From contig NW_022985557.1 of NCBI RefSeq assembly GCF_010093815.1, positions 1,116,001-1,180,000 of the forward strand: a stretch of DNA of 64,000 nt. Direction: 5' to 3'. The first letter of the stretch is position 1, and the number at the start of each line of letters is the position of its first letter. Origin of the DNA: Pseudovirgaria hyperparasitica. Lineage: Eukaryota; Ascomycota; Dothideomycetes; Acrospermales; Acrospermaceae. Under the pieces are notes generated by a model. It did not search any database. It was given only the letters and a program-made list of their open reading frames with translations, and was not told where the DNA came from. The position numbers and the translations under genes are program-made. Shown one piece after another: positions 1 to 64,000 of the stretch.

Positions 1-1078
1 AGTGGTTTGCGTTTGCAACAATGGGCGTTCTAGTCTCACTCGGTGCATGGCAGGTCATATACCTGCGAGCGTACTTTCGGTTGGTATCGTCCCTTGACGA
101 CCATGCGACAATGCTAACGCACAACTTTCAGGTCCAAGCATCTCATTTGATGAACCCTCCATATTTTTTAAAAGACAGTCTTCGAGAGTATATGTCCGCA
201 TTACCTATGGCCTTGATACCTCGTAATATTACCGCGACCCTAAATAAGGTCAGCATCTGGTATGCCTAGACGATAACGAGATAAAAGATGCAGGAATATA
301 TCAGCAAATCGATATGAGCACCGCAAGATTGAGCACGTCGTATGAGTATCCACCTATGAAGCAAGGGGCTGCTGTGAAAGACTTTTGCCCGCAAAGATGC
401 GCAAGCTCACGAAGGGATGCACACCAAGCCAGCAGCTGATTCGATTTGAACCACTTCGAGTATTGGCTTTGCACGCATACGTGTATGCGTAACTATATTT
501 CGTTTTATATTAAAGCTCTATTGTGTACACGAAGTTCCTACGTCTACTTTTCAGTTCTTCCATTAAGACTGCAACAAACAAGTGCACTCTAGAATCTTAA
601 TTTCTCATGTATCATTCTGGCATGTAAGACATCATGTACCGTGTGTCCGAATGTCAACAAATCAAGAGCTAGGACATTATGACCAAGTGTGGATGGGAAC
701 CGAGTTCAACGATTCAGGTACTTCGGGAGCATCGGAAGTCATCCTTGAGTACCAACGACCAACGTCATTTTTGGTGAAAATTGACAAAAGAAATCGCGGT
801 GAGGTAAGGCTGAAACCCCCAATGTCTGTGCGGGCAGTGACGTAGAATGTTGATGTTGATGGCCCGGGTCGCTCCTTCGAAAACAATGGGATGAACACTG
901 TTGGCTTGGCACGTTGGCGCGTCGTGCCACGGAGATTTTCATCTGACCCCAACAGAACCCCAAACACAGGACCTGTTAATACTTCCACTGTCCGCCTTCC
1001 TCTGCGCACATCCTATACGTTCCCTCCTACCACCTGAACCTCAACATATTTCTAAATCGTCGTTTAAATCGTCGCATC
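1..1078. other. intergenic, no gene recognised
   Basis: No convincing coding region. An open frame of 82 codons at 21-269 on the plus strand resembles no family I know and lacks intron or neighbour support. It could be the end of a gene lying off the left edge, but I see no evidence for that. The last 300 bases are the presumed promoter of the gene starting at 1079; they carry the pyrimidine-rich tracts usual before fungal start codons. Confidence 0.5.
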
Positions 1079-1936
1079 ATGTCTCTTGCGCGCAGCGATA
1101 CCTTTGGCGAGCACGTCTACATTCCCCCGACCGACGACGACGATGACTCTCCCGATCAGACCTCCTCTTGCGAACCAACTCACAATCAACCCACTGCTCC
1201 ACGCTACATGCATCGCATGCTACGTGCCTACCATGCCAGTCCTACCGGCGAGACAACTGCCCTGAAGAAGCCCGATTCGTTCCACAGTCTTACGCACTGG
1301 TTTGTACTATACGTCTACGCCGTGAATGGCCGCGACGATAACTATCTCGGCCCTAAGAATGACACTACTGAGTCATTCTCTAGACCCGACGAAAATCTAC
1401 AGAACATATGTATGGATGCCATCCGCGAGTACTTTCGCTTGCGAAACCTTGCCGCAACCCCCTTCCGTATCGAGTATCTGTATAAGTCTCTGCCCAATGG
1501 TGAAGGTGACCTTATGAAGAAGTTCCTGCTCCAGACCGTTGCCTGGAGACTTACCAAGGAAGGTCCATCCACTGGATTCAAGTCGGCCCCTCCTGAACCC
1601 CTCTCTATCTGGGTAAAGGAGAACACGGCCAGCAATGCGCGAAGCCTTTCTCCAAGCTTCTTACATATGCTCGACAGGAATCATGATATCTGCCGAGATT
1701 TCTGTATTGTCATGTCCAATGTTTCGATCGTTGGCCGAGACGCTATGAAGGATGCTAGACAGGGCCCAACGGAGAAGTGGCATGTGGGAAGTGTTCAAGC
1801 GTCCGATGGAGGTGTCAAGATGCAGCGAGAGAGCTCCAAGGATTCAGGTTATGGTGATGAGATGAATGAGATGAAAGAGGCTACCGAAAACTTGAGGAAT
1901 ATCTCGCTTGGTTCCTCGGTCGCCGCTGGTGCCTGA
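1079..1936 (+). CDS. hypothetical protein resembling the C-terminal half of fungal BTB/POZ proteins
   Basis: Single-exon gene of 285 residues starting at the first ATG after a pyrimidine-rich leader. The N-terminus is acidic, with a run of aspartates near residues 19-23. Residues about 65-165 form the only ordered-looking part: a Phe-His-Ser-Leu-Thr-His-Trp-Phe-Val-Leu-Tyr-Val-Tyr-Ala segment, then helices with Asp-Ala-Ile-Arg-Glu-Tyr-Phe-Arg and Leu-Leu-Gln-Thr-Val-Ala-Trp-Arg. This reads like the helical region that follows the BTB fold in many Pezizomycotina proteins (a tube of the type Tyr-x-x-Ala, then Asp-Ala-x-x-x-Tyr-Phe), but no BTB fold precedes it. The C-terminus is polar and Ser-rich. 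The function is unknown and the BTB relation is an inference from motif spacing. Confidence 0.75.
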   Translation: MSLARSDTFGEHVYIPPTDDDDDSPDQTSSCEPTHNQPTAPRYMHRMLRAYHASPTGETTALKKPDSFHSLTHWFVLYVYAVNGRDDNYLGPKNDTTESFSRPDENLQNICMDAIREYFRLRNLAATPFRIEYLYKSLPNGEGDLMKKFLLQTVAWRLTKEGPSTGFKSAPPEPLSIWVKENTASNARSLSPSFLHMLDRNHDICRDFCIVMSNVSIVGRDAMKDARQGPTEKWHVGSVQASDGGVKMQRESSKDSGYGDEMNEMKEATENLRNISLGSSVAAGA

Positions 1937-2296
1937 TTTATCTGGTCGAGTAATGTCGGGCAATGAACGCATACATGGCGTTTATGGATACGTGTTGTTT
2001 CGAAGATATCCTAGAGGCTCATAGGGCGCCATGAGGCACTGGCACTGCGTGTAGTAAATGTAAGGTTCTTTCTCTATATTTTCGACCCTGTCAGGTGTTT
2101 TGCGGCATGGTATGCCTAAACAGCGTTGTGCAATTTCTCGCGTCGCCAATTCTGCACTGTGAAGTGGCGTGGCATTTGACAGCACCTTGAGCAATTTCAC
2201 CCACTTCCTCAGCCAGCCCTTCCATTTGCCTCTCTACCTCTTCTCTATTTACATCCTCCAGCTCTTGAACCAATCCGTCCTTGACAGATTGAAACG
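1937..2296. other. intergenic, terminator and promoter DNA
   Basis: About 360 bases between two same-strand genes. Nothing is recognised beyond a CT-rich stretch just before the next ATG. Confidence 0.5.
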
Positions 2297-3205
2297 ATGT
2301 CCTCTAGGCGCCCACCACCCACTCTCCCCAGACTGCGCACCAATCTCCTGCCTTTCGTCCCCGATGTCCCGCGCTGCGACTCCTCTACGCTGCCAGATAT
2401 TCCCGGTCTACCCTCAATTCAAGAAGGCTCACCCCTAGCCCCACGCAGAGTGTCCTCCCTCGTATTCTCAAAACAAGTCTCCCCCAAAAAAACAATCAAG
2501 AAGAGCACATCCCTGACGAGCGCATCCCTCTCACCACCAAAACACGCCCGAGGCAGCAGCACCGCAAAAGGCAGTATGTTGCCAAAGCAGTCAGGGCATG
2601 ACGTACAGGCACACGCGAGCGTGGAACGTGGCAATGCAGTGAGCAAAGAGGTATGGGTAGATGCGCAGTACGATCTCGACACGCCGCTCTCGCAGATCCT
2701 CACGACGACGATGCTTTTTCCGAGTTTGACGGCTTCGGCATGCTCGAGTGTTTGTTCGAGCTCGGGCTCGTGCTCGCCGTTGCTGGGGGATGAGTGTGTC
2801 AGGACGCAGGTTGACGGTCAAGAAGGCCACTTACACGACGACTCCAGCGACAGCATGCACTCCGACGACAGCGCCGACATGCCCACAATCGCGAGAGGCA
2901 TGGCAAAGAAGGGACAAAACCCTGGTCAGCATGATGGTGGCGAAATTTCACAGGCGCTGAGAGACTTGAAACACGTACAGCTTGCGATGCTGCGGATGTT
3001 GGGGGCGCGATTTGCTGATCTTGCTGGTGAGGCTGGAAAGGATGAAAGACGGGTTGATGGAATGGATGGGGCTGTTCGGGATAGTATGGTACGGTTCTGT
3101 GCGGAGCGAGGAGTAGATTTGCTGGGTCTGAGTCCGTCTGATAGAGTTGATGTGTATCTTGCGTGTATGGCGGAAAAGGGGATGCCGTTGGGCTATGAGC
3201 CTTAG
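2297..3205 (+). CDS. orphan Ser/Pro-rich protein
   Basis: Single open frame of 302 residues with an ATG following a CT-rich leader. The first 180 residues are low-complexity: Pro-rich start, basic Ser/Lys segment around 60-90, Ser/Cys-rich stretch around 140-165, and acidic Asp/Ser repeats around 175-195. The C-terminal 90 residues look ordered and helical, with a Leu-rich segment (Leu-Ala-Met-Leu-Arg-Met-Leu-Gly) and an acidic/hydrophobic tail ending near Gly-Tyr-Glu-Pro. I do not recognise a family. The organisation (disordered N-terminus, helical C-terminus) suggests a regulatory or adaptor protein, but no function is claimed. Intronless; codon use looks like its neighbours. Confidence 0.65.
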   Translation: MSSRRPPPTLPRLRTNLLPFVPDVPRCDSSTLPDIPGLPSIQEGSPLAPRRVSSLVFSKQVSPKKTIKKSTSLTSASLSPPKHARGSSTAKGSMLPKQSGHDVQAHASVERGNAVSKEVWVDAQYDLDTPLSQILTTTMLFPSLTASACSSVCSSSGSCSPLLGDECVRTQVDGQEGHLHDDSSDSMHSDDSADMPTIARGMAKKGQNPGQHDGGEISQALRDLKHVQLAMLRMLGARFADLAGEAGKDERRVDGMDGAVRDSMVRFCAERGVDLLGLSPSDRVDVYLACMAEKGMPLGYEP

Positions 3206-3447
3206 AACCGGGGGAGGAGGGAGCGGAGAGGGCTGCGTAGAGGGTGCGAGGAGGATATGATGCACTTATGTGTTTTGTCGCGAGATAATACGAGCTGTAC
3301 ATGACGCATGTATTCAGTTTGGTAACATACATCCATCTGGATGGTGGAGCGAACTAGACAACCAGTGCTAGCTATATTGAGGCCTTTTTTCCAAATGCCT
3401 CAGACTGCTGAACTGGATATACCACACCTACTCTATAATACCCGACT

Positions 3448-4101
3448 CTAATCCAAGTCAATTATTAAGTAATGAGTAAGTTTTCGACTTGCTCTAATCC
3501 TGACTATCTCTTTCTCTATCCACAGACTGGGAGGATCATCTTCGTGCATGGCCCTGACCAGACCTTTGCACAACTGTGTGTTCATGACGATATCGATACT
3601 CGCCGGTTCTGTGGTATCGACGTAATTCTCCCCATATCTGAAAAAAAGCATGTCTAGCTCCTTGCGAACGTTTAAACTCCCAATCTGCACGAAGACGATT
3701 TGGCCGATAGTCTTCACTTGCGCATTGGCAGCGAGCACGGCATCACTGAGAATGCGTGACATGTAAATCTTCTCAGTGTTGCTGCGTTTCTCGGGAAAGT
3801 AGTTGTACGCTACGGACACGATTACGACGGCTCTTTCGAGCTTCGTCGAGCAGAGAAAGCTGAACGTTGGCGTTTCGATCTGGCCGGGAGGTGTGTATTT
3901 CCGATGCGCTGGGGCGACGGTGAACCATCTGAAGGACTCCTCGCTGATTTGGTCGGGTTCATTCGATAGTATTGCACGGTGTAAAATGCTGTCACTTGTG
4001 GCTGGCGTATCCTCAAGCGTCTTGTAGCCCTCGTCCCTGAAGATGTACGCCGCATCCGAAGGAGGAGCAGACCGAAAGAGGTTATCATGAGTGGAATCCA
4101 T
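3448..4101 (-). CDS. tandem paralogue A, unrecognised ~220-residue family
   Basis: Intronless frame of 217 residues. It is clearly homologous along its length to the gene at 5750-6436. Shared blocks are a segment of the type Tyr/Phe-Thr-x-Ala-Pro (about residue 60), Pro-x-Phe-Ser/Thr-Phe/Leu-Cys-Ser, a hydrophobic strand Ala-Val-Val-Ile-Val-Ser-Val-Ala-Tyr (about 90-100), Glu-Lys-Ile-x-x-Ser-Arg-x-Leu-x-Asp-Ala (about 110-122), a second strand Gln-Ile-Val-Phe-Val-Gln, and a C-terminal strand ending Ile-Ile-Asp-Leu-Asp. Alternating strands and helices suggest a small soluble alpha/beta protein. No signal peptide or membrane segment. I do not recognise the family. Same strand as its sister, 1.65 kb downstream of it in transcription order. 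Confidence 0.75.
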   Translation of the reverse strand: MDSTHDNLFRSAPPSDAAYIFRDEGYKTLEDTPATSDSILHRAILSNEPDQISEESFRWFTVAPAHRKYTPPGQIETPTFSFLCSTKLERAVVIVSVAYNYFPEKRSNTEKIYMSRILSDAVLAANAQVKTIGQIVFVQIGSLNVRKELDMLFFRYGENYVDTTEPASIDIVMNTQLCKGLVRAMHEDDPPSLWIEKEIVRIRASRKLTHYLIIDLD

Positions 4102-4512
4102 AGTGCGACTCTAGAAACGATTTAACAACAGATCGCTCGAACAAAGAAAGTAAAAGTTGTATTTGTTCCATGTTGCTCTAGATAGATTTTCACTCTAAGT
4201 AAGACATCTCGGCCAGCTGTGACGAGAGGAGCTCTGAAAGGTCGTCGTACAGCGGCTCCACAGAGCAAGGCACAGAGGTTACACAACCAGAACAAAGCAG
4301 TTCGCTCGTTTATTACTGGTCGTAATTGATTGGATCTCTTTACCACTAGCTGGACGCATGTCAAGGATCGGAATGTATTTGGTTCTTGCATCCTCAAGGT
4401 CCTCAGATTCTTTGGTTCATGGTCCAAAGCTTTTGGCCCAGCTCGCATGCCTTTACGGCGTCAAGGTCCCAGGGCGCTCCCTCTCTGCAGCCGCATATCT
4501 CCACCTCCACTC

Positions 4513-4788
4513 TCAACCGCTCCATTCCTTGTCCTCGTCAAGGAGCACAAAGGCCGCGACTCGTTGGGGAGGAGGCTTTCTGCACCCTATTAACACCTCC
4601 TTGGCGACGGAGTAAAACATGCTGCACTTGACGTAACTCCCCTTACTCTTACAATGACCGCAAGAGTTACTAATGACTTGAACTAACTTTAGGGATTTAC
4701 TCTGCACTGTAGACGACTCTGAAAAACCACGAAGCTTACCGTGATTATGTGGTAGCTGTAGAGAGCTGGTAATAGCTGCCTTCTTCAT
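4513..4788 (-). CDS. possible small Cys-containing ORF
   Basis: A 91-codon frame between the two paralogues. Its middle contains Cys-Gly-His-Cys, a further Cys seven residues on, and another near Ile-Gly-Cys, a spacing that could bind a metal. It could also be chance. No homologue, signal peptide or splice signal is recognised, and it may be a fragment of a decayed gene. Confidence 0.2.
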   Translation of the reverse strand: MKKAAITSSLQLPHNHGKLRGFSESSTVQSKSLKLVQVISNSCGHCKSKGSYVKCSMFYSVAKEVLIGCRKPPPQRVAAFVLLDEDKEWSG

Positions 4789-4799
4789 AGTCCATACTA

Positions 4800-4821
4800 C
4801 CGGATTAGAAATCTTATCCGG
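4800..4821. repeat. imperfect 22-bp palindrome
   Basis: CCGGAT arms with AGA/TCT inner arms around an AA centre, giving a near-perfect inverted repeat. A perfect 8-base palindrome (TCCGCGGA) follows within about 10 bases. It lies inside the spacer between the two paralogues. It could be a binding site or nothing. Confidence 0.4.
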
Positions 4822-5749
4822 GATGTCCGCGGAGGCCCTACAATAAAATCGTTACTTGGATAACTTAGAAGTGAGACATACCAGGAAGAGAAGCGAGCAC
4901 TGGAATAGACATGTCTGGATAGGAATGTAAGACAAGTGGTCTAAATCAGGGGCTATTGTGAATATTCAGACATGCAGGAGTAGTTACATCATGTTGAGGC
5001 TAGAAGACCGAAACGTCCTACAGGAGGTCTGGAATCTGGTGAATCGGGAAATCTCCGCTCGCAGAGTGTTCTGTGCTGCTTCCTTTCTCAATTTCTTTCA
5101 ATATCATCAAAACATGGTTCCATCCCCACGGTGGACGTCGGTTTAGAAAGCAGTGCGTATAGGACTGCTTCTCTTCTCTTCCGCCGCTATCCATGCCTTT
5201 GGTCATCAACTTCTTTATTGGCTCCATGTCAAGGGTTGAACACACCTATCTCTTAGAGTCTCTTCTCCACTTATTTCTCGTGCCTGAATCATTTACCTCG
5301 TATATTCCTCTACATGCACACTCAGAAGCCACAGAGGCTTGCTCTCTCTTAGATTATTCTCCGTGGGTAAAGGTATACTAACACACGATTGTGCTTGGTC
5401 GACGGAATCATCCTCTCTGTACAGACTCTACGTCGCCAAGGCCACGAGGATCTTAGAATCGTACTACTTGATACTGGCTCTACAAACATTTGAGGTTGAA
5501 AATAAGATCCTTTCTGTGCTACTGCGTAGATGTCGATGCCTGTTCTTGGGCCGAGATATCGATCATGTTTATAAGTCAAGCACATCACATGAACGAAAAG
5601 GGGCGACAAAGAGGGACAAGATGAGCAACTCCAGTTGTCTCTAATCTACACCCTCCCATCGGAGCAAGCCGGCTCCGCCCTGTTCCTACTCATAGAAATC
5701 GAGACCATCACTGACTCAATGCAGACAAATACTCGCCAACACTGCACCA

Positions 5750-6436
5750 TCACACCTTGTCCGTCAATCTCACAACCATAAATTGATAATGTCTCACATT
5801 ATCATTCGAAGGCGATCTCATGTGAACGCCCCCAATCTTACGCCCCATCCACGGCGCCTGCGCCTGATCCAAGTTCCCCGTGTGGATCGCCCACTGCACC
5901 GCCTTCAAGAACGGCGTTTGCATCATATCTTTCATTACTTCGCCACCAGTAGCATCAATCCGCCCATCTTCATCAATATGGGGCTCTGCCACTGTCTGCG
6001 TTCTCTTGTTGGTTACGTCCACGAACACAACCGCCGCCAGGCGCCATGGCGCACTATTCGCTCTGTTCGCATACACACTGGCATCGTGCAGAAAACGCGA
6101 CAGGTGTATTTTCTCCCCGACATGCCCCTCGGATGGTCCGTACGCGACGGTAACGATGACGATGGCGTCGGCAAGGTTGTTGGAGCAGAAGAGTGTGAAG
6201 CGTGGCGGATCCTTCTCAGGACGCGTGTGGACCCAGGTGTCCGAAACGGGAGCGATGGTGTACTTGGTCATAGGTGTGTCTTTGTTGATGTGTGTGCTTA
6301 GTACGGATACTATCTCTTCATGTAAGATGGGCGCGGCGTCGTAAAGGGTCTTGGGCTCCTCGAACCAGAGCTTGTAAGGGGCCGGGAGGGCGCGGTCGAA
6401 AATGTTCTCGGGTGGGGCCATCTTGTTATAATTCAA
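5750..6436 (-). CDS. tandem paralogue B, unrecognised ~220-residue family
   Basis: Intronless frame of 228 residues from the first ATG; a second in-frame Met lies five codons in (Met-Ala-Pro-Pro) and may be the true start. It shares the same ordered blocks as the gene at 3448-4101: Tyr-Thr-Ile-Ala-Pro-Val, Pro-Arg-Phe-Thr-Leu-Phe-Cys-Ser, Ala-Ile-Val-Ile-Val-Thr-Val-Ala-Tyr-Gly, Glu-Lys-Ile-His-Leu-Ser-Arg-Phe-Leu-His-Asp-Ala, Ala-Val-Val-Phe-Val-Asp, and a C-terminal hydrophobic strand. The level of similarity looks moderate (old duplication). No recognised domain; predicted cytosolic because no targeting signal is seen. Confidence 0.75.
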   Translation of the reverse strand: MNYNKMAPPENIFDRALPAPYKLWFEEPKTLYDAAPILHEEIVSVLSTHINKDTPMTKYTIAPVSDTWVHTRPEKDPPRFTLFCSNNLADAIVIVTVAYGPSEGHVGEKIHLSRFLHDASVYANRANSAPWRLAAVVFVDVTNKRTQTVAEPHIDEDGRIDATGGEVMKDMMQTPFLKAVQWAIHTGNLDQAQAPWMGRKIGGVHMRSPSNDNVRHYQFMVVRLTDKV

Positions 6437-8069
6437 GGATTAATCTGTGCAGGCGGAAGGTAGTAGATGGAGTTGATTCTGCCGTTCGTTCTCCATGTCT
6501 TTGATTTAGATTATATATATACATCTATATCATCTTCAAGGAACCGGTCCATCATTGCAACAGAAACAGTGGGGAAGAAACCCATTCCCACAAGTCCGCA
6601 CAAAGCAAGAAGAGGGTGATGGAATGAAGTACATCGTGGACACAGGGAGTCAACATAACTGGGCTCTGGATATTCACGAGGACAAAGGATGTTTGTTTGT
6701 CTAGACAAAGATACACCGATGTCCACATTCCAGAGAGCCAACAGGGATAGTCCTTGGAACAGCACAGCACATTCCTATGCAACCCCCCCTCCCCCCCTTC
6801 TGGAGATCACAGCCCCCTACTTCTGATATTTCAATCTTGCCAACTTTTTTTTCTCACACGACTGACGTGAGTCATTCGCGCGTGCTCCTTTCAGGGACGT
6901 GCGTTCCATGCAGGTTTCTTTCACTAACGCTTTTTTCGAGTGACGACTCTCCAAGTAATGCTCTCTGGAGATTCTTACCAGCGATTCCCAACAGCGATAT
7001 TCTCTTCTCTAGCAATCTCGCCTGAATTTGATACTATGACAGCGTACTATCTCCCATGGCTAACATCCTGCCTCCCACATGCGTGCTATTAGCATAGCAT
7101 TTCGTTCCAAGTAGAAATACTCTAGCCTGGTATGCTCGTAGCCTTTGCTTCTTTAGTTAGTACAGTTCTTATCGTTCTCGCTCTCCTCTTAGCTCTCGCT
7201 CCTTGTTCTTCTACTCTCCTTATCCCCTCGCCATATATTAGACCTTAGCTTAAACGCTCTCCATTATTCTATATCCTTATATAATCTCTATATATCAGGA
7301 GTGTATAGTATCTCTCGCATGTAGCTTCATCTCGTTTAACATCCGCTTATCTAGTCTATATATATGCGTATATGTCTTACTTGTAATATAGTAAGGACCA
7401 AACCTAATTTACTCCCTTGTTTAGTACTTCGTGAATCCTAGTTGAAGTAAAGTACCAAAGTAGATATGTTAAGATTATATGCATATACTAATACTAAAGA
7501 TATCCACTAGTACCATATATAAACTCTGCACTAGTGCTACATTCTACTTTATTACTCTTACTCCAAATCTATACATCTATATAGACAAGCCAAACTCCTA
7601 CCTACGGCTCCGAAGTACCAATTCATTCAATCCAAGCCTAATTAATCGATATTCTTACCTTGATCACTACCTTCTGTGAAGTGTTATCTACAAATAAACA
7701 CGCTACGGCGTGTGTGTAGCCCTCAGGAGTCAGTACTGCTAGTGCTAGCATTATTATAATAAATTAAAAGTCTCTCTATCTCTCTCTCTCGATCTATAGA
7801 ATCATCATACTATGTTCTGAAGGTAGCACCACGTCGACCTAGCAGCTAGACCCAGGTAGACAGATACCGCGATCTTGACTTCTGTGCATGCACGCACGCA
7901 CGTAGAAGAGGAGAGCTGAGATAAGCAGGAAATGATAAATGACATAATTCACACAGCGCACAGGGGGTCTGAAGACGACGATGTCATTTGAATCTTTTGC
8001 AATACTATTATTATGATTATAATTTTACGCCAGCCTTGCCTATATGTACGGTCTAGCCGTTTTGTTCAG
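6437..8069. other. AT-rich gene-free stretch
   Basis: From about 7040 to 7800 the base composition shifts to AT-rich with many TA steps and short pyrimidine runs, unlike the flanking genes. No frame with coding character is visible on either strand. A poly-C run sits near 6781-6798 and a CT microsatellite near 7774-7793. The composition fits a remnant altered by repeat-induced point mutation, but no element family can be named. Confidence 0.5.
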
Positions 8070-9410
8070 TCAATAAGAGTTCTTCGCGTCGTCGTCGACC
8101 GTGAACTTGTACACCGCCTCGAGCGTGTAGGCAGGGTCGCCGGGCCCAAAGATATTCTTAGCGTCGCGCTGCCACTCGGGCTGATTGATGGCGTCGATCC
8201 AGTCCTCGACCTCCATGACGACGCAGGCGTAGTCCTGGACCCAGCGCGGCTGCGAGCCGTCGGTGAAACCCTGGGTCTTTTTGAGCGGGATGCCGGCCTG
8301 GGACTGGCCCGGGCAGCTGTAGATCTGGAAGGCGTCTTGGTCGGAGTAGACGTCGACGGTGATGCCGGAGAAGGCGGAGTAGAGGGAGGCGACGGGTGCG
8401 GTGTGCCAGTCGTAGGGCCCGTTCTGGGCGCGGTTGACGAGGTAGCAGGTGTCGTAGCCGGAGCAGTTGAAGCCGCAGTTGCCGTGGATATCGGGGGAGG
8501 TGAGGTTTGCGCCGAGTTGTTTGGGGCTGGACCAGAAGTCGTTGACGGAGTATTGCTGGTTGGGCAGGATGGTGCCGTCGGGGATGAGGATGTTGTCGAC
8601 GCCGACGCGTTGACCGGAGTAGGGCAGGTGGAGCGTGTGGTTGTCGGTGTTGGTGGTGTCCGGATTTTGGAAGCCGTCGAGATTCCAGTAGACCTGAGGT
8701 TGATGTAAGTACATGTGGAGATGAGTATGGAAGTAAATGGGACGTACGTGGGAGCTTAGCATGATTGGAGTCTTCTTTGTCGTTGCGAGTGCGACCATCT
8801 TCAGGTCCCATTCGTAAGGCTTGACGGTGTAGGTGATGTAAGAGATGACCTCGCCGGGGAAGCCTTGCTCGCCATCAGGATCGACGATAGAGAATGTGAT
8901 TGAGTCGCAAGTGTAAGATACGACGGTGAAGTTGCGCTGAGTGCGTTAGCTGAAGTACTGGCGAGGTGAGAGTTGGAATGCGAACGTGATCCCAGCCATT
9001 GGAGCCTCCGTGCAAAGTATCAGCACCGCCGTTTTCATTTGGATCAACATGGAACTCCTCTCCATCGATTACAAAGGTCGAGTTCTTGATACGATTGGCA
9101 TATCGGCCTGGTCGCAATCAGCATGAGCAGCAGCGTGAGCGGTGGGAGCAATCAAACCTGGCACACCGCCATAGTGAGGATGCACGGTGTCCTCGGTGTA
9201 GAAGGTTGCATTATCGAAGCCCAGTACAATATCGCGCTCGGTACCACTGGTGTCATTGATGAACAGGTTGGTCAAGCTGGCACCGTAGGGAATGAATTGA
9301 GCGCGGATACCCTCGGCCGAGATGGTGTACTTGCCATCCTCATCCGGACCATTGGTGGCGCCAGCGAGGGCGACGAGCAGCGAAACGGCAGCAAGAAGGT
9401 AGCGAGCCAT
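8070..9410 (-). CDS. secreted aldose 1-epimerase (galactose mutarotase family)
   Basis: Four exons joined by three short introns (roughly 9157-9108, 8985-8937, 8747-8694) give a 395-residue protein. It starts at the ATG at 9410 with a signal peptide (Ala-Arg-Tyr-Leu-Leu-Ala-Ala-Val-Ser-Leu-Leu-Val-Ala-Leu-Ala-Gly-Ala). Family marks are Tyr-Gly-Ala-Ser-Leu-Thr near residue 42; Gly-Arg-Tyr-Ala-Asn-Arg-Ile across the first intron; Leu-His-Gly-Gly; and His-Val-Tyr-Trp-Asn-Leu across the third intron, matching the catalytic His of the His-x-Tyr-x-Asn motif. It interconverts alpha and beta anomers of aldoses. The signal peptide places it outside the cell, as in other fungal extracellular members. 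The C-terminal third is longer than bacterial GalM and has paired cysteines, consistent with secretion. Family assignment is firm; substrate is not known. Confidence 0.88.
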
Positions 9411-11633
9411 CTGATTCGTGAAGAGTGTGTATAGAAAAGTATGGCAAGGAGCTGGGAGATGACCGGATGAAGAGACGTTCGTTGCTGAAGAAGTAGAAGA
9501 AGTCGTAATAAGGCGCGCACTAGGAGCTTTAAGTAGCATCGGATCAGATGTTTACCTATCACCATCCGTGTAGGTACTGCAACACTGTACTGTCCGCCCA
9601 GTGTCCCGCGTTTCTCGTTTCTTGAGATGATGCATGCAGCACCTGACGTACTGTATGACTTGACACGGTCGTGCAGGGATGGTTGCATCTCTCCAACCCC
9701 GCACGCCGTGCCCAATCCCTCTCTCGCCCATGACTGCATGAGGACGAGCGAACAGAGAGCATGCGTGTAGGAAGGATTCATTTATAATAAGATCCTGTCT
9801 GGATCATCCATCTTGCACGCCTCTTCAACAGCACAGTCAAGCTCGAAGCGAGCTCGAATGAGGGTATCGTGAACCCACCGGAGGAAGCTCAACGTTGTGG
9901 CTTGACAGTGCAGAACTCAGGCGTTTGTTGGTTGGTGCGGGAGAGAGAAGGGAGAAGGCAGAGGGCAGCGAAAAGAAGCTTGATCTCCGCCAAAACCGGG
10001 GCGGAACTGGGGCAGAACTGGGGCAGAACCGGGGGGACCTGGGGAGCAGAAATGGGCAGGATTCGCTGCACAGGCCGCCAAAACGATGGGGGTAATTAGT
10101 TGCTACTTGCTACTTGCACCGGCGACCGTGCACCCTAGACCAGCTTCCCCGCGCCGCCCTGACTACGTTTGCCCGCCAACATCGTCATTCATGCATCGTG
10201 TCGTGGATTTGATAACGGCCGTACTACAGTATGTACTTTTCACAAGGCTGCATGAAGTCCTACTAGTCATCCACGCTGTCAGACATTGAAGTAACCCCTT
10301 GCTTCGTATAATAAGAATCCAGCTGACAACGAGAGAGGCAGTTTGTGCAACGCTGTACGCAATCCTTGGAGCCGTTCTGCTCTCACCACGGTCGAATAGA
10401 CGTCTCTTTGACGGATAGTGTAACGGAGTGACAGTGTCGACGGAGAAAAATCTCCGACTTGAGAGGCATCGTTCGTTATATATATATACATACCGTACAT
10501 AGAAACATTTCCACGCGCGCTTGCTGGCCAATCGCGAACCGCAATCTTGACGATCGATGTGGTGGGTATCAAGGTCCGTGCGTGCTCATCCTGACCTCTC
10601 CACTAACCTTTAATCGAACCTTCACGGCTTGGGTGGCAGATCCTCCTAGACAGACCATCTCTACCTGTTAGCTGATTATGTCTTGTGATTACCAGTGTTT
10701 AGAGTTTGATTCCTGTCTGAGGTTCTGACTGGAGAAGTCTGGCACGAATTCGTGACTTCCTATAGGTCTCGTGTGACGCGTTCCTAGCAAGGTAACATAC
10801 CGCGCATTCTTGATGATTGCGACTATTATGTATAGGTAATAGCCCCGTCCAAGCCTCACCTTCATGAGAAATGAGAGTGTCAAACACTAATTTTGCTGGC
10901 TAGCACGGTAGCAGCCCGCGCGGGCTCGTGATTCTTCTGTGCCACGGCGACGAAGGCCATAACAAACTGATGCACGGTGCGCCTTAGCCAGATCAACGAT
11001 TCAGTGTAGTCTGTAGGATTGCCAATGCCAGGAGTGCGCGATGAGGACTGTAGACTAATTACATATGGATATGGATGTATACATCCACATAAATACACAA
11101 GTGGAGGCAAGTGAAAGTGTGAGCAATGTATGCCAAGACCCCCGCTGCCCCTGCCATGGCTGCGCGACGCAAGGTTAAGCGGTTAGTGTGTCCAATGAGA
11201 GGTGCAATTCCCCTGACACTAGGCTGTTTGTGGTCTTAGCGGCGTGTACTGGTGTACCTGAGCTTATTGTTTGGCTTGAGCTGCCATTTCCCACTCGCAT
11301 CACCGGCTTTTCAATCTCTCGCTTCCTCCACTCACAAAACATCTTCACCTCCATCTCGTGCCCCTGATCTTTCTCTCCTTCTCAAACTTCGATTCTCTAT
11401 CACTCGTTATCTCTCATTTCATCCATTCGGGGCCTTTGCTCCATTCCGCTCCTTTGCCTTCACTTGCATCTCAGACAAAAGAAGAAGATAAGATCTGTCA
11501 ACAATAGTCATCACCGGGCTACCTCTTCAAACATCAAGGTAAGGCTCTGTTCGTAGCTGTCTGACCCTCTACCCTGCCCTCTCCAATGTTCGGTTTGCGC
11601 GTTCCTTCTAACAAGTACCATCAAATAGCAAAG
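9411..11633. other. large intergenic region with G-rich repeat
   Basis: About 2.2 kb between divergently transcribed genes. It contains a G-rich 11-bp tandem repeat (9994-10044), a short TA run near 10476-10490, and near its right end the leader of the SUN gene, including a probable 5'-UTR intron. No gene recognised. Confidence 0.5.
9994..10044 (+). repeat. 11-bp G-rich tandem repeat, G-quadruplex-capable
   Basis: Three full units of the form AAC(C/T)GGGGC(A/G)G and a degenerate fourth. It gives at least four GGGG runs spaced by about 7 bases on the plus strand, with a fifth just after. This fits the usual G-run spacing for an intramolecular quadruplex. Confidence 0.75.
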
Positions 11634-12866
11634 ATGAAGTACTCCACCGCCATCCTGCTGACTGTCGCTGGTTTTGCTTGCGCAACTCCACACGCACACC
11701 AGCATCAGCACCGTCATCACCATGTCAAGAAGACTGTCAAGGACGTCACTAAGATAGTCTACGAGCTCAATGGGCTTACTATTCCCGAGTCAGAGGTCAT
11801 GCAAGGAATTGCGAATGGCACCCTCGTCTGGGCTCAGGCCAGCGAGTTTGCTGAAACACCCTCTACTGGTCCTGACCTCCAGCATGCTCAAGTAGCTGAG
11901 CCCGACTATTCCAGTGCCCCAGCGCCGCCGGCGCAGACCGCTGAAGCTCCAGAGCCTCCAGCCGACACTCCCAAGCCCCAGACTTCGTTCAGCGATGGTG
12001 ACTTTCCCGACTACGATGATTCTGTTTCTTGCGACGACTTTCCCGAGGCCTTCGGTCCTATCCGTCTCGACTACCTTGGTCTTAACGGGTGGTCTGGCAT
12101 TCAGTCTCCACAGTCAATCCTCGCTGCTGGCTTCAATGATATCCTCACCATCAAGGCTGACATGTTCAACGGCTTCACAGGCCAAGAGGGCTCCTTATAC
12201 TCGTACGCTTGCCCAATTGGATACCAGAAAACACAGTGGCCATCAACCCAAGGTGCTACTGGACAGTCCGTCGGTGGCCTTCTATGCACGGATGGCAAGC
12301 TGACTCTTACCCGTGGCGATGTTACAAAGAAACTGTGCAGCCCGGGTACGGACAAGATCACAATCAAGGTCAAGAATACCATGAGCAAAGGCGTCGCCGT
12401 GTGCCGTACGGATTACCCCGGTACCGAGAGTGAGACGATTCCAACGTTTGTCAGTGGCGGCGAGGAGCATAAGCTGGCCTGTCCTGATGCTGATGGCCTC
12501 GATGCCTACGTGTGGGAGGGCAAAGCGACCTCTGCACAACTTTATGTTAACAATGCCGGCGTTTCTCAGGAGGATGGTTGCTGGTGGAACGAACCTGGTT
12601 CTGGTGTCGGTAACTATGCACCTGCCAATATCGGTATCGGTTTCAAGGATGGCAAGGGATGGATATCGATTCAACAGAACGCACCCACTACCTATGAGAA
12701 GCTTGACTTCACGATTACCATCGAGGGCGACGACATAAACGGTAACTGCAGATATGATGCTGGCAAGCAGGCATACTGCTCCGGTGCCGATTACGAAGAC
12801 TGCAACGATCTTGGTTGTACCACCACCGTCCTGTCTGGCACCGCCACCTATATCTTCTCGAACTAG
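11634..12866 (+). CDS. SUN-family cell wall protein (GH132, Sim1/Uth1/Psu1 type)
   Basis: Encodes 410 residues from the ATG at 11634. A Met 16 codons upstream is in frame, but the bases before 11634 look like a 5'-UTR intron: donor GTAAGG near 11538, branch-like CTAAC, acceptor AAATAG just before the start. The N-terminus is a signal peptide followed by a His-rich stretch (about residues 20-32), typical of SUN proteins, then a Pro/Ala/Glu linker. The SUN domain starts near residue 145 with Cys-Asp-Asp-Phe-Pro and contains Trp-Ser-Gly-Ile-Gln, Cys-Pro-Ile-Gly-Tyr, the Cys-Trp-Trp-Asn-Glu-Pro-Gly-Ser block near 320 and a Cys-rich end. SUN proteins act in wall remodelling and septation; the glucanase activity assigned to the family is from literature, not from the sequence. 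Secreted to the wall. Confidence 0.92.
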   Translation: MKYSTAILLTVAGFACATPHAHQHQHRHHHVKKTVKDVTKIVYELNGLTIPESEVMQGIANGTLVWAQASEFAETPSTGPDLQHAQVAEPDYSSAPAPPAQTAEAPEPPADTPKPQTSFSDGDFPDYDDSVSCDDFPEAFGPIRLDYLGLNGWSGIQSPQSILAAGFNDILTIKADMFNGFTGQEGSLYSYACPIGYQKTQWPSTQGATGQSVGGLLCTDGKLTLTRGDVTKKLCSPGTDKITIKVKNTMSKGVAVCRTDYPGTESETIPTFVSGGEEHKLACPDADGLDAYVWEGKATSAQLYVNNAGVSQEDGCWWNEPGSGVGNYAPANIGIGFKDGKGWISIQQNAPTTYEKLDFTITIEGDDINGNCRYDAGKQAYCSGADYEDCNDLGCTTTVLSGTATYIFSN

Positions 12867-13687
12867 ACGTGCGATTCGCCTCGAACCGCATTCTATTCGT
12901 CTCTGCAGTATACCCAAAGGTTCTCCTGGCATTCTGAGCTTGCCAAGAATCCGTCGTCGTTCAACTTCATCTACTTCTTTCTAATCAGTATGTTTCCATA
13001 TTAATGTCGGTAGCGCGGGTCACTGGAGGCCAAAGCGGTCAAATCATTGCAGTGCAGAGACATCTAAAACATGACGCCAGTTTATTCAGTTTAAAGTTGA
13101 GGGAAGTCGAAGCCCCAACACTGCATCTTTCAGCACGATGTAAAGGGTGTTTCGGAAACACTCAACTTGAATATGCTATTCGAGATTTGCTCCCTAGGCA
13201 TATGGACACGGGCAAGCGTAGCGGACGTGGATTTTATGGCATCATCGTCAACTCGGGCTCCATGAATAATTTGCATCTGCTTCTTCAACTGTCTCGATAG
13301 TCCCTTTTACAATTCTGCAGGCAACGTAAGGATCCGTAGGCATTGCACAAGCTCTTTTCTGCTTCTTCAATCCATCTTGCCTGTGACTGTACTTGCATGA
13401 TTGTCTAACACGCATACCAGCTTGTACGATGCCTGCGACTTGAAAAATCCTGTACTGATCATCATTAGTCTGATTGTAGCAATCTTGTGCTGTGTGCCAT
13501 GCTGTGATCAGTCGAGGCGGAGCAATTGTGACGTCGGGAGGGTAAGTGGGGACGCGGGATTTCACAGCTCCGGACTTTCGACATAATTCTTCCGTAGGTA
13601 ATCAGCTAAAGCTACAAGTTTCCTCTCAGGGTGTCGGAACTCAGCATATTGAAGAATTAACAGTTTCAAAAGAAAGAGAAGAAAAAA
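12867..13687. other. intergenic
   Basis: About 820 bases between two plus-strand genes. Short open frames on both strands lack coding character. Nothing recognised. Confidence 0.5.
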
Positions 13688-14189
13688 ATGGCAGTCTACC
13701 ATGTTGGTGAGTGCAAACAATTTCCAAGAGTTGCCTTCTTGCGCAGCTCGGCTGACAGCGTGCGTGCCAGTGCTCTTCAAACGGAAGCCTGAAGTCAGCG
13801 ACGGCCAAATAGCGACATGGAAGGCAGCAGCCTCAGGCATGGTCGGCAGAATCCCCGGCCTACACTCGCTCAAGGTCGGGCCTCCACACGCCAGCACCGC
13901 GCATCGATCGCAAGGATTCAACGTCGCTGTCATCGCCGTGCTGGACGGGGCAGACACGATCAAGGTCTATGCTGAGCATCCGGTGCACTTGGAGTACGTA
14001 CATTCAACTCAGTCCGGCACTGACCATCTGACTAAACAACTGACCGACCGACTGACTGACTGATTTGACTTTTTTTTCTGACAAATACGAAACGACCACT
14101 GGCTGACTACTATTTCGTGTGGCTACAGATTGCTCAAGATGGGAAGGGAATTGTTTGCGGAGAACTTGGCGTATGACATGGAGTTTTGA
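13688..14189 (+). CDS. small stress-responsive A/B-barrel (Dabb) domain protein
   Basis: Three exons (13688-13706, 13771-13993, 14129-14189) give an uninterrupted 100-residue protein. Donors are GTGAGT and GTACGT; acceptors are CCAG and ACAG; a CTGAC branch site precedes the first acceptor. Residues 1-12 read Met-Ala-Val-Tyr-His-Val-Val-Leu-Phe-Lys-Arg-Lys, the classic first strand of Dabb proteins with the His; then a helix with Trp-Lys-Ala, Ile-Pro-Gly-Leu-His-Ser-Leu-Lys-Val-Gly, and a strand Phe-Asn-Val-Ala-Val-Ile-Ala-Val-Leu. The conserved Tyr-x-x-His-Pro-x-His comes before the last intron. Dabb proteins are small ferredoxin-like dimers found in stress proteins and some polyketide cyclases. 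There is no biosynthetic cluster here, so a stress role is more likely, but this is inference. Confidence 0.85.
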
Positions 14190-15070
14190 GAGAGAGAGGA
14201 AGCTGAAGCAAGGGCTCGTATTTTCATTCCGGCTTGGTTCGAGAGAGGCTGGATTCATGCAGCCTGCCTGCACTTCTTCTCAGGTGAGGACGGACACTGT
14301 GTCGTGGCGATGGGATGATTTCTTACCTCTTACTTACCTCTTTTTCCCTCTTCTTCGTCTTCTTCATCTTCTTTTACTTTTGATTCGCACACACATATAT
14401 ACACCGTACTAGAACCCGTTATACCGTTCTCATCTCGGCTCTCTTCCGTTCACGTCATGCACGTTTAAAAACCCCGTCTGCCGCAGCGACCGACCGACCG
14501 TAAAGTGCGGCGGAATAGAGAATACTAATTAATTAGCTGCATGGATGGATGGGATGCATTCATGCGGACCTGCGCCGGGTCGTGCGGGCCAATAGCTGGG
14601 TTGCGGCTGTGAAAGGCAGCTGGAATGGTCGGCTGCAGGCGGTGATGCATGGATGCATTGCATGCAAGGCAGATCCATTCCCCGGCACGTGGACGAGGTG
14701 AGGTGGCAGGCCTTTTTTTTTTGGACGGCCTGGTCTGGGCCTGTTGACTTTAGGTCGCTTGCGCAGTTGTTCATTCTTGTCGTTGCGTGTTATTGGTTAT
14801 TATTACATTCTTCGTGCGTACGGCTCGTGCAGTTCTCGTTGCTTTATCTCATCTGTCTTGCGCACATTTAACAAGCACTGGGTTGTGTGGAAGTCGACAG
14901 TTGTTGTCGTGTGCAAGCTTGACCTTCAAGTGGAGCTCGTTAGCGCGCCTCGAGTGAATACCTACCTAGGCACCATAACAACAACATCCTATCAAGTTCA
15001 TGACGGCTGCAACCCAGAAGGCAGACATATTACAGCATTCTCCCGCCGCCAACTTATCAAAAACAACAAA
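14190..15070. other. intergenic, with ATGCAT-rich stretch
   Basis: About 880 bases. It has CT-rich runs around 14320-14380 and clustered GATGCAT/ATGGATG words around 14538-14670. The frame upstream of the next gene stays open to 14744 but without coding character. No gene recognised. Confidence 0.5.
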
Positions 15071-16381
15071 ATGTCTGCCGTCAAAGGTCATCACAACCTT
15101 CTGACCTGCTTCACCCAAATGGATCTCCGCTCTCACCCTCCCCTAGACCCACAAAGAAGCTCACCAAACGAAATGGGCGCGATTTCCGCAGCCTGGAGGA
15201 CGACACCGAGCCATGACACCCACTGGTACCACCAAACACTACACAGTTCCAAATCTCTCGTCCTCCCTCCCCATCCAACAAACACCCACCCATCCCTAAA
15301 GCGCAAACGCGAAGCCCCAAGCACCATCGACACCACACTCCCAATCCCACATCTCGTATCTGCAGCATCCGGAGCACAAATAACCAAGCGACCCCGACTG
15401 CACCCACACCCCTTCGTGGCAATCCACCTACCCCCTACCCCTGACCCATCGCCACCGAAGAAGCGGGTCGGAGCATCGATGCTAACAACTCCTCCGCACC
15501 TACCTCCTCAGTCAGAAAAGCGGCAGCGCGGTTGCGGTGGACGTAAACGTGCGTATAATGTCAAGTTCAAGCTTGATAAGCATGTCCAGACGAGTGCTGC
15601 GGTCTGTGAGACGGTGGGAGTGCGTGGTCGGTGTGTGGATACGGGGCGTTCTGCGTGTTTAGGCGGGATGGCAAAGACGACGACGACGATGACGACGGAC
15701 ATGAGGCAGAATGCGATGGTGATATATCGCCTTTCGCCACCGGTTAGTCCGCTGCGTCAAGTACACCGGCCTAGAGGGATAAAGTCTGAGGTATCTTCGG
15801 AGCAAGAAGTTCGTAGTGCAGAGGATCCCGTTCGGGGGTCATCAACACCAGTAAACAATCCACTTCTTCGAACAGCCATATGCGGAAAGACAAGAAAGAC
15901 ACGCTCGTCACAGACAGAGCATGATAGAAGCGTGTCTGCTTTATCACCATCGCATGTCTCTCGCACGGAAACTTCCGATCATTCGGCTGGTGCCATTGTA
16001 CAGTCGAATATGTTAAATGGGCACACCACGGAGAAGCATACGCAAAGTCATGACACTCGATACAGTACGACTGCTGCTACCTCACCCCTGACGACACCCG
16101 ACGAATCCCTAGAAAGTAACAGAGTAATGTGTCGGGCTAGTACGTCCCCGCTGTCTGACTTTGACGATGCACTCCTCACAACCCCCTCGCCTACACCTAC
16201 GTCCACAAAAACATCAAAAACAGCACTTACACCGCAATCCGACATCTCATCTTCTAGACAACACTCTGCACCCGCTACACACACAGCATCACCCGCGCTC
16301 AATAGTTCAGCAAGCACGGAATGTCCTGTGGAGGGAGAGGGTGAGGGGTTTGGGCGTGTGAGGAGTTTGAGGAGGCGGTGA
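15071..16381 (+). CDS. orphan Ser/Thr/Pro-rich basic protein
   Basis: The open frame begins upstream at 14744, but the ATG at 15071 follows an A-rich leader and starts protein-like sequence, giving 436 residues. It is largely disordered: Pro/His-rich first 100 residues, basic clusters (Leu-Lys-Arg-Lys-Arg-Glu near 77, Lys-Arg-Pro-Arg near 105, Gly-Gly-Arg-Lys-Arg near 160) that look like nuclear localisation signals, then Ser/Thr-rich regions with several Ser-Pro and Thr-Pro sites. No domain recognised. Possible nuclear regulator under kinase control, by inference only. Confidence 0.6.
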   Translation: MSAVKGHHNLLTCFTQMDLRSHPPLDPQRSSPNEMGAISAAWRTTPSHDTHWYHQTLHSSKSLVLPPHPTNTHPSLKRKREAPSTIDTTLPIPHLVSAASGAQITKRPRLHPHPFVAIHLPPTPDPSPPKKRVGASMLTTPPHLPPQSEKRQRGCGGRKRAYNVKFKLDKHVQTSAAVCETVGVRGRCVDTGRSACLGGMAKTTTTMTTDMRQNAMVIYRLSPPVSPLRQVHRPRGIKSEVSSEQEVRSAEDPVRGSSTPVNNPLLRTAICGKTRKTRSSQTEHDRSVSALSPSHVSRTETSDHSAGAIVQSNMLNGHTTEKHTQSHDTRYSTTAATSPLTTPDESLESNRVMCRASTSPLSDFDDALLTTPSPTPTSTKTSKTALTPQSDISSSRQHSAPATHTASPALNSSASTECPVEGEGEGFGRVRSLRRR

Positions 16382-16634
16382 TGGGTGGGACTGAGCATGT
16401 GGATGGGATGTGTTGTTGTTTGAGCGGTGGGAGTTGTGGTGGTGGAGTGCGGAAGGGATGGTGGAGTGAGTGTATATGGCAGGACTTGGTGTTAGCGCCA
16501 TGTGTATATATGTATCTTCCACGACGTATACGGTAAAAACAACAATAAAATGATTCCAAACAACTCACAGCATAGATTCAAATTGGTATTACCGCATTAC
16601 TCACAGCACAAAACCACAACATTCCGCAATCACT

Positions 16635-17403
16635 CTACAACTCACTCTTCTTCCCAGCGTCGCCCAACTCCTTCAGGATCGCCTCCTTCAACGCCTCCGG
16701 CTTCGTCGTACTCGCCCACCTCCCCTTAACCTTCCCATCCTTTCCAATCAAAAACTTTTCAAAATTCCACTTCACGCGCTCCAGCCCCATGATGCCCGGC
16801 TTCTCATGCTTCAGCCACGCCCACAGCGGCGCCGCCTTATCCCCATTAACATCCACTTTCCCCAAGACGGGGAAGCTGACGCCGTAGTTCCGCTGGCAGA
16901 AGCTCTGGATCTCGTCGTCGGTGCCGGGGTCCTGCGAGCCGAATTGGTTACAGGGGAAACCGAGGATTGTGAAGTCGGAGGGGTGGGTGGCTTGGATGTC
17001 TTTGTAGAGGGCTTCGAGGCCGGCGAATTGCGGGGTGAAGCCGCATTTTGAGGCGGTGTTGACGATCAGGACGACTTTGTTGTGGAGTTGGGTGAAGTCG
17101 AAGGGGGTGCCTTTGGCTGTTCAAAGGTGTTAGTGTGGCAAGAGTAGGAGGGGCAGGACAGGACGTACGATCGAGAGGCTTGAAGTCGTAGAATGTGGTT
17201 GCGGACGACATGGTGGATGCTTTGGCGGCGTGGATGAGCGCGAATGAGGGTGGGAGATAGGTGGAGGTAGTGTGTCGAAAAAGGGTCGCAGCAGCTGGGG
17301 CTCTGATGAGTGCCGAGGATGAAGAAGAGTAGAGGCGAGCGGTAGCACAGGTAGAGACGAGACAAGCAGAGGACAGGATGCGAGTGTAGGAGCGCAGATT
17401 CAT
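16635..17403 (-). CDS. glutathione peroxidase-like thiol peroxidase
   Basis: Two exons with one intron (about 17168-17117) encode 238 residues from the ATG at 17403, or 174 from an in-frame ATG at 17211 in the same exon. The core shows the peroxidatic Cys in Ala-Ser-Lys-Cys-Gly-Phe-Thr-Pro-Gln-Phe, the Gly-Phe-Pro-Cys-Asn-Gln-Phe-Gly block with the catalytic Gln, and Lys-Trp-Asn-Phe-Glu-Lys-Phe-Leu with the catalytic Trp and Asn. Cys instead of selenocysteine places it in the fungal Gpx3/Hyr1 type, which usually uses thioredoxin and acts as a peroxide sensor. The extra 64 N-terminal residues are rich in Arg, Ser and Ala with no acids, like a mitochondrial presequence; the short form would be cytosolic. 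Family certain, dual targeting inferred. Confidence 0.92.
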
Positions 17404-18027
17404 GCCGAAGAGGAGGAGGACCTGGGACAATATATGTATGTATGTTATTCTTATATTGGGAGGACGCAAGAACCCCGGGCCGGCTTGCAAAGCTCCCGAG
17501 AGCTCTAGAATGGTCGGCTCATGTCATCGTCCTGGCGCGTGTGGTGGACGATGACGACTTGGAGGGGTTTTATCTAATCAGTGCCTTCCATCTCCAGATC
17601 TATATTAGTGGTGCTTAGATCCGAGCAAGGCCCGTGTCCGACTACCGACGTTTCCGTCATCTGCTTCCGTCATCACTATATCGATCCATGCGTCTAAATG
17701 GTTTTTTGCGGTAATAACTCCGAGCCTCTCGCATATCGAACTCGGTGACTTGTCTAAGTCTGGCTATAGGTCCATTCCTGGACTAAATGCATCTCGGCAT
17801 GTGCAAATTCTTCACATTGCTCATGAATGTACTGTGGTTCAGAGTGGCCAGCATGGTGTTGATAGTGGTATATATATGTCACAATGAATTGTAGCTTTTC
17901 AACAACAAGATCTAGTTACACAGTAGTATTGCGTTTCCCAAATCACACTTGTCCATTTTTTTTCGTACCGATTTCCGAACGCCATAAATGCAGAAATGTC
18001 AGTGGAATACCGTCACCACCCACCATG
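17404..18027. other. intergenic, GPx promoter and Trm4 3' side
   Basis: About 620 bases between two minus-strand genes: the 3' flank of the methyltransferase and the promoter of the peroxidase. No RNA gene or repeat seen. Confidence 0.5.
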
Positions 18028-20744
18028 CTATGAAGCTTGTGCCATCTCAACATCCTCTGTTGCTGCCTTGTTCGCCTCTCCGAGTTCTTCTTCCTGCACA
18101 AGCTCTTCAGCTTCTTCAGCCTCTTCGACCTCTTCCTCCTCTTCCTTCATCTCTTCCTCCTGAGCGGCTGCTGCTGCGGCTTCCTCGGCCAGCTGCTTCT
18201 TGCTCTTGTTGATCCCCTTCTCCTTGTTGTGGTCAATCAATGGCGAATCATCGTTGAACAGCCTGAGTAGCATAGCCTTGCGATCCTCCTTCGGTAGCAT
18301 GAGTTGCAGGCTAAACACGCTGCGCCACAATGGCATGACCATGCGGTCTGCAAACCCATTCTCTGGATCACCACTAACCTCAACCCTGAGAACCGCACAG
18401 CCCATTGGAATGTCTCGCAATCGCTCAGCTATCTCGCCCAGCTCCTCGTTGTCCTGATTCACCTTGACGAATGTCTCGCGTAGCAGTCGATGCAGCGGCT
18501 TCCGCGTATACAGGCGGACAATGCGATCCTCGCCGACCCAGGAGTCGAGTATTGGCAGGCCTTCGGACTGGATACGCCACTTGCACACTTCCGGCGAGGG
18601 GGCGTCTTGCTTGACGAACATCTTAACTCCGCTATGCACAAATTTCATGCCGGAACCTTCGTTGAGCATCAATATCTGGCGGGTCAAAGCGGAAGTGTAG
18701 TAAATCGCTTTTACAGGGTCGCCATTCTCGTTGCGCACCATGAAGCGGTCGCGCGGGAATCGAGAGGAGAGGCCGTAGAACTTCGAGATATCTGCTAGAA
18801 CGGGATGATCGGGAGAGAGGTATTTGAAAGGCTCTTCTTTGGGTGCAGCACGTTTCTTTTGTTGGCTTATGTTTTGCTTTTGTGCAGGAGGTTTGGTGGT
18901 GGTGGCTGCTGGTGTTGTCGTGGTGGTAGCTTTATCTTGTTTTAAGCGTTTAGCTGACTGTTCATTTTCGTCGTCCTCGAGCGATCGTTTCGGCGAAGTT
19001 ACACTGTTTTCGTTCGGTGGTTCAATCGCAGGTTCGGGCAGGTCCTTTGGCAGTGAAACACCTCCATTGGTTCCATTTTCCGCCTCTGTTGCTGCAATTT
19101 CTGGCGATGTTGGAATCGAGGGCTCTGCATCGACTACTGTGCCCTTTGTCACACTTTCTTCCATGGCAGTTCCATTCGTTCCTTTTACACGTTTCGAGGG
19201 CGGATCGCGCAACTTCCGGATCTCAGCTGTCTTCTCAAGCACGGTGATGAAGAACCCCCCGCTGTCTTGCAAGTGTGGGTACACCCTCATACAATTTTGT
19301 AGTTGAATCTCCTCAGAGGCATCTGGTGCAAACATGCCTTCAGAGAGTCGTCCCATGGCCTCGTCGTTGTTCTCTTTCTTGAACTCCTCAGCCTCGTTCC
19401 ATGTCTTGAATTTACGGCCTAAGCGATCCACCACCGGCCAGTTCGAAAGTCCTGGTCTACGCTTCAGCCCGGCCATACGGTCTTCACAGTTGACCACCGT
19501 AACGGCTGCGCTTCCTCCGCATTTGTCGATGGCACTAGCAACAACTGCCTCATTCTCAATGGGGTTCATACTACACGTTGAGTATACAACCCTACCGCCA
19601 ACCTTCAGCATTTGCAGTGCTCGCACCAATATCTGAACCTGTGTGGCGTAGAGCCCAAGGGCGTTTTGTCTAGTCCAATCTTTCCAGACAGAGACGTTCT
19701 TGCGTGTCGTGCCATCGCCCGTGCATGGTACATCTGCTAGAATGCGATCGAATTTGAGATACTCTCTCGGCTTGCCTGGTTCAGCTTTCGTGATAATGGA
19801 GGGAAACATGCGCGCGTCGTGGTTCGTGACTATAAAGTTCGGGGAGTTGAGACGTTTTATTTGATGTACCAGCATTTGAGCCCGACGCCAGTCGATCTCG
19901 TTCGCTATAAGTAGACCAGTAGACCTGCCATCGTCTGACATGTCATCCTCTAGCTCAACCTCCTCTTGATCGATCTTGAGCTCCTCCCCGTCCGGGCTTA
20001 CTTCGCGTCCCTCCTCCTTGGCGATCTTCTTGAAGACCTTCCTCACTCTTGCTTCTTCTCCTGCATGAATCATTTCCGCGAGCTGAGCAGACTTGCTGCC
20101 TGGTGCGGCGCAAAGATCCAACACAGTCATGCCTGGCCCAATGTCCATCACTAGAGGTGGAATCATGCTAACAACCTCTTGTCTGCTGATATTGCCCACG
20201 CTGGTCTCGGACACGAGGAATTTCTGGAAGAATGCAAAAGGAGGCGACTTGCGAATCACTTGCTTTCCCGTAGTCATATGCCACGCCAATTGGTTTGGAT
20301 ACCATGGTATCTGTGTTGGGGGCTCCACGCCCTCGCCTTCAAATTCAACCGCAGAAATCTGCGGGATATAGCGGTCGACGAGAACTTTCTGAACAGTGAG
20401 GGCGTGTCTGGAGAAGTCAGCATCAGGTCATGGTGAGTCATGGACACACTTGCCCTTTGGAACCTGTGAAACGGAACGAATTGGGGAGAGTAGTTCGTAA
20501 GCTCTTCCAGAATGCGTCGCGCTCGCTTTCAGGCAAAATATTGACCTCCTCATTGTAGTACTGTTCGTAGTCTTTGTTCGACCGCTCGATTTCGGGCCAA
20601 CCGCCGGGTTGGTTGTCTCGTGAGCCACCGCCTGCTCCTCCGCCGCCTCCATTGCGACCGCCTTGGCGCCGCTGTAATACAATTAATTGCGCTCGCCATG
20701 GAGTCTTATTCTAGACTTACGCCTTTGCCTCGATGACGGCCCAT
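18028..20744 (-). CDS. trm4: tRNA (cytosine-5-)-methyltransferase, Trm4/NSUN2 family
   Basis: Three exons (20744-20721, 20671-20454, 20407-18028) encode 873 residues. The first exon gives eight residues; the second a Gly-rich basic stretch, then Pro-Gly-Gly-Trp-Pro-Glu-Ile and Asn-Ser-Phe-Arg-Phe-Thr-Gly-Ser, the N-terminal signature of NSUN2/Ncl1. The catalytic domain shows SAM motif Asp-Leu-Cys-Ala-Ala-Pro-Gly-Ser-Lys, motif IV Asp-Val-Pro-Cys-Thr-Gly-Asp-Gly, and the nucleophile motif Tyr-Ser-Thr-Cys-Ser-Met-Asn-Pro-Ile-Glu-Asn. It makes 5-methylcytosine at several tRNA positions in the nucleus. The last 60 residues are acidic Glu/Ala repeats. The second intron has a GC donor (GCAAGT) and a CAG acceptor, required by the frame. 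Length is greater than yeast Trm4 because of a disordered insert near residue 560. Confidence 0.93.
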
Positions 20745-21329
20745 TTCTTATTTTGACTCTCAAAAGCTGAATTATATTGTGAAGTGTGCGAGATTGTTAG
20801 ATTTCGAGAACTTGAAGCTGTTCGGAACAACTGCCGGACCGAAAAGTGATTTTCACTTGGGGAGCTTGTCGCGCCCCACTTCGAAAGGTTTGAAATAGAA
20901 TTCCCACGAATTGAACGCCAACCATGTTACCGGCTACTTTGACGTTTGGGGCGAAGCTGCAGTCGATATGTTATTTCACTACATAGTCTTACTGGTACGG
21001 TCAGATATGAAGCTGACCACGCAATTACGATGTATGTCTTAGTCGACGGTGCATACATTGCGCCTCCAGCGGCTCTACGTCTTGTCCATTAGCAAGAGAC
21101 GACAAGCTTCCGTGCTTGCTTGAGATACACTGCGACGATCTCACTGAGCTAGTGAGCCATGAGTATGTCATATACATGACGCTATAGTGACGATATGTAG
21201 ACGTCCTTCGTTCTGAGAATTAACACTTACATGCGTCACTTTCGCGACTACAATCCTAATAAACCCGTCGCTAGGTGTGGAAAGTAGTTCAGCCCAACAG
21301 CAGTATCTCAGCCCCAAACAACATACATC
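20745..21329. other. intergenic between Trm4 and the oxidase pseudogene
   Basis: About 585 bases that would have been a divergent promoter when the oxidase gene was intact. No feature recognised. Confidence 0.45.
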
Positions 21330-22085
21330 ATGTCCCATCCTGACGGCCGACCGGATATGAAGGCTCATCCACTGAAGGATCCCATGCAATATGAGCAGGA
21401 AGTCTTCGAAAAAGGGCTCAGACATGAGAGTACACCGTTCACTTTCAAACCATGAGAATGGGGAAAGCAAGCGCTTGCTCGGTTATCTGCTGATAGTACT
21501 GGCTATCTCGCCAACGCAGGCAGAATGAGACATTCGACAAGAACATCGCTGCTATCAAGAAATGGTCAATTGTTCCACAGCGACTTGTCAAAGCAGAGCA
21601 TCCAGAACTCGAGGTCAAAGTCCTTGGGCAGAAGCTCAGCTACCCAGTAGCTGTTGCTCCCATAGGTGCTCAGACTATCTTCCACGCTGATGGTGAGATT
21701 GGGAGTGCGCTGGCTGCCAGGTCAGAGAATGTTCCATTCATTATGAGTACCGCGTCCTCGATTTCCATTGGAGCGGTCGCCGAAGCAAACGGCAATGGAA
21801 CACGCTGGTATCAACTTTACTGGCCCAGCAACGAGAATAATGAGATAATCAAATCCATTCTCCAAAGAGCACAAAGGGCTGGGTTTTCGGCCCTGATCGT
21901 GACTCTTGACACCTACTTGCCTGGATGGCGATCCCTCGATATGGACAATGGTTACAACCCATTTCTCCGTTCCGATTCGATCGGAGTGCAAATTGGCTTA
22001 ACCGATGCAGCGGATCGCAACAAGTTCAAGGAGAAACATGGATTAGATGTCGAACATGATCCTGATAGTCAAATAAATCTATCTC
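21330..22085 (+). pseudogene. 5' half of an FMN-dependent alpha-hydroxy-acid oxidase pseudogene
   Basis: Starts at an ATG at 21330 and reads Met-Ser-His-Pro-Asp-Gly-Arg, then Phe-Glu-Lys-Gly-Leu and Pro-Phe-Thr-Phe-Lys-Pro, as in fungal lactate oxidase/monooxygenase-like proteins. An in-frame TGA lies near 21450, and a frame change lies near 21520 before Glu-Thr-Phe-Asp-Lys-Asn. Downstream the frame shows Trp-Ser-Ile-Val-Pro-Gln-Arg-Leu, Pro-Val-Ala-Val-Ala-Pro-Ile-Gly, Met-Ser-Thr-Ala-Ser-Ser, Trp-Tyr-Gln-Leu-Tyr-Trp-Pro, and Thr-Leu-Asp-Thr-Tyr-Leu-Pro-Gly-Trp-Arg, all FMN-binding TIM-barrel blocks. Family similarity stops abruptly after Val-Glu-His-Asp-Pro-Asp at about 22075, where the sequence becomes the reverse complement of the same gene's 3' end. 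Confidence 0.85.
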
Positions 22086-22590
22086 TCGCACCAGACGCTT
22101 TCGGTTCAGGATGCATTGATCAACGGAGGGAATACCGCCTAGATGCATTGTGACCTCTAATTCACCAAGCAGAGCCCTGATTACGTGCGTTACACTTGCT
22201 TCACCTCCCAGAGCAAGGCCGTAGATATATGGCCTGCCAATTAAGCAACATTCTGCGCCAAGACCAAGTGCTTTGAGGATATCCGCGCCGCTGCGGATGC
22301 CAGAGTCGAAGATGACATCAATGTTGTCACCAACAGCATCTAAAATCTGTGGTAAAACCCTCAACGCGCTATTACCACCGTCTTGTTGACGCCCACCATC
22401 GTTCGGTACAACTATTCCTTGTACACCAGCCTCGACTGCTTTATTTGCATCATTGATGCTCTAGATTCCTTTAAGGACGATTGGGCCTTTCCAGTGCTCT
22501 TGGAGGAACTTTATATCTTCCCATGAGTGTGACTTTCCCGGGAATACGGTACGTGCCCATTCTGCTGCTGCTTGACCAATCATGAGCTGT
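22045..22590 (-). pseudogene. inverted 3' half of the same FMN-dependent oxidase
   Basis: Read on the minus strand from about 22590 down, this gives the part missing from the plus-strand half: Ala-Ala-Ala-Glu-Trp-Ala-Arg, Pro-Gly-Lys-Ser-His-Ser-Trp-Glu-Asp, His-Trp-Lys-Gly-Pro-Ile-Val-Leu-Lys-Gly, Gly-Gly-Arg-Gln-Gln-Asp-Gly, Phe-Asp-Ser-Gly-Ile-Arg-Ser-Gly-Ala-Asp, Leu-Ile-Gly-Arg-Pro-Tyr-Ile-Tyr-Gly, and the C-terminal Asn-Arg-Lys-Arg-Leu-Val. Two signs of decay are a TAG replacing a Gln codon near 22470 and Asp where the active-site His is expected just before Gly-Gly-Arg-Gln. The two halves face each other head-on, so no intact enzyme can be made. Confidence 0.85.
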
Positions 22591-23073
22591 AGAAGATCGG
22601 AAGAATTTACTACTCATGTAGAAGAACGCTTTGCAATCTTAATAAGATACGCTTAGCAATCTAGTCTCGGGCCTGTAATGTTTTGTCATATGCTCTAGAC
22701 CTAGGCTCCTTCTTGAAGGTGAGAATGTGAGCTCAGACTTGTGATAATGCTTCAGGCTATCATTCGATTGGAAAGCATATAGACGTACTAAAAATCATTG
22801 ATAGATAGATTACTTGGTACGCACAACGGGTGGGTTGCCATCTTCACATATTTTGAGCTGCTCGCTGACCTCCAAGCAAGTAAATGCGACCTACTAACAT
22901 ACTCATGATCAGATCAGATCACATGTTCATCAAAGAGCAAAGGATGGCAGGATTCGTCAGTCGATTTGGCAGGCTTACATCTGTATTTACAATCTCTCGA
23001 CATACAGTTTACCGCTCGACAGAGGTATACTCGCCGACCGACCAAACCAGCATTGCCGGGACCCTGCTACCGC
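22591..23073. other. intergenic
   Basis: About 480 bases with a slightly AT-rich middle. No feature recognised. The right breakpoint of the pseudogene inversion should lie near its left end. Confidence 0.4.
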
Positions 23074-24443
23074 CTATGATGCATTTGTTCCACTTGCCGA
23101 AAAAGTCTGATCATGCCAGGAATCTCCTTTCAGCTGCATCAGAGCTTCTGCAGCTTGGTGGGTATTCCAGTGCCTTGTCCTCGGAACGTCTGCCGCAGAA
23201 CTGTTCACGCCCTCTCGCTGGCATTCTATCAATCCCCATATAGCTTCGATCTCTGATACACAGTACTCTGACTGGGTCCGTGTGTTCACAGTAGATGACA
23301 TTCCGTCTGTGGATTCTCGAGAACGTCCTCCAATCGCATGGTGCACTTCAGGAGTCACCGGCGGACACATATCTGCATCATTCACTCCGCTTTGTGTATG
23401 GCGTGGTGTCTGCTGGCGCATTCGAGCGGACCTTCGCACGGAGGAAGATCTCGACGATTGCAGAGCATATGCTCTCTGAGGAGAAGCAGCATTGTCATCT
23501 GTATTTTCCCATTTCTTGGCTTGAGCGATGCAAATATCGACGATCGCTTGGGGAATGAGGAAGTTCGCAAAGCATTTATGCCCAGGCGGTATGCAGAGAG
23601 ATATAAAGTCTTTCCCAAACACTGGGGTCAGGGCGTATCTGATGTCATAACAGAATGTCGCCGCCGCTGCCTTGGCTGCTTCGAACGGAACCCAGTAACC
23701 TGAGAGCATGAGTAAACACCACAGGTACACGACAGATCAACTGACTGACCCTGTGCGGGAATACTTCCACCAGTAACATTAAATGCATAGTCATCGATGT
23801 TGTTGAGAGTAAGCATTCTCTTAGGTACTGTCTAGGGAAAGTGTTGGCATGGGACTGTTCCAACTCAGCAAAGCCATGTACGCACCTTGGAGTGGCCTAA
23901 TGCTTTGAAGAACGAAGTCATCCTGACGAAACCAGTTGTATGGTCCCATGCAACATACCAGAACTTCTCTTTCGCCTCGGCTACAACTCGATGACGAAGT
24001 TCATGAGGTAGTTGAAAGACGTACTGAAAAACTGCATCTCCATTAGCGATCTCTGTCGATATCACGCCTCTACTCTCCGCACCTTCGAACCCTGCACGTC
24101 CGGTCCTCTCCCGGAATTTCTTCTTGTTGCTACTGTACGGAATAGTGCGATGGTAGTTCGCGATGCTACCCTGAGGGAAAATACGAAATCTCCTGTGTTG
24201 CTGGGCGAGCTCTAGATCGCCCGCATCTTCATGGGATGGATAAGCAACATTCTCAGGAAGTGGCTCTGCTCTGACGAAGGGTATAACATCTTTTGGAAGC
24301 TTTGGAGCCTTTGGAGAATCCGGTGATATGATTGCTACTCCTGGTGGGACAAATGTACGAGGTAACGATTGAGTTTGATCGTATACAACATCGTCCATAG
24401 GTTGCCTAGTGGGATTGAGCATGGTCCTGATTGACATAGACAT
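23074..24443 (-). CDS. APSES-type DNA-binding regulator (Xbp1-like)
   Basis: Three exons (24443-23886, 23831-23750, 23699-23074) encode 421 residues. A 5'-UTR intron probably ends just before the start (GCTGAC branch, TTGCAG acceptor). Residues about 110-245 form a KilA-N/APSES domain: Thr-Ile-Pro-Tyr-Ser, Val-Phe-Gln-Tyr-Val-Phe, a Trp-Asp-His-Thr-Thr-Gly-Phe-Val-Arg-Met-Thr segment, Phe-Phe-Lys-Ala-Leu-Gly-His-Ser-Lys, Asn-Val-Thr-Gly-Gly, Gly-Tyr-Trp-Val-Pro-Phe-Glu-Ala-Ala-Lys, and Ala-Ala-Thr-Phe-Cys-Tyr-Asp-Ile-Arg-Tyr-Ala-Leu-Thr-Pro-Val-Phe-Gly. This combination matches the Xbp1 branch of fungal APSES proteins better than StuA or Mbp1. Both flanks are polar and Pro/Ser-rich. It probably acts in the nucleus as a repressor or regulator; target genes are unknown. 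Confidence 0.85.
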
Positions 24444-25336
24444 GACTGTTCTGCAATATATGTCAGCTGTTTTTTTGATTCAGTGTATATGTTGGAGTGT
24501 ACAGATTGTATGACAGACCAGACTTGCGGTGAAATAAAGACAAAAAGTGATGGTCGTACTACGGAAAGAGCTTGGGAGAGAATAAGAGCAGTGAGGTCGG
24601 TCAAACGCAATCTTTGGGAGAGATGGTTTGCGAGACAGCACATGAAGGCCAGCAAGGTCTTTTGTTGTCGAGTGGACTCTTGAACAGCGATATGGAAGAC
24701 TGGTTGGCTCTGTTCCATCCAACAACCTAAGCGTGTGCATCTGAAGTTCGTTTGAGCAGCTACAGTAGCTGGATTGAAGGATATCGGTTCGGATCAGGCT
24801 TTTTGGCAGTACGTTGAATTACATCCTTCGTCCATGGAGATCATTGGTTGTTGTTTGTCTCAACGAGCAGATTTCTATCCAGCCAGTTTCATGGCTTGTT
24901 TGCGTCTGCGGGCGGTGTGTGGCATTGCTTGTTTCTTCCAGAGATTGTCTCTGTCACCCAACGCTTGCTTCGGCTTCTTGCAGCAACCAAAATAGCATTT
25001 ATACATAGCTCGTTGTGAGCGATGGTAGAATGAGCCTTTTGACATTCGCACATGCACGTTCCACTGATGCACGCAGGGGTCAATCTGGAGCAACTGGTTA
25101 GTTCTGTGATCAGGACAATACCTGCGCGGCTCTCCACTATCAACCTGGGATAGGACTACTCAGCATCACTCGTAGCCTTATTAAGATGGCCTTGAAGATA
25201 GAGATCCATCGACAGGGGAATATACCCGGGTAGCTTGCACCAAGCTATTCGTATCCAACTGGACGTAAAGAGATGCCAAAAGCCTTTACTGGACAGTTAG
25301 GAGCTCCACTAGATCCTACTCCCAACATGAATAAGT

Positions 25337-25763
25337 CTAAATGCCGTCGTAGCTAGCCTGAGTCGAGTGCGGTGCGACAAGGTATTCTTGGATCGGTATA
25401 AGACGAAGACCATCATACAGCTGCCCGGTTCTAGCAAGCAAGATGACGTTGTTCAGCAGACGATGATATAGCAGCATTTCAGTCTGCGCGGCATATGTTG
25501 AACTTCCATGCATAGAATGAAACTCTAGAAAAGTCTTTTGATGGGTCTCATCGTCTAAGCGACTTCGTACGCCATGCATGTCTTTAGGACAGTTACAGCC
25601 GTTCTTGAACGGAAGACAGGGTATCCTAGCACGCATCTTTCTCCACGTTTCGATCAGAAAGACGGTGCTTGGATCCACAGATCCACAGCTCCACTCAAGC
25701 ACTGCACCAGTTCCTCCTGTCTGCTTGTTGTCACTGTCGGGCGATTGGACTAAAGAGCCCTAG
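25337..25763 (-). CDS. possible exon of an unrecognised gene
   Basis: The minus-strand frame stays open from about 25763, where CCTAG could be a splice acceptor, to a stop at 25337. The sequence looks protein-like: Glu-Trp-Ser-Cys-Gly-Ser-Val, Phe-Leu-Ile-Glu-Thr-Trp-Arg-Lys-Met, a Cys-Leu-Pro-Phe-Lys-Asn-Gly-Cys-Asn-Cys cluster, then two helical segments (Thr-Phe-Leu-Glu-Phe-His; Leu-Leu-Tyr-His-Arg-Leu-Leu-Asn-Asn-Val-Ile-Leu-Leu-Ala). No family recognised. A neighbouring minus-strand frame (25731-25919) with Cys-Asn-His-Cys might be part of the same gene. Could equally be a fragment. Confidence 0.3.
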
Positions 25764-27231
25764 GATCCCCGTTGCCGTAATTATCTTTTCCAGTCGGAAG
25801 AAGAAAATTAATCTTTGCAATCCAGGATCGTCAATTCTGCTGAAGCCTTGGTGTAACGCATGTAGCCGAGGCCCGTTGCAATGGTTGCACATTGGATTTG
25901 GCTTGCCAGCGTGGAGCAAGGGGGAGGGGGCTTGTCAACGACACACTTGACTCATAGTATCGACAGGCATGTCTATCATTATGAGAGTTTTGCTGGCTGG
26001 GACACTTGTTGTCGGAGCATTCAGTTACCATGAAGGCTTTCAAAAGCGTATAGGGCGAAGAGCTTCTAACGATGCTATGCGTCTAGAAGGCTCGATTTCA
26101 CTATAGGCAAGGTCTTCGGGCAGCACACACTATATCGAACCAAACGTCACCGACCCAAGAATCCGTAGTCAATGGTATTTCCGACCAAGAGAGTGCTGTC
26201 AGTCACATGACTGAGGGAAGCTTGTATTACCGGAACGGTCTCGCAGTGTCTGCCAGCGTCGTACATATCCGTGATATCCCAGCAAGGCCCACCTACCCAC
26301 TGACTCTGTTTCCACTTTATTGCCACTTTAACCAGCTGCAGAAACACCTCAGAGGGCTTCTCACCATATATTCAAGGCCTAGCGGCAACGCTCCTTGCAA
26401 CCGATGCACGTCTATCCGTATGGACTTGTGGGAGTCTCTTCCAGAACGATATGGCTGAAGGAGCTCTGCTGCGTAACAACAACCTACATAATGCTAATGT
26501 GATTTTAGCGTTACCTGTTTGTTTGCTTTTTCAAGCTGGACTAGACTTTCACACTGTCTCGGGCCGTTCTTGTATCTTCGTCGCGCGTCATCTTGGTGTC
26601 TTGATAGGCATAAGATGATGGGCTGCCACTGGTGTTGCAGCAGGGGGTGTATCAACAATTACTTGGTCTTCAGATCTGTTGCTTGTCTGCCACTCAATAC
26701 CATGTATGCTGGTCGAACGGACCGCCATATCCTGGAAGCCGTCCGACATGTCGCGCAGAACTACACTACCTTACCGCAGCACCGGCCCGTTTCGATTACA
26801 AGCCACTGTCATTCCGACCTCCAATCAGCGGCTACCACAGCAGGTTCTGGGTCTTGCAGATATTGATGATTCGTTCCATTTGGATGGGTTCGGCAGCAAA
26901 TACCCCCACAAGGGGAAGACTTCCATTTCGGCACCCAACTGTCCAGACGCAGTCATAATTAGCTACACACGACAGTAGTACGGTTATGGCAGCCTCAAAA
27001 AATGCCCGTAATTGGTGGAAGTGACTACTACAGGCAGGACTGCTGCTCGAAGTCTTCAGGATTGTTACATATGGACAGTGAAAGGTACTCGCGATCTCCT
27101 ACTGTGCAGAATACCCATTCTTTCTATCGGCTAACCATTGACGTATAACATCTCTCATATGTAGCTTGATCCGGAAACAGTTATTCTTCAGCCTTCCTTA
27201 CTTCAGGCCCTGGGTGGTGAAGCAAGCAGAG

Positions 27232-27600
27232 TTACACGAACTCGTGGGACACACGCCTTCTTTCTCCCATATTTTGCCATCTTTTACACAAAGGGCATGG
27301 CCCACCTACAACATGCAACCTGCAACCTGCAACGCCGTTCGGGTGCTCCAGAGCCCCGTTGGTTCCGGTGTAGGGAGTCTTCATCATGTCGTCGGAGATG
27401 GTCCTGCACCCTTCATGATCCCCCTCCACCTCCTCCCAGCCGTCCGGCTGATCGGCTCGATCCGCCTTCCCCGAGCATTCTCTGCTAGATTGGTCTTTCT
27501 GGAGCCCTAGCTGGACCTTGCTCCTCTTACTGAAGAGAGGGTTTGATGACGTGAGACGACTTTGGATGAGGTCTGTTTGAGCTGTCGGTGAGTTGCTCAT
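27232..27600 (-). CDS. possible small orphan protein
   Basis: A 122-codon frame from an ATG at 27600. Composition is polar and balanced, with one Cys-Pro-Leu-Cys pair near the C-terminus. No signal peptide, domain or intron support. Kept only because it is the cleanest ATG-started frame in this gene-poor region. Confidence 0.25.
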   Translation of the reverse strand: MSNSPTAQTDLIQSRLTSSNPLFSKRSKVQLGLQKDQSSRECSGKADRADQPDGWEEVEGDHEGCRTISDDMMKTPYTGTNGALEHPNGVAGCRLHVVGGPCPLCKRWQNMGERRRVSHEFV

Positions 27601-29371
27601 GCCATGAAAGATGGAGCGACTTCACACTACCTTAAATGTTCATGACCATGCCTTCTACCATCACTCCTTGTACAACGATTCGGTTCATGCGAACGTTGAC
27701 AAGTCTCCCCAAGATAGAACTGCCTTGCCGTACGCCAACTTTCACAACCTCCATTGATACACCATTCATTCTTGTGTCGCCCAATGCCCAAACCCCAATC
27801 AGTGATACACTGCCATTTCGCCCCGCGTTCGGGGCTTTTAGCAAACGGCAAGCACGCGGTCCCAAACGGTCGTAACGTTCCTCATAAGCTATCGAGGCGG
27901 CTTGCCCACGCTCCGAGTCACTGTTAGGACGGCTTGAACAGCTTCAAGACTGCTGTTTGGGATTTGGCATAGACCTGTTTGCTTGATTTCTATTGTCGTC
28001 GACGATGACAACGGATGCTTGGTGTTTGGTTGCCTGTCGTCACTAGGACGCCTTTTCTTTTTGGTTGACTTTGTTGGCTGGTCGCTGGCTGGTTAGCTGG
28101 GGTGTGACACTGACAAGGCTTGGAATTGCTGCTTTGAGTAGGATGGAGCGCAGTGCTTTGGATTCCAAATACACCATGTGAGTGGGAGCTCGAACTGGCT
28201 GTGAGAACCCTTAATTCGATGTCGAAGGAGATGTCATTTTCATCATCGACTCAGCTCGACGGCTAATCGTTTCACGGCGAGAGTCAAGTAGGCTTCCAAC
28301 ATGTCTCTCGTGATGTCTACATGGATCTGATCACCTGAACCGGAGAGAGCGTTTGCCAAGTCCTTCCAAAATTCCACTCACGTTCAAGCTCAACCAGGCC
28401 TACTAAGTATGGTCCCAAGGTTATGTTGCACGGCGAGCGGTGCTTCTATCCAGGTTATGCCTACTTAAAGCTGAGATGCTATGATGTGCTACTTGCATAT
28501 CCCATATAACCTTCCAGTCTCTCATACTTCATCTTGTCTTCGTCGCTACGTTACCTGCCTATCTGCGACTGCCTCTCTTCTCGTACGGCCAGTCCAGACT
28601 AATGTATTCTACGTGACGTATAGAGAAACTCAACATAAGAACTCGACTGGCTGGTGAACCACCTTGGTACTTATTGGATATATGGAGATGTCCATCAGTG
28701 TTTCTGATTGAGCTTAAGCTAGTGGTGTGACTACCACCAAACCATTGTGGTATATAGCTCCTTTATTTTGATCCTCATCAAATGTATGAGCATAACATAG
28801 ACGTCATCTTCCCTTAATCGTGCGCAAGTGCTCAATGGTAGAGAGAGCTATATGAGTTACACGCCTGCCATTTGCGCTTTTTTTTAGCTGTATACACAAC
28901 AAATTCTTGATCATCTTTCTGTGACATATCGCACCTGAAATACACACTAGGCGAAATATCCATCGCCATTCGAAGACAATGCAAGATTTAGGAAACCAGC
29001 GAGCATGATATACCGGAACGACTGCCTCACACCATGCACGCATACAGACACCACACAAACATACACTCACTCAACCATTCCAACCTCGCCCTCCCAGGCG
29101 TACTGCACAACCAAGTCTACACCTCCCATCTTCTCGCTCTTCTATGCCTCACGAACACCTTCTTCCTCAACCTCCTCTCCACCACCAGGAACAACTCTAA
29201 AATTCCGGGCCGACTAAATATAGTAGTTCTAGAAGGCTCAATGTTGTATTTTCCGTAGTCTTCTTATTCTCTCACGCCAAGAACACAAGAAATGAGGGAC
29301 AAGATAATCATTCTTGCTTTCTTGGCATTGTTCTTTACGTACTGCTTGCTTTCGCAGCCGGGCCAGGCCAC

Positions 29372-30664
29372 TCAATCAAACGGGATCCTACGCAGCCCTT
29401 CAATGCCCATGCGCTTCTTCATTTCCTCTGCCGCGCCTACACTACTGGGAACCTTGATCCCGCAACAATCGCCCCACGAATTCGCCGTGTGGACGTGTCT
29501 CATGCCATCCTTCATGACTACAATCTCGCCGCCTTCCGCCTCATCCTCTTCGCGAGGCACGCCGCTCTGCTCCTCCGTGCTCATGCCATCCACAGCCGGA
29601 ACCAGCGATCCGAACAGGAAATGCTGCATCACGGGCAACTTGCCCAGCACCTCGCGCACAAACATCTTGCGCATGCCGCCCTCGACCTTTTCCCACGATT
29701 TGGCTGCGCTGATGTCGTCGAGCATGGGGCTGTGCCAGCGCAGACCCTCGACGTTCTTGACGCTGTTGACGAATTGTACTTGGTCGAGGTACATGAACTC
29801 CTTGCCGAATTCCTCGAGTGTGAAGGCTTGGTGGATGGACTTGGGGCGGATGTAGGGGTGGTGGTAGAGCTGTGATGCGCCGAAGAGGAATGGGAGGAAC
29901 TGGTAGTCGTCGAGACCCCAGACGCCGTGCGAGCCGGCGGGCTCAAGGTAGTATGTCGTCTGGACGTTGCGCATGAGGCGCAGGTAGCGGGGAAGGATGC
30001 GGAGGATGACGGCGGGGAAGGTGGATGGTGGGAGGTAGTTGAGGCGGTTGAGGCAGAGCAGCCATGTGAAAAAATTCAGCTCATGGCCGGAGCCGTAGTC
30101 GATTCGTGTCCTGTTGCCAAAGGAATTGCTCAAGTATGTTGATATCTCATCGACGGTGGCAGGATCTGTAATGCCTAGCTTCGCGTGCCATTCCTGCTGT
30201 GCCAGCTCGACCTCGTCGACGTATCGATGGAAGCTCTTGTTTCCAAAGCGTGAGCCTTCATTGTCTTCTGGTGGACATTTTTGTATGAGTGCCTCGGCCT
30301 CGTCGAGGACTTGTAGTACTGCGTGAATTATCGGGTCGAGTGTTTCATCCTTGGCAGAAGATATGGGTTTGTCTCTCACGCTGTCCGAAAGTGTGAAGAT
30401 GAAAGAAGTGATGAGATCGTATGTGGAAGAAGCTAGGAAGACGGCATGGTCGTGGGGTGAGAGAATACGTCTACTGGGCTTTATGTATTGCCATCCTTGC
30501 TGCGTCGCAGGAGGCTCTGGGAGTAGCGGAGTTTGCGGAGGAGGGCTGCGGGGTCGTTCAGGGACGCTGGATTTCCGATTCGCAGGGAGTAGGGATTTGA
30601 GGGGAGGAATCTTCTTGGAGAGATCTGGAGGACTTTCAGGGACGCCCTGTGTGGCTGTAGGCAT
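29372..30664 (-). CDS. rrd1: PP2A phosphatase activator (PTPA family, Rrd1-like peptidyl-prolyl isomerase)
   Basis: Single exon of 430 residues from the Met-Pro-Thr-Ala start at 30664; the frame extends to 30784, but those residues look like leader. After a Pro/Ser-rich N-terminus, the PTPA domain begins near residue 75 (Pro-Ser-Arg-Arg-Ile-Leu-Ser) and shows Phe-Gly-Asn-Lys-Ser-Phe, Ser-Phe-Gly-Asn-Arg-Thr-Arg-Ile-Asp-Tyr-Gly-Ser-Gly-His-Glu, Gly-Ser-His-Gly-Val-Trp-Gly-Leu-Asp-Asp-Tyr-Gln-Phe-Leu-Pro-Phe, and Phe-Met-Tyr-Leu. The C-terminus ends in Ser-Trp-Gly-Asp-Cys-Cys-Gly-Ile-Lys-Val-Pro-Ser-Ser, found in the long Rrd1 branch. These proteins isomerise a proline in the PP2A catalytic subunit and help load its metals. 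Divergent from the peroxin gene, 233 bases between starts. Confidence 0.93.
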   Translation of the reverse strand: MPTATQGVPESPPDLSKKIPPLKSLLPANRKSSVPERPRSPPPQTPLLPEPPATQQGWQYIKPSRRILSPHDHAVFLASSTYDLITSFIFTLSDSVRDKPISSAKDETLDPIIHAVLQVLDEAEALIQKCPPEDNEGSRFGNKSFHRYVDEVELAQQEWHAKLGITDPATVDEISTYLSNSFGNRTRIDYGSGHELNFFTWLLCLNRLNYLPPSTFPAVILRILPRYLRLMRNVQTTYYLEPAGSHGVWGLDDYQFLPFLFGASQLYHHPYIRPKSIHQAFTLEEFGKEFMYLDQVQFVNSVKNVEGLRWHSPMLDDISAAKSWEKVEGGMRKMFVREVLGKLPVMQHFLFGSLVPAVDGMSTEEQSGVPREEDEAEGGEIVVMKDGMRHVHTANSWGDCCGIKVPSSVGAAEEMKKRMGIEGLRRIPFD

Positions 30665-30897
30665 CTTGAGCGAAAGTGTGGTGTCGGTGGTGGATAATCG
30701 TAGGCACGCTGGGAGCTTGAGGAATCTTTGAAGCTCAAGCTGTAGGTTCCGTCCACGATAGGCTTGGCACTTCAACGTCATCACATGCTTTCACTCCGAG
30801 GCGCACGCCAAACTCCCAGTCACACTTCGCCCTGTTTCGAAGATACACTCCTCCACTGAAGCTCTCCATGAGATAGCAAAGCAGTGTCGAGTCCACC
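30665..30897. promoter_or_regulatory. divergent promoter, PP2A activator / peroxin
   Basis: 233 bases separate the two start codons (about 110 if the longer activator start is used). The two genes must share or interleave promoter elements. No specific binding site could be named. Confidence 0.6.
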
Positions 30898-32595
30898 ATG
30901 GACGACGATACAACAGGCGTGTTCGCTAACCGCGACGAACCAATCCCCGTCGTCATCACCAACCCCCCCGAACCCACGGCCTCCAACCAGACCTTGAAAC
31001 CATATCCCCAGGAGAAGGCCCGGTCAAGATCACCAGCCGAAAGACTGCGGACGAAGCTTCAAGACAAACTGGAAGAGCAACTCGCCGACCAAGGTGCCGA
31101 CGCCACTGCCGACCAGCCCGAAAAGAGCACCAGAAAGAGCATACAGGACCGGCTGTTCAACAAGATCTTCGAGCAGTTCATACCAGAAGACCCCGGCTTC
31201 GAAGATGAAGATGAAGCCAACGGGCCAAAAGTCAAGGACAGACGATCACGCAAATATGTCGCCCGGCCAAACTTCAGCCTGCCGGTCATGTCCAACAACT
31301 TCAGACGCTTCAACGCGAGGTACGCTCTATCCCTTCCTCTATACATACATACACTATGAACCATCATAACACTCACTCCCCCCGAAACCAGAATCGGCGT
31401 CGTCTTCGTCTTCCAAAACCGCGCCATCCGCCTCTTCTCCTGGGCCGACCCCTCGCACACCCTCTCCTTCCTCGCAATCTACACCCTCATCTGCCTAAAC
31501 CCACACCTCCTCCCCGTCCTCCCCCTCGCCGGCACCCTCTTCTTCATCATGGTCCCAGCCTTCCTAACCCGCCATCCCCCTGCCGCACCCAACTCCTCCT
31601 CCTCCTCCTCCTTCGACCCCTCCACAACAGACCTCTACCCCTACCTCGGCCCCCCGACCGCCCCAGCCCGCCACGTCAAGCCCGCGCCAGACTTCAGCAA
31701 AGACTTCTTCCGCAACATGCGCGACCTCCAAAACAGCATGGAGGACTTCAGCCGCGCACACGACAACGCCATCGCCCTCATCGCCCCCCTCACAAACTTC
31801 AGTAACGAAGCCCTCAGCTCCTCCGTCTTCCTGCTCGTCTTCGCCGCCGCATGCGCGCTCTTCGTCGCGTCCGGCCTCGTCCCCTGGCGCGCCGGCGCGC
31901 TCCTTCTCGGCTGGGCAGCTACGTGCGCGGGACATCCCGCCGCGCAACAAGTGCTGCTCTCCAGACGGACGGAGCGCGTCCTGCGCAACGGCGAGCGCGC
32001 AGCGAGAAAACGCTTTAATGTCTTTGCGGCTGCGGACAATATCCTTGCGGAGGCGCCGGAGATGCGCGAGGTGGAGGTGTTTGAGCTGCAGCGGCGGGAG
32101 GAGGCGGCGCTGTACGGCGACGAGCGCGCAGCGACGGCGTACGAGCCGTACATGTTTAGTCCTGCGCCGTACACGCCGCTGTCGCCGGCGCGTATCTCGG
32201 GTGAGAGGCCGCGGGGCACGCGGTTCTTCGAGGACGTGCGCGCGCCGCAGGGCTGGAAGTGGGCGGATAAGAAGTGGACGCTTGATTTGCTGAGTACGGA
32301 GTGGGTGGGGGAGAGGATGATTACCGGGGTCGAGGTTGAGGTTGAGGGCGAGAGGTGGGTTAGTGATATCCTGTATGATGAAGGTGTGTCGTTGTTGGCG
32401 GAGGAGGATGGGATGATGTCGGCGGATGCTGGCGTGAGTTTGGCGAAGAAGGGCGCCAAGGGGGGCAAGGTGAAGATCGGGGTGCGGAAGACGTGGGAAG
32501 AAGGGAATGGGACGGGGAGAAAGGGGGAGTGGAGGAGGCGTAGATGGGTGCGCATGGTGCAGAGGAAAGTCTATGGACCGGACAGTAAAGACTGA
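30898..32595 (+). CDS. peroxisomal membrane peroxin with dysferlin-type domain (Pex23/Pex24/Pex30 family)
   Basis: Two exons (30898-31319 and 31392-32595) encode 541 residues. The N-terminal 110 residues are charged. Near residue 140 begins the hydrophobic region: Phe-Gln-Asn-Arg-Ala-Ile-Arg-Leu-Phe-Ser-Trp-Ala-Asp-Pro-Ser, two membrane segments up to about 190, and another pair around 270-305. A dysferlin-like half follows: Phe-Phe-Glu-Asp-Val-Arg-Ala-Pro-Gln-Gly-Trp-Lys-Trp-Ala-Asp, then Trp-Thr-Leu-Asp-Leu, and at the end Arg-Arg-Arg-Arg-Trp-Val-Arg-Met-Val. Proteins of this family sit in peroxisomal/ER contact membranes and control peroxisome size and number. Which yeast paralogue it matches is not clear. 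The exon 2 5' part is strongly C-rich in codon third positions. Confidence 0.88.
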
Positions 32596-32827
32596 TGACC
32601 TTGCCCGGTACCACGATGTTGTAGCACTAGATGATCAGACATGAAAAGTCTTTATAAATTTCCAGCACATGGTTTTTTGCTTCAGTCTATAATACGTACC
32701 TAGAGGCTAATACCTGATGTAGCAGCTTTTTTTTTTATCTATCCTTGTCCGTCTTGGTATCATGTCTTGTTTCTGCTCCCCTGTGCCCCAACAAGCCCCT
32801 CGAAGCGTGAGCGTGTCCTTCTCTCAC

Positions 32828-34057
<1,230 letters not shown>

Positions 34058-34894
34058 TATGAATGACGTAGAATGTAGACGTAGAGCTTGACGCGGAAGA
34101 GTGAAAAAACAAGAGAATATTGAGGCGTGAGAATGTTGCAATGAGTGTCTTGAGAGACGTTGGAGAAGTTTCCCTACTATTGCTGCCCGCGTCATTTTTC
34201 ACTTTTCCTTCTGGCTGGCGGGTCCCTGGTCTGGTCAGGCCATTGGGCTGTCCTGGCCCCGCAGTCATTCTTGGCAGGGCAGAGATGATCCATCCATACA
34301 CCGATATATACTACAATAATTACCTTATAACTACCCGGTGAACCGATAGACACCACCACTTCGCCATCAAAATCACTCTGGGCTTCACAGCGCGTGTTTC
34401 GTGGGCAGTAAACCACATTGATGTCTTCTATCCAGACTATACAGTACTTTTGACTCTAAACCCCGGTCGTACCTTTCTTTCCCTGCATTCGACGTGCTAG
34501 CACTGCTAAAAGGTGCATCAAGACATTCCCGGTACAGAAGGGTATAAACTTTGCCCACCCGTGCTAGGCGCTCGGCTTCTCCCATCTCTTGCTGTTGTGA
34601 AGATGCATCTTCCTCGACTTTGGTCATTATGCTCTGTTGAATTTTGCAAAACTTGCTTGGCGACTGAATGGAACGACTCGCTTGCTCCTGAAAATGCTCC
34701 CTTCCAAAATCCCATCATCGCGCACGCTACTTTAAAAGAATCTTTTACTAAACTCATAATGCGTTTCATCCTCCGTGATGCTCATGGCCTTTGCGTGGCT
34801 GCTATACGCCTGCGCATGGTCATTGTGCAACATGGTGATGACTTAGGTAGTATGTTCTTGCGCTCACGTAATCTTACTCGTGCTCAGGTTGCAT
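34058..34894. other. intergenic, spermidine synthase promoter side
   Basis: About 840 bases between the kinase 3' end and the spermidine synthase start. An open plus-strand frame from 34513 runs into the kinase antisense and has no coding character. Nothing else recognised. Confidence 0.5.
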
Positions 34895-34945
34895 CTAACG
34901 AGTCCGCTAAAAACATGTCAGTCCTCGTAATGGTAGCAAATCCGC

Positions 34946-37900
34946 TCAGACTAGACATACCAAGCTTGCTGCCGCGGCCGCGGATGCCAAATCCAGTTTT
35001 CCACTTGTGCTCCGTTGTGCCACTCGAGGGAGGCCACTCAATGACCCAGCTGTCGGCACCGTTTGGCCATTACTTGACCTCTTGACACCGACACTTGTTT
35101 GGTTTCCGTGAATCGTAGAGTGTCTTCTTGGTCCAGCACCCTTGACGGGTGAGCTGCTTGATGTCTCGCGTGAGTTCGCGACCGCAATGCCATTTCTCAA
35201 AGTTGTCGCTGGAGGCTCAGGCAATGGCCTCGTTCGTTGAGGTGTTTGTTGTACGGCCGAGGGTAAACGCTTTGCTGGTGAGACACCCGACGTACCATTG
35301 ATCGGGCCTCTTGGGCGTAGCATGCTAGGACGCTTCTGCCCGGTCATGAACTCGTGCGATGCCGCATCATCTGGTTTCATACGTCGTTCTGGATCCCATC
35401 GTAGACACCGCGAGATAAAGTCTAGGAATGCCTCGTCGTCACATTTCAAGGCTTGCTGTAGTGTTTTTGTGCTAGGCCTCCTGCGCCGGCCTTTCGAAGA
35501 TACCATCACTCGGGCCTTGCCTTGTGAGTCAAAGAAAAGCTTTTTACGGCTGCTCTTCTCAATCAGATGTTTTTCAGGCGGCCCAAAGATTTCCATGATA
35601 CACGCCAGCTGCTCTTGTTCGTTCTCACCAGGGAATATAGGGTAACCGGTGTACAGTTCCGCCAGAATGCATCCCAGACTCCACATATCGATCGGCATCC
35701 CGTAACTCATACCGAGTATCACTTCAGGAGATCGGTAGAACCGGCTCTGAATATAGGTATACACTTTCTCGTTCTCGAAACAACTCGACCCGAAATCAAT
35801 TACCTTGATCTCCGACTGCAGTGGATGCGCGAGCAAGATGTTTTCAGGCTTCAAGTCGCAGTGGATGACACGCTTCGTCTGCAAGACCTGCAGACAACTC
35901 AGAATCTGCCGTGTGAAGCGCCGAATCAATTTGATTGAGAATCCTTTGAACTCATGGGCCTTGATAAACTCATACAGATTCATGCTCAGAAGTTCTGTCG
36001 AAATGCATAAATGACCGCGGAAGTAAAAGCTTTGGGTAAAGTTAATCATGCTGTGTTCAGCTTTCGGATCCTGTTTGCAGTTTAGTTGGATCCCTTTGAC
36101 TGATGATCTATACTCACCCATTCGCGCAATTTCTGTAGGATGTTGACCTCGACTAAGGCCTGCTGATGGAATCTTTTCTTGTTCCTTATGATCTTCACAG
36201 CAACCAAAGATCCCGTCTTGTGGTCAACACATCGGACGACCTGACCAAAACTGCCTTTGCCCAGAAGATCCACCACTTCGTAGCGGTAAGCCAAATGGTC
36301 TCCAAAGACTATGTTATAGTCGCCTCGGTCGTCATCGTAACCGAAGTTTGCGGATTGAGCATTGAGATCGCCGACGTGTTTCTTCGCGTTCCTGGTGCCA
36401 CAGAAATAGATTTCTTTATAATCGATGATTTCGCCTCGCTCGAACAGATTCAGATTGACTTGTGCCAGTGCAGCTGCAGGAGTGACCTTCGGCTGAGGTT
36501 TGGCCGAGTCTCGCAGCTTGTCAACATCCTTGGCCGCTAATTCAAAATCCTTCCGTTTATAGCCAAGCCTTTTCATCTCCTCATCGGCGGCAATGTCTTC
36601 TTTTTCAAGATTTGTGTCCAGGTTCCGACCCCGTAGAGCACCCAAAGATGGTCTGTTTGAGATTGAGCTCCGAAGTCCATCCATGAAGCCAGGTCTATTC
36701 TTCGGTGTTACAAGGTTCTGTTCGGAGTACGTTGGAGGTTGTACACTCGAACTGCCTTGTCGCCTGTGAACCTGGCGCTTCTCCGTTTCCGTGTCACTCA
36801 TGAAGTTCTGACCAGAAGGCTTGCGGGTGCGCTGTTCGAACGAAGACCGTGGAGCTTTTCCAGGCGTCGGACTTGGTAGTATATTGCTGTTGCTATTGCT
36901 ATTCAAGGTTTTCGAAGCTGGTAGTTTTGGTGGAGGCATCTCATTCGACCTCGATGGCTGCTGGTCTTCAGATTTATGCTGCACTGGTTCTTTGGTTAGC
37001 AAACTGTGTGTACTGCCAGAAGCCTTGGATGAACTTCTTTTAAACTTCTCACTGAGCCTCCTATGTAGGGATGGGCCCGATGAAGGAGTCTCCGGCTCAG
37101 TTGAAGTATCAGTTTGGATGCTCTGAATCGACGCGGTTTCTTGCTTGACAGCAGTATAAGAGCGCTGACCATGTGATTTTCCTTGTTGAGATTCCGAATC
37201 AGTGCCATCGTAGCCGTATTCTCCGCTGGGTCTACTTCTGATGTGCCCGAATTCGCCACTGATCTTGGGTAGGCTTGCTGATGCAAATGGCGTCGTCGTT
37301 TGCCTACTGTTTGCGTGGCTCGGGATAGGTATTGCGGCTGTCGACATCGGTTGAAATGCAGTATCGGATCGCCATGTATAATGAGAGCTGTTGCTTCTGA
37401 GATGTGAATTCTCATATTCAGTGTCCTTGAAGGAGAAAGAAGCTTTGGAAGCGGTCATAGGGGTACTCGGCGTTTTAGGCACGTTGGACTTGGGCGGCGG
37501 CGTCTCATCATGACGATTGTCAACTTCCGCTGAAGGCGCAGGAAAGGATGCAATGCGTGACGCTGTGGGTGTACTGAGAGGCAGGAGATTCAAAGGCGGT
37601 AGCCTGAGGGGTTGCCGGCTTGGTTTTGCAACTTGTCGGATGGGCGGCGCTTTGTCAACATCCTGACTGCCACTACCAATTGTCATGCCCCGTTTATGAC
37701 GAGACTGTACTTTTGCCTTATCAGACATTGTAGGGTAGATTTCTGATACAGGTCCATCTACCGAGAGCTTGTCGTTGCCGGAAGAGTCCTCTATCATCGA
37801 TTGACCGAGGCGGCTCTCGTCAAACGTCGAGCTTTTCGTTTTGGAAAAAGGAAACGAAGGATGGTCCATGATTTCCTTCGGAGATTCGTAAGCCTTGGGG

Positions 37901-39684
37901 ATAGCTGGTACTGGAGGAACTTCTTCCTCTTCTTCTGCTCCTGCTGAACTGTGGACATTTCGCCCCTTTGGAGTGGGCAGTCTTGATCCAGCTAGAGCAA
38001 TGCTTGATCGATTTGGCAAATTCGAGGCTCTTAACGAGTTGAAACTTGAGCTAGCGGACAGTGAAAGCCCAGAGGTAACAGACTTCCTGTTTGGATCCGG
38101 CGTTACGCGGGGGGAGGATGGGGTAATGCTCTTTCTGAAAGGAGCCGAGGGAGAGTCAAAGGCTGTTGACAAGTTTTCAGCAGCAAAATCTGGGGGTGTA
38201 GGAGGTTTTTGCTGGGCGGCTGCTGGGTTTGGAAGCATTGAAAGTCGCTTCAGTCGCCGAGCATCCGTCGGACTGATCGTGCGTGCTCCAAGACCACTCG
38301 CATGAGCTGGTAGGGTAGATTGTCTTTTGCTTCCTGAAGACGACGGCGTGTGGTTCGCTTGACCTGGGGACTTGCCAGGGGAACGAGCTGCAGTTGATGG
38401 ATGGTCGGGGGTCATGCTTGCAGCGGTCAAATGTGACGATGATGTCTGCCGTGGGGCAGGCTGCATAGACCTGGCCTTCACATTGCGAGTCCCCGTACTG
38501 AGGCGTGGAGTTTCCGGGCCCGAATTCAGCGAGTTTTGACGTCTTTCAGCCCGTTCAATAGACCCAGAGCGACCTAGAAAGCTTCGTGGAGATTCTGTTC
38601 CCAGTTGCGGCATGTCCTGTCTTCCTCTTGCTTCGAGACTTGTAGTCAAGAGGCCGGGCCCTACTGATTTTCTGGGTGGCTTAGCGGCTGGATTCGTTGG
38701 TGCTGGTGCAGGAAATTGGCTTTGCCGGCGATTTCGCACCGACAACGGCGCACTGGGAGGCCCCATGGCACCTATGCCAGTCTCTGCAGTTGAAGTAGAC
38801 GATACCTGCCGTCGTGCATTGCTTGAACGTCGAACGAGGGACCCACTCCTGCGCACCTGTGTCTCTTGTCCCGCTTGATACCTTCCCATTGCTGTTGTTG
38901 ATGGACCATCATTTGTGCTCTGGGTCTCTTTTGTACTTGCAAATATACTCCTTCCTCCGCCAGGTGCAGGAAACTCGCTCAATTCAGGTTCATATGACGG
39001 AATGGAAAGGCTGGAGTGGAGATCGTCGAAGTTTATAGACGGAAGGAAGTCGTAGGAACTGCTATTGTCGGTACGTTCAGTGTGCTTGTTGACTTCCGCA
39101 GCCTTTCCAAAACTGTATCTTGGGTTGCTCCCTCTCGTTTGAGTAAGTACCGACTCGCTCGTGGATGTAGGAAGGAAGGAACGATTCGCCAGGATTGAGC
39201 TGGTGCTGTCACCACTGATTACTCTATCAGGCTCTGGGTCAGCAGGGTCCTTCTAAACTGATTATTTGAAGACGAGATTGAAAGCAAATTTACCTTCGAG
39301 ACGTCGGTTGGTCAAGCGGACGAGGCCCAAGTGGTGGTTTATGATCGCGTATGGACTGACGACGGGCGGTCATGGTCGGGGGAGGCTTCTGCTGCTCCAT
39401 GCCTGAGTTACTGTTGGAGGGCAAAGCTTGTCTGCGCGAGGGTTTCTGGTTTTCACTGAGTGTTCTTGGGTATTTCCTTCGAGCGGGCCCCTCGCCTGCA
39501 TAACCTGTTAGTTGTTTTTGCACTTCTTCGAGATACACGGGCAGTCTCGAGGCGGCTCAGCTGCAGGTACCGGGACGATGGACGTACCTCCTGAGCCCAC
39601 AGATTCGTCTGTCAACTCTAGCCTTGATAGAGACAGTGTATTCTCCATTGCTCGATGTGGTGAGGATGTAAGGTTTGTTGCCAT
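34946..39684 (-). CDS. pom1: DYRK-family protein kinase, Pom1-like cell-polarity kinase
   Basis: At least four exons (39684-39588, 39495-39294, 39223-36118, 36070-34946) give about 1509 residues. The exon 2-3 junction uses an acceptor at GATAG preceded by a CTGAC branch; nearer AGs break the frame. Roughly 1040 residues of Ser/Pro-rich, basic sequence precede the kinase domain: Tyr-Arg-Tyr-Glu-Val-Val-Asp-Leu-Leu-Gly-Lys-Gly-Ser-Phe-Gly-Gln-Val, Ala-Val-Lys-Ile-Ile, catalytic His-Cys-Asp-Leu-Lys-Pro-Glu-Asn, Asp-Phe-Gly-Ser-Ser-Cys, and the DYRK activation loop Tyr-Thr-Tyr-Ile-Gln-Ser-Arg-Phe-Tyr-Arg-Ser-Pro. Pom1 forms cortical gradients in fission yeast that set size and polarity. The C-terminus may be different: GTATGT at the Ser-Leu end could be a donor spliced to TTTTTAG, ending the protein three residues later at 34895. 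Confidence 0.92.
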
Positions 39685-41090
39685 AGCAGTCAGGAGATTG
39701 TTAGGCCGTCATTCGTGAAGGTGCTGCTGGGCGAACGAAGCGTGAGGGAAGGTCTGATTATCGGCGGAACTAGTGCGATTTGTTGATATCCTCCACTGTG
39801 TACCGGTGCGGAGAGCGTCCCCAAGCTCGAGGCTTGGAGTTGACGTTAGGAACGAGCGTGGATCATTTCTTCGCAGAAGGGTAGGAGGCTAAGGTAGTTT
39901 GCGTGCGGTGGTGCGGTTGGGTGCGGTGGGCGCGGGAGCCCCAAACAATCAAACCCAGATCCGACCTAGCTAGGTATAATACTCAACCCTGCGATGCCTT
40001 GTATCAAGGCGAACAACAAGTGTAGTACGAGCAACGGACACACAAATTAGGCTGCGAAGGTATTGAGATGAATCGTGGAAGGGTATTGAGCGATATGGAG
40101 ACGAATTGGAAGGTTTACGAAGAGGAGCCAGTTGAACTATGGCTACCCGTAGACCCGTGAACCCGTGGACGGGCAACAAGTCCAGTATGTAAGCAACTCA
40201 ATTCATCTTCATAGAAACTATGTGGGCAGCAAGGGGCCTTTTTTTACGCCGATACTACCAACCAGAACACACACATCACATCCTTGACCAAATCAATAAC
40301 AATTCAACGCCTTTGCGTTTTGCGAGCGTCACTTTGGCCCAATGCATGGCCCCCCCTTTCTCGCTCCATAGCACCATTCCCTTTACGGTCGTCGTTGGTC
40401 GCCAGGGCAAACCATAAATCGCGAACCGACCCTGGGATCTCTGCCGCACATCTCAGGCTGCCATTCGTTTTGCCCGTAAACATGCCCTGCCCACTGCAGC
40501 CCCCATGGTCATACATACTTGATGCACCTAACAGCTATTACCGGGGGAATGATGCACAAGACAACCGTAGTAGTCTCTTGCTCCAGACTCCTGCATGTCC
40601 GACTGACTGCTCTACTTCTGCCCCCTTTCAAAGGGCCTAGGCGATCACCTACGCGGGGCGCCGAACATGTCCGTTGACCAAAAGTCCCACCTACTAAGGT
40701 GAGTTATCTTCATAGTGACGTGCGACTATTTGATCGAAGCATCTCATCAATTATTGCATCGGCATGTGTTGGAGCTGACTACAACTGTTGTTTATTATTT
40801 ATAATATGTTACGATTTCTGCCTACAAGGTTCTCAATGCTATTATGTGTACACCCGATGCATTCAAGTCGGCTCCTGTCTCGGAGCATTCTGGGCGCAAT
40901 CAAATTGTGCTACGCCGCGAACGCCAACGCCGCCAACACCTCGCCAAAAATCCATAAATAAGATGCTAGACAACCCATAGCTTTTTCCGACGCATCTGAA
41001 TGCACGCGCTAAATGGGTAATGCAAATTTGATCTCAAAATGACACCTCCCAGACGTAAAGAGAATTCGTCTCGCCATGCGTTCATACACT
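39685..41090. other. intergenic, Pom1 promoter side
   Basis: About 1.4 kb between the kinase start and the sulfatase stop. A short ACCCGT-type repetition lies near 40146-40172. Nothing else recognised. Confidence 0.5.
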
Positions 41091-43059
41091 TCACTGGCCC
41101 TTCGCTGCTGCGAGGCCATGAGGATGAGTAGTGAGCTTGACGCGGCCAAGCTCATCAACTGGCGGGTAGCGAGCGCGAAGCTCGAGGTCATCAAGAGGTA
41201 GGAATGAGCGAATGTATTTTCCCGTAACGTTCTCCTTGGGCACATAGTCCCAAGATTCAAACGTGCCCTTCTTGAGAGCTTTGAAGCAGAGGCGGCGTTG
41301 GCGCTGGGATGTTAGGGCCTGCTGTTTGATCTGCTGCAGGTTCCATCGATCTTTGGCCTCTCTAGCGAACTCTGCAGCAATTTCTTTGAAGTCTGCGTCC
41401 TCGACCAGATTCTTCAGTTCCAGTGGATCTTCTTTGAGGTTGTATAGCTGCTCCGGATCGTCCTCGCATATGACATACTTCCACGGACCCCGGCGAATCA
41501 TCATGACGGGTGATATGGTACCCTCACCCATGTACTCTCCGATGACCTCATCTCTCACCGGCTGTCCGAGCAGTGCTGGATAGAATGACTGGCCGTCGAC
41601 ATTGTGCACTTCGGAAAGCTTACCACCTACCATGTCCAAAAAGGTCAGCGGGAGATCGAGTGTGGAGACGGACTCGTTGACACGGCGAGGCGAGAACAGT
41701 GGCGGATAGTTGACAATAAGTGGAACTCTGGCGCTATTCTCGAACCACGACATCTTGTACCATAGTCCTCGCTCACCAAGCATGTCTCCATGGTCACCGG
41801 AAAAGACGATGATGGTGTTCTGATCCAAGCGACAATCCTTCAGAATCTTCACGAGCTTTCCGACTTGGTTCTACGGAATGTCAGACACTAGCAAGCAAGG
41901 TTTGGGCGTTATACTCACGTCAACATACGTGCATGATCCAAAGTAGGCACGGCGAGCACGTTTGATAATCTCTGGGTCTACGTCCTTGCCCCATGCATCA
42001 ATGCACTCCAGGATGCGCTTAGAGTGGGGATCCTGCTCGCTTTGCGGAATGTCGACCTTGGGAAGCGGAATGTCAACGCCTTCGTACTGATTGTACAGAT
42101 CGTCCGTAGTAGCGTAGGGGTCATGAGGATGGGTAAGCGACACGGTCAAGAAGAAAGGCCTCTTATCATCGCCATCTCGTACGTGATTGTACAACCATTG
42201 AGAGCTCTGGGCAATGTTAGCTACAATGTTCAAAGAAAGGGAAGTCTCGTAGTCGACAGGGAAGACGGCTGGAGAAGTAAAATAAAAAGCGGTGGAGGCA
42301 AGAACTTGGCACTTGTGTGTGAATTGTGGGTGGGAACACTAACCTTGTACATGACTTCCTCGTCAAAGTCCAATTGGTTTGAACGCACACAAGGTCCGGC
42401 CTGGAAGACAGAGGACATGTTATGATACCTAGTCGCCGATAGTCAGCGAAAAGTACGCTTTTGCAGATGGCGCGGGCCACGTCACAGCCATGTGCTTCGC
42501 ATTGCATGGTGATGGCGCCAAGACGTGGTGGCTAGCTGGGAGCCCGAGGGAGAGCACCATACCATTCTTGCCGTTCTTTGGGCTTGTCCCAGTTGACGGC
42601 CCATCCAAAGTCGCCTGGATAGATATCTGGAGTGAGGCGCGATTCATATCCGTGCAATTGGTCAGCTCCGATGAAGTGCATCTTCCCGGCCAGCACCGTC
42701 TCGTAGCCCTCTTCGCGCAGGAAGTGTGCAAAGGTCGGGATATCTGAGCCCAGGTGGGAAGCGTTGTCGTAAGCTCCAATCTTGGAGGGCAATTGCCCCG
42801 AAACCAGAGAGAATCTCGAGGGACCACACAAGGGAGAATTGCAATAAGCATTATTGAATACCACACCCGTCTCTGCAAGCCTGTCGATATTTGGCGTCTG
42901 AATGACGGAGCTAGGATCATGGATCTTGAGCATTGGCGCAGACATCTGGTCGCCCATGATGAAGAGAATGTTTGGCTTCACTGCTTCGGTGTGTTCCCTT
43001 GGAAGATAGCCGGTCTGTCCATTTGGAGGCGTGTCTGGCAGTTCAGCATGTGGTGCCAT
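41091..43059 (-). CDS. choline sulfatase (type I sulfatase)
   Basis: Four exons give about 550 residues. Introns lie near 42562-42429, 42343-42212 and 41925-41873, with good branch sites (GCTGAC, AGCTAAC). Sulfatase marks are Leu-Phe-Ile-Met-Gly-Asp-Gln-Met (metal Asp), Cys-Asn-Ser-Pro-Leu-Cys-Gly-Pro-Ser-Arg (the second Cys is the formylglycine site of a Cys-x-Pro-Ser-Arg motif), Gly-Lys-Met-His-Phe-Ile-Gly, and Phe-Ser-Gly-Asp-His-Gly-Asp-Met-Leu-Gly-Glu. The C-terminus (Phe-Lys-Ala-Leu-Lys-Lys-Gly, Trp-Asp-Tyr, Asp-Leu-Glu-Leu-Arg-Ala-Arg-Tyr-Pro) matches the choline-sulfatase C-terminal domain, which separates it from arylsulfatases. It hydrolyses choline-O-sulfate to choline and sulfate. 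No signal peptide, so cytosolic. No choline oxidase or transporter lies nearby. Confidence 0.9.
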
Positions 43060-44374
43060 GTCTGCAGAGAGAAGGTAGACTTGGAAGTAGACGAAAGATG
43101 AGGAATCTGCAGACGAAGATGCAAGGTAGAGAGGTAGTAGAAAGGTAGAAGCAGCAGAAGCAAAGAAAGAAATCTGACCAGACTTGCGAAAAGGTGTGGG
43201 AGGGCAGTGAGTTGGTTTATAAAGAAGTGAGCAGCAGGAGATGGATCAAGTGGTCTCACGAGCAGGGTGGCCAATGAGATGAGCGCCGGATACGTAGCGA
43301 GATGGCCGGATTCTCCTCCACAAAAGGGTCTTCTGATTAGTTACCTATCATATTTATTATCAGATCAAAGAGAGTTTGATATGACTAGCCTGGCAGAATA
43401 AAAGCGATGCACACACATTACAGAGAGGTCCAGAAATGCAGGAACGCGCCTTTGCAGTGATTAAAGATTGAATATTGGATGGTCGTTCACAGTGGTCGTC
43501 GTGGTCGCGTGCGCCGGGCGGTGAGGGAGAGCGAGAGAGATCTTGGCGTAGAGTCAAAGTCAACCAGCTTTTCTGACGGAAGCAGCACTCTGGATTGCGT
43601 GATCCTACGCTTAGCACGACGACCTCCTCACTCCTCACTACTCCTCTTTATTACTACCCAGTCCTTACGTTCACTACGTTATGATGATTGCTGTGTGTGA
43701 CAGTAGACTCATGCATCCGTCTCAGCATACAGCATCTTCTCTGCCATCGTCCGTCCGACGTCGTGATGATACACAAGACAGAGCATGCTCCAGCCAGCCC
43801 CTGCCCGCCTAGACGTCGACGTCCAACCACGGTCATCTGTTCCGTCGCAAGGATCCACCCCCGTTTGCATTGACGACCAGTGACATGCCCATCTCACTCT
43901 GTGGCTTGCCTGTTTTGGGTTCAAGCGCTGTGCCTCCGATGCTTAAACCAGCCGCATTGCTACATCTTGCACATCTCTTCATGTGGTGCAGAGGCTTTCC
44001 TATCTTGTAAAGAAGACGAGAAAGGGATTATCTACTGGTGCTGGGTAGTACAGCTCCATGTCTTTAGACTGGCTAGCATTGTCGTTATCGAAGATGCCCT
44101 CGGCACATCGTCGTGCCAAGACAGCCACATTCAGCAGCGCCGAAAACGCTTGGGCGTCGGTCACGAGACCCCATCAACTCCTAAATTGATACACTGATAT
44201 TTCAGATAATCACTTTAGGACAGCAGCCACAGCCATGATGATCTTTTGTGTCCATGCTTCCAACGTGCACATCGCCACATGAGCCAAGCTGCGGCCCACG
44301 CTCCACACCGCAACTTCCGGTATGCATCCTTTATGCTTTCCAACACCATGCCAAGACCCTCGCAAGCATCTCCA
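43060..44374. other. intergenic, sulfatase promoter side
   Basis: About 1.3 kb. Short open frames only; no feature recognised. The first 150 bases upstream of the sulfatase are purine-rich (AGA/GAAG tracts on the plus strand). Confidence 0.5.
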
Positions 44375-45385
44375 TCACACTTGATCTTGATTTCTCCGTC
44401 TCCAATACATACACAACCCCTCCAACCCATCCTCCTCAAATCTCACAAGCCTCTCCCTCTCCCTCATCCGCCCATACCTCTCCATATCCACATTCAACCC
44501 CTCCCACTCCCCCTTGCTCCCCTCCTCCCCAATCCGCACCTCACACAACCGCCCAAACGCCTCGAGAAAATCCACATGCACTGACAACACCGGATTCGCC
44601 GGAACAAGCACTCTCCGCACCAGTAACTCCGCCTCCATGAACGGCGCATACACAAACGATGCTGGCCCAGCCTGGCCAAACGCCGTATTGTCCCGGCACG
44701 CCGTGATGCCGAGACTGTGTAGGAAGGCAATGTCTACGGAAGTGTAGTCAGGTTCTTGAGCGTACATGCGTGTGAGTGGGATGTTGTGGGTGCGTACTGT
44801 GTTTGTAGAGGGGCGTTGGTTAGCATAGCATTGCAGATCCACACCACCACGAAGACCGTGAAATAAGAAAAGAAGAGAAAGACGGGGAAGGAGAGACGAA
44901 CAGATGTCAATAATCTCGACAAACAGCAGAACCTGCCACATCGCCCTCCGCCGCGCCCTCGCATCCCACCCTACCCGCTCCGCACTCAAACTCCCCGTCG
45001 CAAAACACACTGCACTCTCCACCCTCATCCCATCTCCATTTACACCCTCATCCCCACCCAAAGCCTTCCCTAAACACCGCCTCAACCCCGCAACCCAATC
45101 CCTCCACGCCCTCCCCGCTCTCAACTCCCCAAACAACCCCTTCAGCACATCAACACTGACATCCGCGCACAGCCAGCGATCAACGTCATCACCCTGAGAT
45201 AAGTCTCGCGGGGCATGCGCAGCCTGGATCTGAGATAGAGCGCGCGCGGAGAGGTGGGCGGTTGGGGTGCGTGTCACGGTTGACCAGCCGTCTGCGGTGG
45301 CGTGGGTGCGGAGGCGGGAGTTTTGGTGGTGTTTTGGTTTTGGTTTTGGTTTGTGGTGTGGGTAGTCTGGGTTTGGAGTCGGCAT
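44375..45385 (-). CDS. SRR1-like domain protein
   Basis: Two exons (45385-44902 and 44796-44375) encode 301 residues; the 105-nt intron (donor GTTCGT, branch GCTAACC, acceptor ACACAG) keeps the frame open. The start is basic and Pro/His-rich, then Asp-Gly-Trp-Ser-Thr-Val-Thr-Arg. The SRR1 domain follows: Val-Cys-Phe-Ala-Thr-Gly-Ser-Leu, Ala-Met-Trp-Gln-Val-Leu-Leu-Phe-Val-Glu-Ile-Ile-Asp, Tyr-Ala-Gln-Glu-Pro-Asp-Tyr-Thr, Phe-Leu-His-Ser-Leu-Gly-Ile, and Phe-Val-Tyr-Ala-Pro-Phe-Met-Glu. SRR1 proteins were named from an Arabidopsis circadian/light gene; budding yeast Ber1 is the fungal relative, linked to microtubule stability. Molecular activity is unknown. Other domains absent. Confidence 0.82.
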   Translation of the reverse strand: MPTPNPDYPHHKPKPKPKHHQNSRLRTHATADGWSTVTRTPTAHLSARALSQIQAAHAPRDLSQGDDVDRWLCADVSVDVLKGLFGELRAGRAWRDWVAGLRRCLGKALGGDEGVNGDGMRVESAVCFATGSLSAERVGWDARARRRAMWQVLLFVEIIDICSSLLPRLSLLFLFHGLRGGVDLQCYANQRPSTNTVRTHNIPLTRMYAQEPDYTSVDIAFLHSLGITACRDNTAFGQAGPASFVYAPFMEAELLVRRVLVPANPVLSVHVDFLEAFGRLCEVRIGEEGSKGEWEGLNVDMERYGRMRERERLVRFEEDGLEGLCMYWRRRNQDQV

Positions 45386-46429
45386 TTTTTTTTCTCTCTC
45401 TCTCTCTTATTTTTGAAGTTTTGCGGGGGAGAGCTGGGGGCGTGTGGTTGAGTATGGTGGATTGAATAATGGGCGGAATGGATGATGGTATGTAGAAAGA
45501 CGTGTTGCACAGCGTTTTCTTTGATTTCTAGAGTGACGCAGTTAAATAGAGAGGGTGTTAATTCTGAAGTGCGCCGTGGCGTCAAGGTTGGTTGTTTGTG
45601 GAATGTCGATAGATGGTTGGATGGGATGCGGAACCTTGACAGGTGTGGGGTAGCGTGGGGACTGAGATGGATAGATGACACAGATCCATAAGATGCAGGT
45701 GGACTCGGGCCTGTACCTACATTCCGGACGGAGATGATTCCGAGATCTGAGTTAGAGCTATCGACAAAGACAGAGCAGCAAGCGTAAGGACACTCTATGC
45801 ATATGCTACAGTGTATACTGTTGTTTGCAAGCTCACAATTCACCACAATTGATAACCAAGCAGACATTCGTGTCTTCTGCCAGGGTCCAACATAGCTCCA
45901 TTTCCCATGGAAGCACAAGTGCGTGTGCGGCATGCGCGTGCAAACCAAGGGTACTAAGGTAGCACTATCGACACACATGCACACACACACAAGTCTAGCA
46001 CAGTCGCACACGACGTATACATTGTTTAACGTTGTTATTCTGAGCTGACTGTTCATAATATAGTGTCCGGAATCCGTCTTCACTCAATTACATTCGGTGT
46101 GGCCCAAGACCGTAATCAGCGTCAAACTCCTGCCTATCATGCGTCGTACATCGCAGGCCCAGACGAAGGGGATGCGTCAAGTCTCTCCTCTAATCCAATC
46201 GCCGAGCGCCAAGCTTTGTACATAAAAGTGGGTATGCAGTGGTATATCAAAAAGGGAATGGATGGTTGCGGGACTGCGTTCTCCGCGTGATTTGCGCCCG
46301 GCGGAGATGATCCGCTTAAAAGAGTGCTCGCTAGAGCGTCAGAGGAGGTGGCGGCGTAGTATCGTGAGATCGGTAGATGAGGTATCTCTAATATGACAAG
46401 TATAGGCATCTTGACAAGCCTGTCGATGC
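45386..46429. other. intergenic, SRR1-like promoter side
   Basis: About 1.04 kb. Immediately upstream of the SRR1-like ATG are an A-run and a GA-rich tract (plus strand T and CT runs at 45385-45407). A CA-rich patch lies near 45971-45990. No gene recognised. Confidence 0.5.
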
Positions 46430-47289
46430 TTATAACCAGAAGGCCGCTAGCGCAATAGTTAGGACGGTAGGGACGATGGTCGGTATGTGCAACGTAAAGG
46501 CTGATGAATCGAGGCTGGTGGTTGTGAAGACCATGTCGAACTTGATCTCCGTGCCGGGTTCCGTTGAGTTGCGGCAGTTGGTCTCGTTGACCTCTGGTAC
46601 GTTCTCGGGCTCGTCAAATGTAATGTCTACGCACTGTAGTTGGAAAATTAGTCTACAGCGTTCACTCTCGCAGGTTTCGGAAACAGCTTACATTGTACAG
46701 CGCAGCGCCGTGCTGTGCAGTCTCGATGATCTGAATGGTCGCATTGTCGCCGGCCCTCACGGTGATGTTTGCAGGCAGCGGTACTTGTGGCAGACAGAAC
46801 TCGCCCTTGTACATGGTGTTTGCTGGTCCGAGAATCTCAAACACAGGCACCATGGGATGTGACATGTTCTGTGGTTCTGTGCCCAGCCCGAGGTTGATGT
46901 AAAAGAATGCCTTTGAGTGACCCTGGAACCATCCAGGCTGGACGCCGACTGCGCCTCCTCCAATAGGCCATTTCGTTCGGTTTGTTGATGTCGGCATGCC
47001 ACCGCCTATACACTCTATCAGCGTCTGCTGCGTATCGGAAGACTGGATGTTACTCACATGGATATATCCATTGCATGCCATATGGAAATGTGGGGCCAGA
47101 GCCGTTCGTTCCAGGATTGACACTCAATGCTCCGGTCGGTATGTTGTTTATTCCGAGACTATCCTGACCATCTGTACCATTTGTGTGCAGATTGTTTCCT
47201 CTCCATCCGGGGTAGGTGATTACGGTGTGTGCGGCGACCACCGACCAGCAGGCAGCCGAGGCGATAAGGGTTGAGATGACGGACGGCAT
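46430..47289 (-). CDS. GPI-anchored X325/BIM1-like copper-binding protein
   Basis: Three exons give about 250 residues. The signal peptide ends at Val-Val-Ala-Ala, so the mature chain begins with His-Thr-Val-Ile-Thr-Tyr-Pro-Gly-Trp-Arg-Gly-Asn, the N-terminal His that binds copper in LPMO-like X325 proteins. Two further ligands expected in this family are visible: the His in Ala-Gln-His-Gly-Ala-Ala-Leu-Tyr and the Asp in Cys-Val-Asp-Ile-Thr-Phe, which flank the last intron. Other marks are Cys-Gly-Gly-Gly and repeated Asn-x-Ser/Thr sites. The C-terminus is a hydrophobic segment after Ser-Ser-Ala, consistent with GPI attachment. Bim1 of Cryptococcus helps copper uptake at the cell surface; X325 proteins lack oxidative activity. 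Introns: donor GTGAGT and donor GTAAGC. The assignment to X325 rather than AA9/AA11 rests on length, the GPI tail and Asp in place of Tyr. Confidence 0.85.
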
Positions 47290-48739
47290 CGTGAGACGGC
47301 GGGAGATGGATTCGCAGTGGAGATGATACACAAGCAAACAGGAGGTCTGGTCTCAGTCAAGGACAGACAATCTCAGACACTTTGCAGTATGTTCAAATAA
47401 GGTCGCGAGCTCGAAGGAAAGGAACGGACGGGGCGGGGAGGCGAAGCAGAGCACTTAAGGATGGGCGTCTGCGAAAGAATGCAGGCGATATTCGTCCAAC
47501 GGACGTGCAGCGAATGGCGATGCATAGTTTTGCTGTGCCTTGCGAGCGAGAGTCGAGGCTGGATCATCCGAGGGCCTGATCAGGGATAGAAGATGCAGTG
47601 TTTTGAGGGTGGATGCGAGGATGTAGCGAATGGCCGCGAGGAATGGACCGCTGGCTGATGCTAGCACTGCAGCTTTCCTGCTTAGCCGCCGGGGACATCT
47701 TGGGGAAGTCAGCCAGTGAGGGAGCTCATTGGCGTGATGAGCTGTGATGGGCGTGCGGGAGATCTAACCTACTGCACTGTACTTACAGGTGTATACCCAG
47801 CCTAGGTAGGTAATTAGGCTGTCAATGGCCGCCCGTCAATTGCTGCCAATGCCCCCGTCCTAGGCTAACCACCCCCCAAAATGTAAGCGTAAGCCTTAAG
47901 GTCGGTAGGCAGCCCACTTAAACAAACCCCCCGCCCCGCCTTCGCCCAGGGTCCCTCCATCACAAGGCAACGCCGCACACTGTTGACTCTATGGGTCTAC
48001 AGTAGACGTGGTGAGTGATACTGCTCTCGAGGACCAATCAGCTTCCTCGTCTGCTCGTGCCACAACACTAGTATGCACATCTGCCAGGCCCTTCCACGCT
48101 CCTCTAAGCGCCCGGCACCACTCTTCTCTGAGATAGATACACGGCACCTAGAGGTAACACGATGCACGAACTTCCCGGAGAACTGTTTCGCGAAGCCGCA
48201 GACGCGCGCTCAGTCGAGTGTGAATGCTCTACCTTTATCGCCATGCGGTTGTGCTTGAAACAAACATCGCTCGTCATTCGTTACTCTATGCATCCTCGAC
48301 CTCCCACCACAAGCGTGCGGATGATCCGTCTGTATGCACTCCAGCGTAGTATCACGCAAGCGCCAACGTGGAGCCTCTTGGCATGTGTTCGTTCTATGTG
48401 TAAGGTTGCGAACAACTCCATGCTTGTAGAATAGAAGCTTCATACATCCCCACAGTGACAAATCTAGCAACCTAGCATATTACGCGGAGACAGTCGCAAC
48501 TGCCAGCCTGGAGGGGAATGTGTCGAGGCTTATGTAATCTGCACTCTCACCTACTGCTAAGTAGGTAGTCAACAAGATAGACACTATGACAGTCCTGTTG
48601 CCTGATCAGGCCAGAGCAGGAGCCCCGGTTCAATTGATACACCGTCCCTCATATTTCTACACATTCGCTCATCCCGATAACAATGCACCCTGTAGACGAA
48701 CGCCGCTCCGAATGCCAGTATATGTCTCTAGAGTACCTT
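47290..48739. other. intergenic, BIM1-like promoter side
   Basis: About 1.45 kb with CCTAGGTAGG/AGTAGGTAG words (near 47802-47812 and 48560), common in ascomycete intergenic DNA. Short frames only; no gene or RNA recognised. Confidence 0.5.
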
Positions 48740-51421
48740 TTACAATGACTGCATGCTCAGTCGACTCAAACGATTCGCTGTCGCCTCCACAAGAGCTGAT
48801 TCACGTTCCAGCATTTCCATTACCTGGTTGACCTTCTGCTTCTTCAGAGGAGAAGGTATATTATCCTGCGCGACCGGTGCGCTCGCCTCCTTCTTGCTGA
48901 TGATGTCTTTGGCGTCTGATCGGAGTCCTTCTTGTAGTCGCCTCAACTGTTCCAGTCTCCTCCATACTGGCATGTCTCCACTTTGGCTGTCGGCCTGCGA
49001 ATCTGGATTCAAGGAACTATTCAGTTCTTCGACTTCTTCCGCGAAAGACCTTTCCGCAGTGCTCATTTCCCGCCCGCCAGCTCGCGACAGCTTGCTCTTG
49101 ATGGCTTGGTATCTTGCGGAAAGCTGTTCCTGTCTGGCATTGACCTCGCTGAGGCGCTTTTCCACCTTCGTATTCCCATCTACCACCAGATCCTGTCCCT
49201 CATCTTCACCCGTGACTTGGTCTATGCGGTGTGCTAGCTCGCTTACCCGTCGCAGCTGATCTTTGAACTCATCTTGCAGACGCTCACATCGTCGAAATAG
49301 GTCGGCCGCAGCAATGCCCAGCTGATGGGTCTCCGCACTAAGAAGCCGATGTAAGCCTGTAAGAACATCCAAAGAAGCTGGTGCTAACTTGATCTCTTCT
49401 GCAAAGGCTCGCTTCTGTCTAGTCGGTACAGTTTTGCCGTAATATTTAACAAGTTCAGATTCTTTCCAGAATGCTACAGGTGGCTGATATGGCAACCGCG
49501 GCTCCGAGGTTGGCATCAATGGCTCTTCACACATCTGAGACCATTCAATCATCCTAGATTCCGAGTGAAGCTCATACTCGGGTATATCCAAAGTCGCGGC
49601 AAATGGTTGGTGGTCAGCCGAGAACAAGACAAAGTATCCAATATCCGAGTCCTCGAGAACTATGCAGCACGATACCTGCTCAGAATGTTGCTCAGCTACT
49701 GGAAGCTGTATAATACTTTCTGACAGTGTACGACTCCCCTCGAGGAGCACGTCCATACGAAATTCTGCGCCTTCTCTCTCAGCTACACTCAACTCTGTCG
49801 ATACTTTCTCGATCCATTTAGACAGAGATATGTAATAGACCCCTTGTTGGTGTGTCACAAATACTGCGTGCTGTGATCGCACATCCGGTGTGAAGGGTAT
49901 CCATACATTTTCGCCATGTCCTTTTGGTAAGGCGATGCTGTCAACGACTAGAAGCGCCAAGTCATCTCCTTCTTCGATAGTACGTGTGTCGGTACGACTA
50001 GGTAGCCACTGAGCCTCAACTCCGTTCAGATCCAAGCAGCAATGTACAATGCCAGACGTAGTAGACAGGAGTATGAGAGATCCTTCAACATCCTCATCCT
50101 CAGAATCGAACTCATCCTCATCTTCTTTCAACAGATCTTCCTTCGTCTCTTTCAATGGTGTCACGAATATGTCGCAAACATCTGCCTCGCCTTCAATCTC
50201 GATCTCGGGCATGATTTCGAAAGGTCCTTGTAATCTGGGGATGGCTGGAGTCTTGGTGGGTCGCTGATATACTTCGGCTGGACGTGCTAAGGATTCCCCA
50301 CCGAGCGACGTTGGAATCTGACTCGTGACTTCCGTAAGCCACTTTCTCTGCGCTTCCGCCCTCTTGGGATTTGCGTCGGAAGAGTTCCTGGTCGATAGAT
50401 GGCACTTCGCCGCTATGCCGGCCCCCAGTTCTCCAAACGGGTCGGTCTGGGACAGGGGGACCTCAACTTGCCATCGTTTAGGTAACAACGGGCAGAGAGC
50501 ATAGACGTCACCTCCCGTGGTAGCAATCCAGAGAGTCATCGAGGACCAATCGCAGGCCGCCCTTGATTTAGATGGTGACCCAAAACAGGCTGCAGCAACC
50601 TGAAGCTCAGCCATGTCAGGGGAGAAAGCTTTGCCGGAGCCATAAACGGAGGCCCTCAGATCAGCATCCGCGCTTGTAGCGTTTGCTAGCTTTTGCAGGT
50701 TGATCGCAAGTGTGGGTTCGCTGAAGCTTGAGCGATCGTCTTTGTCCAGCTCCCACATTCTGATGGAACCGTCTTCTGTGATTGTGACCAAGCATTTGCC
50801 TTGTACGCCAAGAGGGTGCCATTTTATGGAGGCCACAGGTGACTGTTCCAACACATGCGCTGTGGGACCCAGCTGAAATGTCTTCAGCTTTAATGGTGTC
50901 GTATCTGGGGTACCTAGGTGACTTGAGTCGGGAAGAATCGCAATATGGACTGTATGGGAGGTCGTAATCGCCATGTAATCGTTATGAGGTGAGATAGCCA
51001 GCTCTGTCACATTGCCAGAGAAAGGTAGCCTGAGGGTCTTGGACTATGTTAGTGAACGCTCAAGGCAGAGCAGGAAGAGCAGTATAAATACCCGAACGTA
51101 ACTCGAATCATTCGGTGCTGTTACCGAATTATCGCGGGACCGGCTTCTGCTGTGTATGCTTGAGGATCGACCAAAATCCAGAGGTCTGTTGCTTTCCGAG
51201 AGGAGAACGAGATCTGACCATCGAATCTCGCTATCTGTAGCTACAAATATTTCTGATCCACGATACGCTATGGTTCGTTGTGGTCTTCCTTTTGCGATCC
51301 CTTTAGATAATGCGCCAGCAGCCCGTTTTCCAGCAGGCGTTGTCTTAGAGCTCGAAAAGAGCTCATAGCCAGGTTGCGACCGACTCAGCCACGAGGGTGT
51401 ATAGCTCAGTATTCGAGGCAT
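48740..51421 (-). CDS. nup82: nucleoporin Nup82/Nup88
   Basis: Two exons, about 875 residues. Exon 1 (to about 51093) begins Met-Pro-Arg-Ile-Leu-Ser-Tyr-Thr-Pro-Ser-Trp-Leu and contains Ile-Ala-Tyr-Arg-Gly-Ser-Glu-Ile-Phe-Val-Ala and Ile-Arg-Trp-Ser-Asp-Leu. Exon 2 opens with Leu-Pro-Phe-Ser-Gly-Asn-Val and Ile-Ser-Pro-His-Asn-Asp-Tyr-Met-Ala-Ile, beta-propeller repeats such as Val-Ala-Ser-Ile-Lys-Trp-His-Pro-Leu-Gly and Asp-Gly-Ser-Ile-Arg-Met-Trp-Glu-Leu, an acidic insert near residue 390, and a long alpha-helical/coiled-coil C-terminus from about residue 660 with heptad-like Leu/Val spacing. Nup82 is the cytoplasmic-face scaffold binding Nup159 and Nsp1 for mRNA export. Family assignment rests on this architecture and the N-terminal motif. 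Divergent from CBP20. Confidence 0.88.
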
Positions 51422-51710
51422 CCTGATACAGTATCTTCAAGCTTTAAAAATCTACTGTGAAATAGAAGGCTCGAAGGTGGTCCACGGTACTTGGCGGGTG
51501 ACAGCGCGCAGTAAACACAAACTGGTAGCAACAAGCTGCGCGCTGGTGAAGCTAGCGCTAAAATTTCGGGACTAAACACAGCTTCACCTGGCCCTACAGA
51601 AAGAGCTTCGAATTCCTGCTACCTAGCAAAATCGAGCTTGATTTGGAAGAGAAACAACGTGTACTCTGAACAACATTTAATACGTCTACCCGGAAGCCTT
51701 TCGAACAATC
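51422..51710. promoter_or_regulatory. divergent promoter, Nup82 / cap-binding CBP20
   Basis: 289 bases between start codons. Two genes of the mRNA export path share this short segment, which may allow co-regulation; no specific site is recognised. Confidence 0.55.
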
Positions 51711-52436
51711 ATGCCTAGACCAGGAGTTCTGCGTAATACGATAGATCGATTAGATCGACCGAGTTCTTATACTGCGAATAAGGTACACTCGCACACGTGT
51801 TAAGCTATCTTGTATATATACTAACTGGGTCCTCCAATAGAACCGACGTCACCGTAATAACCGTCGCGACGATGATGGAGAACGTACACGGTCGCCTGAA
51901 CCTGATGATAAGCTCAAGGATGCCACAACCCTCTACGTGGGAAATCTGTGCGTGAAGAAAGGACTCGAAAACCACGAGAAATGAGATGGTCTCGCTACTG
52001 ACATTATGATCATAGTTCTTTCTACACGACTGAAGAGCAAATTCACGAGCTATTTGCCAAGTGTGGGGAGATCAAACGTTTGGTCATGGGCCTCGATCGC
52101 TTTACTAAAACCCCATGCGGTTTCTGCTTTGTCGAATACTACAATCATCAGGATGCTCTGGACTGTCTGAAATATATTGGAGGAACGAAGTTGGATGAGC
52201 GCATTATTCGAACAGATCTCGACGAAGGCTTTGTCGAAGGAAGACAGTACGGGTATGTATTTGGAGATCTAATAATGTTAATTCCTTCTATATCGGCGGC
52301 TAACGAGCATGAAAACAGTCGCGGAAAGTCTGGGGGACAGGTCCGAGACGAATATCGCGAGGAATATGATCCAGGCCGCGGTGGGTACGGTCGCGCTCTG
52401 GCTGAGGACCTGGATCAGGACCGCGACGTGCGGTGA
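51711..52436 (+). CDS. cbc2: nuclear cap-binding protein subunit 2 (CBP20)
   Basis: Four exons (51711-51782, 51841-51947, 52016-52252, 52319-52436) encode 177 residues, normal for CBP20. After Met-Pro-Arg-Pro-Gly-Val-Leu and a basic stretch, the RRM shows RNP2 [11 protein letters not shown] and RNP1 Pro-Cys-Gly-Phe-Cys-Phe-Val-Glu-Tyr. The C-terminal half of the RRM contains [18 protein letters not shown], the CBP20 signature that binds the m7G cap together with CBP80; the tail is Arg/Gly/Asp-rich. It binds capped pre-mRNA in the nucleus. The third intron falls inside the signature (Tyr-Gly|Arg-Gly). Convergent with Pdx2, 140 bases between stops. Confidence 0.95.
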
Positions 52437-52576
52437 TGCCCTCTGCTCCTTCTTGCATACAGCGACAGCGTTTTGGCGTTTGGGTTCAATTGCTCCTATA
52501 ATACGGTGGGGGAATACCCCTGCGCTTCTATACGGGAATATGTTCCGGATATACGAATCTAACCATAGCCGTATTC

Positions 52577-53463
52577 TCATCTATTTGTTCTTTGAGAGGA
52601 CTGCTCAAGAACTTGTTCCAGCCACCACACGTGTATCCGCGAGTCCTGCGTCAATTCTGGATGGAAACTTGTGCCAAACACATTGCCCTGTCTGACCGCG
52701 ACAATGTCACCTCCTGGCTCGGCCAATTGAACGGCTTCCTTTCCACGCTTTTTTGCAGCGTCTTTAGGCAAACGCGCAAGTACTTCTACCTCTTGATCAT
52801 ATCCCTGTCTACATAGCTTCGTGTCAATTTCTCGACTGGGAGCAATCACCGTGTCCGTTCTCTCTGCTTCAGCATCCTGAATACCAACCACATGGGGTAG
52901 TATTTTCTCTACAATCGGAGCCCTAATAAATACTGTCCTGAATGGCTTGTTCGCCTGGTTCTTGACCGCATGAGAAGACACCAGGAACGGTAAGTCAAGC
53001 TCTGCTTGAAAGCTTTCCGTCTGGCGACCGAAATGGTTCCTATTGACCCGCACGTCCAGGCCACCAATGAGCTCTTGGCCACCTCTCTTTGTCCTATTCG
53101 CGGATTCAGCCAGTAGTATGAGTCCAGCGCAGGTTCCCCATGTTGGCTTTCTTTGTACCCTGCTTATAATTAGGCCAATGTTTGCGCATTTCGCAGTTCA
53201 CAAACTGACTTTACGAATTGCCGCAAGGGCTCCAACAGTCCAGAGTCGACCGCAACTAATGACATTGTTGTACTCTCTCCGCCAGGTATGATGAGCGCAT
53301 GGCAGCTGTCCAGTTCTTTTTCGGTTCTCACTTCGATAAATCGCCATACTAATCCATTACCGTGCGTCTGATCTATTAGCAACGCTGCTTGACGGAGAAG
53401 TTGAATGTGTTCGCTGAAAGCACCCTGAAGTGCGAGGACCCCAACAATCGTCTGCGCACTCAT
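52577..53463 (-). CDS. pdx2: pyridoxal 5'-phosphate synthase glutaminase subunit Pdx2/Sno
   Basis: Two exons, about 270 residues, from the ATG at 53463 (Met-Ser-Ala-Gln-Thr-Ile-Val-Gly-Val-Leu-Ala-Leu-Gln-Gly-Ala-Phe). The intron donor is GTCAGT, which gives Arg-Gln-Phe-Val-Lys-Val-Gln-Arg-Lys-Pro-Thr-Trp-Gly-Thr-Cys-Ala-Gly-Leu; the nearer GTAAAG would break the frame. The class I glutaminase triad is visible: Cys in Gly-Thr-Cys-Ala-Gly and His/Glu in Phe-His-Pro-Glu-Leu-Thr. Also Gly-Gly-Glu-Ser-Thr-Thr (oxyanion loop) and Gly-Gly-Leu-Asp-Val. It releases ammonia from glutamine to the Pdx1 synthase in de novo vitamin B6 synthesis; Pdx1 is not in this window. Divergent from the PPTase gene. 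Confidence 0.95.
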
Positions 53464-53711
53464 GCTCGTTATACTTTGCTGGAAGATCAATGAAGTCACG
53501 AGTTCGCCGAAGCCGCATTACGAACGGCACAAAAAAAATGATGGCAGGGGTCTGTATCGATAAGGCTAGACTGAGGGGCCGGTGATTACCGCATGTCTTT
53601 CGGAGTCGGTAGCTGACTTCGCATGGCTTTCAATGACTCCGACTCCGGTCTTCTCCCTACATAAACAACTTATCTTTCACGTTGTCGCATTGAGTGGTAG
53701 ACCTTGAGGCA
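53464..53711. promoter_or_regulatory. divergent promoter, Pdx2 / phosphopantetheinyl transferase
   Basis: 248 bases between the two start codons, with an A-run near 53531. Both genes supply cofactors (PLP and phosphopantetheine), so shared control is possible but unproven. Confidence 0.55.
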
Positions 53712-54755
53712 ATGGCGAGCACTGGGAGGGATCGTGTGACTTGCTGGCTTCTTGACACAAGAAGTATTTGGCCAGGGACCAATATCGCTGAAGCAGTCCG
53801 TTCCAACGATGCAGGATGAAGTCTTATTTACTGACTACTCCAGGCCTCAGACGAACTGGATCTTGTCAGTCAAGCCGAGCAGGACGATATTAAGAAGAAA
53901 TTTCGCATCCAAGATGCTCGTATGAGCCTAGGGTCGGCGCTGCTGAAACGCCTCTTTGTTGCTAAATCACTCGGGATACCTTGGTCTAAGATCAAGTTCA
54001 GTCGAAAGGGTGATCCGAAACATGGCAAACCATGCTATATAGCAGATGATGGCATAAATGCAATAGAATTCAACATCTCACATCAAGCTGGTCTGGTAGC
54101 GCTTGTCGGGTGTGATATCCAAGACCTACAACTTGGAGTCGACATTGTTTGTGTCAATGAGCGGGATGAGTACAGGACAATCAATTCCGAGGGCTTTGAA
54201 GGGCATACAGAGATTTTCCAGGACATCTTTTCAAGCGACGAGACTCATGATATGACGTACAAAGCGGACACTTTTCAGTTACCAGATGGTACCGAGATAA
54301 CACCATCTATGCTTGGCCCTGATGAGCGTTGCACGAAGCCTCATCGGCAGCTGTCTGCTGAGATTCAAACGGGCGAAAAGAAGAGGTTCGACTCCAAATT
54401 ACTCATCGATGCCAAGCTCCGCCGCTTCTACACATTTTGGTGTTACAAAGAAGCATATATCAAATTGACCGGGGAAGCTTTACTGGCATCATGGCTGAAG
54501 CAACTGGAATTCAAAAATGTCCGCGCTCCGAGATCAGCAGCGCACGAACCGTGGGGAGAGATAGTGAAAGACGCAGAAACCTGGCTACACGGCAAGAAGC
54601 TTGACGATGTTGCGTTACAAATCCAGGCCTTCGAAAAGAACTTCATGATCTCTGTTGCAGCAAAGCCGTCTGGACTCCTGCCCAAGGAACAAATCCCTTC
54701 CTTCACGACTTTGCACTTGGAGAATGATATTGTAGATTTCGCTCAGAACGCTTGA
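53712..54755 (+). CDS. npgA: 4'-phosphopantetheinyl transferase (NpgA/Lys5/Sfp type)
   Basis: Two exons, about 330 residues. Exon 1 (28 codons) ends Asn-Ile-Ala-Glu-Ala and is joined across a GTCCGT..CCAG intron with a CTGAC branch to Ala-Ser-Asp-Glu-Leu. PPTase motifs are Arg-Met-Ser-Leu-Gly-Ser-Ala-Leu-Leu-Lys-Arg, Lys-Pro-Cys-Tyr, Phe-Asn-Ile-Ser-His-Gln-Ala-Gly-Leu-Val-Ala-Leu-Val-Gly, Gly-Val-Asp-Ile-Val-Cys-Val-Asn-Glu-Arg (Mg-binding Asp), and Phe-Trp-Cys-Tyr-Lys-Glu-Ala-Tyr-Ile-Lys-Leu-Thr-Gly-Glu-Ala-Leu. It activates carrier domains of aminoadipate reductase (lysine), polyketide synthases and peptide synthetases, normally as the single broad-range enzyme of the fungus. Length matches NpgA. 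Cytosolic. Confidence 0.95.
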
Positions 54756-55424
54756 TTTTGCGAAGAGTACGTAATTGTTGAATTGAATAAAGCTTATACG
54801 TCAACACTGTCATCCGAAGCCTGGTACTACTCCCTATGGCCCATTGTACTAATCTTTAGCGTTGCGTTCCGGACGTCATTCATCCAAGACGATTCCATCT
54901 GAAAACCCTCGCATGGACCGGGTTCGCGGACTTACAGTGGGTCTGGGCCACGTACAGCCGCGCAACGATCAAATCCCAGCATGAATTGATCTACAGGGGA
55001 AACTCGCGGGACCATTCGATAGTAAAGCAAGGTATTTGTCTCTGCTCACTTATATGGCACAAGTTCATCAACAGGGCCAGTTCCAGGCATGCTGGCAGGC
55101 ACTCAAAGGAGAGATGCCGGATCGAGCTTCGCTACAGTTCTGGGCCGTGGAAAGAGGTGTCTGGTCCGACAAGCCCAGGGTACCAGTGGCACACTGTCAA
55201 TGGATCCATCGACCCAATATTCTATTGCATTTGCTGGAACCCTGCTCACCAATCATAGGAGCGAGAAAATCCACATCCTTGCCTCATTATGATATACACG
55301 CCACCTCGGTCGGACATCCGCTAATATGCCATTACTCGCACTTCCAAAGCTTTTCATCGCAACATAACTTCATTCGAAATCTGGCTCTTGTTCTTTATCT
55401 ATTTTTGATACACATCATATTAAT
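54756..55424. other. intergenic
   Basis: About 670 bases between plus-strand genes. A 130-codon frame (55036-55428) has no recognisable content and overlaps the GH17 leader. No feature recognised. Confidence 0.5.
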
Positions 55425-56402
55425 ATGAAATTAATTACTTCAATCACGGCTATTGCCGCTGCTGTGTCTGGTGCCGAAGCGTATTGGAAGGGGTTCAATC
55501 TTGCTGCAAACAAGCAAGACGGCGCCTGTAAAACTCGTGAGGACTGGGAGAATGATTTCAACCGACTCAAAGGACTCCCGGGCCACTTCACTTCTGTTAG
55601 GCTGTACGCCTCGAGCGACTGTAATACGTTGCAAAATGCCGTTCCCGCAGCCTTGAACACGGGGATTCAGATTCTTGTGGGGGTCTGGGTGAGTAAACAT
55701 AATGAAATAATGATATGATTGCTTACACTTTTCAGGCTCAAGACTCCGCTCACTTCACACGTGAGAAAGATGCACTCTCTGCTGCGATCCAGCAATATGG
55801 TCACGATTGGATCATTGCGATCAGTGTGGGATCCGAGGACTTGTACCGCAAGGATATTGATCCGAACCAATTGGCTAAGCAGATTTACGACGTGCGTGGA
55901 ATGGTGAGAAATTTTGGATTATCCCAGGAGGTCGGCCATGTCGATACGTGGACTGCTTGGTAAGTCCCGTCTATACTCTTATAGTTCTCTACAAGCGCAA
56001 TTGTTGATATGTTCTCATAGGGTTGACGGCGCAAACGAGGTCGTAATCACGGCATCTGATTTTGTGGCGCTTGACGGCTACCCTTACTTCGAGGGCTCGT
56101 CGATTGAAGATGCAGCAAACACGTTCTGGACATCTGTGCAACGTACTCGTGACGTTGTCAACCGCGTCAAATCTGGAACCTGGGTCTGGGTCACAGAGAC
56201 TGGCTGGCCCTACAAAGGTGAAACCTTTGGGGGGAAGGCGGTTGCATCTCAACAAAACGCTCAGACTTATTGGTCCAACGTTGCCTGCGATGCCATGAAC
56301 AACATGCATTTCTTCTACTATATCGACGTCGACTACAATCAGAGCCCATCATTCGGCGTACTGGACTCCAACTTCAATCCCATCATCAACCTGCAATGTT
56401 AG
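55425..56402 (+). CDS. GH17 glucan endo-1,3-beta-glucosidase (Bgl2/Scw type)
   Basis: Three exons, about 288 residues. A signal peptide (Leu-Ile-Thr-Ser-Ile-Thr-Ala-Ile-Ala-Ala-Ala) precedes Tyr-Trp-Lys-Gly-Phe-Asn. GH17 marks are Val-Arg-Leu-Tyr-Ala-Ser-Ser-Asp-Cys, Leu-Val-Gly-Val-Trp (exon end), Ile-Ser-Val-Gly-Ser-Glu-Asp-Leu-Tyr-Arg with the acid/base Glu, Val-Gly-His-Val-Asp-Thr-Trp-Thr, Gly-Tyr-Pro-Tyr-Phe, Trp-Val-Trp-Val-Thr-Glu-Thr-Gly-Trp-Pro with the nucleophile Glu, and Phe-Phe-Tyr-Tyr-Ile-Asp-Val-Asp-Tyr. Introns are GTGAGT..TTCAG and GTAAGT..CATAG. No Ser/Thr tail or GPI signal, so soluble or loosely wall-bound. Probably a wall-remodelling glucanase/transglucosylase; the donor specificity is not read from sequence. 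Confidence 0.93.
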
Positions 56403-57494
56403 AGATGATGGCACAAACTCCAGGCATCTAGAAGCCCCTCCAAACATTTCGAATGTAATATAGTATAGACTAAAAGGCATCCACAAGCCAAATATTATGT
56501 AGCATATAGATCTGGCGGGACGTTCAATAACCAAATCCAATCATTGTACCTATCTATTGACTCGTGTCATATGATCGCAAACGTTAAGCCACATTGGTCC
56601 TCTGGGGGCTGTATATGTAGACCTTCTACACAAGCGCGCATTATCGAAGTCACATGTCGTGCTTCCACCAAGCGACAGACCCACAAGGTCGTTTCGAATG
56701 GCTTCGACAAATCTTCTCGAAGCTCTTACCGTATACCACGGCTCATCGACGAAGCGCGCTTGCATCATTGAGGCAATGTATCGGGACGTCTACGGTGTGT
56801 ATCGAGGCCAACACTGATGACGAGGCCCTCAACGTCGTCAACATCTTCACTTTACTCTTTTTCAGTCGGCTCGCTCGGCAAACGTCCAACAGGAACGTTG
56901 TTGATCATCCTCTATTGAAACATGTAACAGAGTTTCGATACACGGCGCCCTCCGATGCTCGCTGCACGATGAATTCTACCTGAAGAGGCAACCTTGCAGT
57001 ATGCAGCCGGTCAAGCTGTGAGCCCAATCGAGCGATACATTCACACATAGCTTATAGGTACAACGGTCGATGCGCTGGCTGTTCCTGCAACCCCTCCTCT
57101 GGTGTGATGAGCAGCGAGTCATCCCGTTAGCTAGGAAGTCGGTGAGGCTGCAAGCCCGCGGTGGCTATTCACAGCCTCGTGTGGATCTCGCTGAAACAGA
57201 TTGTGATGCTAATTGGACAGATGAAGAAAAACTGACCGCTTACGCCTCGCCGCACTGCACGCAACGCCGTTACCCGGCATCTGCACACTAGCCTCAGTTG
57301 GGAGAGCCAAGCATCTGGTGATGGTAACTCTCTGCTTGTAAGACGCTGTTCTGTATTCATATAAAGGGCATGGGGCCCCGAAGTATCTCTGACTGGATAT
57401 CATCTTGATCACCAAACATCCACAGCGAAAGCCTTCGAACACAGACTCATCAATCACGGACATTCCAAGTAAACATCATCACATCAACAAGCAG
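56403..57494. other. intergenic
   Basis: About 1.1 kb. Overlapping short frames on both strands near 56550-56980 have no recognised content. Nothing else seen. Confidence 0.5.
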
Positions 57495-58052
57495 ATGACT
57501 ACTCCTGCTACTCAGGTCTCGAGCAGTACTGAAGCTTTTGGTCCCCCAAGTCGTTCAAATACCGGAAGTTCTACTTTTACGACCTGCTCACAGATTGAGT
57601 CGCCTTCCGAGGTCATTGACCCCTCTCAGCCAAGCAACACACGACCATTCAGATCTACAGCTTCAGGCTTATCATCGATAGCAGAGCAGAGCTTCTTAGG
57701 TGCTCTGTCCTCTCGAGTTCGAGGTCGCTCGCGAAACCGCTCGCAAACTTCGTCTCGCAATCAGTCCAGATCTCCGATGCCTCCACCTAGCAGGATGGCT
57801 TCAGACAGAATCCTATCATCCTCACCAGTGAGACCTCGTGCCTCGCGCCAGCAATCAGAGTATAGTGGATCAACTCTGGTCAGTGACCATAAAGTTCCAA
57901 ATCGCCAAACCACATCCGACTCCCACCAGTCATCGCACTCTCGTGAGAACTTCCACTGGCAAGGGAGACACTCCAACTCTTGGCTCTTCAACGACTTCAG
58001 CGTTATCGGCACTATCAAAAGTGTAACAAGGAGGAACAGAAGGGTCTCTTAG
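57495..58052 (+). CDS. orphan Ser/Arg-rich protein
   Basis: A 185-residue frame from the ATG at 57495; an in-frame ATG at 57405 would add 30 residues but lies in leader-like sequence. The whole chain is disordered: Ser/Thr-rich start, an Arg/Ser-rich central region (Arg-Gly-Arg-Ser-Arg-Asn-Arg-Ser) around residues 75-100, and a short ordered-looking end (His-Ser-Asn-Ser-Trp-Leu-Phe-Asn-Asp-Phe-Ser-Val-Ile-Gly). The Arg/Ser pattern resembles small nuclear or signalling proteins, but no family is recognised. Confidence 0.55.
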   Translation: MTTPATQVSSSTEAFGPPSRSNTGSSTFTTCSQIESPSEVIDPSQPSNTRPFRSTASGLSSIAEQSFLGALSSRVRGRSRNRSQTSSRNQSRSPMPPPSRMASDRILSSSPVRPRASRQQSEYSGSTLVSDHKVPNRQTTSDSHQSSHSRENFHWQGRHSNSWLFNDFSVIGTIKSVTRRNRRVS

Positions 58053-58768
58053 CCTGTCCCAGATAAGATAAGAGCACTGGTGCTCCCTGTTTTCTTGGAT
58101 GCTGCTAGGTCTTTTGACGACGCTAGTAATAACAGGAACGTTCAACGGAAGATGCTTTGACCTGGAGTCGGCACCTTAACCGTACGATAGCGCTCGCTTT
58201 ATTGCGATTTACGACTCATATGTGTTTCATATTGTACCAGGAATGAATCAGAGATTGACAGATACCCATACCGATTGAGGAGAAGGAAGACAACTTCGGT
58301 ATATATAGAATCTCGAGACTCCTCTCCTATAATGTATTTAACTAGATAGCTGAAAGATATGTAATTGATGTTCACTGGACAACGAGAATAATTATATGAG
58401 GAACCTTGGAAGCTTCTTACCCCTCCACCCCAGTGACCCCACCTACTGACCCAAGGATCATGGATCTGAGCACCTGAGTGTACAAGGGACGCGATTCCAG
58501 GCCTTGGGTTTGCTTTTGCCATGATAGCAAGTGCGACATCGCTGCAAATCAACCATGCATATTTTCAGGTCATGCCCAGCATGTCAACACGAGCATCACC
58601 GCTTGTCCCAGCTCAGACAAGGTCCCAAGGATCCAGTCTCGGTGCTCCAGTCGGCATAGAACGACTAGGCCGCGAGAAATCCAGTCCGAGTCTGAGTCAC
58701 TTATAAATCAGCCTTCTGTCGAGAGAAAGTGCGTCCCTTCAGTATCGCAAGGCTGGCCTAACAAGACA
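58053..58768. other. intergenic, promoter of the FAD oxidoreductase
   Basis: About 715 bases. The oxidoreductase frame stays open back to 58478, but those residues lack family character and are taken as leader. Slightly AT-rich between 58290 and 58400. Confidence 0.5.
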
Positions 58769-60308
58769 ATGTCGCCATCACTTCACAACATGTCGGACGA
58801 GGAGCCTTCGGGACTCCCGGTTCCTAATCCGAGCTCGTCGTTCTGGCACAGTGAGCCGAACGAGTTCTTGATCGGACATCGGACGACGCCAGAGCTTCCC
58901 GCGCATGCAGATGTGGTCATCGTTGGAAGTGGCATCACAGGAGCTAGTGTGGCAAGGTATCTGAATGAAGATGTCCGGATGAAAGGGAAGACCACAGTAA
59001 TGCTGGAGGCAAGAGAAGCGTGCTGGGGAGCTACAGGCAGAGTAAGTAACCCATAGATGTCGTAAACGTTTCCCGTTGCTTTCGCTGAGAGATTCCTACT
59101 AGAATGGTGGTCATTGCCAGCCACTGCTTTATGACCATGGTCCCGATGTCGCTGCGTTTGAACTTAAGAATGTGGCTGCCGTAGGAGAATACATCACGAA
59201 GCACAAGATAGCTTGCGAATGGCGCCCCATCACTGGATGTCGGACTTTGTGGAGCGACGACCTTCTTACTATTGCCGAAGGTCAGGTAGAAATGCTGCGA
59301 AAGACACACCCAGACATTGCGAAGCGTATCAAAGTCATCAAGGATCCTGCGGAGCTCCAAGCAAACCGGATCGGCGAGGGCTGTAAAGGGGCAACGCTCA
59401 CCCAGGGCGCGGCAAGTCTGTGGCCGTACAAGTACGTCGCGTTCATCCTGGAAAGTCTCGTCAAGGCCGGAGCTCTGAACATCCAGACCAACACTCCCGT
59501 AACGAGAATCGAAGCAGTCTCCTCATCCGAATCCAGCAAATCTTCCCCATTCCGCCGGATACTCCACACGCCTCGCGGCACCATCAAGGCCCACACCGTC
59601 ATCCTAGCCACAAACGGCTACACATCACACATCCTCCCCTCCTTCGCAGACCTCATCGTCCCGAACCGCGGCGAGATGAGCGCCCTCCTCCCACCCCGCG
59701 GCATGCAGCGCCTGGCAAACTCATACGGCTTCGTAGGCTCAAACGGCCAAGACCCACAGCACGACGACTATCTAGTCCAGCGGCCCTTCGACAACGAGCC
59801 AAACCCGGCCGGCCACCTCATGTTCGGAGGCGGACGTGACGCAGGAAACCTGCCTTCCGTCCACGAATGGGACGACTCGGTCATCGATGAAGCCGCGGCT
59901 GCATACCTGCGCCGGGTGCTGCTCGACGGGCTGATTCTAGGTGGCGATACGGCGGACTTGACGGAGTTGGAAGCCACGCATCAGTGGACGGGGATTATGG
60001 GGTACTCGCGCGATGATGCACCCTGGGTCGGCCAGGTCCCTGATTGTGCGGGTTTATTCATGGCGGCAGGGTACACGGGGCATGGCATGCCGAATGCGAC
60101 GCTGTGTGGGAAGGCGGTTGTGGAGATGGCACTGGCTGATATGAATGGTGAGGATGCGGAGGCGCTTAGGGAGAGGATGGTGCGAGACGCGGATTTGCCA
60201 GTGGGCTATTTCATTACGAAGGATAGGATGGCGAATGCTAGGCAGTTGCCTACTGTAGAAGTGGCGGATCAGATGGGGTTTCTTGGACTGAAACTTCCGA
60301 AGGTGTAG
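58769..60308 (+). CDS. FAD-dependent amine/amino-acid oxidoreductase (DAO family)
   Basis: Two exons, about 490 residues, starting Met-Ser-Pro-Ser-Leu at 58769. After Asn-Pro-Ser-Ser-Ser-Phe-Trp-His the FAD fold reads Ala-Asp-Val-Val-Ile-Val-Gly-Ser-Gly-Ile-Thr-Gly-Ala-Ser-Val-Ala, then Val-Met-Leu-Glu-Ala-Arg-Glu-Ala-Cys-Trp-Gly-Ala-Thr-Gly-Arg|Asn-Gly-Gly-His across the intron (GTAAGT..CTAG). Further marks are Leu-Trp-Pro-Tyr-Lys, Thr-Val-Ile-Leu-Ala-Thr-Asn-Gly-Tyr, Met-Phe-Gly-Gly-Gly-Arg, Trp-Thr-Gly-Ile-Met-Gly-Tyr-Ser-Arg-Asp, and Ala-Ala-Gly-Tyr-Thr-Gly-His-Gly-Met-Pro. The layout is that of the fungal branch near gamma-glutamylputrescine and sarcosine oxidases. Substrate unknown. No peroxisomal Ser-Lys-Leu tail; ends Leu-Pro-Lys-Val. 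Exon 2 is C-rich in third positions through about 59850. Confidence 0.88.
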
Positions 60309-60897
60309 ATGGCTATTAGGATCGGGGCTTAGCCCAAGAACAGAGGTCCATATATGATTTGGGGTGGTTCAATAAACGATATTGTAACTTGGCCTATTAA
60401 CATCTCCTACACCTATATAACACTACTAACCTATCACTGCATTCCATTAGCAACAGTAAACACCCAGCACATTCAAACCCAAAACAATCAATGTCTCGAA
60501 CATTCCAAAAGCACCCCTCGAACGCCGTTCCAAGATCTCCAACAAATCCAAATCTGTGCCCCAGAGCCTCGATGGCACGTGTTATGTCATATGCACTCCG
60601 GACGATCTGACATTCTAAAACGACCCCCTATCCCATCCACAAGCCTGTGTAGATCAAGTGTCCTCGCACAATAAATACACAACCAAAGAACAGGAGCACA
60701 CGAACGTACATATCCAACAAGATCCTACACGATCCCGTCAACTGGCTACGTCCACCCATAGAACTATAGAAAGTGTTCCGGGCTGGGGAAAGGGGGACAT
60801 GGTATAAATCGATATCAACAAAAGGACGCTATGTATTAATTTACTTACGATCTTTACTTTCTTACTTCCTCTCTCTCATATATTGTACTTCTGTAAA

Positions 60898-61027
60898 CTA
60901 TGTACCTAGGTTATGTACCTGTATTATGTGTGTACCTATATGTGTGCCTATATTATGTACCTATACTGTGTACCTATAGTATATACCTATACTATATACC
61001 CACACTATGTAGCTATACCATGCACCC
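60898..61027. repeat. degenerate minisatellite, unit near GTACCTATACTAT
   Basis: Eight or nine degenerate copies of about 13-16 bases with the constant core TACCTATA. It lies 600 bases downstream of the FAD oxidoreductase. Copies differ at several positions, so it is not recent. Confidence 0.75.
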
Positions 61028-61724
61028 AATCACACCGTCCCCACGGTATACCTTCCTCACTCTCAAGCCCTCCCAAATGCAATAACCCCATGACCCCATA
61101 TCCCGTGACCATAAGCTTATGACACCGTACCCACCTCCCACTGCTCATTCTCCCACCTTTCTCGTACCCCGATTCTCAGTTTCTGCCACGTCAAAATAAA
61201 TGGTAGACAACAATGTTTCCTTGATGACTTGATATATACATAAACGTGTAGTAAACAGCATATCAAACACACAAGCAAGATACATTCCACAGCACACTGC
61301 CCTTCCTTCCTTTCTTCCCTCCTTCTCACACGCACAGGCACACAAACCAAGCAATCCAATCCAATCCAATACAACGCAAAAGCAGAACGAAGAAGCCGCA
61401 CATAACACTCCCCCAACCCACCCCCAACCTCTCTCCCGCCGATCTCGGCCCGGAGGTTAAACACGCACATTCGGATCTACCGTATATACCGTAACGCCTA
61501 GTCCGTTCCCGGGGAAAAGTTAACGCGAGCGCAAGGGGTATCACAAAGACAGGCAGGCGGACAGGGGTGCCATGTATGTATGATGTGGGATGTATGGTAT
61601 GGAATGGGATGGGATGATATGGTAGGGTAAAGCATGGCGAGATAGAGGGTGGGTGGCGGATCCGGATAAGGATTTCCGGGGTGGATGCGTGGTAGATGAC
61701 GATGTGTGCATGGTGTGGGGTGGT

Positions 61725-61778
61725 GGTTGGATGGATAGACGGATGGACGGGCGGATGGGCGGATGGACGGATAGGTGG
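61725..61778. repeat. GGATGGAC-type minisatellite
   Basis: Seven or so copies of 8-9 bases with a GGATG/GGACG/GGCGG pattern, G-rich on the plus strand, embedded in a wider G-rich segment (61560-61900). Confidence 0.7.
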
Positions 61779-63039
61779 AGAGAAGAGGGGGATGTGTGGC
61801 TGTCTGTGCATTCTTGGGTGTTTGGATGGGTTTGGATCTGTGATTGCTGGTTTTATCTTATTCTGGACAGTTGTACTTGGGGGTTGAGGGGGTTGGACGA
61901 GGAGTGAACAGTGAGAAGGGAGGCAGAGTGACGTAGTCTGTGTAAGATAGGGAGCGCATGGGTATAGCTCCTAATGAACGACCGAATAACAGCAAGAGCC
62001 ACTAAGAGAGTCCTACATGTAAGATTCCAGGACAGTATGAATCACCACACGTGACGCGTGCTCAAACGGGGGGCACAATGATGACTTGGTACGCGAGCTC
62101 GCCACGATGCACATGGAGAAACAGCAGCCACTTCACGTAGATATGCAAAAGGTACAGAATAGGACTTGCGAGATTTCCATTTGCTAAAGCTCGACGCCGG
62201 CCTCGCAGCCTCGGATGAGGTAAATATGCACTGCGAGTTCCCCCGACGGAGCGCTTGAATGTATACACTACATACCAAGCATCGTGCGCCACCACCGAAC
62301 AACAAAACACCAAAACAAAACAGTCCCGAAATAGGACCAAACCAAGCCGAAAGCGAAAGCGAATGCAAGCGCCTGTCCATGAAAAAATGCCAGATTTATC
62401 CCAATTTGTGGCACCGCGAGACTTTGACGACATGAAAGGCCGTGACGTCGTGAGAGAGTGGGTATACCAGCTAAAATGCAGTAGCATGCAGAATGGTGCT
62501 AGGACGCATGCTGTGTACAACAAACGAGAGAAAAAACTTTAATTCCGGTAAGAGGATGTTTCTTTTTCTTTTTCCAAAAAGACCCTGTGAACTTGTGTTG
62601 GATTCTCCGGTGGGTGAGACAGTGGGAAGCGACTGAAGGGCGCCAGGTCCTGTTCGCGTGGAGATGAAATGAAATATATGCTGTTGAAAACACCGTGGGC
62701 CTGGCCTGAGTATGCATATAACCAAGGGAATGATGCGAACGGAAGGAGACGAGATTGCGGTCGACTGAATCATACCCCGGATCTATCATCTAGATTGGTC
62801 CTAAGAAATCGCCGTCTTGGTGTTTTTTCATCTGTATGGTGATTGTTCCGCTGGTTGTGGCAGAAATTTATAGGCAAACCGTACATGCCAAAGGTATCGA
62901 TGAGGCCCGAATGTCCCAGCCAATGCAACGGCTGTCGACATGCAAAGATAACGCCGAGATGCTTACACTGAACCAGTGTGCGATGCACATGTGGAAGCCA
63001 TGATGAAACGCCGCCATGTATGATGTCTTTTCAGATTTT

Positions 63040-63041
<2 letters not shown>

Positions 63042-63123
<82 letters not shown>
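63042..63123. repeat. (GT)41 dinucleotide microsatellite
   Basis: An uninterrupted GT run of about 82 bases. It ends 5 bases before the stop codon of the minus-strand gene at 63129, so it would be read as (AC)n at the very start of that mRNA's 3' UTR. Confidence 0.95.
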
Positions 63124-63125
<2 letters not shown>

Positions 63126-63128
63126 GCA

Positions 63129-63704
63129 TTAGCGGCTGGCGACTGGCCTAGCACGCATCTGATGTCCCATATCACCACGACGTTGAGCTTCTTCTCTGAT
63201 CAATTTTTCGACGAGGTCATTCTGGGAGGTTTTAGTAGGCGGAGCTCCAGTGCCAGCAAGAAAGTAGCCACCGGCATGCTGTTGTTGCTCAAGTTCCAAC
63301 GGCGTAACTGGACCGGGACTGCCTAGAGGACAGAGACGAGGGCTCGCGGGATCCGGGCCATCGGCAGATTTGTGGTTCCTGGCGTTGGCAGCAATGAGCT
63401 CACGTTGGTAGATGTAGAGCTGGCGCTGGGCGTCAGAGTACTGCTTGTGCTGCATCCGGGGCGAGACGGGAGCGGTCGGAGTATTGGAAACAGTCGGAGG
63501 AGTATTGCTGGCGCTGCTATTCTGGTTTGATGGAAAATTCGCCGGATGGAAGCGAGGCAGTGATGGTAGCTTCAACTGTCCGACTGGTTGTCCCGAACCA
63601 TGAGATCGGACTGGCCGACGCTGCTGCGAGGGGATCTGTAAGGACTCCATTCTAGTGGGAGAGAGCGGCTGCAAAGGAGAGCGAGGAGGACCTCTTGGAG
63701 ACAT
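63129..63704 (-). CDS. orphan Pro/Gln-rich protein with short helical C-terminus
   Basis: Intronless frame of 191 residues from the ATG at 63704. The N-terminal two thirds are Pro/Ser/Gln-rich with Ser-Pro repeats (Pro-Arg-Ser-Pro, Leu-Ser-Pro-Thr). The middle has a helix-like Tyr-Ser-Asp-Ala-Gln-Arg-Gln-Leu-Tyr-Ile-Tyr-Gln-Arg-Glu-Leu, and the end a charged amphipathic helix (Asn-Asp-Leu-Val-Glu-Lys-Leu-Ile-Arg-Glu-Glu-Ala-Gln-Arg-Arg). These two helices are the likely interaction parts; no named domain. Predicted nuclear or cytosolic. Confidence 0.65.
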   Translation of the reverse strand: MSPRGPPRSPLQPLSPTRMESLQIPSQQRRPVRSHGSGQPVGQLKLPSLPRFHPANFPSNQNSSASNTPPTVSNTPTAPVSPRMQHKQYSDAQRQLYIYQRELIAANARNHKSADGPDPASPRLCPLGSPGPVTPLELEQQQHAGGYFLAGTGAPPTKTSQNDLVEKLIREEAQRRGDMGHQMRARPVASR

Positions 63705-64000
63705 TTTTCGAGAATTGAGATATCAAAATGCGAAATCGAAACGCCGAGGCGGCCGCAATCGGCGATTGGGCTTCCTCACCGCACAGGAATGTTTAGCACC
63801 GGAAGACGGAGGGTGAAAGTGAGAGCGGTGATACGGGAGTGTAAATTTATTGGAGAAGATCTGTCTTGCAGCGGGTGGTGAGTGGCGTCCTGATGCGAGA
63901 AATGCAGGTAGAAGGATGTAGTGTGTTGTGTTTGGTGCAGTTAATTGGGAGAGTTTGAGGAGGATCGACTGCCGATGACGCCTTGCCGTGGGGAGTTCTC

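Follow-up and report, generated by a model that had tools for sequence, protein, structure and literature searches.

An FMN-dependent alpha-hydroxy-acid oxidase pseudogene probably split by an intragenic inversion of approximately 520 bp

In a stretch of 64,000 nucleotides (referred to here as the window), the two halves of a single type of oxidase gene were found side by side on opposite strands, the N-terminal half on the plus strand and the C-terminal half on the minus strand. As judged from its sequence, the locus is a pseudogene of an FMN-dependent alpha-hydroxy-acid oxidase (PF01070) of the lactate oxidase/lactate 2-monooxygenase-like type. One balanced inversion of approximately 520 bp accounts for the order, strand, and reading frame of both halves, a reading to which we assign a probability of about 90%. 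An earlier note on this DNA had proposed a hydroxy-acid oxidase gene split by a single inversion of its own 3' half; the gene identity was borne out by PF01070 matches on both strands and by complementary profile coverage, and the same coverage, together with order, strand, and frame, supports the single event.

The window lies in contig C9 of a 35.0-Mb genome assembled in 59 contigs. Genes neighboring the pseudogene encode an NSUN2-like methyltransferase (18028-20427, minus strand), PTPA (29372-30790, minus strand), a Pex24p peroxin, and a SUN-family beta-glucosidase, the last two being typical of fungi; these neighbors thus point to a fungal origin of the DNA. A 559-codon open frame at 14702-16381 (plus strand) and open frames of 220, 204, and 140 codons at 23074-25759 (minus strand), beyond the pseudogene, have no Pfam match at an E value of 0.01.

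Identity of the locus and its complementary halves

A profile search of the genome returned a plus-strand PF01070 match at 21509-21970, spanning profile positions 15 to 165 (E = 5.5e-39), and a minus-strand match at 22568-22113, spanning positions 193 to 343 with one TAG within it (E = 1.8e-57). In Pfam, PF01070 matched the plus half with an E value of 2.6e-40 and the part of the minus half beyond the TAG with one of 2e-45; each half separately exceeds the curated cutoff of the family, and all four E values are far beyond chance. Solved relatives are 7f20, 7f22, and 6dvh, which are lactate oxidase and lactate 2-monooxygenase structures, and lactate oxidase and lactate 2-monooxygenase entries occupy the top five places for both halves in a ranking by similarity. 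Residues 55 to 228 of 6dvh, a lactate 2-monooxygenase, correspond to the plus half, and residues 274 to 388 correspond to the part of the minus half that was tested.

The relationship between the halves was examined with a 390-position profile built from 23 homologues (the 25 best rows of the homologue table, minus L010, which repeats L001, and minus L076). The plus strand covers positions 8 to 52 and 56 to 227 of this profile, and the minus strand covers positions 229 to 381. The 5' end of the pseudogene (21330-21520, plus strand) begins with a start codon at 21330, matches positions 8 to 52, and is broken by the TGA at 21453-21455; its score is weak at 9.1 bits (E = 7.4e-05 in a three-fragment search). 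It is followed by the main N-terminal half (21521-22060, plus strand; positions 56 to 227, 185 bits), in which the profile match proper stops at 22051, and by the inverted block of approximately 520 bp (22061-22580, minus strand; positions 229 to 381, 198 bits), in which the blocks of the C-terminal half are correctly ordered. Three profile positions are absent between the two plus-strand segments, at the frame change, and no intron was seen in the gene. The main plus and minus halves do not overlap at all, and a single profile position is absent between them. Complementary, balanced halves in opposite orientation are as expected of a gene disrupted by an intragenic inversion.

The homologues came from bacterial records, IMG/VR contigs, and paralogues in the same genome. 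Scans with the C half contributed the best 80 of 158 relatives in genome_contigs and 12 relatives in viral_contigs. The N half, when scanned against the viral contigs, produced 11 pattern matches, none of them a relative. The collected loci held 288 open frames of at least 300 codons, 102 of which match a fragment of the pseudogene and 101 both halves. Removal of the duplicates L010 to L014 of same-genome loci left 97, with 96 matching both halves (5 from the same genome, 79 from genome_contigs, and 12 from IMG/VR; 92 sequences were distinct). Identity in the 25 best rows was approximately 36 to 46% for the N half and 44 to 55% for the C half. Identity to the nearest paralogue was 42 to 47%, and the best protein paralogue, a 448-amino-acid open frame on contig C1, shares approximately 42% identity with the N half. 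In a DNA search of the assembly, neither a further copy nor an uninverted one turned up, the locus itself being the sole match. Another FMN oxidase locus, L007 (C1:2629828-2630940), gave matches in four separate pieces, with a TAG and a TAA in one of them; the pieces may reflect either introns or a second decaying paralogue.

Junctions and origin of the inverted block

As the plus-half profile match stops at 22051 and the minus-half match starts at 22571, the junctions lie beyond those points. The minus half remains similar to homologues up to residue 172 of the piece, which corresponds to 22083, and the left junction was bounded by the two homology ends at 22052-22082. The right junction was placed at 22571-22600, where the upper limit is estimated. 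Loop spacing and reading frame give best estimates of 22060/22061 and 22580/22581, respectively. In the 46 homologues in which both anchors flanking the break could be aligned, the inter-anchor length is exactly 44 residues in 31 and ranges from 41 to 98 in the other 15. Twenty-seven of these 31 have an Asp, and 21 have an Asp and a Trp, with seven residues in between. In the window, the Asp codon ends at 22060 (plus strand) and the Trp codon starts at 22559 (minus strand); seven residues between the two therefore require junction ends that add up to 44640, such as 22060 and 22580, with the frame kept. The Asp-Trp spacing in homologues thus favors ends near 22060/22061 and 22580/22581, as far as can be read from sequence. 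Against this estimate, the register gives the window 51 residues between the outer anchors, compared with 44 in the 31 homologues, with six extra before the Asp and one after the Trp.

A TGA at 22583-22585 (plus strand), in the uninverted 3' flank, is the first in-phase stop on the favored register for left ends from 22058 to 22075 and is possibly the former stop codon of the gene; for left ends from 22054 to 22057 on the same register, the first stop is at 22619 instead. With the TGA at 22583, approximately 25 residues would trail Gly 155 of the C piece, and the corresponding tail is 13 to 45 residues in 94 homologues. A second in-frame pair of ends, 22071 and 22587, with 2 nucleotides shared, is possible. 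The inverted block is close to 520 bp under either pair, and all junction positions are estimates because the homologues are distant (bacterial, IMG/VR, or paralogues from the same genome). The block size of approximately 520 bp given in the earlier note therefore stands. Its limits require adjustment: positions 22045 to 22060, which it had read as part of the minus half, belong to the plus half on the favored estimate, and its left end at about 22075 would agree better with the 22071/22587 pair.

The simplest account of the arrangement, which we infer to be one event, would begin with double-strand breaks at two places, within the coding region where the barrel halves meet and near the stop codon. 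The intervening piece would then have been joined back in reverse orientation, hardly any DNA being gained or lost, most likely by end joining without repeats. A repeat search at the locus revealed no inverted repeat joining the two ends of the block, and no tandem repeat with a score of at least 30 was found at the block ends. Microhomology at the junctions is not above chance; the longest shared end among the junction pairs tested is 6 nucleotides and is not used as evidence, as 119 of 500 shuffles of the junction regions reach at least 6. Repeat-induced mutation (RIP) of a duplicate was considered, since a C-to-T change could yield one of the stops, and was rejected: the composite RIP index is -1.07 at the locus and -0.52 for the whole window, and the DNA search of the assembly was without a second copy. 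With no inverted repeat, shared ends at chance level, and negative RIP indices, end joining of two breaks is the likeliest route. Several other features of the window were recorded. The composite RIP index is positive in only 2 of 64 one-kilobase bins, at 7001-8000 (39.7% G+C) and 51001-52000. A 12-nucleotide direct repeat (11 of 12 identical) at 22588-22599 and 22617-22628 lies just outside the right junction; it was picked after the fact, and a comparable repeat occurs at 18 of 2,000 random places. An imperfect inverted repeat (11 nucleotides, 82%) at 22581-22591 and 22608-22618 starts at the favored position of the right junction and is probably due to chance.

The absence of repeats also bears on whether the inversion could have been created by the assembler, with the block uninverted in the organism; the locus would then be an ordinary pseudogene carrying point lesions. 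The 59 contigs of the assembly leave some room for such an error. However, assemblers flip blocks mainly where inverted repeats flank them, and no inverted repeat linking the two ends was found; the window lies inside a 1.58-Mb contig, and the DNA search identified no alternative copy. An assembly error is therefore unlikely, although it is the most probable of the alternatives to a genuine inversion.

Still less probable is that two distinct FMN oxidase genes once lay tail to tail and that each was reduced to a half complementing the other. The genome does hold several PF01070 genes (17 matches, many of which are pieces of one gene), and the two halves rank the homologues with only moderate agreement. 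The Spearman coefficient of 0.55 between the rankings of the 96 homologues by N half and by C half neither proves nor disproves a common origin, as the set is narrow and was mostly gathered with the C half; the paralogue L001, for instance, ranks first for the N half and falls outside the first eight for the C half. The common origin of the halves rests instead on their coverage, which is complementary to within one profile position, whereas two genes truncated independently should show overlaps or gaps, and the reading frame fits at the favored junction. The 23-sequence profile and Pfam both return one gene type for the two halves, which speaks against the objection, raised with the original proposal, that they belong to different genes.

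Lesions and loss of function

In addition to the inversion, the locus carries two stops, a frame change, and a substitution in the active site. An in-frame TGA (21453-21455, plus strand) lies 41 codons after the start at 21330. At approximately 21520 (21516-21524, plus strand), homology shifts from the frame of 21330 to that of 21503, and the earliest ATG in the long plus-strand frame is at 21743. Translation of the C-terminal half revealed an in-frame TAG (22463-22461, minus strand) and an Asp codon (22400-22398, minus strand) in a column that is His in all 96 homologues and that we take to be the catalytic base of the family. Translation and the homologue columns place all four of these lesions where the earlier note had put them.

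Conservation was counted on a profile-based alignment. Of the 24 columns shared by at least 98% of the 96 homologues, all 5 that fall in the plus half are kept, as are 16 of the 19 in the minus half. Those lost are the His, a Ser two positions N-terminal to it, and a Gly. When each homologue was left out in turn, 84 of the 96 lost none of the columns, and the two that lost three are both paralogues from the same genome. When the threshold is lowered to 90%, 4 of 49 columns are lost in the window, and losses of at least four occur in 9 of 96 homologues, so that the count of conserved columns alone is not telling, while the His and the frame lesions are. Unlike working PF01070 enzymes, which have one continuous frame across the whole barrel and a catalytic His, the locus is divided between two strands, is interrupted by the TGA, the frame change, and the TAG, and has Asp in place of the His. 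Function appears to have been lost: no single polypeptide would be made, and its catalytic residue would be missing.

These lesions weigh against two further explanations. A reversible DNA switch, in which site-specific recombination flips the block to turn the oxidase on and off, would suit a balanced block within one gene; inverted repeats at the two ends are not above chance, and the TGA, frame change, TAG, and lost His break the reading in either orientation, making a switch exceedingly improbable. Equally hard to credit is a working split enzyme made of two half-barrel proteins from opposite strands, for although the break presumably separates the first four from the last four barrel strands (assigned by reference to glycolate oxidase), the frame from the ATG at 21330 hits the TGA after 41 codons, the long plus frame has no ATG before 21743, and the C half contains a TAG and lacks the His.

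Returning to the inversion of a single gene, it is plausible that the point lesions represent later decay, as suggested in the original reading. A more specific history, which we offer tentatively and at somewhat less than even odds, is that the inversion came first: in a fungus, two breaks in a still active oxidase gene would have been repaired almost without loss of DNA, turning the second half-barrel around, and the point lesions would have followed. If this is true, sister strains may still carry the intact, uninverted gene, and the locus could serve as a datable natural knockout.

Comparison with known inversions

Literature searches at the level of titles and abstract openings returned nothing on the oxidase locus itself, and searches whose outcome is tied to their wording returned no paper joining intragenic inversion, pseudogenes, and fungi; among the papers listed for intragenic inversion by itself, most concern human genetics, judging by title. 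Disruption of a gene by a small inversion is a known and ordinary kind of event, of which this locus is an unusually legible case. When less than a kilobase of coding sequence is inverted, each half resembles an incomplete gene lying on the wrong strand. Automated annotation would probably list a pair of fragments or miss the gene entirely, and such inversions may therefore be undercounted. As the uncertainty in each junction does not exceed a few tens of bases, the locus is a useful positive control for finding other cases and is also useful for studying end joining in filamentous fungi.

Two bodies of work offer a comparison. In humans, 1,586 intragenic inversions with both ends within 1,030 protein-coding genes are described, 1,356 of the 1,586 affecting a single intron (PMC12229492). 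The oxidase inversion resembles these: it is balanced, its two breakpoints fall within or at the border of a single gene, and end joining, one route named for the human inversions, is the likeliest at this locus. The human inversions are mostly intronic (PMC12229492), whereas coding sequence is inverted here. In the Dothideomycetes, frequent intrachromosomal inversions, often bordered by simple repeats, are described as shaping gene order in the pattern known as mesosynteny (PMC3516569). The event proposed here is likewise a within-chromosome inversion in a filamentous fungus, but mesosynteny inversions, as outlined there, are changes in gene order, in contrast to a block of approximately 520 bp that has no tandem repeat scoring at least 30 at its ends and lies within one gene (PMC3516569).
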